Positions 1-64,000 of a DNA stretch of 64,000 bases are shown piece by piece (the first letter of the stretch is position 1; the number at the start of each line of letters is the position of its first letter). Origin of the DNA: Microcystis elabens FACHB-917 (GTDB lineage: Bacteria > Cyanobacteriota > Cyanobacteriia > PCC-6307 > Cyanobiaceae); contig NZ_JACJSZ010000010.1 of the NCBI RefSeq assembly GCF_014698445.1, positions 1 through 64,000 of the forward strand, in the 5' to 3' direction. Position numbers and translations under genes: made by a program. The notes beneath the pieces are model-generated. The model did not search any database and was not told where the DNA came from. It saw only the letters and a program-made list of their open reading frames with translations.

Positions 1-117
1 TACACCAAGAACATCCTGCTCAACGAAGGTCTGCGTGCCTGGATGGCGCCGGCCGACCAGCCGCACGAAAACTTCATCTTCCCTGAAGAGGTTCTGCCCC
101 GTGGAAACGCCCTTTAA
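1..117 (+). CDS. psbD: Photosystem II D2 protein, C-terminal end (partial)
   Basis: The window starts inside psbD. The 38 visible residues contain the D2 C-terminus: [14 protein letters not shown], then [20 protein letters not shown] and a TAA stop at 115-117. D2 is one of the two reaction-centre core subunits of photosystem II in the thylakoid membrane. The last 17 nt overlap the GTG start of psbC in another frame, the usual cyanobacterial and plastid psbD-psbC arrangement, so the two are co-transcribed and probably translationally coupled. The start of the gene lies outside the window. Confidence 0.95.
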
Positions 118-1489
118 TTCCGGTCTCATTTCGGTCGGGGGCAAGGACCTCGACTCCACCGGCTATGCCTGGTGGGCTGGCAATGCCCGGCTGATCAACC
201 TCTCCGGCCGTCTCCTCGGCGCCCATGTGGCCCACGCTGGCCTGATGGTTTTCTGGGCCGGCGCCATGATGCTGTTCGAGGTGAGCCATTTCACCTTCGA
301 CAAGCCCATGTACGAACAGGGCCTGATCCTGTTCCCCCACGTCGCCACCCTCGGCTACGGCGTCGGCCCCGGCGGTGAGGTCACCGACCTCTATCCGTTC
401 TTCGTGGTCGGTGTGCTGCACCTGATCAGCTCCGCCGTGCTCGGCCTCGGCGGTCTCTACCACGCCCTGCGGGGTCCCGAGATCCTGGAGAACTACTCCG
501 CGTTCTTCTCCCAGGACTGGCGCGACAAGAACCAGATGACCAACATCATCGGCTACCACCTCATCCTTCTCGGTGTGGGTGCCTTGCTGCTGGTGTTCAA
601 GGCCATGTTCTTCGGCGGCGTCTACGACACCTGGGCACCCGGGGGTGGTGACGTGCGCCTGATCAGCAACCCCACCCTCAGCCCCGGGGTGATCTTCGGT
701 TACCTCACCCGCGCCCCCTTCGGAGGCGAGGGCTGGATCATCGGTGTCGACTCCATGGAGGACATCATCGGTGGCCACATCTGGATCGGTCTGATCTGCA
801 TCTTCGGTGGCATCTGGCACGTCATCACCAAGCCCTTCGGCTGGGTGCGTCGAGCCTTCATCTGGAACGGTGAGGCCTACCTGAGCTATAGCCTGGGCGC
901 CCTGAGCTTCATGAGCTTCATCGCCTCGGCCTATATCTGGTTCAACAACACTGCCTACCCCTCGGAGTTCTACGGCCCCACCAACGCCGAGGCCTCCCAG
1001 GCCCAGAGCTTCACCTTCCTGGTGCGCGACCAGCGCATGGGTGCCAACATCGGTTCCGCCATGGGCCCCACCGGCCTGGGCAAATATCTGATGCGCTCCC
1101 CCACCGGTGAAATCATCTTCGGTGGTGAAACAATGCGCTTCTGGGACTTCCGTGGACCCTGGCTGGAGCCCCTGCGCGGCCCCAACGGTCTGAGCCTCGA
1201 CAAGCTCCAGAACGACATCCAGCCCTGGCAGGTGCGTCGGGCCGCCGAGTACATGACCCACGCTCCCAACGCCTCCCTCAACTCCGTGGGCGGCATCATC
1301 ACCGAGCCCAACTCGGTGAACTTCGTCAACATCCGCCAGTGGCTGGCCTCCACGCAATTCGTACTGGCCTTTTTCTTCCTGGTCGGCCACCTGTGGCATG
1401 CGGGCCGCGCACGCGCCGCCGCCGCCGGCTTTGAGAAGGGCATTGACCGTCAGGCCGAGCCCACCCTGGCCATGCCGGACCTCGACTGA
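101..1489 (+). CDS. psbC: Photosystem II chlorophyll-binding antenna protein CP43
   Basis: 462 residues from a GTG start at 101 ([17 protein letters not shown]), full length for CP43. It has six hydrophobic spans carrying paired His ligands for chlorophyll (for example [22 protein letters not shown]) and the large lumenal loop with [14 protein letters not shown], the region that contributes to the Mn cluster surroundings. An upstream in-frame ATG at 35 lies well inside psbD and would add a non-conserved tail; GTG 101 matches the conserved N-terminus and has a GAGG Shine-Dalgarno-like stretch just upstream. It overlaps psbD by 17 nt. CP43 is the inner antenna that passes excitation energy to the PSII core. 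Confidence 0.97.
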
Positions 1490-1540
1490 TGGGCTCCGGG
1501 GGTTCCCATCCCGGATTCCTTCCCATCGGCCTTCCACCAG

Positions 1541-1567
1541 CCTCCGCCCATCGGGCGGGGGCTTTTT
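1541..1567 (+). terminator. Rho-independent terminator after psbDC
   Basis: A GC-rich stem (1541-1549 with 1553-1561, one G-T wobble) with a 3-base ATC loop is followed by a run of five T at 1563-1567. It lies about 50 bases after the psbC stop, where the psbDC transcript should end. Confidence 0.75.
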
Positions 1568-1637
1568 GCTGGCGGGGCGATCGGGCGTGGAGGGTCAGCT
1601 TCCGTACCATGGGTGCTGCCAGGGCCGCCAGGACGCG

Positions 1638-2720
1638 ATGGGCCTGTGGGGAAAGCTGAGCGGCAAGGTCAGGCGATCGCCCCGCACCCTGCGGGTGCTG
1701 CTGGCTCCCCGCCTCCGGCGCCGCAGGGCGGCCATCGAGCACCTGCTCAACCGGCGCCGGTTTTCAGCGACCCGGCGCGCCCTGCGGCGCCGCAACCCCG
1801 ACGGGACCGGCCTGGTGCTCAACACACGGCTGGTGGAGCCCACGATCCCCTCGATCGCCCACTGGGCCGACTGGAGCCTGACCCGCCATGGCTTCTGCGG
1901 CAACTTGCGCGACCAGCCACAGCTCCTGTTCGTCAAGGCGATGCAGGAATGCCTGGAGCTGTTCCTGGACCTCTACCTGCCCCGCATCGAGGCGACGACG
2001 CGCTTCGTCCTGGTCACGGGCGATGCCGACACCACCCTGCCCCGCCAGGTCGATCAGCGGTTCCCCGATTACGGCACCTCCGGCCTGCAGCAACGCCTGC
2101 TTCACCTGCTGGACGACCCCAGGCTGCTGCACTGGTATGCGGAGAATCTCGACACGCCGCTGCCCGGTGTCACCCCGATCCCGCTGGGTTGCATCAACAG
2201 TGATGGCCACGTCATCTACCGGCAGACCCTGGCGGCGGACGCTCCGATCCCCCTCCGGGAGCGGCCCCTCAAGGCCTTCTGCGCCCACTACGTCCGCGAA
2301 GGTCCGCAATGGGAGAACCGGCGTGCTGTGATGCGGCTCGCCACCGGCGACTGGCGGGCGTTCGTGGAGGTGCACGAGCAGATCCCCTACCACGCCTTCT
2401 TCCCGACCCTGCAGCGCTACCCGTTCGTGATCTGCGCCGGCGGCGGCGGCCTCGACCCCTCCCCGAAGGCCTTCACGGCCCTGCTGGCCGGAGCGATCCC
2501 GATCATCGAGCGCAATCCCACCACGGCCGCCTATGGCGACCTGCCGGTGGCCTACGTCGAGGGTTGGGACAACCACAGCCTCTCCCCCGCCCGGCTGGAG
2601 GCCTGGCGGGAGCAGTTGTACCCACGCTTCGAGGACCCGGCCCAGCGCCGCGTCGTGCTCGAGAGGATGGCATTGGCCCACTGGCTGCGGCGGATCCGCG
2701 CCCATCACCCGGGCGCCTGA
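1638..2720 (+). CDS. Exostosin-like (GT47-type) glycosyltransferase-like protein
   Basis: 360 residues from ATG 1638 ([17 protein letters not shown]); an open frame extends further upstream but has no conserved look. The N-terminal 60 residues are very Arg-rich. The C-terminal half resembles the exostosin domain: [19 protein letters not shown] followed by [13 protein letters not shown], the pattern in which a nucleotide-sugar-binding segment precedes 'ALLAGxIPI'. No signal peptide is obvious. The acceptor and donor cannot be told. It is isolated between psbC and maf and its last 16 nt overlap the 3' end of maf on the other strand. The family is inferred from the C-terminal motif only. Confidence 0.6.
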
Positions 2721-3376
2721 GCCAGGGCCCCGGCCCCGGGGCCGAGCCACTGGCGCAGCAGGGGCAGGCTGAGGCCGATCACGTTGCTGAAGCAGCCCTC
2801 CAGCCGCTCCACCACCAGGCCGCCGCGGCCCTCGAGGGCGAAGCCGCCGGCACAGGCCAGGGGTTCGCCGCTGGCCACGTAGGCCTGGATCTCCGCCTCG
2901 TCGAGGCAGGCGAAGTGCACCCGCGTGGTCACCACCGCCTGCAGGGGCTCCGCTGGCCGCTCGGAGTCGGGACGCCGCAGCAGGCCATGGCCGGTGTGCA
3001 GATCTCCCCAGCCGCCGGCCATGCGCCGCCAGCGGGCCGTCGCCTCGGCGGCGCTGCGGGGCTTGCCCCACGTCTCTCCCCCCACCACCAGCAGGGAGTC
3101 GCAGCCCAGCACTCCCATCGACGGCCAGTCCGCCGCTGACGCGAGCGTTGCGGCCACGGCCCGGGCCTTGGCCAGCCCCAGCTCCTGCACCAGCCGCCGG
3201 GGATCCGCCCGGTGGATCCCGTCCTCATCCACCCCGCTCACCTGGATGCGGTGGGGGATGCGGGCCTGCTCCAGGAGGCGGCGCCGGGCCGGGGAAGCGG
3301 ATGCCAGCAGCAGCACAGGGGACTCCGGAGTTGCCTCCAGCCTGCCCGTCGATTGGGGAGAATGGCGGGATGGCAC
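2705..3376 (-). CDS. maf: Maf-like nucleoside triphosphate pyrophosphatase
   Basis: 223 residues. The Maf/Ham1 signature is clear: [16 protein letters not shown] near the N-terminus, then [16 protein letters not shown] and a late GGFALEGRG. Maf proteins hydrolyse non-canonical or selected NTPs to NMP and pyrophosphate in the cytoplasm. The ATG at 3376 would overlap the divergent gene starting at 3370; the conserved region begins only about residue 20, so a later start is possible. The 3' end overlaps the convergent exostosin-like gene by 16 nt. Confidence 0.92.
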
Positions 3377-3744
3377 AGGCCGACACCGAGTCCCGTTCGC
3401 TGGCGCGGGCCGCGCTCTCCCTTCGCTGCCTGCCCTTCCGTCGCCGCTTCTATGAGGCGGTGGGGGAGGAGCCCCTCAGCAGCACGGAACTCGTCCGCCG
3501 CGCCGAGGGCCCTCCCCCGTTCACCTTCCTGCCCCTCAGCAGCGAACGGACCGAGGACCATTTCCTCTGGCTGATCCGGCTGGGGGTCCTGCGCAGGGAA
3601 GTGGATGGCCAGGGGCTCACCGAACGGGTGCGGCTGACGCCGATGGGCCGCAAGGTGCTGTGGTGCTGGTCTGGCGAGATTCCGCGGGCGGGCCGGCGGG
3701 AGCGGATCCTGGAGGCGCTGCGCCGCCACCGCCCCCGCCTTTGA
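3370..3744 (+). CDS. Conserved cyanobacterial small protein (Npun_F0494-like)
   Basis: 124 residues starting [16 protein letters not shown]. The central stretch [19 protein letters not shown], followed by [11 protein letters not shown], recalls a short family conserved among cyanobacteria (Npun_F0494 type, recalled from memory rather than searched). The fold suggests a winged-helix-like small protein, but its function is unknown. The stop codon (3742-3744) overlaps a possible TTG start of cobQ at 3741, so the two are probably one operon. Confidence 0.75.
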
Positions 3745-3776
3745 ACCGACCTGACCCCGCCTCACCCCGCCCGCTG

Positions 3777-5294
3777 ATGGTGCTGGGCACCAGCAGCGGC
3801 GCCGGCAAGTCCCTGATGGCCGCCGCCCTCTGCCGCGTGCTGCGGCGCCGGGGGGAGCAGCCCCTGCCGTTCAAGGGGCAGAACATGAGCCTCAACGCCT
3901 GGGTCGACCAGCAGGGCGGGGAAATGGCCTACTCCCAGGCCCTGCAGGCCTGGGCCGCGGGCCTGGAGCCCCGGGTGGCGATGAACCCGGTGCTGCTCAA
4001 GCCCCGGGGCGACAGCACCAGCGAGGTGATCCATCTGGGCCGGTCGGTGGGCACGGCCCGGGCGGAGCACTACTACCGCGACTGGTTCCGGCCCGGCTGG
4101 GCGGCGATCCGGAGCGGCCTGGCGCAGCTGCGGGAGGCCCACCCCGGCGGCCGGCTGGTGCTGGAGGGGGCCGGCAGTCCGGTGGAGGTGAACCTGCAGG
4201 CCAGGGACCTCACCAACCTGCGGCTGGCCCAGTTCCTGCGGGCCCGCTGCCTGCTGGTGGCAGACATCGAACGGGGCGGCGTCTTCGCCCAGATCGTCGG
4301 CACCCTGGATCTGCTGCGGCCCGTGGAGCGGCCCCTGATCGGCGGGCTGCTGATCAACCGCTTCCGCGGCCGCCGCTCCCTGTTCGATGCCGGCCGCGAG
4401 TGGCTGGAGCGGCGGACCGGCGTGCCGGTGCTGGGGGTGATGCCCTGGCTCGACGAGCTGTTTCCCCCCGAGGACTCCCTCGACCTGCTGGAGAGGAGCA
4501 GCCGCAAGCCCCGCGCCGAACTCAGCCTGGTGGTGCTGCGTCTGCCCTCCCTGAGCAACTTCTCCGACCTCGACCCGCTCGAGGCCGAACCCAGCGTGCG
4601 CCTGCGCTGGCTGCGGCCGGGGCAGCCCCTGGAGCGGCCCGATGCCGTGATCCTTCCCGGCAGCAAGCAGACCCTGCGGGACCTGGCGGCGCTGCGCGAC
4701 AGCGGCCTGGCGGAGCGGCTGCGGGCCTATGTGGCCGGAGGGGGGCAGATCTTCGCCCTCTGCGGCGGTCTGCAGATGCTGGGGCAGGAGCTGCACGACC
4801 CCGATGGCCTCGAAGGGGGCCGGGCCGGGGAGAGGCTAAGCGGGCTGGGCCTGCTGCCCCTGCGCACCGTCTTCCAGGGAGACAAGACCTTGCGGCAACG
4901 GCAGAGCCGGGCCCTCTGGCCCCCCGGCCGGGGCGACCTCCCCCTGGTGGAGGGCTTCGAGCTCCACCACGGCCGCAGCGAGCGGATCGACCCGTCGGGC
5001 TGCGCACCCCTGACGGAGGACGGGTTCCTGGGCTGGTGGACGGAGTGCGGCGGCCAGGGCGGTGGGGTGGCCGGCACCTATCTGCACGGCATCTTCGAGA
5101 ACGGCCCCTGGCGGCGCCGCTGGCTCAACCTGCTGCGGCGGCGGCGCCGACTGCCGCCCCTGGAGGAGAACCAGCCCCACCATGGCCGTCAGCGGGACGC
5201 CCTTCTCGATCGCCTCGCCGATGCCTTCGAGGCCCACATCGACCTGGAGCCCCTGCTGGCCCCGGATCCTGCCCCCCGGACGCCGCTCCCCTGA
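3777..5294 (+). CDS. cobQ: Cobyric acid synthase
   Basis: 505 residues from ATG 3777 ([14 protein letters not shown]); an in-frame TTG at 3741 that overlaps the previous stop would add 12 residues. CobQ amidates the b, d, e and g carboxyls of adenosylcobyrinate a,c-diamide using glutamine and ATP, in the cytoplasm, during pseudo-cobalamin/B12 synthesis. The N-terminal dethiobiotin-synthetase-like domain carries the P-loop at residues 4-12 and [13 protein letters not shown]. The C-terminal class I-like glutamine amidotransferase domain has the nucleophile Cys329 in [11 protein letters not shown] and His437 in GTYLHG. Length is normal. Downstream is a small ferredoxin gene almost touching it. 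Confidence 0.95.
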
Positions 5295-5590
5295 GCGGCC
5301 ACCAGCCCCTAGATTTCCGCCAGAGCGACCGTCCCCCCATCGCGATCCCCCGCCCCGCCATCACCATCGCGTGGCCGGACGGGCGCACCTCGACCGCGAT
5401 CCCCGGCCAGGACTGGCTGGAGGCCGCCCGCCAGGCGGCGGTGATGATTCCCACCGGCTGCCTGGGGGGCAGCTGCGGCGCCTGCGAGATCGAGGTGAAC
5501 GGGCGGGTGGTGCGGGCCTGTGTGGCCACCGTGCCCTCCAGTCCGAGCGGTCGGCTGACCGTCAGCCTGGCCAGTGATCCCCATTGGTAG
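5291..5590 (+). CDS. Small 2Fe-2S ferredoxin-like protein
   Basis: About 99 residues if started at the CTG (5291) that overlaps the cobQ stop. The cluster motif is [15 protein letters not shown] followed by VVRAC: C-x4-C-x2-C as in plant-type ferredoxins, but only 11 residues before the fourth Cys instead of the usual 20-odd. It ends SLASDPHW. It is a soluble electron carrier or a subunit-like ferredoxin with unknown partner. No ATG, GTG or TTG lies in frame between the cobQ end and the conserved region, so the true start is uncertain: CTG 5291, a rarer ATC, or a codon inside cobQ. Confidence 0.75.
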
Positions 5591-5595
5591 GGCGT

Positions 5596-6627
5596 GTGAG
5601 TTCCCCCCCCCGGTGCCACATCCTCTCGATCGATTTCCAGGATCTCGACGTGATCTGGAACGTTCGGCTGTTCTACCTGGCGGCGGGCTTCGCGCTCGTC
5701 CGCGACGGAGAGGATCCGGATCTGGACCTGCTGGTGATCCTGCGGGGCGATCCGGGCCAGGCCCATCGGGAGCACCGCGGGATCGTGCATGTGTACGACT
5801 ACGTCAAGGAGCTTCAGGTGGACTGGCCCGCGTGCTTTCCCCGGGCCCGTGAGATCCGGCTCGTCTCCCTGTTCCAGCCGGACCCCCTGCCCGATGGGGT
5901 CCGCTGGGTGCCCGGCTACCTGCCGGTGATCCCCGAGTTCTGGCAGCGGCACCCCTTCCGCAAGAAGGCCCGCAGGCCGCTGCACATCGCCAACTTCAAG
6001 CCGATGGGAGACGACCCCTATCAGCGGGATCTGGCCCGGCTGGCGCGCCACGGGCTGGTGCGGGTCTACGGCGCGCGCTGGGACAGGCTCGGCCTCGCGA
6101 CCCACGGCCTCAGCTACCTGGAAGCGAATCGACGGCTGGCGGATGCCTGGTGCTGCTACGGCCTGATGTACCCCTACCAGCGGGGTGCCACCCTTTCGGG
6201 CCGGATGTGGCAGGCGCCCCTGCACGGATGCCAGGTGATCAGCGAACAGGGCACCAACCCCCTGGGACTCCCCGGGATCCTCGAGGTGGAGCGCTTCACT
6301 CCGGAGACGCTGCTCAGCGTGGGCTCGATCCGGGAGTGCTGGCAGATCCGGCAGGACGCCACCCGGTTCTGGCGCGAGGCCACCGAGCGCCTGGCCCGCC
6401 AGCTCGACCTGCCGGCCCACCGGGGGCCCTCGGCCGCCCAGCTGGCCGGCTGCCGGCGGGAACGACGGGCCCAGCATCTGAGGGTGGTCTGGGGCCGGCG
6501 CCTGGCCAGGCTGGGGCGCTGGCTGACCCCGCCGCCGGTGAGCTGCTGGTGGCGACGACGGCAGCGGACACTGCGAGGGCTGGGGCGACTCCTGCAGGGG
6601 GCCTCCAGCCAGGGGAGTGGACGCTGA
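5596..6627 (+). CDS. Unknown protein, glycosyltransferase-like C-terminal part
   Basis: 343 residues from GTG 5596 (VSSPPRCHILSIDF); a TTG at 5584 inside the ferredoxin gene is the alternative. I do not recognise the family with confidence. A segment reads PLHIANFKPMGDDPYQRD, then VRVYGARWDRLG and later SGRMWQAPLHGCQVISEQG, a layout like the C-terminal domain of CgeB/GT-B glycosyltransferases, where an activated sugar sits near the 'acceptable site' Gly/Glu. The last 60 residues are strongly basic. It precedes a radical SAM and a UDP-galactopyranose mutase gene, so a glycan role is plausible but not shown. Confidence 0.65.
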   Translation: MSSPPRCHILSIDFQDLDVIWNVRLFYLAAGFALVRDGEDPDLDLLVILRGDPGQAHREHRGIVHVYDYVKELQVDWPACFPRAREIRLVSLFQPDPLPDGVRWVPGYLPVIPEFWQRHPFRKKARRPLHIANFKPMGDDPYQRDLARLARHGLVRVYGARWDRLGLATHGLSYLEANRRLADAWCCYGLMYPYQRGATLSGRMWQAPLHGCQVISEQGTNPLGLPGILEVERFTPETLLSVGSIRECWQIRQDATRFWREATERLARQLDLPAHRGPSAAQLAGCRRERRAQHLRVVWGRRLARLGRWLTPPPVSCWWRRRQRTLRGLGRLLQGASSQGSGR

Positions 6628-6661
6628 AACGACAGGACCTTCGATGTCAGCGGGCTGGGGC

Positions 6662-6667
6662 TACGAT
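6662..6667 (+). promoter_or_regulatory. Possible -10 element before the radical SAM gene
   Basis: TACGAT fits the TANNNT pattern of cyanobacterial sigma-70 type -10 boxes and lies 33 bases before the ATG at 6701. No convincing -35 is seen. This would start the low-GC radical SAM / UGM pair separately from the upstream gene. Confidence 0.25.
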
Positions 6668-6700
6668 GCTGGTACGTGTGACGTTTTTGCAGGCATCTAG

Positions 6701-7753
6701 ATGGCGCTGCCAACAGTTCTGAAGCGTGCCGTTCCGGAGAACGTGCAATCGGCTGTCAAGCGTTTTCTATGGCCTGAATATTCCCATGTACCACCCGGTC
6801 AGAAAGTCATTGAATTCTGGGTGGATGTGGTGAGTGGCTGCAATCTGCGCTGCACCGCCTGTCCCGTCGGCATGCCCGAGTACACCAACAGCATCGGCCA
6901 GAAACTGACGGAGATGCCGATCGAGCTGTTCGAAAAGATCTGCCTGAAGGCCAAGGCTGACACCAACGGCAACTGCCGTTTCGGCCTTTACAACTGGACG
7001 GAGCCCACGCTCCATTCCAGGCTGGACGAGCTGATTGCCTGCGCCGAAAGCCATGGGGTTCCCTGTGGTATTTCCTCCAACCTCAACTACGACTACGACT
7101 GGTCACTGCTGAAGCCCCTACGACTCTGGAACTTCACGATCACGGTGTCGGGATTCACCCAGCGCACCTACCAGATCAACCATAAGGGCGGCCGCATCGA
7201 ACCGGTGCTCGCCAACCTGATCCGCATCTCCGAAACCCTCGGCGACTGGGAATGCTTCCAGGACATCGATGTGCGCTATCTGGTGCACAAGCAGAACCTG
7301 CATGAAGTGCATCTGTTCAAGCACTTCTGCGAAAAACTGGGGATGAAGTTCACGCCCTATCACGCCTATTACATGCCCATCGACAAGATGTTCGACGGGC
7401 TGGAAACGATCCCCCCGGAGCTCGAATACATCTACTACAGCCCCCAGCTGGTGCAGCAGGCCATCGGCAACCACCGATCCCAGAACTGCTTCATGCGGGA
7501 ATCGCAGGTGTGCCTCGACCATGAAGGAAACTTTTCGGTGTGCTGCGTGCAATCTCCCTCCGCCCCCTCGATCGCCAATTACCTGGATACCCCCTATCAG
7601 GTGATGCAGGCCAAACGCTATGGCAGCGAACTATGCAAGAAGTGCACCAGCACCGGCATCAACATCTTTGCCACCTACGGCATGCAGGAGCCGCCGGAGA
7701 TCCAGCAGTCGATTGAAAACCTTCTGCCCGTCGACCTGAAGGATTTTCGTTGA
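6701..7753 (+). CDS. Radical SAM / SPASM-type protein
   Basis: 350 residues. The radical SAM 4Fe-4S motif is SGCNLRCTACPVGMPE (C-x3-C-x2-C), about residues 48-55. Late Cys clusters, CCVQSPS and LCKKCTSTG, look like SPASM/twitch auxiliary cluster ligands. Such enzymes use S-adenosylmethionine to make a 5'-deoxyadenosyl radical for peptide or carbohydrate modification; the substrate here is unknown. Local GC is about 53-55%, well under its neighbours, and codon use is less biased to G/C at third positions, suggesting acquisition by transfer. The gene lies 3 bases before a UDP-galactopyranose mutase, so it may act on a Galf-containing glycan. Confidence 0.9.
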   Translation: MALPTVLKRAVPENVQSAVKRFLWPEYSHVPPGQKVIEFWVDVVSGCNLRCTACPVGMPEYTNSIGQKLTEMPIELFEKICLKAKADTNGNCRFGLYNWTEPTLHSRLDELIACAESHGVPCGISSNLNYDYDWSLLKPLRLWNFTITVSGFTQRTYQINHKGGRIEPVLANLIRISETLGDWECFQDIDVRYLVHKQNLHEVHLFKHFCEKLGMKFTPYHAYYMPIDKMFDGLETIPPELEYIYYSPQLVQQAIGNHRSQNCFMRESQVCLDHEGNFSVCCVQSPSAPSIANYLDTPYQVMQAKRYGSELCKKCTSTGINIFATYGMQEPPEIQQSIENLLPVDLKDFR

Positions 7754-7756
7754 TTC

Positions 7757-8884
7757 GTGATCTCCCAGGAATCAGACTCACCTAGCTACGACTACCTGAT
7801 CGTCGGCTGCGGGCTCTTCGGCGCCACGTTCGCCAGGCTGGCCACCGACGCCGGCAAGCGCTGTCTGATGATCGATCGCCGATCCCACATCGGCGGCAAC
7901 TGCTACACGGAGAAGCTGGAAGGCATCAACGTTCACCGCTACGGCGCCCATATCTTTCACACCAGCAACAAGGCCGTCTGGTCCTTCGTCAACAGGTTTG
8001 CGGAATTCAATCACTACATCAACTCGCCCAAGGCGATCTCCGGAGACAGGCTGTACTCCCTCCCCTTCAACATGAATACCTTCTACGAGCTCTGGCAGAC
8101 GCGCACGCCCGAGGAAGCGCGGCGCAAGATCGCCTCCCAGCGCTTCACCGGTGAACCCACCAACCTGGAGGAGCAGGCCCTGTCGCTGGTGGGGAAGGAC
8201 ATCTACGAGACCCTGATCCGCGACTACACCCGCAAGCAGTGGGGCAGGGATCCCCGTGAGCTGCCCGCCTTCATCATCAAGCGGCTGCCGCTGCGCTTCA
8301 CCTACGACAACAACTACTTCTCCGACCGCTACCAGGGCATCCCGATCGGGGGTTACACGGCCCTCTTCGACGCCATGCTGGAAGGTATCGAGGTCCGCCT
8401 CAACGTCGACTACTTCGCCCACCGCTCAACGCTGGATCACCAGGCCCGCAAGGTGGTCTACACCGGCTGCATCGACCAGTACTTCGACTACGCGCTGGGG
8501 CGGCTGGAGTACCGCTCCCTGGAGTTCGACAACGCCGTGGTGGAAACCGACAACTTCCAGGGCAATGCCGTGATCAACTACTGCGACACCCGCGAGCCCT
8601 TCACCCGCATCATCGAGCACCGGCATTTCGAAGGCTCCAGCTCCCCGGTCACCGTGATCACCAGGGAGTACCCCCGCCTCTGCAGCAATCACGCCATCCC
8701 CTACTATCCGGTCAACGATGCCCACAACCAGGGGCTGTACCGGCGCTATCAGGAGCTCTCCCAGGGCACGGAGAACGTGATCTTCGGCGGCCGTCTCTGC
8801 GAATACAAGTACATGGACATGCACGTGGTGATCGAATCCGCCATGAACCGGTTCCGCAGCGAGAGCCGTCAGGCGTCGGCCTGA
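7757..8884 (+). CDS. glf: UDP-galactopyranose mutase
   Basis: 375 residues from GTG 7757, 3 bases after the previous stop. It interconverts UDP-galactopyranose and UDP-galactofuranose with a reduced FAD cofactor, in the cytoplasm, feeding Galf-containing surface glycans. The N-terminal FAD-binding Rossmann motif is [14 protein letters not shown] with [11 protein letters not shown]. The mutase signature [14 protein letters not shown] follows, and later TRKQWGRDP and [16 protein letters not shown], all conserved. GC is lower than in the flanking genes at the 5' end. The 3' end overlaps mnmA on the other strand by 16 nt. Confidence 0.95.
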
Positions 8885-10038
8885 ATCAGCCCGCCCCCGA
8901 GCAGCAGCTCGCCGCTATAGGCCACCGCCGCCTGGCCAGGGGCCACGGAGAACTGGGGCTCGGAGAAGTCGAGCCGGGCCCGGTGGGGCCGTCCGGCGGC
9001 GTGGTCGGCGGCCGATTCGGGGAGAGGCGTCAGCAGCGCCCGCTCCGGCAGGCTCCTATAGCGCACCTGCACCTCCACCTCGATCGGCCCGCTGGGCGGC
9101 GCGATCGACACCCAGTTGATGGCGCCCACCACGCAGGCCTGCCGGGTCGCCTCCCGCCGGGGGGACACCACCACCCGGTTCATGGCCCCATCCAGCCGCA
9201 CCACGTGGAGGGGTTCGCTCCAGGCCACCCCCAGCCCCTTGCGCTGGCCGATGGTGAAGTGCTCGATGCCGTCGTGGTGCCCGAGCACCGTGCCGTCCGT
9301 GAGCACGATCTCGCCGCGGCGGGGCGGCAGGTAGGCATCCAGGAACGCCCGCATCGACCCGTGGTGGTCGGCGAGGCAGAGGTCCTGGCTTTCGGGCTTG
9401 GCGGCGGTGCGCAGGCCAAGGCGTGCCGCCTCGGCGCGGGTGGCCTCCTTGGTGAGTTCACCGAGGGGAAAGACCAGCCGGCCCAGCACCGACTGGGGCA
9501 GGTCGTAAAGGAAGTAGCTCTGGTCCTTGTGGGAATCCAGGCCACGCAGCAGCTGGTGGCGGCCGTCCTGTCGCAGCCGGGCGTAGTGGCCCGTGGCGAG
9601 GCGACCGATGCCCCGCTCCGCCGCCGCCCACTCGAGCATCGGGCCGAACTTCACCGCCCGGTTGCAGCGGGAGCAGGGCAGGGGGGTGAGGCCGTCGCCG
9701 TACCCCTCCACCAGAAAGTCGACGATCTGCTCCTGGAAGCGGGCCCGGGAATCGACCACATGGTGGGGAACCCCCAACTGGTCGCAGATGCCGGCCGCAT
9801 CCACCAGGCCCTCGGCGCAGCAGGCGCCCTTGCCGCTCATCAGCCACAGGGTGAGGCCCTCCACCTGCCAGCCGGCCGCCACCAGCAGGGCCGCGGTCAG
9901 GGAACTGTCGACTCCGCCGGAGAGGCCCACCGCCACGCGCCGCTCACCGGGCCAGTCGCGAAGCCGTGCCAGCACCTCGGCGACATCTAGCGAGACGGCG
10001 CCTGGCGTGGCGGGGGGCGGCGAGGCGATGGGGCTCAA
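8869..10038 (-). CDS. mnmA: tRNA-specific 2-thiouridylase
   Basis: 389 residues from a TTG at 10038; an ATG at 10122 gives a longer, unconserved head that would overlap the divergent nnr gene, so TTG is preferred but not proven. MnmA thiolates U34 of Lys, Glu and Gln tRNAs using ATP and persulfide sulfur. The PP-loop is [18 protein letters not shown]. The nucleophile region is [11 protein letters not shown] and the resolving Cys is in [15 protein letters not shown] and [10 protein letters not shown] are also typical. It is encoded convergently to glf. Confidence 0.95.
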
Positions 10039-10114
10039 GGTTTCCGGTGGGTGGCGCGGGCGAACGCCTCCATCATGGAAGAGTGCTGCTCGGGCCGCCG
10101 TGAACCTCGGGCCG

Positions 10115-11737
10115 ATGCCCACCGCCTGGCCACCGGCGGATGCCGATCACGTCCTGGTGAGCGGTGCCGCCATGGCCGCCATCGAGGAGGAGCTGTTCGC
10201 CAGCGGACTGCCGGTGGAGGCCCTGATGGAGAAGGCCGCCCTGGCGGTGAGCCGCCGCCTGGCGCAACGGCCGGGCCGGGACCGGCCGGAGGGCCTGCTG
10301 GTGCTCGTGGGGCCGGGACACAACGGCGGGGATGGGCTGGTGGTGGCGCGGGAATGGCACCTGGCGGGAGGCCGGGTGCGGATCTGGAGCCCCTTCGAGC
10401 GCCGCCGTCCCCTCACCGAGGCCCACCTGCGCCATGCCCGCTGGCTCGGCATCCCCCTGCTGGAGGCCCCCCCCGACCCGGGCGATCCGGCCCTCTGGGT
10501 GGATGCGCTCTTCGGCATCGGCCAGCACCGGCCCCCCGGCCTGCTGATCGAGGACCTGCTGGCGGATCGGCAGCGGCGCCGCCCGGGCGGCCTGGTGGCC
10601 ATCGATGTCCCCACCGGACTGGACGCGGATGACGGGATGCTTCTCGGCGGCGTGGCCGCCACGGCCGCCACCACCTACAGCATCGGCCTGATCAAACGGG
10701 GGCTGGTGCAGGACTCGGCCCTGCGCTGGGTGGGACGGCTGGAGCGGATCGACCTGGGGCTTCCGGCCACGCTCCTGGCACGGCCCGGCGGAGATCCGCT
10801 GCTGGGCCTGGGGGCCGCCGACCCATCCTCGGCTCCCTGGCCCGTACCGGATCCGGCCGCGGGGAAGTATGCCCGCGGCCGCCTGCTGGTGGTCGCCGGC
10901 AGCCGCCGCTTCCGGGGGGCCGCCCACCTGGCCCTGGCCGGCGCCACGGCGTCCGGGTGCGGCAGCCTCCGGGCCGCCCCGCCCCGGGAGATCGCCCCCC
11001 AGCTCTGGCAGATCCATCCCCATGTGGTGCTGGAGCCCGGCCTGGGCGCCACCCCGGCCGGGGGCCTGGACCTGGGGGACCTGGAGGCGGGCGGGCTGGA
11101 ACGGCTGGATGCGGTGCTGCTGGGTCCAGGGCTGGGCGGCGTGGGCGGCCCGGGGCCAGGCGGCGGTTCGCCGGCGGCGGGGATCGACGCGCCGGAGCGA
11201 CAGCGCTGGCAGCCCCTGGCCGACTTCGGCGGGCTGCTGGTGCTCGATGCCGATGGCCTCAACCGTCTGGCGACCATGGGCAGCGACTGGCTCCGGACGC
11301 GCCGGGGCCCCACCTGGATCACCCCCCACGCGGAGGAGTTCCGCAGGCTCTTCCCCGACCTGGCTCCGCTGCCCCGGCCGGAGGCGGCGGCGGCGGCGGC
11401 CTGCCGCAGCGGCGCCAGCGTGCTGCTCAAGGGGGCCCGCAGCGTCGTGGCGGCCCCCGACGGGCGTCGCTGGCAACTGCTGGCGGCCTGCCCGGAGGCG
11501 GCCAGGGCGGGACTGGGGGATGTGCTCGCCGGCTACGCGGCCGGACGGGGGGCCCTGGGGCTGGCCGCCCTGGGGGGAGCGCCGGCGGTGGCCCAGGGAG
11601 CCGATGCCGTCTGGCTGGCGGCCGCCGCCCTCGAGCATGCCCTGGCGGGCGTCCGGGCCCGGCGTCGGCACGGGGACGGAGGGGTCACCCCCCTCGCTGT
11701 GGCCGAAGCCCTGGCACGCAGAGAGCGGCGGGGCTGA
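10115..11737 (+). CDS. nnr: Bifunctional NAD(P)H-hydrate epimerase / ADP-dependent dehydratase
   Basis: 540 residues from ATG 10115 (GTG 10100 is an alternative). This repair enzyme restores hydrated NADH/NADPH. The N-terminal YjeF_N epimerase domain shows [19 protein letters not shown] and [10 protein letters not shown] then [12 protein letters not shown]. The C-terminal YjeF/ribokinase-like dehydratase domain shows [37 protein letters not shown] and the nucleotide-binding [12 protein letters not shown]. It is transcribed away from mnmA. A poly-Gly/Pro insert sits just after the GPGLGG loop. Confidence 0.93.
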
Positions 11738-11799
11738 AGATCCGGAAGGGGCGGAATCGGTCGGCAACGGCCACGTCCCGAACGGAGGACTCTGGCGAT

Positions 11800-11886
11800 T
11801 CTTCGTATCGGCCCCCGAAGATTTAGCCCTCTGCTCATCCAGACGCAGCCAATCACTAACAAAGTCAGATTGTGTGCGAGTTCGCA
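11800..11886. promoter_or_regulatory. Inverted repeats upstream of the sigma factor gene
   Basis: The 243-base gap between nnr and the sigma gene is less GC-rich. It holds a TCTTCG/CGAAGA hairpin with a 10-base loop (11800-11821) and a 12-base palindrome TGCGAGTTCGCA (11875-11886). A GATAAT box at 11938-11943 could be the -10 for the sigma gene, with the ATG at 11981. The palindrome is a candidate operator; none of this is proven. Confidence 0.25.
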
Positions 11887-11980
11887 TGTCACTCCTTAAA
11901 AGTTGTTCCAGACACTTTCTCCTCTTGGCAGCGGGTGGATAATCCTTGTCACTTTCGAAGGCGCCATTACGCCCCCTCCT

Positions 11981-12913
11981 ATGACCGTCTCCGCCGTTGC
12001 GACGCGAAGGGAGGGCTCCACCCGCCGAGGGAGTGATTCCATCACCTGGTACCTCACCTCCATCGGCAGAGAGCCACTGCTCACTCCGGCCGAAGAGATC
12101 GAGCTCGGCAACCAGGTGCAGGCGATGATGCATCTGGTGGGGGAATCGAAAGCCCGCTACTCCGTCCAGGAGAACAAGACGATCAAGGTCGGCCGCCGCT
12201 CCAAGGAGCGGATGATGCGCGCCAATCTCCGGCTCGTGGTGAGCGTGGCCAAGAAGTACCAGGGCAAAGGACTCGAACTGCTCGATCTGATCCAGGAAGG
12301 CTCCCTGGGCCTTGAGCGTGCCGTCGAAAAATTCGACCCCACCCGGGGCTACAAGTTCTCCACCTACGCCTTCTGGTGGATCCGCCAGAGCATGACGCGG
12401 GCGATCGCCTGCCAGTCCCGGGCCATCCGCCTGCCCGTTCACCTCAGCGAACGACTGACGACGGTCCGCAAGGTGAGCCTCGAGCTGGCCCACAAGCTCG
12501 GTGCCATGCCCAGCCGCCGGGAGATCTCCGAAGCGATGGCCATCCCCGTCGAGGAGCTCGATTCCCTGCTCCGCCAGGCCCTCACCATCTCCAGCCTCGA
12601 CGCCCCGATCCATGCGGAGGACGGCCGCAGCTTCCTGGGCGATCTGATCGCCGATGGTTCCGCCGAGGAGCCCCTGGATCGCATCGAGCGGGGCATGCAC
12701 CAGGAGCAGCTGGCCGAACTGATGGGCCATCTCACCGCCCAGGAGCGGGAGGTGCTTGGCCTCCGCTTCGGCCTCGACGGCATGGAGCGCCACACCCTGG
12801 CTGAGATCGGCCGGCAGCTGGATGTCTCCAGGGAGCGGGTGCGGCAGATCGAACTCGAGGCCCTGCGCAAGCTGCGCACCCTCTCGAGCCGTTCCACCGC
12901 TCCCCTGTCCTGA
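11981..12913 (+). CDS. Group 2 (RpoD-like) sigma-70 family sigma factor
   Basis: 310 residues, starting MTVSAVATRREG. There is no region 1.1, as in cyanobacterial group 2 (non-essential, SigB/C/D-like) sigma factors. Region 1.2 reads ITWYLTSIGREPLLTPAEE, a cyanobacterial hallmark. Region 2 has LDLIQEGSLGLERAVEKFD then YKFSTYAFWWIRQ for -10 binding, and region 4 has LAEIGRQLDVSRERVRQIE, the helix-turn-helix for -35 binding. Which member of the group it is cannot be decided from this alone. It stands alone, with its own upstream gap. Confidence 0.93.
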   Translation: MTVSAVATRREGSTRRGSDSITWYLTSIGREPLLTPAEEIELGNQVQAMMHLVGESKARYSVQENKTIKVGRRSKERMMRANLRLVVSVAKKYQGKGLELLDLIQEGSLGLERAVEKFDPTRGYKFSTYAFWWIRQSMTRAIACQSRAIRLPVHLSERLTTVRKVSLELAHKLGAMPSRREISEAMAIPVEELDSLLRQALTISSLDAPIHAEDGRSFLGDLIADGSAEEPLDRIERGMHQEQLAELMGHLTAQEREVLGLRFGLDGMERHTLAEIGRQLDVSRERVRQIELEALRKLRTLSSRSTAPLS

Positions 12914-12925
12914 TCCGGCGGAGCC

Positions 12926-13804
12926 TCAGCCGCGGCGCCCCCCGACCAGCAGCCGCTTCAACCAGCCCCTGGCCTGGAGGCCGGCGATCTTCAGCCGGCT
13001 CTCCCCCTTGAGGCCACGGTCACGGCGGATCTGGATCGGAGCGTCGCCGACCCGCTCCCAGTCCGGCAGCCAGCAGTTGTCGGCGCGTGGGAACCAGAAC
13101 TCGAACACGGATATCGTCGAGATGGGCAGCAACTTGCCCAGGATCGAGTAAATCGACTGATCATGGCGGTGCTCCTGGAAGCCCTCCAGATTGGGGGAGC
13201 GGGACGGGCGATCGTCGATCATCGAGAAATCCTCGCTGAACACCCGGATCCACTGCCTCATGAAATCCATGGCGGCGGGACACTTGCGCACGAAGAAGGT
13301 GGTCGCCCCGAGTTGCTGGGTGCCGGTGATCTCCGGCCGCTCGCGCACGGCCAGCCGGTCGAGCAGATCGCCCTTGGTCCACTTGGCCTCCCCCTGATCG
13401 GGAAACTGACGGCCCTCGTAGATGAGGGAGCCGTTGGGGGGAAGACATTCGAATCCCTGCAGGCCGGAAGGGGCCTCGGCCGCCATGGAGAAGAACTCCA
13501 GCAGACGCTGCCGTCCCGCCGGGTTGAGGTGGCAGCCGGAATCGATCCAGTGCACCAGATCGCCATCCTGCAGACGCTCGAGCGTCTGGAAAACGATCTG
13601 GGGCTTCCAGGCGTAGTAGCCGAATCCGCGATGATCCGGTGTCAGATAGTCCTTGAACCGCTGGCGGAAAGCGGGTTCGAGATCAAACTCCGAAGCCCCT
13701 ACGACATCCGTATAAACCTCCATTTCCCTGGCCTGACGACATAATCGACGCCGGGCCACTTTCATGCGGTGATCGGTGAACGTGACAAGGACACGTCTGG
13801 ACAT
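12926..13804 (-). CDS. Glycosyltransferase-like protein, unknown specificity
   Basis: 292 residues, MSRRVLVTFTDHRMK at the start. It has a central GDLVHWIDSGCHLN with an acidic 'D-S-G' in place of DxD, RGFGYYAWKPQIV before it, and later GTQQLGATTFFVRKC and EHRHDQSIYSILGK. This order (YYxWKPxxI, D-x-D-like, HDQSIYS) resembles capsular or GT32-like glycosyltransferases seen in polysaccharide loci, but I cannot name a family firmly. It is on the same strand as pdhA and 31 bases after it, so it may be read through from pdhA. Confidence 0.7.
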   Translation of the reverse strand: MSRRVLVTFTDHRMKVARRRLCRQAREMEVYTDVVGASEFDLEPAFRQRFKDYLTPDHRGFGYYAWKPQIVFQTLERLQDGDLVHWIDSGCHLNPAGRQRLLEFFSMAAEAPSGLQGFECLPPNGSLIYEGRQFPDQGEAKWTKGDLLDRLAVRERPEITGTQQLGATTFFVRKCPAAMDFMRQWIRVFSEDFSMIDDRPSRSPNLEGFQEHRHDQSIYSILGKLLPISTISVFEFWFPRADNCWLPDWERVGDAPIQIRRDRGLKGESRLKIAGLQARGWLKRLLVGGRRG

Positions 13805-13835
13805 CAGTCCGCTGCCATGGCTGCCATCGTTGCGT

Positions 13836-14945
13836 TCAGTCGTCGGCCCAGATGTAGCGGGTCAGCTCACTGCCATCGGGCTCGGGTGCCGCGAGGGCGA
13901 ACTCGACGCAATCGGCCACGACGGCATCGATCTCCCTGTCGATCTCCTTGAGCTCCTCGGCCGTGGCCAGTCCCTGCTCGGTGAGCCGGACCGCCAGTTG
14001 CTTGATGGGATCACGCTTGGCCCAGAACTCCTTCTCCGCCGCTTCCCGGAGTTCGTCCGGATCGGCCAGGGAGTGGCCGCGGAAGCGGTAGGTCAGACAC
14101 TCCAGCAGGGTCGGCCCCTCCCCGGCCCTGGCCCGGGCGATCGCCCGCTGGGCCGCCGCCCGCACGGCCAGCACGTCCATGCCGTCGACCTCCTCACCGA
14201 CCATGCCGAAGCCGGCCGCCTTGCGCCAGATCTCCGGCTCGCTGGTGGCCCGGTTGTGGTCCATGCCGATGGCCCAGCGGTTGTTCTCGACCACGAACAG
14301 GATCGGCAGCTTCCACAACGCGGCCATGTTCAGGCATTCGTAGAACTGGCCGATGTTGCAGGTGCCGTCCCCGAAGAAGGCCGCCGTGACGGCATCGCTG
14401 TCGGCCTGACCGAGGGCCTCACGCTTGTAGCGGCTGGTGAAGGCCGCCCCCAGCGCCACGGGAATGCCCTCGCCGATGAAGGCATAGCCGCCGAGGAGAT
14501 GATGCTCCCGGGAGAAGAGGTGCATCGAGCCGCCCCGCCCCTTGCTGCAGCCGGTGGCCTTGCCGAACAGTTCGCTCATCACCTCCCGGGCCGGCACTCC
14601 GCAGCTCAGGGCATGGACATGGTCGCGGTAGGTGCTGCAGAACCAGTCGTGCTGGAGACGCATCGCCCGGATGACCCCGGTGGAGACGGCCTCCTGACCG
14701 TTGTAGAGATGCACGAAGCCGAACATCTTGCCCCGGTAGTACATCTCGGCGCACTTGTCCTCGAAGCGGCGCCCCAGGGTCATGTCGCGGTAGAGCATGA
14801 GGCCCTCTTCCCGGCTGACGCTGGCCCGTTCGGCCGGATACAGACCCTCCAGCCGCACCGCATGGCTGCCGGCCTCCTCGGTCGGCGAGGCTGCGCCGAC
14901 GGTGCCGGGCTGCGCTGCCCGCGCCGCGGTCAGTTCCTGAGTCAT
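13836..14945 (-). CDS. pdhA: Pyruvate dehydrogenase E1 component, alpha subunit
   Basis: 369 residues from ATG 14945 ([13 protein letters not shown]); an in-frame ATG at 15014 adds 23 non-conserved residues that would cover the region upstream of ftn2. E1 alpha with E1 beta decarboxylates pyruvate and passes the acetyl group to lipoyl-E2. The thiamine diphosphate motif is [20 protein letters not shown], ending in [21 protein letters not shown] and the phosphorylation-loop equivalent [15 protein letters not shown] are also present. E1 beta is not in this window, which is common in cyanobacteria. Confidence 0.96.
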
Positions 14946-15024
14946 GGCAGGACGGCGATGCGATTCGTGGGCTCGACTGTACGGGGTCCGTTCCCTGATG
15001 ACAGTCAAAACCACTGCCTCTGAC

Positions 15025-15030
15025 TACAGT
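15025..15030 (+). promoter_or_regulatory. Possible -10 element of ftn2
   Basis: TACAGT (context GACTACAGT) lies 24 bases before the TTG start of ftn2 and fits TANNNT. The identical GACTACAGT stands 24 bases before the exported-protein gene at 63673, which supports use of this box in the genome. No clear -35 is seen. Confidence 0.3.
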
Positions 15031-15053
15031 CGCGCCCCAGCGGCCTCATCGGA

Positions 15054-17042
15054 TTGGACCTGCCGATCGATCACTTCCGGTTGCTGGGCGTCTCTCCGTC
15101 CGCCGATGCCCAGACGGTCCTGCGCACCCTCCAGTCACGGCTGGACCGGGTGCCCCACGGGGGTTTCAGCCAGGAGACGCTGCAGGCCCGGGCCGACCTG
15201 CTCCGCGCCAGTGCCGACCTGCTCTGCGACCACGATCGGCGCGCCGCCTACGAAGCGGAACTGACGGGCCTGGCCGGCACCGAGGGCTCCCTGCAGCCGG
15301 CCCTGGAGATCGCCACCACCCGCCAGGTGGGGGGGCTCCTGCTGCTTCTGGAGGGCGGCCAGCCCCTGGAGGCCTTCGAACTCGCCAGCCGCAGCCTGCA
15401 GCAGCCCCAGTCCCCCACCCTGGGCAGCGGCCGCGAAGCCGATCTGACCCACCTGGCGGGTCTGTCCTGCCTGGAGGCGGCCCGGGAGCTGGAGGAGCAG
15501 CGCCGTTTCGAAGCCGCCGCCCGCACCCTGTGGCAGGGACTGCAGCTGCTGCAGCGCCTCGGCAGGCAACCCGAACTCAGGGAAACGATGAGCGCCCGCC
15601 TGGAGCGGCTCACCCCCTACCGGGTGCTCGATCTGCTCAGCCGGGATCTGGCCGCCACCGCCGAACGGAGGGAGGGGCTGGCCCTGCTGGAGCAACTGGT
15701 GCAGCGGCGCGGGGGCCTGGAGGGGGACGGTGATCCCCATTTTCCCCGCGAGGACTTCCAGCCCTTCTTCCACCAGATCCGCTCCTATCTCACCGTTCAG
15801 GACCAGGTGGATCTGTTCAGCCGCTGGGCGGCCAGCGGCTCCGAGGCAGCCGACTTCCTGGCCACCATCGCCCTGACCGCCTCCGGCTTCGCCCAGCGCA
15901 AGCCCGAGCGCATCGCCGAGGCCAGGAGCCGCCTGCAGCGCAGCGGGCGGGAGGGCGTCGAGCCCCTGCTCGCCAATCTGCACCTGCTGCTGGGGGAGGC
16001 CGACACGGCGCGGACCTGCTTCGACAGCGGCGCCAGCGAGGAGCTCAAGGACTGGGCGGCCGACCGGAGCAGCGATCCCCTCGGCCAGCTCTGCGCCTAC
16101 TGCAGCGATTGGCTGGTCCGCGACGTTCTGCCCGGCTATCGGGACCTGGACGCTGAGCCGGACCTGGTGGCCTACTTCAGCGACCGGGACGTGGTGGCCT
16201 ACGTCGAGCGGGAAGACCAGCGGCGGGGTCGCGCCTATGCCTCGGCGCCGGCGGCGACGCCCGCGGCGGCCCCTCCCCCCTTCCAGGGCTTCGACACCGG
16301 TGCCTTTCCGGCGGACTCCTTCGCGGCCACCGGCTCCGCCCCGGAGGATTTCGCCCCCCTCGCGCCCGCGGGTTCCGTCACCGATCCCGACGACGAACGG
16401 GATCTCGATGACGAGGTGCCCCTGCGCTGGCCCCTGCCGCCCCGGCCCTGGCTGCTGGCGGGCGGCGCCGCCCTGCTGTTGGTGCTGGCTGGTGGCTGGA
16501 TCCTGCGGCAGCGCCGGGACGCGCCACCGCCGCCACCATCGCCGGCACCGGCACCGCTGCCGGCGACTCCCGCCAGGCCCCCGGCCGCCTCTCCGTCCGC
16601 CGCCCCGTCGCCCTCCTCCGGGACGGCCACCGGCCCGAGCCTTGCGCCCCTCACCAGCCCCCGTCCCGATGCGGCCCAGGTCCGCCGCCTGCTGGAGAGC
16701 TGGCTGACCGTCAAGGGCGATGTGCTGGCGGGGGAGCCCGTTCCCCAGGATCTGGATCGCATCGCCCGGGATGGGCCGGTGAATCTGCTGATCCAGGAGC
16801 GTCGCCGTGACGCCGCCCGGGGCCAGACCCAGCGACTGGATGTGCGGATCACCGACCTGACCCTCTCGGAAAGCGGGCCCCGGCGTCTCGTCGCCGTTGC
16901 CCGGCTCCGCTACAGCGACCGGCGCCTCGATGGGAACGGCAAAGTGGTGGAGACCACCGCGCCGATGGAGCTGCGCAATGGTTATGTATTCGGACGCGAC
17001 GGCGACAGCTGGCGCCTGGTGGCCACCCAATCCCTCGACTGA
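15054..17042 (+). CDS. ftn2: Cell division protein Ftn2 / ZipN (ARC6 homologue)
   Basis: 662 residues from TTG 15054 (MDLPIDHFRLLGVSP). Ftn2 is the cyanobacterial and plastid FtsZ-tethering protein that positions and stabilises the Z ring at the inner membrane. The first 70 residues form a degenerate J-like domain (HFRLLGVSPSADAQ, DHDRRAAYEAEL, no HPD). A long helical middle follows, then a Pro/Ala linker, one membrane span (WLLAGGAALLLVLAGGWIL, about residues 471-489), a second Pro/Ala/Ser linker and a C-terminal ARC6-like IMS domain (RLLESWLTVKGDVLAG to SWRLVATQSLD). Its stop shares one base with the ATG of ffh. Confidence 0.92.
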   Translation: MDLPIDHFRLLGVSPSADAQTVLRTLQSRLDRVPHGGFSQETLQARADLLRASADLLCDHDRRAAYEAELTGLAGTEGSLQPALEIATTRQVGGLLLLLEGGQPLEAFELASRSLQQPQSPTLGSGREADLTHLAGLSCLEAARELEEQRRFEAAARTLWQGLQLLQRLGRQPELRETMSARLERLTPYRVLDLLSRDLAATAERREGLALLEQLVQRRGGLEGDGDPHFPREDFQPFFHQIRSYLTVQDQVDLFSRWAASGSEAADFLATIALTASGFAQRKPERIAEARSRLQRSGREGVEPLLANLHLLLGEADTARTCFDSGASEELKDWAADRSSDPLGQLCAYCSDWLVRDVLPGYRDLDAEPDLVAYFSDRDVVAYVEREDQRRGRAYASAPAATPAAAPPPFQGFDTGAFPADSFAATGSAPEDFAPLAPAGSVTDPDDERDLDDEVPLRWPLPPRPWLLAGGAALLLVLAGGWILRQRRDAPPPPPSPAPAPLPATPARPPAASPSAAPSPSSGTATGPSLAPLTSPRPDAAQVRRLLESWLTVKGDVLAGEPVPQDLDRIARDGPVNLLIQERRRDAARGQTQRLDVRITDLTLSESGPRRLVAVARLRYSDRRLDGNGKVVETTAPMELRNGYVFGRDGDSWRLVATQSLD

Positions 17043-18526
17043 TGTTCGACGAACTCTCCCAGCGCTTTGAAGACGCGGTCAAGGGACTGCGGGGCCAGGC
17101 GGCCATCTCGGAGACGAACGTCGACGGCGCCCTGCGGGACGTCAGGCGGGCCCTGCTGGAGGCCGACGTGAGCCTGCCGGTGGTGAAGGAGTTCGTCGAG
17201 GAGGTGCGACGCAAGGCCGTGGGGGCCGAAGTGGTGCGCGGGGTGACTCCGGACCAGCAGTTCATCCAGCTGGTGCACGCGCAGCTGGTCGAGACCATGG
17301 GCGGCGCCAACGCCCCCCTGGCCCGGGCCGCGGAAGGGCCCACCGTGATCCTGATGGCCGGTCTGCAGGGGGCGGGCAAGACCACCGCCACCGCCAAGCT
17401 GGGACTGCACCTCAAGGAGCAGGGCCGCCGTCCGCTCCTGGTGGCCGCCGACGTCTACCGGCCGGCCGCCATCGACCAGCTCCAGACCCTGGGACGCCAG
17501 ATCGGCGTGGAGGTGTTCAGCCTCGGCAGCGAGGTCAGCCCCGAGGCCATTGCCGCCGCCGGGGTGGCCAGGGGGCGGCAGGAGGGCTTCGACACCGTTC
17601 TGGTGGACACCGCAGGCCGGCTCCAGATCGACGCCGCGATGATGGAGGAGATGGTCCGGATCCGGGAGGCCACCCACCCTGACGATGTGCTCCTGGTGGT
17701 GGATTCGATGATCGGCCAGGAGGCGGCCGACCTCACCAGAGCCTTCCACGAGCAGGTCGGCATCACCGGCGCGGTGCTCACCAAGCTGGACGGCGACTCC
17801 CGCGGCGGGGCGGCGCTCTCGATCCGCAAGGTCAGCGGCGCCCCGATCAAGTTCATCGGCACCGGCGAGAAGGTGGAGGCGCTGCAGCCGTTCCACCCGG
17901 AGCGGATGGCGAGCCGGATCCTGGGCATGGGCGATGTGCTCACCCTGGTGGAGAAAGCCACCAAGGAGGTGGAGCTGGCCGACGTGGAGAAGATGCAGCG
18001 CAAGCTGCAGGAAGCCAGCTTCGATTTCTCCGATTTCGTGCAGCAGATGCGCCTGATCAAGCGCATGGGATCCCTCGGCGGCCTGATGAAGCTGATCCCC
18101 GGCATGAACAAGATCGACGACGGCATGCTCCGGCAGGGGGAGAGCCAGCTCAAGCGCATCGAGGCCATGATCGGCTCGATGACCGAGGCCGAACGCCGCC
18201 AGCCCGAACTGCTGGCCGCCCAGCCCTCCCGCCGCCGCCGCATCGCCGCCGGCAGCGGTCACACCCCGGCGGATGTGGACAAGGTGCTCCAGGATTTCCA
18301 GAAGATGCGCGGTTTCATGCAGCAGATGACCCGGGGCGGGATGCCGGGAATGCCCGGAATGGGAGGAATGCCTGGAATGGGCGGCATGCCCGGGATGGGC
18401 GGCTTTCCCGGCATGCCGGGGATGGGTGGGATGCCGGGGATAGGCGGCCACGGCGGTCGCGGCGGCGGCCAGCCCCGCAGGCCCCCCAAGCCGGCCAAGA
18501 AGCGCAAGGGATTCGGCCAGCTCTGA
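17042..18526 (+). CDS. ffh: Signal recognition particle protein Ffh (SRP54)
   Basis: 494 residues. Ffh binds signal sequences and the SRP RNA and, with FtsY, targets nascent membrane proteins. The N domain starts [13 protein letters not shown]. The G domain has the P-loop [39 protein letters not shown] and [13 protein letters not shown]. The M domain has [16 protein letters not shown] and the RNA-binding [11 protein letters not shown]. The C-terminus is extended by Gly/Met-rich repeats before a basic end ([16 protein letters not shown]). It overlaps ftn2 by one base (TGATG). Confidence 0.97.
18335..18449 (+). repeat. Gly-Met-Pro tandem repeat in the Ffh C-terminus
   Basis: Within ffh the protein reads as repeated GMPGM / GMGGMP units (about 35 residues). 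The DNA repeats are imperfect 12-15 base units of the type GGNATGCCNGGNATG. They are coding and extend the flexible Met-rich tail of the M domain. Confidence 0.7.
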
Positions 18527-18535
18527 GCCGGCCTG

Positions 18536-18541
18536 TAGGAT
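18536..18541 (+). promoter_or_regulatory. Possible -10 element of rpsP
   Basis: TAGGAT in the 46-base gap between ffh and rpsP, 31 bases before the rpsP ATG, fits TANNNT. It could provide an rpsP start separate from ffh read-through. No -35 was recognised. Confidence 0.25.
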
Positions 18542-18572
18542 TAGCGGCTGCATTTCGAGCACCCTTTTCCAG

Positions 18573-19007
18573 ATGATCAAGCTCCGGCTGAAGCGGTTCG
18601 GCAAGAAACGGGAAGCGAGTTTCCGTCTGGTGGCCACCAACAGCACCTCCCGCCGCGATGGCCGTCCGCTCGAGGAACTGGGCTTCTACAACCCCCGCAC
18701 CAAGGAAACCCGCCTCGATGCCGAGGCCATCCGCGTCCGCCTCGGCCAGGGTGCCCAGCCCACGGACACCGTGCGCAGCCTGCTCGAGAAGGGCGGCCTG
18801 ATCGTGAAGACCACCCGCCCCGCCGAAACCGTCGGCAAGCTGCAGCAGGCCGCCGCCCGTGACGCCGCCGCTGCCGCCGCGGCGAAAGAGGCAGCAGCAG
18901 CCGCCGAAGCCGCCAGGGAAGCCGCCGCCAAGCAGGCCGCTGAGGCTGCCGCCGCCGCCGAAGTGGCCGCCGAAGCCGCCGCCGAACCTGCCGCCGCCGA
19001 GGCCTGA
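18573..19007 (+). CDS. rpsP: 30S ribosomal protein S16 with Ala-rich tail
   Basis: 144 residues. The first 80 are a normal S16 ([49 protein letters not shown]). The remaining 60 or so are a low-complexity tail built of Ala, Glu and Lys ([16 protein letters not shown] type), probably one long helix. S16 usually ends near residue 80-90. Comparable tails are known to me from related marine picocyanobacteria, so this is likely lineage-specific rather than an error. It is followed after 20 bases by a PhoH-like gene. Confidence 0.97.
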
Positions 19008-19027
19008 GCGAACTCTCCTCCACGTTC

Positions 19028-20020
19028 GTGCTGCCGGACAGCGCCGCCGCCATCGCCCTGGCCGGCAGCGATGGCACTGCCCTGCGGCGGTTGGAAGCGC
19101 TGACGGGGGCCCAGATCGTCCTGAGGGGCCTCGACCTTCAGATCAGGGGCCGCAGCGCCCAGGTCGAGCGGCTGCAGGCGCTGATCCAACTGCTGGCGCC
19201 GCTGTGGCAGCGGGGCGAGCCCATCGGCCCGGTGGACATCCAGGCGGCCCTGACGGCCCTGGACACGGGCCGCTCCGACCAGCACCGCAGCATGGGGCTG
19301 CAGGTGCTGGCCACGAGCGTCACCGGCCGGCCATTGCGTCCCCGCACCCTGCGTCAGAACGCCTTTGTCGAGGCGATCGAACGCCACGACCTGACCCTGG
19401 CCATCGGCCCCGCCGGCACCGGCAAGACCTTCCTGGCGACGATCCTGGCCGTGCGGATGCTCCAGGAGCGCAAGGTGGAGCGGCTGGTGCTGACACGACC
19501 GGCGGTGGAGGCCGGTGAACGGCTGGGGTTCCTGCCCGGCGACCTGCAGCAGAAGGTGGACCCCTATCTGCGCCCCCTCTACGACGCCCTCCACGGACTT
19601 CTGGGTCAGGAGCGCACCAGCCAGCTGCTGGAGAAGGGGGTGATCGAGGTGGCGCCCCTCGCCTTCATGCGCGGCCGCACCCTGGCCGATGCCTTCGTGA
19701 TCCTCGACGAGGCCCAGAACACCACGTCGGCCCAGATGCGGATGTTGCTCACCCGGCTGGGGGAGAACTCCCGCATGGTCGTGACCGGAGACACCACCCA
19801 GATCGATCTGCCTCCAGGGCAGCTGAGCGGCCTTGTGGAAGCGGAGCAGGTGCTGGCCGGGGTCGAAGGGGTGGCGATCTGCCGCTTCTCCGACGCCGAC
19901 GTGGTGCGCCATCCGCTGGTGCAGCGGCTGGTGCAGGCCTACGCCCGCCGCGACGCCCGCCCGTCACCCCCCCCAGCCAGGAAGCGGACGGATGCCCCCC
20001 CTGCCCGATCAGACCCATGA
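19028..20020 (+). CDS. phoH: PhoH-like ATPase
   Basis: 330 residues from GTG 19028. PhoH-family proteins are cytoplasmic ATPases with an RNA-helicase-like fold, linked to RNA metabolism. The N-terminal 100 residues resemble the KH-like lead domain ([20 protein letters not shown]). The ATPase part shows Walker [38 protein letters not shown], Walker [17 protein letters not shown] and [12 protein letters not shown]. The C-terminal 25 residues are Pro/Arg-rich. The stop overlaps a small ATG-initiated reading frame (ATGA). Confidence 0.93.
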
Positions 20021-20124
20021 ACGGAGCGCAGCGGCTGCACATCCCGGCCCAGATCGCGCTGGCGGCCCTGGTGGCCGTGTGGCTCTGCCCCGGGTCGGGC
20101 CGCCCGTCCGGAGGGGACGCCTGA
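20017..20124 (+). CDS. Possible 35-residue hydrophobic peptide
   Basis: A short reading frame starts at the ATG that overlaps the phoH stop (ATGA). It encodes [20 protein letters not shown] followed by VWLCPGSG and ends at 20124. The first half is a plausible single membrane span or signal segment, with a Cys after it. The coupling overlap and the hydrophobic run are the only support; no family is recognised and it may be chance. Confidence 0.3.
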
Positions 20125-20192
20125 AGCCCTGTCGGAGCTCCGATCCCCATGGGGAGATCCGAACCGGCGCCCCCGCCGCAACCCTGGGGCCG

Positions 20193-20223
20193 CTGGCATG
20201 ATGCATTCAGTTTGAGATGCCAG
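20193..20223 (+). promoter_or_regulatory. Inverted repeat at the leader of the BI-1 family gene
   Basis: CTGGCAT (20193-20199) and ATGCCAG (20217-20223) form a perfect 7-base inverted repeat with a 17-base spacer, ending 4 bases before the ATG at 20228. The 3' arm would occlude the ribosome-binding region if paired. Possible translational control or operator; not verified. Confidence 0.25.
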
Positions 20224-20227
20224 CGCC

Positions 20228-20956
20228 ATGCCGGCCCGAAGCAATTTTCAGGAAGCCATCCGCGAGGCCCAGTCCAGCGCCCTGGTCGGGCCCAATGTGG
20301 TCAACAAGGCCCTTCCCTATGTGGGCGGCGGCATGGTGCTTACCGCCGCCGGCGTCGTCGGTGGGTTGTCAATGATCGGCAGCCCGATCTTCATGCCCCT
20401 GTTCTGGGTGGCGTTGATCGGCAACTTCATTCTGTTCTTCGTGGCCCAGAACGCCGCCATGAAGGGCAACAACGGCACCGCCCTGCCGATCCTGGCCACC
20501 TACAGCCTGATCACCGGCTTCACCCTCAGCGGGATCGTGGCGCTGGCCATCGGCACCGCCGGCATCGGTGCGATCGGCACCGCGGCCCTGGCCACCGGCA
20601 TCACCTTCGTGATTGCCTCGATGGTGGGCCGCAACATGAGCGACAACCTCGGCCAGGCGCTCAGCGGGGTGGTGGGCCTCGGCATCATCGGTTTGCTGAT
20701 CGCCATGGTGGTGCAGCTGGTGGGGGGGATCTTCATCCCCGGTTTCGGCGGCAACGGCTTCGAGCTGATGATCGCCGGCTTCGGCACCGTCCTGTTCGTT
20801 GGAGCTGCCTTCGTCGACTTCTACACCATGCCCCGTACTTACAGCGACGACCAGTATCTGGCCGGCGCCCTGGGCATGTACCTCACCTACATCAACCTCT
20901 TCATCTTCATCCTGCGGCTGATCATCGCTCTTCAGGGTGGCGGTCGCCGCGACTGA
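20228..20956 (+). CDS. Bax inhibitor-1 / YccA-family membrane protein
   Basis: 242 residues, starting MPARSNFQEAIREAQSSALV. Seven hydrophobic spans cover most of the chain, with the conserved ATYSLITGFTLSGI, FVDFYTMPRTYSDDQYL and a final span (LYLTYINLF-type) ending in GGGRRD. Bacterial BI-1 relatives are inner-membrane proteins, some of them pH-dependent calcium leak channels; some (YccA) modulate FtsH. The exact role here is unknown. A putative terminator follows. Confidence 0.9.
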   Translation: MPARSNFQEAIREAQSSALVGPNVVNKALPYVGGGMVLTAAGVVGGLSMIGSPIFMPLFWVALIGNFILFFVAQNAAMKGNNGTALPILATYSLITGFTLSGIVALAIGTAGIGAIGTAALATGITFVIASMVGRNMSDNLGQALSGVVGLGIIGLLIAMVVQLVGGIFIPGFGGNGFELMIAGFGTVLFVGAAFVDFYTMPRTYSDDQYLAGALGMYLTYINLFIFILRLIIALQGGGRRD

Positions 20957-20993
20957 GCTGCGATCCTCATCGTCAGCAGAGACGTTTCATGGG

Positions 20994-21022
20994 CCTGTCC
21001 TCTGAGGATGGGTCCATTTTTT
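20994..21022 (+). terminator. Putative terminator after the BI-1 family gene
   Basis: An 8-pair stem with two wobbles (20994-21001 with 21005-21012, 3-base loop) is followed after four bases by six T (21017-21022). It is weaker than a classical terminator but well placed. Confidence 0.45.
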
Positions 21023-21143
21023 ATCGTCGGGCACCCCTGCCGGTCAGACCGATCTTCAGGGTCTGCCGCCCCTTGGTCCGCCGGCAGCCGTGGCGTCCGC
21101 TCCGCAGACATACCGCGAGCGCCCAGCTAAGCTCCCCAAGATT

Positions 21144-21161
21144 CCTGCCCATCCGGGCAGG
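21144..21161 (+). promoter_or_regulatory. Hairpin in the gmd leader
   Basis: CCTGCCC and GGGCAGG form a perfect 7-pair stem with an ATCC loop, 81 bases before the gmd ATG. A TAAGCT box at 21128-21133 just upstream could be the -10. There is no T-run, so it would be a leader hairpin (stability or attenuation) rather than a terminator. Confidence 0.3.
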
Positions 21162-21241
21162 ACGGGAACATGCGCAGGAGCCATCCGCACTCCCGCTCGG
21201 CTGGGTCCGTCCATCCACCTTACGAACACAACGGAAACCCC

Positions 21242-22366
21242 ATGACCAAAACGGCTCTGATCACCGGGATCACCGGCCAGGACGGTTCCTACCTGGCGGA
21301 GCTGCTCCTGGAGAAAGGGTATGTGGTGCATGGGATCAAGCGACGGGCCAGCAGCTTCAACACCGACAGGATCGACCACCTCTACCAGGATCCCCACGAA
21401 CAGAATCCCCGCCTGGTTCTGCACTACGGCGATCTGACCGACTCCACCAATCTGATCCGCATCGTTCAGCAGATCCAGCCTGACGAGATCTACAACCTCG
21501 GTGCCCAGAGCCACGTGGCCGTGAGTTTCGAAAGCCCCGAATACACCGCCAACTCCGATGCCCTCGGCACCCTGCGAATCCTTGAAGCCGTCCGCATCCT
21601 GGGCCTGACCGACAGGACCCGCATCTACCAGGCCAGCACCAGCGAACTCTACGGGTTGGTGCAGGAGATTCCCCAGAAGGAAACCACTCCGTTCTACCCT
21701 CGCAGCCCCTACGGAGTAGCGAAACTCTACGCCTACTGGATCACGGTCAACTACCGCGAGGCCTACGGAATGTACGCCTGCAACGGCATCCTCTTCAACC
21801 ACGAAAGCCCCCGGCGGGGAGAGACCTTCGTGACCCGGAAGATCACCAGGGGGCTGGCCCGCATCGATGCCGGTCTCGATCAGAACCTGTTCATGGGCAA
21901 CCTCGACTCTCTCCGGGACTGGGGTCACGCCCGGGATTATGTGGAGATGCAGTGGCGCATGCTTCAGCAGGAGCAACCCGAGGACTTCGTGATCGCCACG
22001 GGGCGGCAGGAATCGGTGCGCCGCTTCATCGAGCTCACCGCCCAGGAGCTCGGCTGGGGAGGCATCGCCTGGAGCGGCAGCGGCGTTGAGGAGACGGGCG
22101 CGCGCCGCGACACCGGTGCGACGGTGGTGCGGATCGACCGGCGCTACTTCCGTCCGGCGGAGGTGGAGACCCTGCTGGGGGATCCCACCCGCGCCCGGGA
22201 GCGGTTGGGGTGGACCCCCACCACCACCCTGGAGGAACTGGTGGCGGAGATGGTCGCCACCGACAAGGTGGAGGCCGCCAAGGAGGCCACCCTGCGTCGG
22301 GAGGGATTCACCGTCGTCGGCTCGATGGAGAATCCCCCCCAGGTTGGCCTGACGACTGCCCCGTGA
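21242..22366 (+). CDS. gmd: GDP-mannose 4,6-dehydratase
   Basis: 374 residues from ATG 21242. It converts GDP-D-mannose to GDP-4-keto-6-deoxy-D-mannose with bound NADP, the first committed step to GDP-L-fucose. The extended-SDR Rossmann motif is [19 protein letters not shown]. The catalytic region has [13 protein letters not shown] and [12 protein letters not shown] (Tyr-x3-Lys), and the Gmd-specific [16 protein letters not shown] follows. Length is normal. The next gene is fcl, which completes the pathway. Confidence 0.97.
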
Positions 22367-22496
22367 ACGGGCCAGCGAAGTGCCGCTATGGTCATGGCTC
22401 GATTCTGTTTCTGTTGCGCCAGATCCGCGCTCTGACGATGCCCTGCACACCGGACCCCATCACCGTTCAGAAGCGCAAGGCCCTCACCATGTCCCC

Positions 22497-23465
22497 ATGC
22501 TGATCTCCACCAACGACAGGATCTTCGTCGCCGGCCATCGCGGCATGGCCGGCTCGGCCATTGCCCGATGCCTGCAGGCGGAGGGCTACGGGCACCTGCT
22601 GACGGTCAGCCGCTCCGACCTTGATCTGATGGATGGGGCTGCGGTGGCGGCATGGTTCGCCGACCAGCGGCCGGACGTGGTGGTGCTGGCGGCAGCCCGG
22701 GTGGGGGGGATCCTGGCCAACTCCACGTTCCCCGCCGACTTCCTGCTCGACAATCTCAAGATCCAGCAGAACGTGATCGAGAACGCCTGGCGGCAGGGCA
22801 CCCGTCGCCTGCTGTTCCTCGGCAGCAGCTGCATCTACCCCAAATGGGCCGAACAGCCGATCCGGGAAGAGTCCCTGCTCGGGGGGCCGCTGGAGCCCAC
22901 CAACGAGTGGTACGCGATCGCCAAGATCACCGGCATCCAGCTGTGCCGGGCCCTGCGACTGCAGCACGGCTTCGACGCCATCAGCCTGATGCCCACCAAT
23001 CTCTATGGCCCGGGTGACAACTACCACCCCACCAACAGCCATGTGCTGCCCGGCCTGATCCGCCGCTTCCAGGAGGCGCGCGAGTCCGGAGCCGACGAGG
23101 TGGTCTGCTGGGGGACCGGTCGTCCCCTGCGGGAGTTTCTCCATGTCGACGACCTGGCCTCGGCGGCCCTGTTCTGCCTGCGTCACTGGCAACCGGGCAC
23201 CGATGAGCTCCAGCACATCAACGTCGGCACCGGATCGGAGGTGAGCATCCAGGCGCTGGCCACGATGGTGGCGGAGGCCGTCGGCTTCCGCGGACGGATC
23301 CTCTGGGACGTCTCCAAGCCCGACGGCACACCCCGCAAGCTCCTCGATGTCAGTCGGCTGGCCGCCCTGGGCTGGCGGGCCTCGATTCCCCTGGAGGAGG
23401 GGCTCCGCCGCACCGTGGCAGAATTCGTCTGCGAGCGGGCGAGCGGTGCCGAAGTGCGGCTGTGA
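22497..23465 (+). CDS. fcl: GDP-L-fucose synthase
   Basis: 322 residues from ATG 22497 (MLISTNDRIFVAGHRG); an open frame begins earlier but the conserved protein starts here. The enzyme epimerises C3 and C5 and reduces C4 of GDP-4-keto-6-deoxymannose with NADPH. Motifs: VAGHRGMAGSAIAR, AAARVGGILANSTFPADF, FLGSSCIYPKWAEQPI, NEWYAIAKITGIQLC (Tyr-x3-Lys) and LMPTNLYGPGDNYHP. Its stop overlaps the GTG of galE by 4 bases, so the two are translationally coupled. Confidence 0.96.
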   Translation: MLISTNDRIFVAGHRGMAGSAIARCLQAEGYGHLLTVSRSDLDLMDGAAVAAWFADQRPDVVVLAAARVGGILANSTFPADFLLDNLKIQQNVIENAWRQGTRRLLFLGSSCIYPKWAEQPIREESLLGGPLEPTNEWYAIAKITGIQLCRALRLQHGFDAISLMPTNLYGPGDNYHPTNSHVLPGLIRRFQEARESGADEVVCWGTGRPLREFLHVDDLASAALFCLRHWQPGTDELQHINVGTGSEVSIQALATMVAEAVGFRGRILWDVSKPDGTPRKLLDVSRLAALGWRASIPLEEGLRRTVAEFVCERASGAEVRL

Positions 23466-24508
23466 GAATCCTGGTCACCGGTGGCGCCGGCTACATCGGC
23501 AGCCATGCCGTCAGGGCCCTGACGCGGGCGGGCCACCAGCCGGTGGTGCTCGACAACCTGGTCTACGGCCATGCCGACATCGTCGAGAAGACCCTCAAGG
23601 TGCCGCTGGTGCTGGGCCAGGTGGGCGACCGGGAAGTGCTCGAACCGCTGCTGCGCGGCCGCCATCCCGCCCTCGACGGCACGGCCCTGGAAGGCAGGCC
23701 GATCGAGGCGGTGCTCCACTTCGCCGCCTACGCCTATGTGGGTGAATCGGTGAACGATCCAGCCAAGTACTACCGCAACAACCTGGGCGACACGCTCACC
23801 CTGCTCGAAGCCCTGGTGGCCACCGAGCGGCCGTTGCCGATCGTCTTCTCCTCCACCTGCGCCACCTACGGCATTCCCCAGCAGGTGCCGATCACCGAGG
23901 ACCACCCCCAGGCGCCGATCAATCCCTACGGCCGCAGCAAGTGGATGGTGGAGCAGCTGCTCACCGACTTCGCGGCGGCCTACGGCCTGCCCAGCGTGAT
24001 CTTCCGCTACTTCAATGCCGCCGGTGCCGACCCCGACGGCGACCTGGGGGAGGATCACAACCCGGAGACCCACCTGATCCCGCGGGTGCTCGACACCATG
24101 AGCGGTCGGGAACCCTACCTGCAGATCTTCGGCGACGACTACCCCACCCCGGACGGCACCTGCATTCGCGATTACATCCACGTGGCCGACCTGGCCGATG
24201 CCCACGTCCTGGGGCTGGAGCGGCTGCTGCGGCTGCGGGAACGGGAGGAGACCGAGCGCCGACCGCTGATCTACAACCTCGGCAACGGCACCGGCTACTC
24301 GGTCCAGCAGGTGATCGAGACCGCCAAGGCCGTGACCGGCCGCGGCCTGCTGGCCCATGTGGCCAAGCGCCGGGACGGTGACCCTCCCCAGCTGGTGGCC
24401 GGGGCCACCCGGGCCCACCATGAACTCGGCTGGCGGCCCCGCTTCCCGGAACTGGAAACGATCATCGAGCACGCCTGGGCCTGGCACCAGCGGCGTCACC
24501 AGGGCTGA
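23462..24508 (+). CDS. galE: UDP-glucose 4-epimerase
   Basis: 348 residues from GTG 23462, in a GTGA overlap with fcl. GalE interconverts UDP-glucose and UDP-galactose using tightly bound NAD. Motifs: ILVTGGAGYIGSHAVRAL, VLHFAAYAYVGESVNDP, VFSSTCATYGIP, NPYGRSKWMVEQ (Tyr-x3-Lys) and FRYFNAAGADPDGDLGE. UDP-Gal from here is also the substrate of the UDP-galactopyranose mutase at 7757-8884. The last 47 bases overlap the convergent gene on the minus strand. Confidence 0.95.
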   Translation: MRILVTGGAGYIGSHAVRALTRAGHQPVVLDNLVYGHADIVEKTLKVPLVLGQVGDREVLEPLLRGRHPALDGTALEGRPIEAVLHFAAYAYVGESVNDPAKYYRNNLGDTLTLLEALVATERPLPIVFSSTCATYGIPQQVPITEDHPQAPINPYGRSKWMVEQLLTDFAAAYGLPSVIFRYFNAAGADPDGDLGEDHNPETHLIPRVLDTMSGREPYLQIFGDDYPTPDGTCIRDYIHVADLADAHVLGLERLLRLREREETERRPLIYNLGNGTGYSVQQVIETAKAVTGRGLLAHVAKRRDGDPPQLVAGATRAHHELGWRPRFPELETIIEHAWAWHQRRHQG

Positions 24509-25652
24509 GGCCCCCCGCCCCAGGCCAGGGCCTTGCCAGGGGCTCGCCGATGAAGACCCCCTGGCCGGGCATGGCCACGCTGCGCCAGTAGCTCTCGATC
24601 AGGGTGTCACCGCGGAGGTAGTAGGTGAGCAGCAGGCCGGGATCGGGAAACTTCGCCGTGAAGTTGCACGGCTCCACCACGGTGCCGTAGCTGCCGGTGG
24701 CGCCGGCCTCGAGCCAGCGGAGCGCACTCATCTGCGGGCTGTCGGTCAGCTGTCCCCCCAGGGAGGTGAGGTGATCGGCGATGGCCCCCGGCCGGAAGCG
24801 GTTGGTGCGCAGGCCCACGGGGACGGCCAGACCCGTGATGTAAGCCATCACGTCCTTGGCCCCCACCAGGGTGTCGCCCACGACGATCCGCACCCGCAGG
24901 CGGGAGCCGATGGCGGCCCTGACCCGTTCGTAACCGGCGGCACGTCGGTTGCGCCGGGCATCGCTGGTGCTCAGCAGATAGGCCGTCCCCGGAGGGGCGG
25001 TGCCGTCCGAGGCCACACCCTGCTGGATCAGGCGCCTGGCCGTCGCCGCGCTGGTGGCCGCCAGCATCATGCTGGGCCGCACCCGCAGCTGATCCCAGGG
25101 ACGGCGCACGTCACCGCGGGCAAACAGGGGGCTCAGGGCGGTGGTGCGGCAACCGCTGGCGCAGAAGCGCGGATCGAGGCCGAAGCTGAAGGCGCTGGTG
25201 ATCGACTGGCAGCCGACCCGGTACGGGGCCGCCCAGGCCAGGGCATAGACCTGGACATGGGCCGGGGTCTGGCGGTCGACGCTGGCCTTGAGGCGGCGGA
25301 ACAGTTCTGGGTTCAGCGACGATTCCCCAGGCGGAAAGCGTAGCCGGATCACCTGGTCGGATGGGATCAGTCGGGCCGCCTGGTACAGCCGGCCGATGGT
25401 CTCACTGAGGGGATCGGCGGCGTTGATGATGATCGCCAGATGGCGATGGTCGAGGGGACCGCGGGAGGGCGACCCCGGGCCGGTGAAGCGTCGTGCGCCC
25501 CATGGGCGACCACTGGCCACCAGGGCCAGGGGCAGAAGCAGGGCCAGCACCATGGCCAACCGGCGGCATGTCAGCCTCAACAGGCCGGCGGCGGCGTGTC
25601 GCTTCCCGGCCGGGGAGCGGGGAACCGGTGGCCGTGGCGGAAGCGGGGCCAT
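24462..25652 (-). CDS. TIGR03790-like exported protein of unknown function
   Basis: 396 residues; the first 50 contain a basic stretch and a hydrophobic run (RLAMVLALLLPLALVASG) that looks like a signal peptide or anchor. The body starts HLAIIINAADPLSETIGRLY then IPSDQVIRLRFP, the pattern I associate with the TIGR03790 family, a sporadically distributed family of cyanobacteria and other exopolysaccharide producers whose function is unknown. Further conserved-looking text: LLSTSDARRNR, DVMAYITGLAVPVGL, AGATGSYGTVVEPCNFTAKF and TLIESYWRSVAMPGQG. It is divergent from the flippase gene and overlaps galE tail to tail. Confidence 0.8.
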   Translation of the reverse strand: MAPLPPRPPVPRSPAGKRHAAAGLLRLTCRRLAMVLALLLPLALVASGRPWGARRFTGPGSPSRGPLDHRHLAIIINAADPLSETIGRLYQAARLIPSDQVIRLRFPPGESSLNPELFRRLKASVDRQTPAHVQVYALAWAAPYRVGCQSITSAFSFGLDPRFCASGCRTTALSPLFARGDVRRPWDQLRVRPSMMLAATSAATARRLIQQGVASDGTAPPGTAYLLSTSDARRNRRAAGYERVRAAIGSRLRVRIVVGDTLVGAKDVMAYITGLAVPVGLRTNRFRPGAIADHLTSLGGQLTDSPQMSALRWLEAGATGSYGTVVEPCNFTAKFPDPGLLLTYYLRGDTLIESYWRSVAMPGQGVFIGEPLARPWPGAGGLSPGDAAGARPRRAR

Positions 25653-25772
25653 GGCGGAAGTGGCGCGACAGGGGGCTGGGTCGACAGAGGCGGCCCCTGC
25701 CCTGCCCCGCCCTGGCCGCCGCTGGGACGATGGTAGAACCAGCCTCCGTCATGCAGGCCCACGGTGGCGACC

Positions 25773-25778
25773 TAGATT
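25773..25778 (+). promoter_or_regulatory. Possible -10 element upstream of the ABC flippase
   Basis: TAGATT, in the 266-base gap between divergent genes, fits TANNNT and lies 141 bases before the flippase ATG at 25919. The gap must hold promoters for both directions; nothing else was resolved in it. Confidence 0.25.
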
Positions 25779-25918
25779 TCGCCTGACGGTGCATCCGCAC
25801 GTTGCCATCCCGATCCCGGCCTCGTCACCCGTGGGCGGCCCTCCGCTCCGAGACAGGACGTCGCAGGCACCCCCATTCCCCAGCCGCCGATTCCCGCTCC
25901 CCTTCCGCCTCGCCGTTG

Positions 25919-27838
25919 ATGCCGCTTCTCCACCGCATCGCCAGACGACTCCCGAGCCCCCTGCTTGCCCCCCTCACCGACCAGAGGCCCGCAGCACGCC
26001 TGATCCGGCAATCGGCGAAGAAGCACTGGAAGCTGCTGGCCCTCAACTTCTCCACCAGCCTGGCCGCCAGCCTGAGCGAGGGCGCCACCCTGGGGATCAT
26101 CTTCCTTTCCGTCAGCCTGATCAGCGCCCCGGAGAACAGTGACTGGAGCAGGATCTCCATCCTCGGTTCCCTCGACCGGCTTCCCTGGCTGCAGGACTGG
26201 CTCAACAGTGCCCTCAGCACCCGCGGCGGCCGCGACGTGATCTTCATACTTCTCCTGGCCACCGCTGTGGCCCTGCAGGGCCTGATGGCGGCGACCAGTT
26301 ACGTCAACAGCATCAGCACCGCCGTGATGGGGGCCCGCATGGGCACCGAAATCACCGGCAGGCTCAACGATCGGGTCCTCTCCCTCACCTTCGGCTGCGC
26401 CAGTCGGTACCGCGTCGGCGACCTGCTGAACTACGTCGGCTCCGGGGGCAGCACCGTTCAGAAGGAGATCAGCCTGGCCAATGGCCTGTTGATGAACAGC
26501 CTGCAGCTGACCATCTACCTGGCCATCCTGGTGGCCATCTCCCCCTGGCTTCTGCTGGTGGCCTTCGCCATGGCTGCCGTGATGCAGACAGTCCAGAAGG
26601 TCCTGCTGCCGCGGATCCGCAAGAATTCACGGGAGCAGCAGAAAGTGGGCGTCGAGCTATCCAGCCATCAGAACGAACAGATCCAGGGTCTTCGGCTGCT
26701 GCACAGCACCGGCCAGCTGGAGAGTTCCAGGAAAAGACTGAAGGATCTGCTCCAAGAAAGCAGACGGCTGTCGATTCGGCAGAGCAAGCTCTCTAACATC
26801 GTGCAGCCGATTTCCAACATGCTGCCGATCATCTCGATCGCCATCATTGCGGCCCTCAGTCTGCTGATCTTCAAGGATCGCAGCAGTGGCGTTCTTCCCA
26901 GCCTGGTGACCTTCATCATCGCTCTCCAGAGACTCAACCAGCGGGTCGGGACCCTGACGGGCCTGGCCACGGGGTATGCCGCCAACAGCGCCAGTGTGGA
27001 GCGGCTCAGTCAGATTCTTCGCGACGACGACAAGCAGTTCGTCCGCACCGGTGGTGTACCGTTCACGGCCCTTCGCCAGGGAATCCACCTGGACGATGTC
27101 TCGCTTCGCTACAGCCCTGAGCTGCCGGAGGCCCTGTCCAGCATCCACCTGAGCATCGGCCGTGGCCAGACGGTGGCGCTGGTGGGCTCGAGCGGGGCCG
27201 GCAAGAGCTCCATCGCGGATCTGCTGGTGGGGCTCTACGAACCCACCGGAGGCCGCATCCTCATCGATGGGGTCGACCTGCGGACGATCCATCTGGCCAG
27301 CTGGCAACAGCGGCTGGGAGTCGTCAGCCAGGACACCTTCCTGTTCAACGCCAGCATCGCCAGCAACATCGGATTCGGCGTCGAAGATGCCTCCATGGAC
27401 GACATCGTGGAGGCGGCCACGAAGGCCCAGGCAGCCCGTTTCATCGCCGATCTTCCCGAGGGCTATAACACTATTATCGGTGAACGTGGTTATCGACTGA
27501 GCGGTGGCCAGCGCCAGAGGATCTCCCTGGCCCGGGCAATTCTGCGCAAGCCGGAACTGCTGATTCTCGATGAGGCCACCAGCGCCCTCGACAGCCAGAG
27601 CGAACGGCTGGTGCAACAGGCGATCGAACAGTTCGAGCGCCAGCACACGGTGCTGGTGATCGCCCACCGCCTCAGTACGATTGTCAATGCAGACATGATC
27701 TGTATGCTTTCCGAGGGCAGGATTGTGGAGAGGGGTCTTCACCATGATCTGCTCCATGAGGAAGGCCTCTACGCGAAGCTATGGAGCGACCAATCCAAGC
27801 ATCCCCTCGAGAAACCAGTCACGCCGGCCACGGTCTGA
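25919..27838 (+). CDS. ABC transporter, MsbA/PglK-type lipid-linked glycan flippase
   Basis: 639 residues from ATG 25919. The N-terminal half holds six membrane spans of an ABC exporter, the C-terminal half a full ATPase domain: Walker A VGSSGAGKSSIADLLVG, Q-loop VVSQDTFLFNAS, signature RLSGGQRQRISLARAI, Walker B LLILDEATSALDSQ and the switch His in VIAHRLSTI. Being a fused permease-ATPase at the head of a glycosyltransferase operon, it most likely flips polyprenyl-linked oligosaccharide across the inner membrane, like PglK; a lipid A or generic exporter role is possible. The following gene starts 49 bases later. Confidence 0.92.
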   Translation: MPLLHRIARRLPSPLLAPLTDQRPAARLIRQSAKKHWKLLALNFSTSLAASLSEGATLGIIFLSVSLISAPENSDWSRISILGSLDRLPWLQDWLNSALSTRGGRDVIFILLLATAVALQGLMAATSYVNSISTAVMGARMGTEITGRLNDRVLSLTFGCASRYRVGDLLNYVGSGGSTVQKEISLANGLLMNSLQLTIYLAILVAISPWLLLVAFAMAAVMQTVQKVLLPRIRKNSREQQKVGVELSSHQNEQIQGLRLLHSTGQLESSRKRLKDLLQESRRLSIRQSKLSNIVQPISNMLPIISIAIIAALSLLIFKDRSSGVLPSLVTFIIALQRLNQRVGTLTGLATGYAANSASVERLSQILRDDDKQFVRTGGVPFTALRQGIHLDDVSLRYSPELPEALSSIHLSIGRGQTVALVGSSGAGKSSIADLLVGLYEPTGGRILIDGVDLRTIHLASWQQRLGVVSQDTFLFNASIASNIGFGVEDASMDDIVEAATKAQAARFIADLPEGYNTIIGERGYRLSGGQRQRISLARAILRKPELLILDEATSALDSQSERLVQQAIEQFERQHTVLVIAHRLSTIVNADMICMLSEGRIVERGLHHDLLHEEGLYAKLWSDQSKHPLEKPVTPATV

Positions 27839-27887
27839 TGGTTCCACCAGCCCCCATGGCGACCTTGCAGGAGTCCACATCCTTGCC

Positions 27888-28817
27888 ATGATCATTGCCT
27901 GTACCATCGATAACAACTACATCCGGCACTGCGCCGTGATGCTGAAGTCCCTGCAACTCTCAAATCCAACCGAAAGCCTCAGCATTTACATCCTCCACGG
28001 TGTCATCGATGCCGCGGAACGGGCCCGGCTGGCGGCCTACCTCGGAACCTTCCTGCCTTCGGTTTCCTTCCTGCAGCTGGACGAGCAGATGCTCGCCGGG
28101 TTTCCCGTCTTCGGTCATATCAGCCTGGCCACCTATTTCCGGCTGCTGCTGCCGGCCGCCCTTCCCCACGCCGTGGAGAAGGTGATCTATCTGGATTCCG
28201 ACCTGATCGTGGTCGATTCCCTGCAGGACCTCTGGGAGTCGCCGCTGGAGGGGAACAGCATCGGTGCTGTGGAGGAGCACAACCAGGAGTTCGACCGCAA
28301 CCGCCTCGCTCTGGCGGAGGGCTCCCTGGTGTTCAATGCCGGGGCCATGCTGATCGATCTGGGCCACTGGCGACGGGAGAACATCCTGGCCAAGGGCCTC
28401 GAGTTCGCCCGCACCCATCCCGAGCGGATCAAGCACTGGGATCAGGACGTGCTCAACTCCCTGCTCGAAGCCCGCTGGCGTCCCCTCGACTGGCGCTGGA
28501 ACGCCTTGCCCCACCTCTGGTTTCATCCGGAGTACACCGCTGCTGTCACCCCCCTGGGTCGGCAGGCGGAGCAAGCCCGGGCAAGCCCCGCCGTGATCCA
28601 CTTCGCGGGCTCTGGTGTGGCCAAGCCCTGGCACCATCGCTGCACCCACCCCTGGCGCGATCGCTATCTGGAGATCCGCCGGCAGACGCCCTGGGCGCAC
28701 CTGCCCCTGGAGGGCACCCCCAGTCCCACCTCGGGCGATCCCCTCCAACGCCTTCGGTCCCGTTTCAAGCGGGCCGGCAGGGAGGTGCTCGCCAGACTGG
28801 CCCCCCGCAACCGATGA
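27888..28817 (+). CDS. GT8 family glycosyltransferase
   Basis: 309 residues starting MIIACTIDNNYIRHCAVMLK. It has the GT8 (LgtC/RfaJ, glycogenin-like) layout: nucleotide-sugar binding at the N-terminus, the metal-binding DxD in VIYLDSDLIVVDSLQDLW, NAGAMLIDLGHWR, DQDVLNSLL and IHFAGSGVAKPW. Retaining family members usually add galactose or glucose. The C-terminal 40 residues are basic and may attach it to the membrane. It is the first of a near-gapless run of 15 genes and overlaps the next by ATGA. Confidence 0.93.
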   Translation: MIIACTIDNNYIRHCAVMLKSLQLSNPTESLSIYILHGVIDAAERARLAAYLGTFLPSVSFLQLDEQMLAGFPVFGHISLATYFRLLLPAALPHAVEKVIYLDSDLIVVDSLQDLWESPLEGNSIGAVEEHNQEFDRNRLALAEGSLVFNAGAMLIDLGHWRRENILAKGLEFARTHPERIKHWDQDVLNSLLEARWRPLDWRWNALPHLWFHPEYTAAVTPLGRQAEQARASPAVIHFAGSGVAKPWHHRCTHPWRDRYLEIRRQTPWAHLPLEGTPSPTSGDPLQRLRSRFKRAGREVLARLAPRNR

Positions 28818-30364
28818 CCATCCAGATCGGCGACCACCGGCTCACCTGCATCGGCTACGCCGACGCCAGCGAAGCGGAGCTGCTGGGACGCTTCCTGCGC
28901 CAGGGAAGCCGCGCCCTGTCCGAGAGCCAGGGGGAATACGCTCTGGTGATCGAGACCGACAGCGGCGACGTGACGGTGGTCACCTCGCCGGTCGGGGCGA
29001 CCCAGTACTACGTCCTGGAGCATGGGGGCCGGCTCTTCCACGGCGATCGGGTGGCCGAGATCCTGCGTCGCAGCGGCCTGCCCTGGCGCTGGAACTGGCC
29101 GGCCCTCGGCGATCTCTGCCAGCTGGAGAACCTGACCGGCAACCAGACCCTCCACCCTGCGGTCCGCCGGGTGCCGCCCGCCAGCATCCTCCACTTCACC
29201 GAGGGCAGGCTCTCCCTGCAGTCCGAGCCCGTCCTCGACCGGATACCGGCGGCCCCCGCCGACCCGGACGCCGCGGTGGACGCCCTCAACGACGCGGTGC
29301 TGCGGCTGGCGGGCGAGAACCCCTATCTGTCGCTGTCAGGCGGCTTCGATTCGCGGGTGATCCTGTCGTCGATGCTGCGCAAGGGCCTGCGCCCCCATCT
29401 GATCACGATGGGACGGGAGGAGGCGACCGACGTTCTGGTGGCCCGCCGCATCGCCCGGCGCTTCGAGCTGCCCCACCAGCTCATCAGCCTGGAGCTCGAT
29501 GACGTCTTCCAGCACGCCCAGACCATCTCCAGCCTCACCAACGGCACCAAGACCGCCTGGCACTGGCACACCTTCCTCTATCCCCTCAAGGCGGCGATCC
29601 CGGCCGACGCCACGTTCTTCGTCGGCACCCTGGGGGAATTCGCCCGTTCCTACTACTTCGACCGCGGCTGGCTGGGGCGCTTCGCCTCGCTGGCCCCCGA
29701 TGTCGCCCTCAGCCGGTTCTGGGGGATGAAGCTGAACCGGCACCCCAGCTTCTCCCCCGACGAACTGCGCCACCTGGCGCCGCCGCTGGCCGCCGAGCTG
29801 ACGGCGGAGGGGCGCGGCAGGCGGGCCTCTCGCCTGGCGGGGCATTGCCGTGGCGGGTTTCTCACCGGTCTCACCCGCTACTACTTTGAGCAGCGGGTGC
29901 CGAACTTCTACGCCAACGGCATCCGCATGTACCGGGCCTCCAGCGCCTGGCGCTCCCCCTTCCACGATCGCCGCTGGATCGAAGCGATCTGGAACCTTCC
30001 CGATGGCTGGAAGCTCGGCTCCAACTGGCATCGCCATGCCATCGCCCGCAACGGCCCCGAACTGCTGACCTTTCCGGAGGAGAACGGGTTCGACCGCCGG
30101 CGCATGCTCCCCAAGGCCCCGCCCCTCTACTGGACGTTGCCGATGCGGCGGGCCCGCTACGTGAGCTACGACCTCAGCGCCGACTGGTATCGCGATCCAC
30201 GGATGCATGCCTTCCTGCGCGAGAACGCCGGACGGATCGACGATCTGCTGGATCCGGAACTGGTGGTGCGGATCCTGGAGGCCCACAGCAGTGGCACCGA
30301 CCGCACCAGGACCCTGGCCTTCCTGCTCACCCTGATCGTCTGGAAGCAGGTGATCACCCCATGA
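28814..30364 (+). CDS. Asparagine-synthase-like protein lacking the glutaminase Cys
   Basis: 516 residues, MTIQIGDHRLTC at the start. The N-terminal 160 residues have the Ntn-type fold pattern of AsnB (GEYALVIETDSGDV, then TSPVGATQYYV) but position 2 is Thr, not the nucleophilic Cys, so it cannot use glutamine in the usual way. The synthetase domain keeps the PP-loop as LSLSGGFDSRVIL (residues 172-184) where AsnB has SGGLDSS. Such proteins are found in polysaccharide and lasso-peptide-like loci as ATP-dependent amide-forming or adenylating enzymes. The substrate is unknown. ATGA overlaps on both sides. Confidence 0.85.
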   Translation: MTIQIGDHRLTCIGYADASEAELLGRFLRQGSRALSESQGEYALVIETDSGDVTVVTSPVGATQYYVLEHGGRLFHGDRVAEILRRSGLPWRWNWPALGDLCQLENLTGNQTLHPAVRRVPPASILHFTEGRLSLQSEPVLDRIPAAPADPDAAVDALNDAVLRLAGENPYLSLSGGFDSRVILSSMLRKGLRPHLITMGREEATDVLVARRIARRFELPHQLISLELDDVFQHAQTISSLTNGTKTAWHWHTFLYPLKAAIPADATFFVGTLGEFARSYYFDRGWLGRFASLAPDVALSRFWGMKLNRHPSFSPDELRHLAPPLAAELTAEGRGRRASRLAGHCRGGFLTGLTRYYFEQRVPNFYANGIRMYRASSAWRSPFHDRRWIEAIWNLPDGWKLGSNWHRHAIARNGPELLTFPEENGFDRRRMLPKAPPLYWTLPMRRARYVSYDLSADWYRDPRMHAFLRENAGRIDDLLDPELVVRILEAHSSGTDRTRTLAFLLTLIVWKQVITP

Positions 30365-31575
30365 GGGTGCTGTTCGTCTCCCACATGGCCACCCGCAGCG
30401 GTGCCCCGTTGCTGCTGCTCTGGCTGCTGCGCTGGCTGATGGAACACGACTGCGGCATCGAGCCGGCGGTGGTGCTGCTCAGCGATGGTCCCCTGCGCGC
30501 CGATTTCGAGGCACTGGCGCCCATCGAGGCCTGGAGCCGGCCGCTCTTCCAGCCCCTGCGCGAACGGGTTGCCGCCCGGCTGGGCCGGGGACGGGCGGGC
30601 AGTCCCGCCGCGCTGCTGGAGGCGGCGGTGCAGCGCCACCGGCCGGAGCTGATCTACCTCAACACCCTGGTGCTGGGCCAGCACCTGGGGGGCCTCAGCG
30701 CCGATCCGGCCCGGCCGGCCTGCCTCAGCCATGTCCACGAGCTCGACACCACCCTGGCCACCATGAGCACCCCGGAGGCCGTGGCCCGCCAGCTGTCCCT
30801 CTCCAGCGTGGTGGTGGCCTGCGCCGAGGGGGTGAGGCAATCCCTGCATGCCCACCACGGCATGCCGCTGAACCGCTGCACGGTGATCCCGGGCTTCCTG
30901 CCCTCCTCCGCGCCCGGGCAGGGCCGAAGCGCGCCGGGGCCAGCGCCGGAAGGGCCCGGCCTGGATCCGGCTCTGGACCCCCTGGAGGCGGCCCTAGCGG
31001 CGGGCACGTTCGTGTTCGGCTTCGCGGGCCAGGCGATCGCCCGCAAGGGCTTCGACCTCTTCCCCCTGCTGGTGCGGGAATGCGAGCGGGTCTTCGCCGG
31101 CCGGCCCTTCCTGGCCGTCTGGCTCGGGGCCTCCCCCCGGCAGGAGGAGGTGATCGTGGCCAGGCGCGATCTGCGGCTGCTGGGGCTGGAGCACCGGGTT
31201 CTGCTGCTGTCGCCGATGCCCTCCGCCAGCGGCGTCCTGCCGCGCCTCGCCGTCCATGGCCTGCTGTCGCGGGAGGATCCCTATCCGCTGGTGGCCCTCG
31301 AGGCCGCCGCCTCGGCCGTGCCCACCGTCTGTTTCGAGGGCGGGGGCGGGATCGTGGACTTCGTGGCCGACGGCTGTGGCCTGGCCGTCCCCTATCTCGA
31401 CCTGGCGGCCTTCGCCACCGCCCTGCACCAGCTCAGCAACGACCCCGACCACCGGCGCCGCCTGGGGGAACGCAGCCGGGCCCGGGTGTGGCGGGAGTCC
31501 GGCATCGATGACGTGGCCCCCCGTCTGCTGGCCTGCATGGAGCGGGCCGTCGCGGCCGGAGCCCGCCATGGCTGA
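30361..31575 (+). CDS. GT4 family glycosyltransferase
   Basis: 404 residues, MRVLFVSHMATRSGAPLLLL at the start: the N-terminal GT-B domain with the acceptor-side 'SGAP' loop. The C-terminal domain has FVFGFAGQAIARKGFDLFP and the donor-binding SREDPYPLVALEAAASAVP. The Glu-x7-Glu motif appears as E-DPYPLVA-LE, somewhat altered. Inverting or retaining outcome cannot be seen; GT4 is retaining. It starts in an ATGA overlap and shares 8 bases with the next gene. Confidence 0.88.
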   Translation: MRVLFVSHMATRSGAPLLLLWLLRWLMEHDCGIEPAVVLLSDGPLRADFEALAPIEAWSRPLFQPLRERVAARLGRGRAGSPAALLEAAVQRHRPELIYLNTLVLGQHLGGLSADPARPACLSHVHELDTTLATMSTPEAVARQLSLSSVVVACAEGVRQSLHAHHGMPLNRCTVIPGFLPSSAPGQGRSAPGPAPEGPGLDPALDPLEAALAAGTFVFGFAGQAIARKGFDLFPLLVRECERVFAGRPFLAVWLGASPRQEEVIVARRDLRLLGLEHRVLLLSPMPSASGVLPRLAVHGLLSREDPYPLVALEAAASAVPTVCFEGGGGIVDFVADGCGLAVPYLDLAAFATALHQLSNDPDHRRRLGERSRARVWRESGIDDVAPRLLACMERAVAAGARHG

Positions 31576-32479
31576 AGTTCCCCTGCCCGCCAACCGTCCC
31601 CTCTACGGCTGGAGCCCAGCCGCACTGCCCAGCGTGCCGGAACGGTTTCAGCGCGATCCTGAGCGGCCCGTGTTCTCGATCGTCATCCCCACCCTCAACC
31701 AGGGGGCCTTCATCGAGGACACCCTCCTCTCCATCCTCTGGCAGGAATACGACAACGTCGAGATCATCGTGGTGGACGGCGGCAGCACCGATGACACCCC
31801 GGCGGTGCTGGAGCGCTACCGCCCCTGGATCTCGGTGCTGATCAGCGAGCCTGACCGGGGCCAGTCGGACGCGATCAACAAGGGCTTCCGCCGGGCCACC
31901 GGCTCGATCCTGGCCTGGCTCAACTCCGATGACTTCTATCTGCCCGGTGCCTTCCACACCGTGCTGGCCTGCTTCGCCGCCCAGCCTGGCCGCCGCTGGG
32001 TGATCGGCAGCGGCGACATCATCAGCGCCGACCAGCGCTTCCTGCGCCACGTGCCCGCCCGGGAGGGTTCGGAGCAGACCCTGCTGGCGATCGAGAATGG
32101 CTGCTTCCTGCTGCAGCAGAGCTGCTTCTGGAGCGCCTCCCTCTGGCGGGAGGCCGGAGGGCAGGTGGACGAGTCCCTGAGCCTGCTGATGGACTACGAC
32201 CTCTGGTGGCGCTTCTCGCAGCGCTGCTCCGGCAGCGTCACCCAGGAGAAACTGGGGGCGATGCGCTACTACCCCACCGTGAAGACCCGGCGCCAGGGGG
32301 AACGCTTTCCGGCCGAACTGGCCACCATCTACGCCCGCTACGGGGCCAGCGCCTCGCTCGATCGCCTGGTGCAGCGGCTGCTGGCGGAGAAGTCCGCCCT
32401 CGGCGAGCGACTCTCGGCCCTGGAGCGCCGGCTGCCGGTGCGGCTGCTGCGCCGCCTGCGGCTCCTCCCCCGACCATGA
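31568..32479 (+). CDS. GT2 family glycosyltransferase
   Basis: 303 residues from ATG 31568, overlapping the previous gene by 8 bases. It has a classical GT-A GT2 domain: FSIVIPTLNQGAFIEDTLLS, IIVVDGGSTDDTPAVL, GQSDAINKGFRRATG, then the metal-binding LNSDDFYLPGAF. After residue 200 there is MDYDLWWRFSQRC, the 'ED/D-x-W' acceptor-side element. It probably adds one sugar to the lipid-linked repeat unit at the cytoplasmic face. Specificity unknown. Confidence 0.92.
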   Translation: MAEVPLPANRPLYGWSPAALPSVPERFQRDPERPVFSIVIPTLNQGAFIEDTLLSILWQEYDNVEIIVVDGGSTDDTPAVLERYRPWISVLISEPDRGQSDAINKGFRRATGSILAWLNSDDFYLPGAFHTVLACFAAQPGRRWVIGSGDIISADQRFLRHVPAREGSEQTLLAIENGCFLLQQSCFWSASLWREAGGQVDESLSLLMDYDLWWRFSQRCSGSVTQEKLGAMRYYPTVKTRRQGERFPAELATIYARYGASASLDRLVQRLLAEKSALGERLSALERRLPVRLLRRLRLLPRP

Positions 32480-33360
32480 CGACCCCCGAACTCTTCGTCG
32501 GCATCACCAGCTGGAACAGCGAGCTGTTCCTGCCCCACTGCCTGGAGGCGCTCCAGGCCACCACCCAAGACCTGGCGACCCACGTCTGCGTGCTCGACAA
32601 CGGCTCCACCGACCGCTCCGTGGCGATCGCCCGCGAGCGGGGGGCCGAGGTGGTGCAGCGCCGCTGCACCCAGCCGGACGCGCTCAATGCCCTGCTGAAC
32701 CGTTCCCGTTCCCCGTACACGCTGCTGCTGCATGCGGACGTCATCGTGCTGGCACCGGACTGGTTCAGCCGGTGCCGTTCCCGGCTAGTGGAGGGGGTGG
32801 CGCTGGTGTCCCCGCAGGACATCGGCTGCGGACCGCTCACCCGCCCCTTCGGCGCCGGCATGCCGGAAAGCTCCTTCCTGCTGATGCACACCCGGCGGTT
32901 CCGCCGCTGCCGGCGCCTGCACTGGCGGCGCAAGGGGCGGTTGCCACGGCCGCGCTACGAGGTCGACTTCCACGGCCCCCACATCACCCACCACCTGCCC
33001 CGGGAGCTCCGGCGGCAACAGCTCGACTGGGTGCCCATGGACGTCTACGTGTCCAACCGCGCCAGCGAGCCGCTGTTCACGCCGGCCACACCACCGGCGG
33101 TCTGGAGCGACGAGCTGGCCTACCTGCGCTACGGCCTGGGCAATTTCTACGGCCTCGACGGCACGATCACCCACTACCACAACTGGTACGACCGGATCGC
33201 CGCGCGGGAGAAGAGCGAAACGGCGCCGGCCCCCGGCCGCAAGGATTTCCCGGTGGAGTTCATCCGCTCGTACACCCACCGCCTGCTGGACGACTATCGG
33301 GCCGGCCGGCTGGAGCTGCCCACCGACCTCAGCACCACCCGCACCCCCCGAGCGCTCTAG
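32476..33360 (+). CDS. GT2-like glycosyltransferase
   Basis: 294 residues, ATGA overlap with the previous gene. The GT-A start is LFVGITSWNSELFLPHCLEA, then VCVLDNGSTDRSVAIARERG and the acidic LLLHADVIVLAPDWF in the DxD place (HAD). The second half (FHGPHITHHLPREL, then ITHYHNWYDR) is His-rich and unlike standard rhamnosyltransferases. Metal binding through H-A-D rather than D-x-D is unusual. Donor and acceptor unknown. Confidence 0.85.
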   Translation: MTTPELFVGITSWNSELFLPHCLEALQATTQDLATHVCVLDNGSTDRSVAIARERGAEVVQRRCTQPDALNALLNRSRSPYTLLLHADVIVLAPDWFSRCRSRLVEGVALVSPQDIGCGPLTRPFGAGMPESSFLLMHTRRFRRCRRLHWRRKGRLPRPRYEVDFHGPHITHHLPRELRRQQLDWVPMDVYVSNRASEPLFTPATPPAVWSDELAYLRYGLGNFYGLDGTITHYHNWYDRIAAREKSETAPAPGRKDFPVEFIRSYTHRLLDDYRAGRLELPTDLSTTRTPRAL

Positions 33361-33375
33361 CCCCATCGTCCCCCC

Positions 33376-34497
33376 ATGACCGGTCCCACGTCGCCACGGC
33401 CGATCGCCGCCCACTTCCTGCTGGTGCCGGAGCTGCTGCACTCGCCCCCCAACGAGGCGATCATCTCCGCCCTGCTGGAGAACGGCTACGACGTTCACGT
33501 CTTCGCCCCGGGGCCCTGCGGCAGCACCGCCCCCTACGGCGAGCGGGTCAGCACCCATCCGGTGGCCTATTCGATGCGCTGGCTGCTGGGCCAGGCCTGG
33601 CGTCCCCGCTGGCGCCGCTACGCCTGCTTCTCCGGCACCACCGAGGACCCGATCGCCGTGGTGGGGGTGCTGGCCCGCCTGCACCGCCGTCCCTCCTTCA
33701 TCCTGGGGGACGAGATCCGCGCCGGCAGCTACCGGGGCCCCCGCTCGGAACGCTGGAAACGGCTCTGCCTGCAGGCCTACCGGCGGGCGCGCTTCACCAT
33801 CGTCAACGACACTCACCGGGTGGATCTGGTACGCGACTACGCCGGCCTGCCGCCGGAGCGACCGGTGCTGGTCTACCCGGGCTGTTTCCGCAACCCCCCA
33901 GCGCGGGATCCGGTGCTGCGTCGCGAGCTCCGCCGGCGCTGGGGCCTGGCGCCGGAGGCCCTGACCCTGGCCATCTCCGGCGGCTTCAACCTCACCGCCG
34001 GCGCCGACTGGCTGCTCGACGCCCTGCATGAGGATCCGGCCCTGTGCGCTGTGATCCAGCCCCTGGGGGTGGATCCCCTGGCCCTCTACCTGCTGCGGCG
34101 CCTGAGCCTGGGGGGCCGGCTCCACATCGAGACCGGCCGGCTGTCCTGGCAGGAGGCCTGGCGATCGGCCGTCGGCTACGACATCGGTCTGGCCGTCTAC
34201 ACCAATCCGGCGCCCCAGTTCCAGGCCATGGGCGTCAGCTCGAACCGGCTGTGCATGTACCTGGCCATGGGGGTGCCGGTGATCTGCAGCCGCCAGCCCA
34301 GCTTCCAGTTCGTCGAGGACTTCGGCTGCGGCGTGATGGTCGACGATGGCGCCGGTTTCCTGGCGGCGGCCCGTCACCTGGGGGCCGACCTGGAGGCCCG
34401 GCGGGAAGACTGTGCCCGCTGCTTCCATGACCACATCCGCCCCCGGGAGCGCTACCGCGCCCTGGTGGAGGCCATTGGCGCCCTTGGGCGCCCCTGA
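33376..34497 (+). CDS. GT-B type glycosyltransferase (GT4-like)
   Basis: 373 residues, ATG 33376, 15 bases after the previous stop. N-terminal part: HFLLVPELLHSPPNEAI and NGYDVHVFAPGPCG. C-terminal part: TLAISGGFNLTAGADWLLDA, then YDIGLAVYTNPAPQFQAMG and SSNRLCMYLAMGVPVICS, which is the donor-binding 'SSNKLxEYMAxGxPVI' arrangement of GT4-like enzymes. It belongs to the cytoplasmic assembly of the glycan; sugar unknown. Confidence 0.85.
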   Translation: MTGPTSPRPIAAHFLLVPELLHSPPNEAIISALLENGYDVHVFAPGPCGSTAPYGERVSTHPVAYSMRWLLGQAWRPRWRRYACFSGTTEDPIAVVGVLARLHRRPSFILGDEIRAGSYRGPRSERWKRLCLQAYRRARFTIVNDTHRVDLVRDYAGLPPERPVLVYPGCFRNPPARDPVLRRELRRRWGLAPEALTLAISGGFNLTAGADWLLDALHEDPALCAVIQPLGVDPLALYLLRRLSLGGRLHIETGRLSWQEAWRSAVGYDIGLAVYTNPAPQFQAMGVSSNRLCMYLAMGVPVICSRQPSFQFVEDFGCGVMVDDGAGFLAAARHLGADLEARREDCARCFHDHIRPRERYRALVEAIGALGRP

Positions 34498-34500
34498 GGG

Positions 34501-35394
34501 ATGCCCCCCATGAACCGCTCCTCCCTCAACCTGCGCCTGTACCTCGCCGCCCGGGCCGTGGTGCACGGCGGCCGCCGCCGCATCCCGCCGGTCCTGCTGC
34601 CGCCGCGCCGTCCCCTCGGCGATCGATTCACGATCGCGATCACCACCTTCGAGGCCCGCTACACCACCTATTTCCGTCCCCTCTACCGCTCCCTGCGGCG
34701 CAGCTTCCCCGAGGTGCCGATCCTGGTGGCCGTCAACGGCCACGCCGATCCGGCGAGCCAGCGCGCCTACCTGGAGCGGCTCTGCGCTGAGTTGGCCAGC
34801 GGCGAGCCGCCCCATCGCCGCTTCCTGCTCCATGACCGGGTGGTGGGGCTCTGCCAGATGTGGAACGAACTGCTCCAGGCCAGCCCCACCGCCATCACCC
34901 TGGTGCTCAACGACGATCTGCGCATCGACCCCTACCTGCGGCGCTGGGCCGAAGCCATGGCCTGGGAGTCGGTGGACCTCAGCCTGCTGAACAACACCTG
35001 GTCCCACTTCGCCATCGGCCGCCGCTGCTGGGAGCGGATCGGCGCCTTCGACCAGAGCTTCAGCGGCATCGGCTTCGAGGACATGGACTACACCGCCCGG
35101 GCGTCCCTCGCGGGGGTGCGGATCGGGGGCGTGGCCTGTCCCTATCTGCGCCATGCCAACGACCAGCCCGCCACCACCTCCTTCGACGGCCAGTCGGAGC
35201 GCGTCTGGGGCAAGTACACCTCCGCCAACCAGGAGGTGTTCTTCCGCAAGTGGGAACGCTGCCCGGCGCCGGAGGGGACCTACATCCGCCAGCTCGGTGA
35301 GAACGTGCGTCCGATCAGCCCCCTGCCGCACCTGCCCGTGCCACCCCGGAACCCGTCCGGGGCGGGGGTGGTGTTCCTGGATCGACGGCCATGA
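34501..35394 (+). CDS. GT2-like glycosyltransferase
   Basis: 297 residues from ATG 34501 (ATG 34510 also possible). After a basic N-terminal 40 residues comes FTIAITTFEARYTTYFRPLY, PILVAVNGHADPASQ and LVLNDDLRIDPYLRRW, in which NDD takes the DxD position. GIGFEDMDYTARASLAG matches the 'EDxDL' acceptor-side motif of GT2. It overlaps the next gene by ATGA. Specificity unknown. Confidence 0.85.
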   Translation: MPPMNRSSLNLRLYLAARAVVHGGRRRIPPVLLPPRRPLGDRFTIAITTFEARYTTYFRPLYRSLRRSFPEVPILVAVNGHADPASQRAYLERLCAELASGEPPHRRFLLHDRVVGLCQMWNELLQASPTAITLVLNDDLRIDPYLRRWAEAMAWESVDLSLLNNTWSHFAIGRRCWERIGAFDQSFSGIGFEDMDYTARASLAGVRIGGVACPYLRHANDQPATTSFDGQSERVWGKYTSANQEVFFRKWERCPAPEGTYIRQLGENVRPISPLPHLPVPPRNPSGAGVVFLDRRP

Positions 35395-36749
35395 AGGTGC
35401 TGGTGCTCGCCCCCTCCGCCTACCTGCTCGGCGGGGTCCAGGATTGGCTGGCGACCCTGGTGCCGGGCCTGCGGGACGGCGGGCTGGCGGTGTCCGTGGC
35501 GGTGCCCGATGGGGACCACCATCGCCATGGCCCCTACGCCCGGGCCTATCCGGCCCTGGCGGCCGAGGCGATCGCCAACCCCAGCGGCAGCGCCGAAGGC
35601 AGGATCCGTGCCGTCGCCGCCCTGCTCGGCCGGCTGGACCCGGAGCTCGTGCTCGGCGTCAATCTGGTCGACCTCTACCCCGCGGCCCGACGGGCCCGCC
35701 GCCTGGGGCGGTTCCACGGACGGGTGGTGATGACCCTGCATGCACTGCAGGCGGAGTATTTCGACGACCTGCGTCGTCACGGCGCCGGCATCGATGCCGT
35801 GATCGCCACCAATCGCCTGGCCTGCCGGCTGGCCAGCGGGCGGGGCGGGGTCGATCCGGCCCGCGTGCTCTACGCCCCCTACGGCGTTCCGGTGCCAGCC
35901 TGGCGGCCCCCCGGCGGCGATCCAGCCGCCACCCTGAAGCTGGCCTGGGTGGGCCGGCTGGAGCAGGCCCAGAAACGGGTGCACGATCTGCCGCCGCTGC
36001 TGGAAGCGCTTCAGGCCCGGGGCATCGACGTCCACCTCAGCATCGCCGGCGACGGTCAGGAGCGTCCGGCCCTGGAGAGGTCCCTGGCCCCCTGGATCGG
36101 GCGGGGAAGCGTGCGGATGCTCGGCCACGTTGATCAGGACCGGCTGGCGGCGGAGATCTACGGCCAGCACCATGCCCTGGTGATCACCTCCTCCTGGGAG
36201 ACGGGCCCGATCGTGGCCTGGCAGGCCATGGCCAGCGGCATGGCGGTGGTGAGCAGCCGCTACGTGGGTGCGGGCCTGGAGGGGGCCCTGGAGCCCGACG
36301 CGACGGCCCTGCTGTTCCCCTGCGGGGACTCGGACGCTGCGGCGGGCGAACTGGCACGGCTGCAGGACCCGGCCCTGCTGGAACGTCTGTCCAGGGCCGG
36401 CCACGCCCTGGTGGCCGGGCGCTACAGCCAGGCGGCCTCCCTGGACGCCTGGCGGCGGGCCCTCGATCAGGTGATGGCCCTGCCCCCCTTGCCGGAGCTT
36501 CCCCCCGCTCCGGCGCCGGCCCCCGCCGGACGGCTGGACCGCTGGCTGGGCCACCGACGGGGCGAGGACCTGCGCCGGCTCCTGGGGCTGCGCTTCCGCC
36601 ACGGCAGTGCCGGTAGCGAGTGGCCCCATTCCGGTGGCGACGGAGCCGATGGGGCCTCGGCCGCGGGGACGGACGATGCCGCAGGGGCGGCGACCGATCT
36701 GCTGCTGGCGGCGGCCCGCCTCGACGCTCCGGGGGCGTCCGATGGCTGA
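35391..36749 (+). CDS. GT4 family glycosyltransferase
   Basis: 452 residues, MKVLVLAPSAYLLGGVQDWL. The GT-B fold is evident: LKLAWVGRLEQAQKRVHDLP and HLSIAGDGQERPALE for nucleotide binding, then TSSWETGPIVAWQAMASGMAVV, where E-TGPIVAW-Q replaces the second Glu of E-x7-E. The last 60 residues are a Gly/Ala/Asp-rich low-complexity tail after RGEDLRRLLGLRFRH. It starts in an ATGA overlap and shares 8 bases with the next gene. Confidence 0.9.
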   Translation: MKVLVLAPSAYLLGGVQDWLATLVPGLRDGGLAVSVAVPDGDHHRHGPYARAYPALAAEAIANPSGSAEGRIRAVAALLGRLDPELVLGVNLVDLYPAARRARRLGRFHGRVVMTLHALQAEYFDDLRRHGAGIDAVIATNRLACRLASGRGGVDPARVLYAPYGVPVPAWRPPGGDPAATLKLAWVGRLEQAQKRVHDLPPLLEALQARGIDVHLSIAGDGQERPALERSLAPWIGRGSVRMLGHVDQDRLAAEIYGQHHALVITSSWETGPIVAWQAMASGMAVVSSRYVGAGLEGALEPDATALLFPCGDSDAAAGELARLQDPALLERLSRAGHALVAGRYSQAASLDAWRRALDQVMALPPLPELPPAPAPAPAGRLDRWLGHRRGEDLRRLLGLRFRHGSAGSEWPHSGGDGADGASAAGTDDAAGAATDLLLAAARLDAPGASDG

Positions 36750-38763
36750 AGCGGCGCGGCCCACCCGGCGGGAGCGGCTGGGGGTGTGGCTCAAGGACCG
36801 GCTCAGCTACGAATGGCACCTGCGCCGTCCAGCCCCGGCCCAGCTCGGCATCGCCAACCGCCGCGAGCGGCTGGAGCCCGCCCCGGATGGCTGGGGCCAG
36901 GCCTGCCGGTGGCGCTACACCTCCCGGTTGCACGCCCCCGCCGTCCAGCCGGAGCTGGGCCGGCGCCTGCTGCGCCGCTGCCTGGTGGCGGCGCCGATCC
37001 GGCGCCTGGCCGCCCCCGGCTGGGCCGATGGGCCACCGGAGCTGAGCGTGCTGATCGGCCACCGGGGCACCGAGCGGCTGCCCCTGCTGCTGGCCACCCT
37101 GGAGTCCCTTGCCGCCCAGGAGGACGTGCGGCTCGAGTGCCTGGTGATCGAGCAGGACAGCGAGCCCCGTATCGCCGACCGTCTGCCGGGCTGGGTGCAC
37201 CACATCCATGGGCCCCTGCCGGACCCCAGCGCCCCCTACAACCGCTCCCAAACCTTCAACCTCGGCGCCCGCGCCGCCCGCGCCCCGGTGCTGCTGCTGC
37301 ACGACAACGACATGCTCGTGCCCAGCGGCTACGCCCGCCGCCTGCTGGAGCGGATCGCCCGGGGCTACGCGGTGGTGAACCCGAAGCGGTTCGTCTTTTA
37401 CCTCGACGAGGCCCACAGCGCGGCGGTGCTGGCCGGCTCGGACGCCTATGACGCGCGACCCGCCGAGGCGATCGTGCAGAACCTGGAGGCTGGAGGCTCG
37501 ATGGCGATCACCGCCGAGGCCTATGCCGCCATCGGCGGCATGGATGAGGGCTTCGTCGGCTGGGGCGGGGAGGACAACGAGTTCTGGGACCGCTGCCTAA
37601 CCCGGCCCACCTGGATCTGGGGCTACGAACCGATCGTGCACCTCTGGCACCGCGGCCAGCCCCTCAAGCACCAGAAGGACAACCCCAACCTGGAGCGGGC
37701 CCGGGCCGTGATGCGCCGCCCGGCCCTCGAGCGCATCGCCGCCCTGCGGCCCGCGCCGGTGAGCGGCCTGGTCAGCACGATCATCCCGGTCCACAACCGC
37801 GCCGCCCTGCTGCGCGAAGCGGTGGGGAGCGTGCTGGCGCAGGACCACCGGCCGATCGAGATCGTCATCGTCGACGATGGCTCCAGCGACGACACCGGCG
37901 CCGTGGCCGACGGCCTCGCCGTCGCCCATCCAGGGATCCTCCGGGTGATCCACCAGCCCAACGGCGGTCCCGGAGCCGCCCGCCAGCGGGGCCTCGACCA
38001 CAGCCGCGGGGAATTCGTCCAGTACCTCGACAGCGACGACCTGCTGCTGCCCGGCAAGTTCAACGCCCAGGTGCGCGCCCTGCGGCGCTCTCCCGAAGCC
38101 GGCATCGCCTACGGACCCAGCATGGAGGAGGACCACTCCCTGCAGCCCGTCCAGCGGCGCGGCCCGATGCGGGCCACCGGCGTCCCCCAGGAGCGGCTGT
38201 TCCCCCGGCTGCTGCTGGAGCGCTGGTGGACCACCAGCGGCCCCCTCTACCGGCGCACCCTGCTCGACCGCATCGGCCCGTGGCAGCCCTGGATCAACGA
38301 GGAGGACTGGGAGTACGACGGCCGGGCCGGTGCGACCGGGACACCCCTGGTGTGGGTGCCGGAGCCGGTGTCGGTGCGGCGGATCCACATGGGCGACGAC
38401 CACCTCAGCGACCGGGGCCACCTCGACCCCCGCAAGCTGGCGGACCGGGCCCGGGCCCAGGACTCGCTGCTGCGCAGCGCCCTGGCCGCCGGGGTCGACC
38501 CCGATGGTCCGGAGATGGCCCGCTTCTCCCGCTCCGCCTTCCTGCTCAGCCGCCAGTGCGGTGCCGCCGGCGCCGAGCGGGCCTCCCGCCGCCTCCTCCG
38601 GCTGGCCCGGCGGACCGCCGCCCGGCAGCCGCGACGGCAGCTGGAGTTCCTCCTCTACGGCCTGCTGGCCACGGCCCTGGGCTGGAGACGGGCGGCCCGG
38701 CTGAGCATGGGGGTCCGGACATGGCGGCGGCCAGGACCCCGCCCAGGGGGGAACATGACCTGA
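36742..38763 (+). CDS. Two-domain GT2 glycosyltransferase
   Basis: 673 residues from ATG 36742. Two GT-A modules are fused. Module 1 (about residues 95-330): ELSVLIGHRGTERLPLLLAT, LLLHDNDMLVPSGYA, GFVGWGGEDNEFWDRC, the last being the galactosyltransferase/chondroitin-synthase type 'GWGxEDxD' element. Module 2 (about residues 348-560): STIIPVHNRAALLREAVGS, IVIVDDGSSDDTGAVADG, QYLDSDDLLLPGKF and INEEDWEYDG. A basic helical tail follows. It may add two sugars in sequence. It overlaps the previous gene by 8 bases. Confidence 0.92.
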   Translation: MAEAARPTRRERLGVWLKDRLSYEWHLRRPAPAQLGIANRRERLEPAPDGWGQACRWRYTSRLHAPAVQPELGRRLLRRCLVAAPIRRLAAPGWADGPPELSVLIGHRGTERLPLLLATLESLAAQEDVRLECLVIEQDSEPRIADRLPGWVHHIHGPLPDPSAPYNRSQTFNLGARAARAPVLLLHDNDMLVPSGYARRLLERIARGYAVVNPKRFVFYLDEAHSAAVLAGSDAYDARPAEAIVQNLEAGGSMAITAEAYAAIGGMDEGFVGWGGEDNEFWDRCLTRPTWIWGYEPIVHLWHRGQPLKHQKDNPNLERARAVMRRPALERIAALRPAPVSGLVSTIIPVHNRAALLREAVGSVLAQDHRPIEIVIVDDGSSDDTGAVADGLAVAHPGILRVIHQPNGGPGAARQRGLDHSRGEFVQYLDSDDLLLPGKFNAQVRALRRSPEAGIAYGPSMEEDHSLQPVQRRGPMRATGVPQERLFPRLLLERWWTTSGPLYRRTLLDRIGPWQPWINEEDWEYDGRAGATGTPLVWVPEPVSVRRIHMGDDHLSDRGHLDPRKLADRARAQDSLLRSALAAGVDPDGPEMARFSRSAFLLSRQCGAAGAERASRRLLRLARRTAARQPRRQLEFLLYGLLATALGWRRAARLSMGVRTWRRPGPRPGGNMT

Positions 38764-38767
38764 GGTG

Positions 38768-39703
38768 ATGCACGAGCCTGTGGAGCACGAATCCGGCGCG
38801 CCCCCGCTGGTGTCGGTGGTGATGGGGGTGCGCAACGGCGCCACCAGCCTGGCGGCGACCCTCGATTCCCTCACCGGCCAGGAGGGCGTGAATCTGGAGA
38901 TCGTGGTGATCAACGACGGCTCCAGCGACGACACCGGCGCCCTGCTGGCCGCCCGGGCCGCCGCCGAACCGCGGCTGCGGGTGCTGGAGCGGCCGGGCCG
39001 GGGCCTGACCCGGTCGCTGATCGAGGGCTGCCAGGCGGCTCGCGGCTCCTTCATCGCCCGCCAGGACGCCGGCGACCTCTCCCTGCCGGGGCGGCTGCTG
39101 AGACAGCTGCGCTGCCTCAAGCTGCACCCCGAAGCCAGCCTCTGCTCCACCCACGTGCGGCTAGTGGTGCCGGAAGGGGCCACCGTGCGCGTCAACGCGC
39201 CGGAGCCCGCTGAGCTGGCCGATGGGCTCACCGGTCCGGCCATCCACGGCTCGGTGATGATGCGGCGCAGCGCCTATGCGCGTGCCGGAGGCTATCGGCC
39301 GATGTTCTACTTCGCCCAGGACATCGATCTCTGGAGCCGCATGGTGGAGCTCGGCACCCACCTGGTGGTGCCCGAGGTGCTCTACGAGGCCACCCTCTCC
39401 CCCGGATCGATCAGCGGCTCGAGGCGCCGCGAGCAGGAGGCGTTCCACGCCCTGATCGTGGCGGCCACCGAGGCGCGCCGCGGCGGCCAGCCGGAGGCGC
39501 CCGTTCTGAAGGAGGCCGAGGCCCTGAGCGAACGCTGCCGCGGCTTGCGGGCCCAGCCCCGCCGCCAGGCCGATGGCGCCTACTTCATCGGCGCCTGCCT
39601 CAGCCGCGAGCACCCCGACCTGGCCCGCCGCTACCTGCGCCAGGCCCTGGCCCTGAACCCCTGGCACCTCAAGGCCCGGCTCAAGCTGGCCGCCCTGCCA
39701 TGA
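38768..39703 (+). CDS. GT2 family glycosyltransferase
   Basis: 311 residues from ATG 38768; GTG 38765 directly before it is equally possible. GT-A motifs: LVSVVMGVRNGATSLAATLD, IVVINDGSSDDTGALLAARA and SFIARQDAGDLSLPGRL (QDAGD for DxD). FYFAQDIDLWSRMVELG follows. A 24-base stretch encoding the SSDDTG loop is identical to the second module of the neighbour at 36742-38763, suggesting common origin of the two domains. It overlaps the next gene by ATGA. Confidence 0.92.
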   Translation: MHEPVEHESGAPPLVSVVMGVRNGATSLAATLDSLTGQEGVNLEIVVINDGSSDDTGALLAARAAAEPRLRVLERPGRGLTRSLIEGCQAARGSFIARQDAGDLSLPGRLLRQLRCLKLHPEASLCSTHVRLVVPEGATVRVNAPEPAELADGLTGPAIHGSVMMRRSAYARAGGYRPMFYFAQDIDLWSRMVELGTHLVVPEVLYEATLSPGSISGSRRREQEAFHALIVAATEARRGGQPEAPVLKEAEALSERCRGLRAQPRRQADGAYFIGACLSREHPDLARRYLRQALALNPWHLKARLKLAALP

Positions 39704-41766
39704 CCCTCAGCGTCGCCATTCCCACCTTCGGCCGCGATCAGGTGCTGATCGACAGCGTGGCCGCCCTGCTGGCGCTGGATCCGGCCCCGTTCGAGCTGCT
39801 GGTGGTCGACCAGACGCCCCGCCACGATCCCGACAGCGAGGCCCGGCTGGCGGCCTGGCAGGCGGAGGGGCGGATCCGTTGGCTGCGGCTGCCGACCCCC
39901 TCGATCACCGGCGCCATGAATGCGGCCCTGCAGGAGGCCCGCGGCGAGCGGGTGCTGTTCCTCGACGACGACATCCTGCCGGACCCGGAGCTGCTCAACG
40001 CCCACGAACGGGCGGGCGCAGCCGACCCCGACGCCATGCTGGCCGGTCGGGTGCTGCAGCCCTGGCACCGGGGCCAGAGCGATCCGGAGGACGGTCCGTT
40101 CCTGTTCAACAGCCTGCGGCCCCGCGCCGTGGAGGAATTCATGGGGGGCAACGTGGCCATTCCCCGGCGGCTGGCCCTGGAGCTGGGGGGGTTCGACCAG
40201 AACTTCGTGCGGGTGGCCTACCGCTTCGAGGCGGAATTCGCCTTCCGCTGGCGCCAGGCCGGCCATCCGATCCAGTACGTGCCCTGGGCCCTGATCCACC
40301 ACCTCCGGGCCGAGCGGGGCGGCACCCGCAGCTACGGCAAGCACCTCACCACGGTGAAGCCCGACCATGCCGTGGGGCGGTACTACTTCCAACTGCGCAC
40401 CCAGCCCCTGCCGGCGGCCCTGGCGGGCTGCCTGCGGGGCTGGCTGGGGTCGGTGCGCAGCCGCCACCATCTGCGCCATCCCTGGTGGATCCCCCCCACC
40501 CTGATCGCCGAAGGGCGGGGCCTGCTCTGGGCCCTGCGCCTGCAGCGGCGCGGGCCGGCCCTGCTGCCCTCCCGCCGCCGGCGGCGGCTGCTGATCGCCG
40601 GCAGCCACCCCGTCCAGTACCAGACCCCCCTGTTCCAGGCCCTGGCCGCCACCCCGAGCGTGGCCACGGACGTGCTCTACCTCACCCTTCCGGACGCCCG
40701 CACCCAGGGTCTGGGGTTCGGCGTCGCCTTCGAGTGGGACGTGCCGCTGCTGGAGGGTTACCCCTGGCACCGGGCCGCCAGTGGCCGGGGCCGCGGCATC
40801 ACCGCCGGCTACCGGGGGGTGTGGCTGGCCCGGCCCCTGGGGGAGCTGGGCTTCGGCCCGGCCCGCCAGCGGCCCGATGCCCTGCTGCTCACCGGCTGGC
40901 ACTTCCTGGGCATGGTGCAGCTGTTCATCGCCGCCCGGCTGCAAGGTCTGCCGGTGCTGCTGCGGATGGATTCCAACGCCTTCCGCCCCAGATCCTGGGC
41001 CCTGAACCTCACCTATTGGATCCTGTTTCGGGGGGTGTCGGTGGGCCTGCCCGTGGGCACGGCCAACGCCCGCTGGTACCGCCAGTTCGGTGTGCCCCGG
41101 AGCCGACTGGAGCCCTCACCCCACTTCGTCGACAACGCCTACTTCGGCGAGCGGGCCGCGACCCTGCGCCCCCGCAGGGACGCGCTGCGCCAGGACTGGG
41201 CCATCCCCCCGGAGGCCTTCTGCTTTCTGTTCGCCGGCAAGCTCCAGCCGAAGAAGCGGCCCCTCGACCTGCTCGAAGCGCTGCGGCTGCTGCTGACGGA
41301 CCCCCTGGCCCCCCCGGTGCATCTGCTGATCGTCGGAAGCGGCCCCCTGGAGGAGGCCTGCCGGGCGGTGGCCGGCCAGCACACCCTGCCAGTGAGTTTC
41401 GCCGGCTTCCTGAACCAGTCGGCGATGCCCTCGGCCTATGCGGTGGCCGACGCCCTCGTGCTGCCCTCCGACCACGGCGAGACCTGGGGGCTGGTGGTCA
41501 ACGAGGCCATGGCCTGCGGGCTGCCGGCGATCGTGAGCGACCAGGTGGGCTGCGCCGAGGACCTGGTGCTCGAGGGCCGCACGGGCCTGGTGAGCCCCAT
41601 CGGCCAGCCGGCGGCCCTGGCCGCGGCCATGGGGCGGATGGCCGCCGATCCGGCCGCCGCCGCCGCCATGGGGGAGGCGGCCCGGGAGCTGGTCAACAGC
41701 AGGTTCAGCGTGCGGAACGCCGCCGAGGGGATCCTGGCGGGGCTGGCCCTGCTGGAGCGCCGCTGA
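39700..41766 (+). CDS. GT2-GT4 fusion glycosyltransferase
   Basis: 688 residues, two catalytic folds in one chain. Residues 1-260 are GT2: LSVAIPTFGRDQVLIDSVAA, LLVVDQTPRHDPDSEA, VLFLDDDILPDPELL, GGNVAIPRRLALELGGFDQN. From about residue 300 a GT4 domain begins: LLIAGSHPVQYQTPLFQALA, CFLFAGKLQPKKRPLDLLEA, LLIVGSGPLEEACRA and SDHGETWGLVVNEAMACGLP with a good E-x7-E. Fusion implies consecutive transfers onto the same lipid-linked acceptor. ATGA overlap upstream. Confidence 0.92.
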   Translation: MTLSVAIPTFGRDQVLIDSVAALLALDPAPFELLVVDQTPRHDPDSEARLAAWQAEGRIRWLRLPTPSITGAMNAALQEARGERVLFLDDDILPDPELLNAHERAGAADPDAMLAGRVLQPWHRGQSDPEDGPFLFNSLRPRAVEEFMGGNVAIPRRLALELGGFDQNFVRVAYRFEAEFAFRWRQAGHPIQYVPWALIHHLRAERGGTRSYGKHLTTVKPDHAVGRYYFQLRTQPLPAALAGCLRGWLGSVRSRHHLRHPWWIPPTLIAEGRGLLWALRLQRRGPALLPSRRRRRLLIAGSHPVQYQTPLFQALAATPSVATDVLYLTLPDARTQGLGFGVAFEWDVPLLEGYPWHRAASGRGRGITAGYRGVWLARPLGELGFGPARQRPDALLLTGWHFLGMVQLFIAARLQGLPVLLRMDSNAFRPRSWALNLTYWILFRGVSVGLPVGTANARWYRQFGVPRSRLEPSPHFVDNAYFGERAATLRPRRDALRQDWAIPPEAFCFLFAGKLQPKKRPLDLLEALRLLLTDPLAPPVHLLIVGSGPLEEACRAVAGQHTLPVSFAGFLNQSAMPSAYAVADALVLPSDHGETWGLVVNEAMACGLPAIVSDQVGCAEDLVLEGRTGLVSPIGQPAALAAAMGRMAADPAAAAAMGEAARELVNSRFSVRNAAEGILAGLALLERR

Positions 41767-41767
41767 G

Positions 41768-43066
41768 ATGCCCAGAGCCCTGATCCTCTCCCTCCAGCCG
41801 CCCGGGGGCGGCGGCGTCCAGGCCCGCCGCTACGCCAAGCTCCTGCCCCATCTGCCGGCGGCCGGCTGGGAGTTCCATGTCGTCGGCCCCGATCCCCGGC
41901 TCGATGCGGTCACCCCGGAACCCTTCACCGTCCAGGACCGCTTCTGCCACTACAGCCGGCGGGTGTCCCGCTCCCAGCGCTGTGCGATCCGCAGGAACCG
42001 GCGCAGCCCCGGCTCACCGCTCCGCCTCTGGTTCGGCCTGCGCCAGCTGATCCACCGGCGGCTGGAGCAGCTGGGCCGCCACGACCCCCAGGCCCATGCC
42101 CTCGCGGGCCTCAGGACCACCGCCCTGGAGACGGCGGCGCGGATCCCCTTCGATGCGGTGGCCGGCATCTGCCCCGACTTCCGGGTGCTCGAGCTGGCGC
42201 GGGAGGTGGCCGGCGCGCTGGGCAAACCCTTCATCGCCATCTACGACGACCCCTTCGGCCACCGGGAGAAGGGCAGCTTCCATCCCGCCCACCCCGAGCG
42301 CCAGCGGGCCGTGCTGGCGGCCGCCGCCGGGGCCGTGTTCGCCTCGCCCCTCACCCTGGAGCGCTACCGGGAGCAGGGGCTGCTGGGCGAGACGCCGGCC
42401 CGGTTCCTGCCGGATTGCTTCGATCCGGGCGAAACCCCGCCGGCCGGCGCGACCGCCGGGACGGCCGGCGAGGAGGCGGGGCCGCGGGACTCCGCGCCGC
42501 TGACGCTGTTCCACCCCGGCAACCTGGGCCCCTGGCGGCCGATCGAACCGTTTCTGGACGCGGTGCGGCGCTGGCGGTCCGACGAGCAGGGTGGGCTGCG
42601 GATCCTGCTCTACGGCTATCTGTACGAGGCGGCGCGGGCCGCCATCGGCCGCGACCCTCACCTGCGCCAGGCCATCACGGTCCATGCCGCCGTCAGCAAC
42701 GAACGCTCGCACCGGCTGGCGGAGGCAGCCGATGCCCTGCTGGTGCTGATCGGCCCCCGTCACACCGACAACCTGCCCTCGAAGTTCTTCGAATACCTGC
42801 CCCACGCCACGCCGGTGCTGGTGGCCGGACCGGTCGGCAATCCCCTGCAGGCGATCGTCGCGGAGCTGGAGAAGGGGATCTACTGCGACATCGAGAGCAG
42901 CGCGGCCCTCTTCGAGGGCCTGCTGGCCCTGCAAAGCCGGGCCGGCTGGTTCCGGGAGCGCCACCGCCAGAACCGGGGCGCCATCGCCGCCTACGCCGCC
43001 CCCGTGGTGGCCCGCTCCTGGGGGGCGGCCTTCGACGCCTTCCTGGAGGTTCGCCCGACGCCATGA
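41768..43066 (+). CDS. GT4-like glycosyltransferase
   Basis: 432 residues, MPRALILSLQPPGGGGVQAR: a Gly-rich acceptor loop at the start as in GT-B enzymes. C-terminal part: TLFHPGNLGPWRPIEPFLDA, ILLYGYLYEAARAAIG, ADALLVLIGPRHTDN and LPSKFFEYLPHATPVLVAG, the 'SxKxFEYLxxxxPVL' donor-site motif. A short Ala/Gly-rich insert lies around residue 225. It starts one base after the previous stop and overlaps the next by ATGA. Confidence 0.88.
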   Translation: MPRALILSLQPPGGGGVQARRYAKLLPHLPAAGWEFHVVGPDPRLDAVTPEPFTVQDRFCHYSRRVSRSQRCAIRRNRRSPGSPLRLWFGLRQLIHRRLEQLGRHDPQAHALAGLRTTALETAARIPFDAVAGICPDFRVLELAREVAGALGKPFIAIYDDPFGHREKGSFHPAHPERQRAVLAAAAGAVFASPLTLERYREQGLLGETPARFLPDCFDPGETPPAGATAGTAGEEAGPRDSAPLTLFHPGNLGPWRPIEPFLDAVRRWRSDEQGGLRILLYGYLYEAARAAIGRDPHLRQAITVHAAVSNERSHRLAEAADALLVLIGPRHTDNLPSKFFEYLPHATPVLVAGPVGNPLQAIVAELEKGIYCDIESSAALFEGLLALQSRAGWFRERHRQNRGAIAAYAAPVVARSWGAAFDAFLEVRPTP

Positions 43067-44241
43067 GGGTTCTGCATGTCATTCCCTCGATCAGCCCGCT
43101 GCGGGGCGGCCCCAGTCGGGCCGTGATCGAGATGGTGGCGGCCCTGCGGCTCCAGGAGGTGGACGCGGCCATCCTCACCACCAACGACCACGGACCGGGG
43201 CTGCACCCCGAGCTGGTCACCGGCCGCTGGAGGGAGCACCAGGGCGTGCCGGTGCTGGCCTTTCCCCGCTGGAGCCCGCCCGTCGCCGCCCTGCGGGAGT
43301 TCGCCATCAGCCCCGGGCTCAGTCTCTGGCTGGCGCGCCATCTCAAGGCCTACGACCTGCTGCACGTCCACGCCCTGTTCTCCTACCCCTCCACCAGCGC
43401 CATGGCCCAGGCCCGCTGGGCCGGCGTTCCCTACATCCTGCGCAGCATCGGCCAGCTGAGCCCCTGGAGCCTGGCCCAGAGCCGCGGCCGCAAGCGTCTG
43501 ATGCTGGGCCTGATCGAACGCCGCAACCTGCAGCGGGCGGCCGCCCTGCACTTCACCACCGGCGCCGAGCGTGACGAGTCCGCCGCCCTCGGCCTGGCGC
43601 CCCCCACCCTGGTGCTCCCCCTGGGGGTGCGCGGTCCCGAACCGGCCGCCGCTCCGGCGGGAGACCCGGACGGCGCCGCGCCGGTCCGCTTCCTGTTCCT
43701 GTCGCGGCTGCACCCCAAGAAGCGTCTGGAGAACCTGCTCGATGCCCTGGCCCTGCTGGAGCAGAGCCGGCCCGAAGCAGCGTGGGATCTGGCGATCGCC
43801 GGCGAGGGGGAGCCGCGGTACGTCGCCGGCCTGCAGGAGCGCAGCCGGCGGCTGGGCCTCGAGGCCCGCTGCCGCTGGCTGGGGTTCGTGGAGGGGGAGG
43901 CCAAGTGGCGGGCGCTGCAGGCGGCCGACTGGTACGTACTGCCCTCGGCGGCGGAGAACTTCGGCATCGCCGCGGTGGAGGCGCTCGCCGCCGGCACCCC
44001 GGTGATTCTGTCCCCGGAGGTGGCCGTCGCCGCCGACGTCGGCCGCTGCGGGGCCGGCCTGGTCTGCGGCAGCGACCCCGAAGCTCTCGCCCGGGCCCTG
44101 GTCACCGGCCTGGAGCGACCGACCCTGTCAATGCGGGCGTCCGCCCTTAATCTGGCTCAGAAGGAATTTTCCTGGAGCACGATCGCCCTTCAGCTGCGTG
44201 ACGCTTACCGCCAGGTGCTGACCTCCGCCGCCGGCCGATGA
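43063..44241 (+). CDS. GT4 family glycosyltransferase
   Basis: 392 residues, MRVLHVIPSISPLRGGPSRA, a standard GT4 beginning with the GGP acceptor loop. DLLHVHALFSYPSTSAM and PYILRSIGQLSPWSL follow, then RFLFLSRLHPKKRLENLLDA, LAIAGEGEPRYVAGLQ and PSAAENFGIAAVEALAAGTP with intact E-x7-E. Probably mannosyl, glucosyl or fucosyl transfer; not decidable. It sits directly before the polymerase gene (ATGA overlap). Confidence 0.92.
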   Translation: MRVLHVIPSISPLRGGPSRAVIEMVAALRLQEVDAAILTTNDHGPGLHPELVTGRWREHQGVPVLAFPRWSPPVAALREFAISPGLSLWLARHLKAYDLLHVHALFSYPSTSAMAQARWAGVPYILRSIGQLSPWSLAQSRGRKRLMLGLIERRNLQRAAALHFTTGAERDESAALGLAPPTLVLPLGVRGPEPAAAPAGDPDGAAPVRFLFLSRLHPKKRLENLLDALALLEQSRPEAAWDLAIAGEGEPRYVAGLQERSRRLGLEARCRWLGFVEGEAKWRALQAADWYVLPSAAENFGIAAVEALAAGTPVILSPEVAVAADVGRCGAGLVCGSDPEALARALVTGLERPTLSMRASALNLAQKEFSWSTIALQLRDAYRQVLTSAAGR

Positions 44242-45701
44242 CCATCCTGCTGCTGATCGTGCTCTTCGGGGCCCTGGCCGCCGTGCTCCTGGACGGCGAC
44301 TGGCGGGCCGGCCTGATGGTCACCCTCCTGATCGGCTTCGTGCAGGACCCCCTGCGCAAGATCACCCCGGGCCAGCCCGGCTACATGGTGGGTCTGGTGC
44401 TGATCGGCTTCGCCCTCTGCGGGGCGGTGCTGCTGGAGCGGACAGGCCGCTTCAACCTGCGGGCCATGTTCTGGACCGTGCCCCAGTTCGACGGCTGGGT
44501 GACGATCTACTTCGCCCTGATTGCCCTGCAGAGCCTCAACAGCTTCGCCCGCTTCTCCGACATCCGTCTCACCGCCATCGGAGCCGCCTTCTACCTGGCT
44601 CCGGCCTTCGGTCTCTGGGTGGGCTTCCAGGTGGGCTGCTCCCTGCCGTTCCTCAGGCGCCTGCTGACGCTCTACCTGATCGGGTCAACGGTGATGGCCT
44701 TCACCGTGTACCTCAGCTTCCAGGGGGTCGACCATCCCAGCCTCCAGGAGGTGGGCGAGGGCCTGCTGATCACCTTCCGCCATGGCTTCTCCGCCCAGGG
44801 GGCCTCCGGCTTCTGGCGCACCAGTGAGATCGCCTCGTGGCAGCTGTCGGCGGCGGCCTGCATCGCCGCGTCGATGGGCATCGCCAGCCAGAAACCCACC
44901 AACCAGTTCGGCCTGCTGCTGCTGGCGGCCGGTTTCGCCTTCCTGACCATCCTCACCGGTCGCCGCAAGGCCCAGGTGCTGATCCTGGCGTTCGCGGCCA
45001 TCTATCTTCTGCTCTTCAGCCGCCGGGCCAGCCCAGCCTCCAAGGAGCGCGTGATCACGAGCGTGCTCGGGGTGGCCGGAATCTCTTACCCCCTCTATGC
45101 CTTCATCCTCTCGGAGAATCTCGGAGAGAACTTCGGCGAGTACACCAACCGCTCGCTGACCATCCAGCAGGACCTGGTGGAGCGCTTCGATTCCCAGGGC
45201 ATCGGTGCCACCCTCCGGGCCATCGAGGTCTCCGATGGCATCGGCATGGGGGTGGGTGCCGGCGCCAGCACCGGCGGCCTGGTCAGGAACGCGGCCCGCG
45301 ATGCGATCCAGAGCGTGGCCTTCGTCTCCGAGGGTGGCGGCGGCCGCCTCATCCTGGAACTGGGCATCCCGGGCATGGTGGTTCTCGGGGTGATCCTGAT
45401 GCTGCTGGCCCTCGTGCTGCTCCGCAACTTCCGGCTGCTGAAGCAATTCCCGCAGTCCACCTCGGCCCTGCTGATGGGTCTGATGTCCTTCGCCCTGGCC
45501 AATGTCCCGGCGTTCTTCTCGGCGGCCCAGCTCTACGGCGACCCCTTCGTGCTGATCCTGATGAGTCTGTCGCTGGGCTCCTTCCTGGCCATTCCCACCC
45601 TGCTCTCCCAGCAGCAGGAGCAGTGGGCGCTCTGGCAGCAGCAGCAGCAATGGCTTCTGGAACAGAGCTCCCAGGCCCAGAGCTCGCAGCCCCAGACATG
45701 A
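44238..45701 (+). CDS. Wzy / O-antigen-ligase-type polysaccharide polymerase
   Basis: 487 residues with about ten hydrophobic spans. A large periplasmic loop (ENLGENFGEYTNRSLTIQQD to VRNAARDAIQSVAFVSEGGG) precedes the last spans (LILELGIPGMVVLGVILMLL), typical of the Wzy_C / WaaL superfamily. It contains GIGMGVGAGAS, where polymerases often have a 'GxGxGxG' segment. The last 30 residues are Gln-rich (QQQEQWALWQQQQQWLLEQ). It would polymerise flipped repeat units in the periplasm; ligase activity is the alternative. ATGA overlaps on both sides. Confidence 0.85.
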   Translation: MTILLLIVLFGALAAVLLDGDWRAGLMVTLLIGFVQDPLRKITPGQPGYMVGLVLIGFALCGAVLLERTGRFNLRAMFWTVPQFDGWVTIYFALIALQSLNSFARFSDIRLTAIGAAFYLAPAFGLWVGFQVGCSLPFLRRLLTLYLIGSTVMAFTVYLSFQGVDHPSLQEVGEGLLITFRHGFSAQGASGFWRTSEIASWQLSAAACIAASMGIASQKPTNQFGLLLLAAGFAFLTILTGRRKAQVLILAFAAIYLLLFSRRASPASKERVITSVLGVAGISYPLYAFILSENLGENFGEYTNRSLTIQQDLVERFDSQGIGATLRAIEVSDGIGMGVGAGASTGGLVRNAARDAIQSVAFVSEGGGGRLILELGIPGMVVLGVILMLLALVLLRNFRLLKQFPQSTSALLMGLMSFALANVPAFFSAAQLYGDPFVLILMSLSLGSFLAIPTLLSQQQEQWALWQQQQQWLLEQSSQAQSSQPQT

Positions 45702-46501
45702 GTCGGAACGAGCCCTCCGGGCCGCTCCTCACCGCCCTGATCCTGACCCACAACGAGGAGGCCAACATCGGTCGCACCCTCGACCATCTGGGCTGGCTGG
45801 ATTCGATCCTGGTGATCGACAGCGGCAGCAGCGATGCCACACTCACCATCCTCTCCGGCCATCCAGCGGTGCGGGTGCTGCATCGGCCCTTCGACAGCTT
45901 CGCCGACCAGTGCAACTTCGGCCTCGATCAGATCACCTCCCCGTGGGTGCTGAGCCTGGATGCCGACTACCTGATCCCAGCGCCGCTGGCCGCCGAAATC
46001 CAGGTTGTGATCAGGGATCCGGCAGCAACGACGATGGCCGGCTATGCCATCCCGTTCCGCTATTGCATCGCGGGCCGGCCCCTGCGCAGCGGCATGCTGC
46101 CCCCCCGCACCAGCCTCTACCGCCCTGGCCTGGGCCGCTATCGCAACGACGGCCATGGCCACCGCATCGTCCTGTCCGGACCCATCGGACGACTGCGGCA
46201 GCCGATCTTCCACGACGACCGCAAACCCCTGCAGCGCTGGCTCGCCTCCCAGGGCTCCTACCTGGCGATCGAGGCGGCGAAGCTGCGGGCCACCCCCTCC
46301 CGCCAGCTGTCCCTGGCGGATCGGCTGCGCAAGCACACCCCCCTGGCCCCGTTCGCGGCCCTGCTGTTCTGCCTGGTGTGGAAGGGGGGACTGCTGGAGG
46401 GCTGGCGCGGCTGGGCCTACGCCCAGCAACGCATGTACGCCGAGCTGCTGCTCCATCTGATGCTCCTGGAGGGCCGCTGCAGCCTCTCCACTCCCCCCTG
46501 A
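45698..46501 (+). CDS. GT2 glycosyltransferase, WaaE/KdtX-like
   Basis: 267 residues, LTALILTHNEEANIGRTLDH and SILVIDSGSSDATLTILSG, then FADQCNFGLDQITSPWVLSL followed by DADYLI. This 'THNEExNI ... DSxSxDxT ... DQxNxAL ... LDADE' order is that of WaaE/LgtF-like beta-glucosyltransferases. A C-terminal amphipathic region (LAPFAALLFCLVWKGGLLEG) may bind the membrane. It ends the continuous 18.6-kb run; a 189-base gap follows. Confidence 0.92.
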   Translation: MSRNEPSGPLLTALILTHNEEANIGRTLDHLGWLDSILVIDSGSSDATLTILSGHPAVRVLHRPFDSFADQCNFGLDQITSPWVLSLDADYLIPAPLAAEIQVVIRDPAATTMAGYAIPFRYCIAGRPLRSGMLPPRTSLYRPGLGRYRNDGHGHRIVLSGPIGRLRQPIFHDDRKPLQRWLASQGSYLAIEAAKLRATPSRQLSLADRLRKHTPLAPFAALLFCLVWKGGLLEGWRGWAYAQQRMYAELLLHLMLLEGRCSLSTPP

Positions 46502-46537
46502 ATACCCACAGAACCCTGCAGGATCAGGAGGTTGCAC

Positions 46538-46543
46538 TAAGGT
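46538..46543 (+). promoter_or_regulatory. Possible -10 element for a second transcript of the glycan locus
   Basis: TAAGGT in the 189-base gap after the first run of glycosyltransferase genes fits TANNNT. It could begin a transcript for the epimerase, glycosyltransferase and asparagine synthase that follow. The distance to the ATG (46691) is about 150 bases. Weak evidence. Confidence 0.2.
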
Positions 46544-46690
46544 CCGGCTCGACCGCCGGGCCGTCGGCACCGGCAGCGGTCCCGGGTTCCTTTCGGGATC
46601 GCACGGCACCGTCCCGGACCTGCCCGCTTCGCTGCCACCCCCCCTTCACCCGTCGCGTCAACCGTCGCTTCCCCCGCCCCGCTCCTCTCG

Positions 46691-47725
46691 ATGCCCTCGA
46701 TCCTGATCACCGGCGGCGCCGGTTTCATCGGCGTCAACGCCGCCCAGCACTTCGCCTCCCTGGGCTGGGAGGTGGCGATCCTCGACAACCTCTCCCGCCG
46801 GGGCACCGAGGACAACCTCCGCTGGCTCCTCGATCAGCATCCCGCCATCGCCTTCCACCGGATCGACATCCGCGAGGCGGAGGCGCTGGCTGAGGTGGTG
46901 GCCGCCGTGCGTCCGTCGATGCTGCTGCACCTGGCCGCCCAGGTGGCGGTCACCACCTCCTACACCAACCCCCGAGAGGACTTCGAGATCAACGCCCTCG
47001 GAACCTTCAACGTGATGGAGGCCGTGCGTCTCCATTCCCCCGAGAGCTTCGTGCTCTATGCCTCCACCAACAAGGTCTACGGCGGCATGGAATCGGTGCC
47101 GGTGGAAATGACCCCCCACGGCTATCGCTTCCGCGATCTCCCCTCCGGCGTGCTGGAAAGCCAGCCCCTCGATTTTCATTCGCCCTACGGCTGCTCCAAA
47201 GGGGTCGCCGATCAGTACACGATCGACTACGCCCGCATCTACGACCTGCACACCTGCGCCTTCCGCCAGTCCTGCATCTACGGCACCCGCCAGTTCGGCA
47301 TCGAGGACCAGGGCTGGGTGGCCTGGTTCAGCATCGCCGCCCTGCTGGAGCGGCCCATCACCCTCTACGGCGACGGCTGGCAGACCCGCGACGTGCTTGA
47401 CGTGCGCGACCTGGCCCGGGCCTACGAGGCCGCCTGGCACAGCCGCGACCGGATCAGCGGCCAGGCCTTCAACATCGGCGGCGGCCCCGTCAACACCCTC
47501 TGCCTGAGGGATCTGCTGCGCTTCCTGGAGGAGGAGCTGGCGATCACCCTCACGCCCCTGAGCGGCCAGTCTCGGCCCGGTGACCAGCCGGTGTTCATCT
47601 GCGACGTCCGCAAGGCCGCCGAGCTGCTGGGCTGGGCGCCGGAGATCAGCGTCGACGCCGGCGTGCGCCACCTGATCCGCTGGGTGCGCGACAACCGGGA
47701 CCTGTTCGGCTGGCTCCGGCAATGA
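46691..47725 (+). CDS. NAD-dependent epimerase, CDP-paratose 2-epimerase-like
   Basis: 344 residues. Extended SDR: ILITGGAGFIGVNAAQHFA, LHLAAQVAVTTSYTNP, YASTNKVYGGMESVPVE and SPYGCSKGVADQYTIDY (Tyr-x3-Lys), then RQSCIYGTRQFGIEDQGWVA. The last two blocks are distinctive of CDP-paratose/tyvelose 2-epimerases (RfbE/Tyv). If the assignment is right it would make CDP-tyvelose, but the other genes for CDP-paratose are not in the window; it could act on another nucleotide sugar. It overlaps the next gene by ATGA. Confidence 0.85.
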   Translation: MPSILITGGAGFIGVNAAQHFASLGWEVAILDNLSRRGTEDNLRWLLDQHPAIAFHRIDIREAEALAEVVAAVRPSMLLHLAAQVAVTTSYTNPREDFEINALGTFNVMEAVRLHSPESFVLYASTNKVYGGMESVPVEMTPHGYRFRDLPSGVLESQPLDFHSPYGCSKGVADQYTIDYARIYDLHTCAFRQSCIYGTRQFGIEDQGWVAWFSIAALLERPITLYGDGWQTRDVLDVRDLARAYEAAWHSRDRISGQAFNIGGGPVNTLCLRDLLRFLEEELAITLTPLSGQSRPGDQPVFICDVRKAAELLGWAPEISVDAGVRHLIRWVRDNRDLFGWLRQ

Positions 47726-48942
47726 GGCGGCCCCGGGCCCTGGTCAGCACCATCGAACCGGTGGACGGCGGCGTGCCCGCCATGACCACCGCCGTCACCC
47801 GGATGCTCGAGGAGCTCGACATCGAGCCGGTCTTCGCCTGGTACGCCCCCTGGAGCACCCACCCGCGTCTGTCGGTGCCACTCCATGCCCTCGCCAGCGG
47901 CCGGCGCCCCGGCCGGATCGAACGCCGCGTCTACGGCGACCATGGGGGCCATGGCCTGGGGGCCTGGCTGCCGGAGCTGGAGTTCACCCATTACCTGCCA
48001 AGGCGGGCCTGGCGGCAGCTCGTCGCCGGCTGCGACCTGCACCTGTCGGTGACGGGCAATCCCCTCTGCGCCACCCCCTTCGCCCGCCTCGGGATCCCCT
48101 TCCTCGCCTGGGTGGCCACCCCCTGGCGGGAGGATCGCGTCGACCGCGTCCGAGGCTTCTCCCGGCCCCGGCGGCTGCTCGACCGGGTGCTCAACGGACC
48201 GGTGCTGCAGCGGCTGGAGCGCCAGGTGCTGCGGGCTCCCCGGGGCAGGATCCTGGCGTTGAGCGGCTACACGGCCCGGGCCCTGGAGGCCCTGGCCCAC
48301 CGGCCCATGGACGGGGTGATGCGGATGCCGGTGAATCCCATCGTCTTCCGTCCTGCCCCGGAGCGGCTGGTGCCCTGGCGCGTCGGCTTCGCCGGCCGCT
48401 ACGGCGATCCCCGCAAGCACATCACCCTGCTGCTGGAGGCCGTGGCCCGCCTGGTCGCCGCCGGCCACCCCGTCGAGCTCGTGCTGGCCGGCGAGCAGGA
48501 CGTCGATCGCCTGCGCGGCCCCCTGGTGGCGATGGGACTGGCCGACCGGGTCCAGTGCCTCCCCTGCCTGGGTCCCGTCGCCCTGGCGGAGGTGCTGCAG
48601 ACGCTGGATCTGTTCGTGATCCCCTCCCACCAGGAGGGGCTGTGCATCGCGGCCCTCGAGGCCATGGCCTGCGGCGTTCCGGTCGTCAGCACCCGCTGCG
48701 GCGGCCCGGAGGACTACGTGATCGACGGCGTCACCGGCCAGTTGGTGGCCCGGGATCCGGCCGCCATGGCGGCGGCGGTCGCGGCGATCGCCGCCGATCG
48801 GGACCGGCGCCGCCGGCTCGCCGCCGGCGCGCTGTCGTGGGTGCGGGAGCAGGCGAGCCCCGAGGCGGCCCGGCGCACCTTCCGGGCCCACCTCGCGGCG
48901 ATCGCCCCCCCGGGCACAGTCCCCGCCCTGACGGAGGCCTAG
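47722..48942 (+). CDS. GT4 family glycosyltransferase
   Basis: 406 residues, MRRPRALVSTIEPVDGGVPA with the GGVP acceptor loop. GT-B C-terminal domain: RVGFAGRYGDPRKHITLLLE, LVLAGEQDVDRLRGPL and IPSHQEGLCIAALEAMACGVP (E-x7-E intact), followed by STRCGGPEDYVIDGVTG. A standard GT4 with unknown sugar. ATGA overlap upstream; asparagine synthase starts 5 bases downstream. Confidence 0.92.
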   Translation: MRRPRALVSTIEPVDGGVPAMTTAVTRMLEELDIEPVFAWYAPWSTHPRLSVPLHALASGRRPGRIERRVYGDHGGHGLGAWLPELEFTHYLPRRAWRQLVAGCDLHLSVTGNPLCATPFARLGIPFLAWVATPWREDRVDRVRGFSRPRRLLDRVLNGPVLQRLERQVLRAPRGRILALSGYTARALEALAHRPMDGVMRMPVNPIVFRPAPERLVPWRVGFAGRYGDPRKHITLLLEAVARLVAAGHPVELVLAGEQDVDRLRGPLVAMGLADRVQCLPCLGPVALAEVLQTLDLFVIPSHQEGLCIAALEAMACGVPVVSTRCGGPEDYVIDGVTGQLVARDPAAMAAAVAAIAADRDRRRRLAAGALSWVREQASPEAARRTFRAHLAAIAPPGTVPALTEA

Positions 48943-48947
48943 GAGCG

Positions 48948-50813
48948 ATGTGCGGCATCGCGGGCCAGCTGGGGAGGGACCCGGGCGACTTCGCTGCCCG
49001 GGTCGGCCCGCGTCTCGCCCACCGTGGCCCGGATGACGCCGGCGTCTGGCGGGACGAGCGGACCTGCCTGGTGCACCGACGGCTGGCGATCCTGGATCTC
49101 TCGCCCCTGGGCCACCAGCCCATGGCCTCCACCTGCGGCCGCTGGCAGCTGGTGTTCAACGGCGAGATCTACAACCATGCCGAGCTGCGTCGCCGGCTGG
49201 AGACGGAGGGGCAGCGCTTCCGGGGCCGCAGCGACACGGAGGTGCTGCTGGCCTGGCTGGTGAGCCGGGGACGGGATGGGCTCGGGGCCCTGCGGGGCAT
49301 GTTCGCCTTCTGCCTCTACGACACCCGGGAGCGCAGCGCCCTGCTGGCTCGCGATCCCCACGGCATCAAGCCCCTCTACCTGCGCAGCGGCCCGGGCGGC
49401 AGCCTTGCCTTCGCGTCGGAGCTGCGGGCCCTGCTGGCGGCCGACGGCAAGGCACCGAGCCTGAACCACCGGGCCCTGGGGCGCTATCTGGCCACCGGGT
49501 CGGTGAGCGAGCCCGACACCCTGGTGGCGGGGGTGCAGCGCCTTCCCTGCGGTCACGCCGCCTCCTGGCGCCAGGGTCAGCTCACGGTCGAGCCCTGGGG
49601 GCCCCTGCCGGAGAGCCTCGTCGGCGCCACCGGCACAGGCGCCATGACGGCGGCCGAGGCGGTGGCCCTCACCCGCTCGGCCCTGGAGGATTCCGTGGCG
49701 GCCCACATGGTCAGCGATGTGCCGGTGGGGCTGTTCCTCAGCGCCGGACTCGACTCCGCCTCCCTGCTGGCCCTCGCCCCCAGGGGCCTGCACACCTTCA
49801 CCATCGGGTTCGAGTCGCCCGGCGCCGGCGGCTTCGATGAATCCGGCCCCGCGGCACGGATCGCCGCCCACTTCCGGGCCCATCACACGCCCCTGAACCT
49901 CACGGCCGACCAGGCCCGCCAGTGGCTGCCGGCCTTCCTGGCCAGCCAGGACCAGCCCTCCATCGACGGCTACAACACCTGGTGCGTGGCCCGGCTGGCC
50001 ACGGAGCACGGGTTGAAGGTGGCCCTCTCCGGGCTCGGCGGGGATGAGCTGTTCGGGGGCTACCCCAGCTTCCGGATGGTGCCGAAGCTGCGGCGCTTGC
50101 GGGGCCTGATCGGCCCCGCCGGTCCGCCGGCGGCGTGGCTGCTGCAGCGTCTGCCCCAGGGACGTCGCGCCAGGCTGCAGCGGATCGCCGGACTCCTGGA
50201 GGCGCCCGCTTCCCTGGCCGGGGCCTACGGTTGCTTCCGGGGCCTGTTCTCCCCCTTCGAGACCGGGCGCCTGCTGGCGCACTGGGGGCTCCGGCCGGAG
50301 TCAGCCGCGGCGCCGTCGGCGGCCACCTCCGGGGGCGGCTGGGGTGGGGACGGTTCCGGCGGCGCTTCCGGTGGCGGGGTCGACGCCCCGGGGGGCCGCG
50401 AAGGGGTGGCCTGGCTGGAGAGCAGCCGCTACCTCCGCAACCAGCTGCTGCCGGACAGCGACGTGATGGCGATGGCGGCCGGGCTGGAACTGCGCCTGCC
50501 CCTGGTGGATGCCCGGCTGCAGCGCCGGCTGGCCCCGATCCCCGCCGCCCTGCGGCTGGCGGAGGGCAAGCAGCTGCTGGCCCGCAGCGTGCCGGAACTG
50601 CCTGACTGGTTCCTGAACCGCCCCAAGCAGGGGTTCCGCTTTCCGTTCCAGCTGTGGCTGGACGATCCGGCCTCACCCCTGACCCTGCGGCTGCCCCCGA
50701 CACCAGGGGGGATCGACCTGGCGCCCTGGTACCGGCGCTGGAGCCTGATGGTGCTGCGGCACTGGCTCGAGGCCCACCTCGGCCTCAGCCTCTCCACGGT
50801 CTCCCGCCCATGA
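48948..50813 (+). CDS. asnB: Glutamine-dependent asparagine synthase-type amidotransferase
   Basis: 621 residues beginning MCGIAGQL, so the nucleophilic Cys2 is kept. Class II glutaminase domain: LAHRGPDDAGVW, HRRLAILDLSPLGHQP, FNGEIYNHAELR, GRSDTEVLLAWL. Synthetase domain: PP-loop FLSAGLDSASLLAL (SAGLDS at residues 265-270) and LSGLGGDELFGGYPSF. A Gly/Ser/Ala-rich insert of about 30 residues lies near residue 460. In exopolysaccharide loci such enzymes are thought to amidate a sugar acid; plain asparagine synthesis is also possible. It is 5 bases after a GT4 gene. Confidence 0.93.
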   Translation: MCGIAGQLGRDPGDFAARVGPRLAHRGPDDAGVWRDERTCLVHRRLAILDLSPLGHQPMASTCGRWQLVFNGEIYNHAELRRRLETEGQRFRGRSDTEVLLAWLVSRGRDGLGALRGMFAFCLYDTRERSALLARDPHGIKPLYLRSGPGGSLAFASELRALLAADGKAPSLNHRALGRYLATGSVSEPDTLVAGVQRLPCGHAASWRQGQLTVEPWGPLPESLVGATGTGAMTAAEAVALTRSALEDSVAAHMVSDVPVGLFLSAGLDSASLLALAPRGLHTFTIGFESPGAGGFDESGPAARIAAHFRAHHTPLNLTADQARQWLPAFLASQDQPSIDGYNTWCVARLATEHGLKVALSGLGGDELFGGYPSFRMVPKLRRLRGLIGPAGPPAAWLLQRLPQGRRARLQRIAGLLEAPASLAGAYGCFRGLFSPFETGRLLAHWGLRPESAAAPSAATSGGGWGGDGSGGASGGGVDAPGGREGVAWLESSRYLRNQLLPDSDVMAMAAGLELRLPLVDARLQRRLAPIPAALRLAEGKQLLARSVPELPDWFLNRPKQGFRFPFQLWLDDPASPLTLRLPPTPGGIDLAPWYRRWSLMVLRHWLEAHLGLSLSTVSRP

Positions 50814-50868
50814 GCCGGTTCGCGGCGTGGCCGGCGATCGTCGCCGGGGTGGCTCCGGCCAGGTCGCC

Positions 50869-50874
50869 TAGAAT
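50869..50874 (+). promoter_or_regulatory. Possible -10 element upstream of the carbamoyltransferase
   Basis: TAGAAT, close to the consensus TATAAT, lies in the 274-base gap between the amidotransferase and the carbamoyltransferase genes. The start codon is 214 bases on, so a long leader would result. The rest of the gap shows nothing recognisable. Confidence 0.3.
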
Positions 50875-51087
50875 CAAGCCGCGGGCGAACGCCGCCTCCG
50901 CCGTGACATCCGCCCCCCTTTCCCATTTCTTGATCCGGCCAGCCGTCCGTGGATGCCGAGGCCGACCGGGTGGGCCGCCCCGCTACGTCTCCGACGCGTC
51001 CTGCCGGAGCCCGGTTTCGCCGATGCCCCATCGCGTCGTCGTTCCCGACCAGCCCGTTCCCCATCCGCCGTCCGGTTCCGCAGCTCC

Positions 51088-52839
51088 ATGACGCTCATCC
51101 TGGGCATCAACGCCTTCCACGCCGATGCGGCCGCCGCCCTGGTGCGGGACGGGGTGATCGTCGCCGCCGCCGAGGAGGAGCGCTTCCGGCGCATCAAACA
51201 CTGGGCCGGCTTCCCCAGCCAGGCCATCACCTGGTGTCTGGCCGATGCCGGGGTGGGGCCGGCCGATCTCGACCACATCGCCATCAATTCCCAGCCGGGG
51301 GCCCACCGCTGGCGCAAGGTGGCCTACACCCTGGGACACCGCCCGGATCCCCGTTTCCTCGTGGCGCGCTGGCGCAACAAGCGGGAACGGGCCGATCTGG
51401 GCCAGCAGCTGGCCCAGGCCTTCCCCGGGGCGGCGATCCGGGCCCAGCTGCATTTCGTCGAGCACCACCGGGCCCATCTGGCCTCGGCCTTCTTCGCCTC
51501 CCCTTACGAGGAGGCAGCGGTGATCTCGGTGGATGGCTTCGGCGACTTCGCCAGCGGGGCCTGGGGCCACGGCCAGGGGAACCAGCTCAGCCTCGATGGC
51601 CAGATCTGGTTCCCCCATTCGCTCGGCGCCTTCTACACCGCGATCACCCAGTACCTGGGCTTTCCGAATTACGGCGACGAGTACAAGGTGATGGGGCTGG
51701 CGCCCTACGGCCAGCCCACCCGGATGGAGGCAATGCGCCGCATCGTCCAGCTGCAGGACGACGGCACCTACCGCCTGGATCTGCGCTACTTCCTCCATGC
51801 CACCCAGAAGCTGCCCCACCAGTGGAGCCACGGCGCCCCGGTGGTGGGCAGTCACTGGAGCCCGGAGCTGGAAGCCCTGCTCGGCCCCGCCCGTCGGCCG
51901 GATCAGCCCCTGGTGGAGCAGCACATGGACATCGCCCGCTCGGCCCAGGCGATGTACGAGGAGGCCTTCTTCCACCTGCTGCGGGCCCTGCACCGCCGCC
52001 ACCCCAGCGACCGGCTCTGCATCGCCGGGGGCTGCGGCGCCAACTCGGTGGCCAACGGCAAGGTGACCCTGGCCACCCCCTTCCGGCGCGTCTACGTCCA
52101 GGCGGCCGCCGGCGACGCCGGGGGCGCCCTCGGCGCCGCCCTCGAGGTCTGGCATGGGCTGGGGCGGCCCCGCTCCGCTCCGATGCGCCACGCCTACCTG
52201 GGCAGCCAGCCGGCCCCCGGCGAAGTGGACGAGCTGCTGGCCAGCCCCGGCACCCAGGCGGCCCTGGAACAGGCCGGATGCAGCCTGCAGCGGCCGGAGG
52301 AGGGGGTCCTGTGCCAGCAGGTGGCGGCGGCGATCGCCGAAGGGCTGGTGATCGGCTGGTTCGACGGCCGCATGGAGTGGGGACCCAGGGCGCTGGGCCA
52401 CCGTTCGATCCTCGGCGATCCCCGACGGGCGGACATGAAGGACATCCTCAACCTGAAGATCAAGCGCCGGGAGTCGTTCCGCCCCTTCGCCCCTTCGGTG
52501 CTCGCCGAGGCGGTGGCCGACTGGTTCAGCCTCGACGGGGAGGTGCCCTTCATGATGCAGGTGTATCCGATCCGGGAGGAGCAGCGGGCCCGCATCCCGG
52601 CCGTCACCCATGTTGACGGCAGCGGGCGCCTCCAGACCGTCACGGCCGCCGAGAACGGCCGCTACCACCGGTTGATCCGCGCCTTCGCCGACCTGACCGG
52701 CGTGCCGATGGTGCTGAACACCTCGTTCAACGAGAACGAACCGATCGTCTGCACCCCCGCCCAGGCCCTCGACTGCTTCCTGCGCACCCGCATGGACCTG
52801 CTCGTGCTCGGCGACGTGCTGATCCGCCGGCAGGGGTGA
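51088..52839 (+). CDS. NodU/CmcH-family carbamoyltransferase
   Basis: 583 residues from ATG 51088 (MTLILGINAFHADAAAALV). The family transfers a carbamoyl group from carbamoyl phosphate, via carbamoyl-adenylate, to a hydroxyl of a sugar or natural product. The N-terminal Kae1-like domain shows VEHHRAHLASAFF (metal-binding His), VISVDGFGDFASG and GDEYKVMGLAPYG; next are CIAGGCGANSVANGK and the C-terminal YrdC-like domain with RMEWGPRALGHRSILGDPR and LNTSFNENEPIVC. In this locus it most likely carbamoylates a sugar of the glycan. It overlaps the next gene by GTGA. Confidence 0.95.
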   Translation: MTLILGINAFHADAAAALVRDGVIVAAAEEERFRRIKHWAGFPSQAITWCLADAGVGPADLDHIAINSQPGAHRWRKVAYTLGHRPDPRFLVARWRNKRERADLGQQLAQAFPGAAIRAQLHFVEHHRAHLASAFFASPYEEAAVISVDGFGDFASGAWGHGQGNQLSLDGQIWFPHSLGAFYTAITQYLGFPNYGDEYKVMGLAPYGQPTRMEAMRRIVQLQDDGTYRLDLRYFLHATQKLPHQWSHGAPVVGSHWSPELEALLGPARRPDQPLVEQHMDIARSAQAMYEEAFFHLLRALHRRHPSDRLCIAGGCGANSVANGKVTLATPFRRVYVQAAAGDAGGALGAALEVWHGLGRPRSAPMRHAYLGSQPAPGEVDELLASPGTQAALEQAGCSLQRPEEGVLCQQVAAAIAEGLVIGWFDGRMEWGPRALGHRSILGDPRRADMKDILNLKIKRRESFRPFAPSVLAEAVADWFSLDGEVPFMMQVYPIREEQRARIPAVTHVDGSGRLQTVTAAENGRYHRLIRAFADLTGVPMVLNTSFNENEPIVCTPAQALDCFLRTRMDLLVLGDVLIRRQG

Positions 52840-53708
52840 GCGCCACGCCGCCACCCGCCACCGGCGCCCCGCCGCCCCCCGGCACCGCCACCGGGCTCAC
52901 CCTGATCGTCCCAACCCTCGATTCCCATCAGCTTCTGGCGCGGCTGGTGAATTCCCTGCAGCGCCAGAGCTGGCCCCACTGGCGGGTGCTGTTCATCGAC
53001 GGGCCCAGCGGAGCGGAGCACCGGGGCTGGCTGGAGGCCCTCTGCCACCGGGACCACCGCTTCACCTGGCAGCCCCAGGATCCGGCCCTCGCCGGCATCT
53101 TCGGCGCAATGAACCAGGGATTCCGGGCCGCGCCCCCGGAGCACTGGCTGCTGTTCTGGGGCAGTGACGACTGGGCGCCCTCCCGCACCGTGCTGGAGGA
53201 GGCCATGGAGGCGACCGGGCAGGGGGCCCGCGGGGCTCGCCCGCCGGACCTGGTGGTCTGCAGCGGCCGCTATGCGGCCAAGGGGCCGGACGGGGCGACG
53301 CGGCTGGGCCGGCGCACCGCCTTCTCCAGCTGCCGGGCCTTCCGTACCAGTCTGTTCCTGGGCTCCACCCCCCCCCACCAGGCCACCCTGATCGGCCCCG
53401 GCGCCCGGCGACACCTCGATCACTTCGCCGAGCCCTTCCGGCTCTCCGCCGACCTCGACTACTTCCTGCGCCTCAGCCGCTGCCGGGATCTGACGGCCGT
53501 GCAGCTCGATCTGGAACTCGTCCACATGGGGGAAGGGGGGGCCAGCGGCCAGCAGACCGGCCGGCGCCTGCAGGAGGTCGTCCTGGCCTACCGGCGAGCC
53601 TTCGGGTGGCTCTGGGGCGTCCCCTTCGCCCTTCGCTACATCCGGCGGCTGTGGAGCCGCCTGCCCCGGGCAGGGCAGGGGCGGAAGCCCTCCGGACAGG
53701 ACCGATAA
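52836..53708 (+). CDS. GT2 family glycosyltransferase
   Basis: 290 residues from GTG 52836, in a GTGA overlap with the carbamoyltransferase. After a Pro-rich lead: LTLIVPTLDSHQLLARLVNS, RVLFIDGPSGAEHRGWLEA, LAGIFGAMNQGFRAAP and LLFWGSDDWAPSRTV. This is the WcaA-type GT2 pattern ('GIxDAMNxGxxxA ... LxxDD'), with GSDD as metal ligand. The C-terminus is basic. Its coupling to the carbamoyltransferase suggests that it transfers, or acts next to, the carbamoylated sugar. Confidence 0.9.
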   Translation: MSATPPPATGAPPPPGTATGLTLIVPTLDSHQLLARLVNSLQRQSWPHWRVLFIDGPSGAEHRGWLEALCHRDHRFTWQPQDPALAGIFGAMNQGFRAAPPEHWLLFWGSDDWAPSRTVLEEAMEATGQGARGARPPDLVVCSGRYAAKGPDGATRLGRRTAFSSCRAFRTSLFLGSTPPHQATLIGPGARRHLDHFAEPFRLSADLDYFLRLSRCRDLTAVQLDLELVHMGEGGASGQQTGRRLQEVVLAYRRAFGWLWGVPFALRYIRRLWSRLPRAGQGRKPSGQDR

Positions 53709-53736
53709 GCTGGGTCGGGCCTGCGCAGCGATTCCC

Positions 53737-54471
53737 TTGCCCGAGGAGGAGAGGCCACCCGGCGCCGACCGGGAAACGCGGCGGCAACGGGTACGGAAGC
53801 GTCGGCCACGGTCCAGGCAGGGTTCACTGCTGCAGCGTCTCCAGGGCAACCGCCGGACCCGGCTGGGCCTCCTCGCCATCGGCGCCACGGCCGGCCTCGC
53901 CTGGTTCTTCGCGCCCGCCTGGCAGGGGACGCGCGGCACCTCCCCACGGCCCCCGGAGCAGGCCGTGACGAACGTTCCAAGCGCGCCTATCTCGGGCACG
54001 GACGTCATCTCCGTCTTCATCGAGGACCCCTGGCGCAGCCAGTCCGCCCTGCTGCTGTGGCGGAACCGGCCTGGTGCCTATCTGGTGCTGCAGGGCAATG
54101 CCGAGTACCAGGCCATCACCACCAGCCATCTCAGAAACCGCCAGCTCCTGCCGCGGGACACTTCCAGAATCGTGCGGCTGCTGCCGGGGTGCGACACGGT
54201 CGGCCAGGTCACCCACCTGGCCAGACTGGTGGAGACATGGCCGAAGCCGGGCCGGATCACCATCGTGACGGCCCCGACCCACCTGGATCGAACCCTGGCG
54301 ATCGCCCGCCTCGTCTATGCCGGCACCGGCTGGGAGGTGGTCGGATCGGAGGCCGAAACCGGCGATCTGCGGCCCGAATCCCAGCTGCGGCTCTGGCGCG
54401 ACCAGCTGCGCGCCTCCCTCTGGCGCCTCACCGGATGGGACGGGCGCCTCGACGGCAACGACTGCGTCTGA
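53737..54471 (+). CDS. YdcF/DUF218-like membrane-anchored protein
   Basis: 244 residues from TTG 53737 (no ATG or GTG fits better). A very basic first 45 residues is followed by one span (LGLLAIGATAGLAWFFAP), then a periplasmic domain: QSALLLWRNRPGAYLVLQG, LLPGCDTVGQVTHLARLV and ITIVTAPTHLDRTLAIARLV. That order (ALxLW..., TxxxA, VTSxxHxxRA) matches DUF218/YdcF/ElyC-SanA proteins, which take part in envelope or polyprenyl-phosphate metabolism. Confidence is moderate because the match is remote. Confidence 0.7.
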   Translation: MPEEERPPGADRETRRQRVRKRRPRSRQGSLLQRLQGNRRTRLGLLAIGATAGLAWFFAPAWQGTRGTSPRPPEQAVTNVPSAPISGTDVISVFIEDPWRSQSALLLWRNRPGAYLVLQGNAEYQAITTSHLRNRQLLPRDTSRIVRLLPGCDTVGQVTHLARLVETWPKPGRITIVTAPTHLDRTLAIARLVYAGTGWEVVGSEAETGDLRPESQLRLWRDQLRASLWRLTGWDGRLDGNDCV

Positions 54472-54476
54472 CCCCC

Positions 54477-55400
54477 TTGACCACCCCCGCACCGGCAGCG
54501 ATCACCCTCTTCGGAGCCACCAGCCCGAGCGGCCAGGCTCTGGTCGCCCTGGCGGCGGGGCGGGAGCTGGTGGTGGCGGGCCGACGGACGCCGCTGCCCC
54601 CGGCCGGCGGCGGCGAAGCACCGCGCTTCCTTCCCTGCGACCTGGAGGACCCCGGCGCCGGGGCCGAGGTGCCGGCGGGACTGCTGATCAGCTTTGCCCC
54701 GATCTGGTCGTTCGCCCCCTGGCTGGAGCGCTGGGCCGGCCGGGACCCGGCCGGTTTCGGCCGGCTGCAGGGGGTGGTGGCCTGCTCCTCCTCCTCGGTG
54801 ATCACCAAGCGCTTCGCCGCCAATCGCTTCGACCGCGATCTGGTGCGGCGGCTGCGGCTGGCGGAGGAGTCGCTGACCCGAACCTGCGCGGCCCATGACC
54901 GACCCCTGCGGATCCTGGCCCCCACCCTCATCTACGGCCAGGCCGGTTCCCTCGGCGATCGCAACCTGAGCCGGCTGCGCCAGTTGCTGCGCCGCCTGCC
55001 CGTGCTGCCCCTGCCTGGCGAAGGAGGGCTGCGCCAGCCCATCCACTGCCGCCAGCTCGCCGCCGTGGCCCTGCACCTGGCGGACCGGCTGGCCGAGGAC
55101 GGCTTCGACCCGTCCCAGCCGGTGCACCTCCCCCTCGGCGGCGACGACACCCTCACCTACGCGGCCATGCTCCGGCGCCTGCAGGACGCCACCGATCCGG
55201 GGGATCGGGCCCGCCATTGCCGGCTGCTGCACCTGCCGCCACGCCTGTTCCTCTCCCTCGCCGCCCCGCTGCTGCTGCTCTCCCCGAAACGCTTCGAGGC
55301 GGTGCTGCGCATGGCCGCTGACCTGGCGGGCTTCACCCCGGCCCATCGCTTCCTGGGGGGATCCCCCGAACCCTTTCCCGTGCTGCCGCTGGTGCCATGA
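54477..55400 (+). CDS. Divergent NAD-dependent epimerase/dehydratase-like SDR
   Basis: 307 residues from TTG 54477. It has a Rossmann start (ITLFGATSPSGQALVALAAG) and the SDR continuation LRILAPTLIYGQAGSLGDRN, then LRQPIHCRQLAAVALHLAD, as in the epimerases paired with WbpL/WecA-like transferases. However, the Tyr-x3-Lys expected after VVACSSSSVITKRFA is absent: the segment reads RFDRDLVRRLRLAEE. It may be inactive or use other residues. It overlaps the initiating transferase gene by ATGA, so the pair probably works together. Confidence 0.8.
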   Translation: MTTPAPAAITLFGATSPSGQALVALAAGRELVVAGRRTPLPPAGGGEAPRFLPCDLEDPGAGAEVPAGLLISFAPIWSFAPWLERWAGRDPAGFGRLQGVVACSSSSVITKRFAANRFDRDLVRRLRLAEESLTRTCAAHDRPLRILAPTLIYGQAGSLGDRNLSRLRQLLRRLPVLPLPGEGGLRQPIHCRQLAAVALHLADRLAEDGFDPSQPVHLPLGGDDTLTYAAMLRRLQDATDPGDRARHCRLLHLPPRLFLSLAAPLLLLSPKRFEAVLRMAADLAGFTPAHRFLGGSPEPFPVLPLVP

Positions 55401-56335
55401 CCCATCTGCACGGTGCGGCCTTCCTGCTGCTGGGGGCCGGCCTCGGGGCGCTGCTGCTGCACCGGCTGCTGCCCCTGCTGCGGCGCCGGCTGGTGGATCA
55501 GCCCAACGCCCGCAGCTCCCATCAGCGGCCCACCCCCAGGGGCGGGGGCCTGGCCTTCGTGATCGTGGGCAGCGGACTGGCTCCCCTGGCGGGAGAGGGC
55601 TGGCCGGCCTGGGTTCCCCTGATCGGGCTGCCGCTGGCTCTGGTGGGCCTGCTGGACGACCGGCTCGATCTGCCGGCCGCCTGGCGCTATGGCGTGCAGA
55701 TCGCCACAGCCCTGGCCCTGGTGGCAATCACCCCCCTCGCCCTGCCCTGGTGGCTGGTGCCGTTGGCGGTTTTCGCGGCGACGGCGGTGATCAACTTCGT
55801 CAATTTCAGCGACGGCCTCGATGGGCTCGTCGCCGGCTGCGTCGCGGTGCTGCTGACGGTGGCCGCCCTGGCCATTGGCCCCGCCGGCGGCAGCGCCCTG
55901 CTGCCGCTGATCGGGGCCCTGCTCAGCTTCCTGGCCTGGAACTGGAGTCCGGCACGGGTGTTCATGGGGGATGTGGGGAGCACCTTCCTGGGGGCGGTGA
56001 TCGCCGGCATGGTGCTGCAGCAGGCCACACCGGAGCTGGCCCTGGGCCTGCTGCTGGCGGGCTTCCCGCTGCTGGGGGACCCCTGCCTGTGTGTGCTGCG
56101 CCGGCTGGCCGCGGGCCATCCGATCTTCCAGGCCCATCGTCTGCACCTCTACCAGCGCCTGCATCAGGCCGGGTGGCCCCATGCCCGGGTGGCCCTGCTT
56201 TACATCGGCGCCACCGGCCTGCTGGGAGCAGCCCTGCTGCTCAGAGGCCTGCCCCTGGAGATCCTCGTGCTGCTGCTGGAGCTGGCTCTGGGCCTGTGGC
56301 TCGATCGGCACCTGGCGATCCCCTTCTCACCGTGA
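55397..56335 (+). CDS. WecA/WbpL-type polyprenyl-phosphate sugar-1-phosphate transferase
   Basis: 312 residues, nearly all hydrophobic (about ten spans). It starts glycan assembly by moving a HexNAc-1-P type group from a UDP-sugar to undecaprenyl phosphate. MraY/WecA family motifs: RSSHQRPTPRGGGLAF, ALVGLLDDRLDLPAAWR, INFVNFSDGLDGLVAG (usually NxxDGxDGL, so NFSDGLDGL fits) and ARVFMGDVGSTFLGAV; HRLHLYQRL gives the late HxxH-like block. It is the only initiating transferase seen in the locus and is coupled to the SDR upstream. Confidence 0.93.
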   Translation: MTHLHGAAFLLLGAGLGALLLHRLLPLLRRRLVDQPNARSSHQRPTPRGGGLAFVIVGSGLAPLAGEGWPAWVPLIGLPLALVGLLDDRLDLPAAWRYGVQIATALALVAITPLALPWWLVPLAVFAATAVINFVNFSDGLDGLVAGCVAVLLTVAALAIGPAGGSALLPLIGALLSFLAWNWSPARVFMGDVGSTFLGAVIAGMVLQQATPELALGLLLAGFPLLGDPCLCVLRRLAAGHPIFQAHRLHLYQRLHQAGWPHARVALLYIGATGLLGAALLLRGLPLEILVLLLELALGLWLDRHLAIPFSP

Positions 56336-56818
56336 ACGGGCAGTAGCCTCACCGCTCAAGGTATGGACAGGTTCATGATCGATCCCGCCCTTCAGCGACG
56401 CCATCTTCGGCCTCCCCTCCATCGCAGGCCTTCGTCACGCGATGAAGTGAAAGAATGATCATCGTGAATACAACATCATTAGAAGAACATCATGAAATGA
56501 GGGCCTCACGCTCTCCGTCCATCACCGTCGGCCATCGCCTGGAGCCATCCCCTTCAAGCGTCGCCCGGACGGGACTATTGACAGGGGGCCGTCATTGAGT
56601 CGTGGCAACTCAGGAGTCCACATGGCCGGCCTGATCGATCCGATGCGAAGTCCTTTTCCCCACCTCCCCCTTCCCATTGCCCCTGCCTACCCATATTTTT
56701 CATCCACAGCCTTCACCCCTCCAGCAGCCAGCCTTCCTGAGCTGAATGATGATGGCCGCGCCAGCTGTCAAATCGCCCCTGGATGGCCTGATTCGTCGAT
56801 CACCGCCGACCTCAACGC
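56336..56818. other. 483-base gap with low-GC core, no gene recognised
   Basis: Between the initiating transferase and the dehydratase gene. The first and last thirds have near-local GC, but about 56440-56515 drops to roughly 45% and repeats ATCAT/ACATCAT words. A TTGACA at 56578-56583 is a possible -35 without a good -10. A 75-codon frame (56595-56822) is present but shows no domain and no protein-like codon bias. It probably contains the promoter of the dehydratase-exosortase transcript. Confidence 0.5.
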
Positions 56819-58756
56819 TTGATTTCCCCGTTCTCCTTCCTTCGCTACGTACAGAAGCAGCTGCTGGCGCGCCGGCTGCTCCTGGTGGTGTTCGACGGCC
56901 TGTTGATCGTCCTGGCCTATCTCGGGGCCTTCATCCTGCGGCTGCCGGATGTCACCGCCCTCAAGGACTTCCTGCCCTACACCATCCAGCTGCTGCCCCT
57001 GGCCGTCCTCACGGGCCTTCCCGTCCTGGTGGTCTCGGGCTGGTACCGGGGGCTCACCCGTTACGCCGGCAGTCACTCCCTCTACGGCCTGGTGCCGCGC
57101 TCGGGCGCGATGGTGCTGACCCTGCTGCTGATCAGCACCCTGATCGGTGGCGTCCAGCCGCCCCGTTCCTTCTGGATCCTCTACTGGCTGCTGTTCACCG
57201 GCGGGGCCATCGCCAGCCGCATCGTTCTGAGGGATCTTCTGATCCATCACCTCGACCAGCGGCAGAACCAAGCCACTGGGGGCTCCCGGGGTGACGCCAC
57301 ACTGATCTACGGCGCCGGATCCTCCGGCATGGGTCTGATGCAGGCCCTGCGCAACGACCCCCGTTTCCGGATCGTCGGCTTCCTTGATGACGCCGAGGCC
57401 CTGCACGGCAGGACCCTCCAGAACATGGCCATCCACTCACCATTGCGGCTTCCCAGGCTGATCGAACGCCACGGGGTGCGCAAGGTCCTGCTCGCCATGC
57501 CGACCATGTCGCGACGCCGCAAGCGGCTGCTCGTGGATCAGCTCACCCACCAGGGCCTGGAGGTGCTTTCGATCCCCTCCCTGGCCCAGATGGCCACGGG
57601 CCAGAGGATCGTTTCCGACCTGCAGCCGGTGGCGATCGAGGATCTGCTCGGCCGTGAACCCTCCAACCCCGACCCGGGGCTGCTCAAGGCCGGCGTCGAG
57701 GGCAAGGTGGTCATGGTGACGCGAGCTGGCGGTTCGATCGGCAGCGAGCTGTGCCGTCAGGTCGTCGCTCTGGGGGCCTCCCGGCTGCTGCTGGTCGAGC
57801 GCAATGAATTCGCCCTCTACGCCATCGAGCGGGAGCTGGGCTCGCCGCCGTGCGACGTCGAGCTTCACGCCATCCTCGGCGATGCCTGTGACGCGGATCG
57901 CCTCACCCTGGTCTGTCGCCGGCACGGGGTCGACACGATCTTCCATGCCGCCGCCTACAAGCATGTGCCGCTGGTGGAAGCCAACCTCTGCGCGGGCATC
58001 GCCAACAACATCGGTGCCACCGAGGCCGTGATCGCCGCCACCCGGGCCACGGGCGTCAGCCGCCTTACCCTGATCTCCACCGACAAGGCCGTTCGCCCCA
58101 CCAACGTGATGGGGGCCAGCAAGCGCATCTGCGAACTGCTGATCCAGGCCGCCGCCGCCGAGATCGGCCCGGGTGGCCCGATCCTCTCGATGGTCCGCTT
58201 CGGCAACGTGCTGGGCTCCTCCGGCTCGGTGATCCCCCTGTTTCACCAGCAGATCTCCAAAGGCGGGCCGGTCACCGTCACCCATCCGGCCATCACGCGC
58301 TACTTCATGACCATCCCGGAGGCCGTCCAGCTGGTCCTGCAGGCCACCGGCATGGCCGTCGGCGGCGACCTGTTCCTGCTGGACATGGGCGAGCCGGTGC
58401 GGATCGCCGACCTTGCCCGCCAGATGATCGAGCTCTCCGGCCTGAGGGTGCGGGACGAGCACAACAGCGACGGCGACATCGCCATCCAATACACCGGCCT
58501 TCGGCCGGGCGAAAAGCTCTACGAGGAGCTCCTGATCAGCGCCGCCGACCAACCCACCCAGCACCCGCTGATCCGCCGGGCCACCGAACCCCATCGGGAC
58601 AGCGAGCAGCTGCGGCCCCTGATCCAGCAGCTGCATGAGGCGCTGGCCCAGTGGGACGAAACCACCACCAGCCAGCTGCTGCGCCGCCTCGTCCCGGAAT
58701 ACGATCCCAATGAAGCGGCTCCGGCCTCCCCTCTGGTCGACGCCCTGGCCCGATGA
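56819..58756 (+). CDS. FlaA1/CapD-type nucleotide-sugar 4,6-dehydratase, altered NAD motif
   Basis: 645 residues from TTG 56819. Four membrane spans open the protein (LLLVVFDGLLIVLAYLGAFI on), then a first Rossmann-like domain (ATLIYGAGSSGMGLMQAL) and the catalytic SDR domain. The family converts UDP-GlcNAc to UDP-4-keto-6-deoxy-GlcNAc (PglF/WbpM). TLISTDKAVRPTNVMGASKR (Thr421-Asp422-Lys423) is conserved, as are HAAAYKHVPLVE and FGNVLGSSGSVIPLF. But the dinucleotide-binding motif reads VTRAGGSIG where the family has VTGAGGSIG: Arg302 (CGA) instead of Gly. It overlaps the exosortase gene by ATGA. Confidence 0.93.
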   Translation: MISPFSFLRYVQKQLLARRLLLVVFDGLLIVLAYLGAFILRLPDVTALKDFLPYTIQLLPLAVLTGLPVLVVSGWYRGLTRYAGSHSLYGLVPRSGAMVLTLLLISTLIGGVQPPRSFWILYWLLFTGGAIASRIVLRDLLIHHLDQRQNQATGGSRGDATLIYGAGSSGMGLMQALRNDPRFRIVGFLDDAEALHGRTLQNMAIHSPLRLPRLIERHGVRKVLLAMPTMSRRRKRLLVDQLTHQGLEVLSIPSLAQMATGQRIVSDLQPVAIEDLLGREPSNPDPGLLKAGVEGKVVMVTRAGGSIGSELCRQVVALGASRLLLVERNEFALYAIERELGSPPCDVELHAILGDACDADRLTLVCRRHGVDTIFHAAAYKHVPLVEANLCAGIANNIGATEAVIAATRATGVSRLTLISTDKAVRPTNVMGASKRICELLIQAAAAEIGPGGPILSMVRFGNVLGSSGSVIPLFHQQISKGGPVTVTHPAITRYFMTIPEAVQLVLQATGMAVGGDLFLLDMGEPVRIADLARQMIELSGLRVRDEHNSDGDIAIQYTGLRPGEKLYEELLISAADQPTQHPLIRRATEPHRDSEQLRPLIQQLHEALAQWDETTTSQLLRRLVPEYDPNEAAPASPLVDALAR

Positions 58757-59691
58757 GCAACACCATCGAGCGACTCACTGGCACCCTCCTGCAGCGGGTT
58801 CCCCCCGCCTGGAAGGCCGCGATCCCGGCCGTTCCTCCGCCCACCCCCCGCAACCTCTGGCTGGCCCTGGCCGCCGCCGTCGCGATCCAGAACGTCGCCG
58901 TCTTCCAGAGCAGCCAGAGCGAGCACATCACCGTCTTTGCCGTGCTGGTGTGGGGGGGGGCGGTGATCTGCATGGAGGACCAGTTCGAGGACCTCCGGCC
59001 CGGTCCGGCAGGCTGGGGACTGGTCATCGGCAGCCTGCTTCTGCTCTGGGTCCTGGCCCGCTCGGCCCTGATCCTCCACTGGGACGGCCTGCTGTTCGCC
59101 CTGGCGCCGATCGGCGGCCTCGCCCTGGGTCTGATGGCGGAGAAACCGGCCCGCCTGGGGCGTTTCCGCGATCCCCTGCTCTGTCTGATGCTGCTGCCTG
59201 GCTTCGCCCTGCTGATGCGCACCCTGCCGGAAGCCCCCATCAGCCTGCTGACGGCGCGCCTGTCCGGCCTCTGGCTGAGCGTGCTCGGACTCGACGTGAC
59301 CGTGAACGGTCGCAGTGTCCTGCTGCCCGGTGGCGGGGTGCGAGTGCTGGGGCCCTGCAACGGGGTGGACCTGATGGCCCAGATCCTCTGCGTGGGCGTC
59401 ATCTTCCTGCTGGCCTTTCCGATCCGCTCCCGGATCAGCCGCGCCGTGGTGCTGCTGGTGGCACCGGTGATCGGGCTGATCTGCAACACCTTCCGCATTG
59501 CGCTGCTGGCCGTGTTCGCGGGCAACGGCCACTCCAAGGGGAGCTGGCTGTTCGATTTCTTCCACGAGAGCACCGGCTCCCTGGTCTTTTCCGGGGTGGC
59601 GGTGCTGGTCTTCGGCATGGTCTACATGCGGTTGCTGGAGCGGGAGCTTCCCCCCCTGCCCTCCCCGCCGCAACCGGGGGAGGGCGCGTGA
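58753..59691 (+). CDS. xrtA-like: Cyanoexosortase A
   Basis: 312 residues with about eight spans. Exosortases are membrane Cys transpeptidase-like enzymes that recognise PEP-CTERM tails of surface proteins, typically encoded in exopolysaccharide loci. The presumed catalytic residues are Cys202 in GPCNGVDLMAQ, Arg248 in CNTFRIALLAV and His271 in FFHESTGSLVF. The cyanobacterial type (cyanoexosortase A) normally has an associated small protein next to it, as here, although that gene looks frameshifted. ATGA overlap upstream and GTGA overlap downstream. No PEP-CTERM substrate gene is seen in the window. Confidence 0.9.
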   Translation: MSNTIERLTGTLLQRVPPAWKAAIPAVPPPTPRNLWLALAAAVAIQNVAVFQSSQSEHITVFAVLVWGGAVICMEDQFEDLRPGPAGWGLVIGSLLLLWVLARSALILHWDGLLFALAPIGGLALGLMAEKPARLGRFRDPLLCLMLLPGFALLMRTLPEAPISLLTARLSGLWLSVLGLDVTVNGRSVLLPGGGVRVLGPCNGVDLMAQILCVGVIFLLAFPIRSRISRAVVLLVAPVIGLICNTFRIALLAVFAGNGHSKGSWLFDFFHESTGSLVFSGVAVLVFGMVYMRLLERELPPLPSPPQPGEGA

Positions 59692-60357
59692 TCACCCCTC
59701 CCCTGCTGGTGCGGTGGTACGGCACGCTGGCCACCATCGCCGCCCTGCTGGCGGCCCAGGCCATCGTGATGCCGCGCTGGCCCGGCGGCTCCCCGCGCCC
59801 TGCCGGCCGACCAGCTGGAGGAGGCTCTCCGGGCCCGGCTGCTGCCGGCGACGACGGCCGGTCCAGGCCCCACCTCCCCCTGGCCGGCGAAGCGCAGCTA
59901 CGAACTGGCCACGTCGGCACCGGTGGTCCTGCCCCTGCGGGAGGGTTTCGAGCTGACCCTGATGGCCGGCGAGGTGCGGCAGCGGTTCAACTTCCAGGCC
60001 GGTGCCATCGGCCGGGACCATGCCAGCCTGAAGCTGCGCCAGCGACGCATCCTGGGCACGCCCGTACCGACGGCGCAGGGCCTGGCCCAGGATCGCCCCA
60101 CTCTCCAGACCTGCCTGGTGGCCGTCCCCGGCCTGGAGCGGTCCTTCGGGGTCACCCGTGAACAGCTCACCACCCTGGCCGATCATCGGGCGGCCGGCCG
60201 CCAGGCCGCCATCGAGCGTGTGATCGGGCTCCAGCCCAGCCGCACCTATGCCTGCACCCTGATCAGCCTGCGCGGGCCCAAGGGGGAGCCCCCCTCCGAC
60301 CGCCTCTGGAAGCAGGTGCTGGCCGAGGTGGAGCCGGTGCTGCGAACCCGGACGTGA
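59688..60357 (+). pseudogene. Cyanoexosortase A-associated protein, apparently frameshifted
   Basis: GTG 59688 overlaps the exosortase stop (GTGA) and opens a typical N-terminus: LLVRWYGTLATIAALLAAQA then IVMPRWPGG, a membrane anchor. From about 59780 the expected continuation is in another frame: LPADQLEEALRARLLPAT, PAKRSYELATSAP, then VVLPLREGFELTLMAGEVRQ and RFNFQAGAIGRD to the stop at 60357. The first frame continues as low-complexity text to 60161. One extra base (or two missing) between about 59770 and 59805 restores a single protein of about 220 residues. This is a real pseudogene or a sequencing error in a C-rich stretch. Confidence 0.8.
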
Positions 60358-60394
60358 CCACAGCGGACAGCAGCCACCCCCGGGGGGAACGCTG

Positions 60395-60985
60395 ATGGTG
60401 GGCCCCCTGCGGCGATTGCTCCTGGGTCTGCGGCGGACCGACCGGCCCCTGCCGCCGCTGCTGGACCGCGCCCTGCCCTGCAACTGGGTACTCACCGGCC
60501 AGCTGGCCATCGGCCCCATGCCGCGCTGCGACAGGCACTGGCAGCAGCTGGAGGAGGCCGGGATCCGCAGCCGCTTCAGCTGCTGCTACCCGGAAGAGGA
60601 GAGCGCCCTGATCGTTCCCCCTGGCTGGAGGAGCGAGCGCGTTTCCCTGCCCGACCACAGGCAGCAGGAACCGCTGCTTCCGGAAAGACTCGCCCTGGCC
60701 CTGGCGAGGGCGGAAGCCCTTGTGGGCGCGGCCGCTCCCGTCTATCTGCACTGCATGGCGGGCTATCAGCGCTCCCCGCTGCTGGCCGTTGGCCTCACGG
60801 CCCGGCTGCGCGGCATCGACCCGCTGGCGGCCCTGGCCTGGGTGCGCCGCTGTCACCCGATGGCCATGCCGATCTACGACCACCTGGTGATGCTCGAGAC
60901 GCTGCTTGCAGTCCGGCCGGCTCCCGCTGAGGAACGGCACACGGGCTCGGTCGGGCCCCGCCTGGGCGAAGGCAGGGGGCCCTGA
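60395..60985 (+). CDS. Dual-specificity/tyrosine phosphatase-like protein
   Basis: 196 residues from ATG 60395. The phosphatase loop is VYLHCMAGYQRSPLLAVGL: Cys120-x5-Arg126 followed by Ser, the CX5R signature. An upstream Asp87 (SLPDHRQQEP), 33 residues before, could be the general acid. The N-terminal part has LPCNWVLTGQLAIGPMPR, like the start of DSP-type folds. It is transcribed toward the Wzc-like kinase on the other strand with a 9-base space, which suggests that it may dephosphorylate that kinase; it is not a Wzb-type low-molecular-weight phosphatase. Confidence 0.8.
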   Translation: MVGPLRRLLLGLRRTDRPLPPLLDRALPCNWVLTGQLAIGPMPRCDRHWQQLEEAGIRSRFSCCYPEEESALIVPPGWRSERVSLPDHRQQEPLLPERLALALARAEALVGAAAPVYLHCMAGYQRSPLLAVGLTARLRGIDPLAALAWVRRCHPMAMPIYDHLVMLETLLAVRPAPAEERHTGSVGPRLGEGRGP

Positions 60986-60994
60986 ACCGGGACC

Positions 60995-63571
60995 TCAGCC
61001 CTTGTTGCCGAAACGCCTGCGCAGCCAGCCCATCGGGCCACCGCCACCATCCCCGGAAGGGCTTGGAGGGCTGGAGCGAACGCTCTCGGCGGGAGGCAGG
61101 GACATGGAGGAGCCGGCACTGGGGCCGCGTCCGCCATTGGTGGCAATGGGCGGGGAGGCCTGATCCTCGTTCTCGCGGAAGTAGGACTTGACGTCGGACT
61201 CGGCCTCGTTGTTGAGGGCGGTGATGTAGGAATTCGTCGCGGCGCCCTTCATGTAGCTGTCGCGATAACGCTGCACATAGGTGCCGAATCCACCCGTTGA
61301 AGACTCGCTGGCATTCTTGGCATAACCCGACGCCGAGGCATAGGCGTAGTGGTAATAATAGCCATATTCGTAGCCGTAATCGTTGAGGCGACTCGGGAAA
61401 TTGACCTGGTTGCAGATGATGCCCAGCACATCCACTCCGGAGGCCCGGATGCGACGGCTGGCCTGAGGTGCGAGCTCGCGACTGACTTTCCCAAGGCCCA
61501 CGAGGAAGAGAATGCCATCGAGCTTTTCACCGATCAGGATCGGATCGGCCAGCATCAGACAGGGCGGAGCATCGACGATGATGATGTCGTAGCCGGGAAG
61601 GGCCCGGATCTCGTCCATGATCTCTTTGCAGCGACTCGAGTTGAGCAGTTTCGCCGGATCCGGCGGCTTCGGACCGGCGGGCAGCACATCCATGTTCTCG
61701 GCGATGGACTGGATGAAGTCCGTGGGTTTCCGGGTTGAATCCGACAGCAGGGTGGAGAGGCCATCGCCCTGCTCCACACCCAGATAGCGGGCCTGCATCG
61801 GCAGACGCATGTCGGAGTCGACGACAAGCACCCGGAGGCCAAGGTCGGCCAGGGTGCGGGAGAACACCGCGACGGCCGTGGACTTGCCCTCCCCCTGGGT
61901 GGAGGAGCTGATCCCCACCATGCGGATGTTGCTGTCGGCACGGAGCAGGCGGAAGGTGGTGAACAGGCTGCGCAGCGACTCCTTGATGGCGAAGCGCTCG
62001 CTGGAGGACATCTTGGAGATGCTGGTGGCGATGTCGACACCGGGCTCCAAGGGCAGGTAGGGGATCAGGCCGAGAACGGGCAGTTGCAGTTCCTTTTCCA
62101 CCTCCATCGGGGTGTGGAAGACGTTGTCGGTGCGCTCCCGGAGGATGGCGGCGCCGAGACCGGCCAGCAGGCCGATCATGATGGCCCTCAGCAGGTTGCG
62201 CTGGATGTTGGGTTCCACCGGACTTGTTCTGAAATCCGGTGGAGCAATGACTTCCCAGGGGGAGATGGAACGGGCCATCTCCAGCCGGTAGCGCTCCCTG
62301 GCCTGGATGTAGGAGGAGTACTGCTCCCTGGCGATCGATAGACGCTGGTTGATGTTCTCGAACTCCGCCAGCTTCTGGGGGTTGTTGCGGAAGTTCTCGC
62401 TCAGCAGAAGGATCTGGCGGTTGATCTCATCCTGCTGGGCCACATTGGCGAGCAGACGGGCCTTGACGGCGTCGGCGGCCTGCCGCTGCACCACGGGCAG
62501 GAGCTGGTTGCGTCGGGCCAGCAGGGACTGAACGATCGGAGAATTATCTTTGAAGGTGCCCTTGGCGGTGGCCAGCTCCTGCTCGAACTGGTTGAGCAGT
62601 TCCAAGGGCGTGGGGGTGCTGGTGGCGGCCTCGACGCCGCTGGAACCGGCGCGACCCGGGACGAGCACGCCGTTGCGACCCAGCTGTTCCAGAGCGGTGG
62701 GCGCCCCGCTCGGCGTGAACTGGAGCTTACCCGTCTGGATGGATTTGAGCTGGCTGTCGAGTTGAACCTGGTCGTTCTGGAGGGCCCGCAGTTGGCTGAC
62801 CAGACCCTCGCGCGCCCCGAGGATCTGGCTGGCGGCGGTGGCCGGATCGACGAAATTGTTGCGTTCGCGGAACTTCAGCATCTCCTGGGAGAGCCTGCGA
62901 ACCCTTGCCTCGATCGTAGGGGCCTGTTCATCGAGGAAGCGGACGCCTGAGTTGACGGCCGCCTGGCGCTGGGTGAGGGAGAAGGCGGTGTAGTCCTTGG
63001 CGAGCTGGCGCAGGATGGCCTTGCCCCTGGCAGGATCAGGCCACCGCAGGGACACATTCAAGACGTTGTCGACCCGGGCCGACTCCTGGTTGATGGAGAG
63101 GTTGCTCTCCAGGGCCCGCAGGGGCACAGCCTGCCGCTGGGCGACCGGTCCGAGCAGCAGGGGGCTGCGCATCAGCACGATGAGGCTTGGGACGTCGGTC
63201 TTGATCTCGCTGCCGGCAATGCGCTCGACGCTGCCTCCACCGCCGGGGACGGGATTGTCGAAGGGGTTGCTGATCTGCAACTGGAACCCCCCCTCGTAGA
63301 CGGGGGAGAAGATGCGCTGACGCAGGGTGTTGATCGCCAGCGTCCCGGTCACCACGGCAAAGGTGATCAGGAAAACGGACTGCCGCCGTTTAACCGTCCG
63401 CACAAGCCCGCCCAGCCCGCCACCGCCGGGCTTTGAGTCGCCCATCGTAGTGAGGGGGCTCTGGGGCGACGGATCGAACCCGGCAGGGCCGGCCATGGCC
63501 ATGGGGGGAAGGGGCAGCGGGCGGGAGGTTCCACCCGGGAAGGTCTCAGGAGGAAAACCCGTTGTTGTCAC
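60995..63571 (-). CDS. Wzc/GumC-type chain-length determinant with BY-kinase domain
   Basis: 858 residues from GTG 63571; ATGs about 22-43 codons later are alternatives. Two spans (VFLITFAVVTGTLAINTLRQ and LLRAIMIGLLAGLGAAIL) flank a large periplasmic coiled-coil region. The cytoplasmic ATPase has Walker A SSTQGEGKSTAV (Lys563), Walker A' VLVVDSDMRLP and Walker B IIIVDAPP (Asp667). A Tyr-rich cluster, NDYGYEYGYYYHYAYAS (about residues 730-746), fits autophosphorylation. A further 110-residue tail with spaced Tyr and a basic end follows. It controls polymer length and export at the inner membrane. Confidence 0.93.
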   Translation of the reverse strand: MTTTGFPPETFPGGTSRPLPLPPMAMAGPAGFDPSPQSPLTTMGDSKPGGGGLGGLVRTVKRRQSVFLITFAVVTGTLAINTLRQRIFSPVYEGGFQLQISNPFDNPVPGGGGSVERIAGSEIKTDVPSLIVLMRSPLLLGPVAQRQAVPLRALESNLSINQESARVDNVLNVSLRWPDPARGKAILRQLAKDYTAFSLTQRQAAVNSGVRFLDEQAPTIEARVRRLSQEMLKFRERNNFVDPATAASQILGAREGLVSQLRALQNDQVQLDSQLKSIQTGKLQFTPSGAPTALEQLGRNGVLVPGRAGSSGVEAATSTPTPLELLNQFEQELATAKGTFKDNSPIVQSLLARRNQLLPVVQRQAADAVKARLLANVAQQDEINRQILLLSENFRNNPQKLAEFENINQRLSIAREQYSSYIQARERYRLEMARSISPWEVIAPPDFRTSPVEPNIQRNLLRAIMIGLLAGLGAAILRERTDNVFHTPMEVEKELQLPVLGLIPYLPLEPGVDIATSISKMSSSERFAIKESLRSLFTTFRLLRADSNIRMVGISSSTQGEGKSTAVAVFSRTLADLGLRVLVVDSDMRLPMQARYLGVEQGDGLSTLLSDSTRKPTDFIQSIAENMDVLPAGPKPPDPAKLLNSSRCKEIMDEIRALPGYDIIIVDAPPCLMLADPILIGEKLDGILFLVGLGKVSRELAPQASRRIRASGVDVLGIICNQVNFPSRLNDYGYEYGYYYHYAYASASGYAKNASESSTGGFGTYVQRYRDSYMKGAATNSYITALNNEAESDVKSYFRENEDQASPPIATNGGRGPSAGSSMSLPPAESVRSSPPSPSGDGGGGPMGWLRRRFGNKG

Positions 63572-63643
63572 GCTGTGAACCGCTGAGAACGTTCATCCGA
63601 TGATAATGGCAATTGGCAAAGATGACCCCTTGACCCTGCCGAC

Positions 63644-63649
63644 TACAGT
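63644..63649 (+). promoter_or_regulatory. Possible -10 element of the exported-protein gene
   Basis: TACAGT (context GACTACAGT) lies 24 bases before GTG 63673, the same box and spacing as before ftn2. A TTGACC at 63630-63635 is too close to be its -35. Confidence 0.3.
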
Positions 63650-63672
63650 GGCCATCCGATTGATGTGCTTCG

Positions 63673-64000
63673 GTGGCTCTTCCTACCAGAACATCCGTAC
63701 GCCAGTCCCAACCCGAACGCCGGTCGCCGCTCCCGTCTGAGCAGCGGGGATTCGCCGCCTCCGATGGCAACCGCAGGAGAGGCCTGGGCCGGTCGATCCG
63801 GCGCCGCTGTTCCGCCGTGGGGGTCCTGGGTCTGGCCGGAATGATGGTCGCCCCGACGGGGCTCAAGGCCTCGGTGCCCCAGGGCGTCGTCCCCCATTCG
63901 CCCTGGCGGGGAGCCGCCGCCCTGAGCGCGGCTCCCGCCCCCGGGCCGGCCTCTTCGGCCCCCCTCCCCCTCACGGTCACAGAGGTCTACAACGACCTTT
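63673..64000 (+). CDS. N-terminus of an exported protein, possibly the outer-membrane export component (partial)
   Basis: An open frame without stops runs from GTG 63673 off the window edge (109 codons). After a basic lead (RRRGLGRSIRRRCS) comes a hydrophobic run VGVLGLAGMMVAPTGLKASV, a signal-peptide-like segment, then an Ala/Pro-rich stretch and PLTVTEVYNDL. It is divergent from the wzc-like gene, the usual place for a Wza/polysaccharide-export or related secreted gene, but not enough is visible to assign a family. The start codon is tentative. Confidence 0.55.
   Translation, partial: MALPTRTSVRQSQPERRSPLPSEQRGFAASDGNRRRGLGRSIRRRCSAVGVLGLAGMMVAPTGLKASVPQGVVPHSPWRGAAALSAAPAPGPASSAPLPLTVTEVYNDL

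Follow-up and report, generated by a model that had tools for sequence, protein, structure and literature searches.

The partner gene that adjoins the exosortase gene in the window, which is the entire 64,000-nucleotide stretch of DNA analyzed here, is divided between two reading frames by a net gain of one base. This most probably is a real, recent and inactivating single-base break that is specific to this genome. The gene is present in one copy only, its counterparts in relatives are intact, and it accompanies an intact exosortase gene in a genome that also encodes PEP-CTERM-like proteins. The features of the locus are as follows.

58753–59691, forward strand: exosortase, cyanoexosortase A-like, EpsH family, intact, the only full copy found in a search of the genome
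59688–59780, forward strand: 5′ part of the partner gene, an open frame with the GTG start and the N-terminal membrane anchor
59778–59797, forward strand: frame-switch interval, net +1 compared to intact relatives
59791–60357, forward strand: 3′ part of the partner gene, the conserved domain with the motif QTCLV..GVT.EQL..Y.C.LIS (conserved in 28 relatives), ending at TGA 60355
59688–60161, forward strand: product of unshifted translation, 157 aa, consisting of the anchor and then out-of-frame residues up to the stop at 60159

The partner gene starts at GTG 59688 where it overlaps the exosortase stop codon (GTGA). The membrane anchor lies in one frame and the conserved domain in the next, which has stops at 59689, 59767, and 60355, and the frame that begins with GTG 59688 has no stop before 60159. 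When the protein of an intact relative was used as the query, the window was matched in two pieces and two frames: 59688–59804 aligned with residues 1–38 of the relative (82% identity, E = 7e-14) and 59779–60354 with residues 31–222 (81% identity, E = 1.4e-93). Both halves therefore are genuine coding sequence, and the same match rules out that they are chance open frames in DNA of 70% GC. Thus, the split between an anchor read from GTG 59688 and a domain running to 60357 that had been proposed in a first-pass annotation is borne out, as is a switch within ~59770–59805: a DNA alignment of the gene start from 14 genomes, comprising the window and 13 relatives, narrowed the switch to 59778–59797 (the end being approximate), inside that interval. 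Before the switch the window reads ..PRW-P as in most close relatives, and after it P-R-A-L-P-A like the relatives L004 and L032. The gene measures 670 nt compared to 669 nt in most close relatives, giving the net +1. The C-rich tract named for the shift in that annotation is not a long run of C: the site is a short mixed G/C stretch with C runs of 3–4 bases rather than a long homopolymer. No second lesion was seen in the partner gene of the window, the domain of which reaches the same stop codon as in relatives and retains the motif residues. The break accordingly is either recent or artefactual. A search of the genome found no second copy of the gene.

The comparison with relatives that the same annotation had recommended confirmed the break. 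The partner gene is present in 37 of 42 genomes of the genus when that of the window is included, and is in a single frame in 35, that is, in 35 of the 36 other genomes that hold it. Aphanothece cf. minutissima CCALA 015 is one relative with an intact gene. The conserved domain was found in 33 of 60 genomes searched, all of the same genus and none with internal stops. At 27 of 28 relative loci that were parsed, the gene is one open frame from an ATG, GTG, or TTG located at the exosortase stop codon or no more than five bases from it; at the remaining locus (L020) the start is 23 nt past the exosortase stop and the gene also occupies one frame. With the intact relative as the query, one genome (G097) fell into three pieces and the window into two, and all others gave one piece. 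The former is the only other broken partner gene and is probably the metagenome-assembled genome (MAG) CZS25K (locus L037); its break sites differ from that of the window. Read by eye against relatives, the copy in this MAG of Cyanobium sp. CZS25K (L037:2908–3575) is broken twice, in one G run and one C run, as would be expected if the breaks were sequencing errors. The exosortase was detected in 39 of the 42 genomes and the partner in 37, and the only genomes with an exosortase but no partner (G036 and G099) are 78 and 73% complete, respectively. Thus, exosortase and partner are closely linked.

The name cyanoexosortase A-associated protein fits the partner by position and by remote similarity, but the curated model for that family does not match it. 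The partner lies directly downstream of the exosortase in the relatives that were read, as do TIGR04153 (cyanosortA_assc) proteins, with which it also shares one N-terminal membrane helix, a length of ~220 aa, and two conserved cysteines that flank a (G/T)VT-EQ-(L/F) motif. However, TIGR04153 (cut-off 100 bits) gave no match to the window protein at E = 10, none to three intact relatives, and none in the same genome. An hhalign comparison of a profile of 28 relatives with 19 proteins fetched with TIGR04153 aligned 176 columns with E = 1.1e-4 and a probability of only 56%, and the profiles share the membrane helix, the sequence (G/T)VT-x-EQ-(L/F) after a cysteine, and a second cysteine near the end. 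The AlphaFold model of the partner (mean pLDDT 43) was too poor for fold comparison. The partner is thus probably a remote relative of TIGR04153 rather than a tested member, and the Cyanobium-type proteins that the curated model misses form a divergent group. The CrtB-associated protein TIGR04533 (Npun_F0457 of Nostoc punctiforme) also is encoded downstream of a cyanoexosortase (PMC12188702). It is the counterpart that accompanies cyanoexosortase B, no function has been assigned to it (PMC12188702), and it resembles the window partner in position.

The exosortase of the window matches the broad family PF09721 with E = 2.6e-28. With the cyanoexosortase A model TIGR03763 it yielded E = 2.5e-38 and 132 bits, which is under the curated cut-off of 150 bits, and no genome of the genus scored above that cut-off. 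In a relative (G095, C10:168112–168888) the exosortase match contains one in-frame TAG. A DNA pattern for PGPLPLLG matched five times in the genome of the window compared to zero for the reversed control, and each match lies in an open frame that terminates 26–38 codons further on in a basic stretch, for example SRRLRxR. This arrangement resembles the layout of a PEP-CTERM sorting signal and would place such signals in at least five proteins:

C28:53891, C37:46671, C48:3768, C67:162072, and C100:83554 of the same genome (L183–L187): PEP-CTERM-like C-termini, VPGPLPLLG..SRRLR or close

The TIGR02595 and PF07589 models found no PEP-CTERM protein above cut-off in this genome, and the five PEP-CTERM-like proteins fall below. 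With a full exosortase and five PEP-CTERM-like tails, the sorting system appears to have both enzyme and substrates.

If the break is a real mutation, a single extra base would split the partner gene and make it a recent pseudogene in the strain or the sequenced population. Normal translation from GTG 59688 would produce the membrane anchor plus ~125 out-of-frame residues before the stop at 60159, and the conserved domain would be absent or would be synthesized only without its anchor. In that event the extra base would truly be in the cell and function would be lost. Substitutions assigned to the window branch in the partner gene comprised 12.5 nonsynonymous to 6.5 synonymous changes compared to 16 to 29 on other branches (Fisher p = 0.056). 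As neighboring genes on the window branch lean likewise to nonsynonymous changes, one with p = 0.011, the raised value is no evidence for decay or loss of constraint, and dN/dS did not separate a sequencing error from a pseudogene. The lesion resembles ordinary single-indel pseudogenes of bacteria, which likewise carry a single lesion in an otherwise undecayed gene and have intact orthologs in close relatives; no difference was seen.

An assembly or sequencing error, with an intact partner gene in the organism, is a possible but less favored explanation. It is consistent with the 35 related genomes in which the gene is intact, with the very GC-rich switch site, with the presence of the remaining sorting system, and with the double break in G and C homopolymers of the MAG copy. 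Indeed, the intact-looking exosortase and the PEP-CTERM-like proteins would favor a functional partner and thereby either an error or a mutation of very recent date. Two points speak against an error: no long homopolymer occurs at the break in the window, and the surveyed part of the assembly yielded no other convincing frame break. Frame breaks were sought by comparing 565 kb of the genome with 1.6 Mb of a syntenic genome (G022). Five of 158 genes (46,211 aa) of the latter were flagged: four can be explained by merged or antisense open reading frames or by extended starts, and the fifth, a cobL-like gene, has an ambiguous start. The cobL-like gene, which is outside the window (C2, ~87045), is one base off its counterpart in the syntenic genome just past a possible ATG, and its actual start may be farther downstream. 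The survey is blind to the partner gene itself, since the open frame of that gene extends into the exosortase. Scanning for mismatch periodicity as well gave only a few candidates, which seem to be gene edges or intergenic sequence. Judged from these scans, the assembly appears not to be rich in frame errors. The contigs are numbered as if names based on length rank had been sorted alphabetically, and the length distribution ends in a tail of ~2 kb contigs:

C1, 200,106 nt; C2, 95,036 nt; C3–C12, 2,584 down to 2,028 nt; C13, 78,812 nt
C34, 192,549 nt; C45, 188,882 nt; C56, 182,281 nt

This numbering and the small-contig tail suggest a short-read assembly, in which consensus indels would be rare. 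It is this character of the assembly, together with the absence of any other convincing break in ~150 orthologous genes, that favors a real mutation over an error. Thus, of the three readings offered by the first-pass annotation, inactivation and error both remain, with the evidence leaning to mutation, and programmed frameshifting is not supported.

Programmed or spontaneous +1 ribosomal frameshifting that yields the full protein is highly unlikely. The zero frame does contain CCC with a G after it, and +1 slippage at this proline codon could occur at a low level. However, the shift site is common to no relative, all of the 35 being read in one frame; there is no stop codon at the shift, unlike in prfB; flanking RNA structure was no stronger than in shuffled sequences (z = 0.34 and 0.99); and the C runs of 3–4 bases are too short, as they also are for usual transcriptional slippage. 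A DNA hairpin at the switch site likewise was no stronger than chance. A newly gained +1 recoding at the proline codon, with slippage setting the amount of joined partner protein, would be more improbable still. It is equally hard to credit that the two frames are two genes, one for an anchor peptide and another for a soluble domain with its own start: GTG 59923 does open a 144-aa open reading frame in the second frame, but relatives have a single protein spanning both parts, no Shine-Dalgarno-like sequence was apparent by eye before 59923, and the second frame also is conserved upstream of this position.

The confirmed break itself is ordinary and matters little outside this genome. Should the mutation be real, the strain would be a naturally occurring knock-out of this conserved partner in which the exosortase and PEP-CTERM-like proteins are intact, and could reveal whether sorting depends on the partner. 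More generally, the current TIGR04153 model misses the Cyanobium-type partner family and the PEP-CTERM models miss likely substrates.

The next gene (60395–60985) encodes a dual-specificity/tyrosine phosphatase-like protein with an HCMAGYQRSP motif (PF22784, E = 3.6e-4, below cut-off). It is conserved behind the partner gene in relatives; in the Aphanothece copy (L031) a stop codon occurs earlier, close to the C-terminus.
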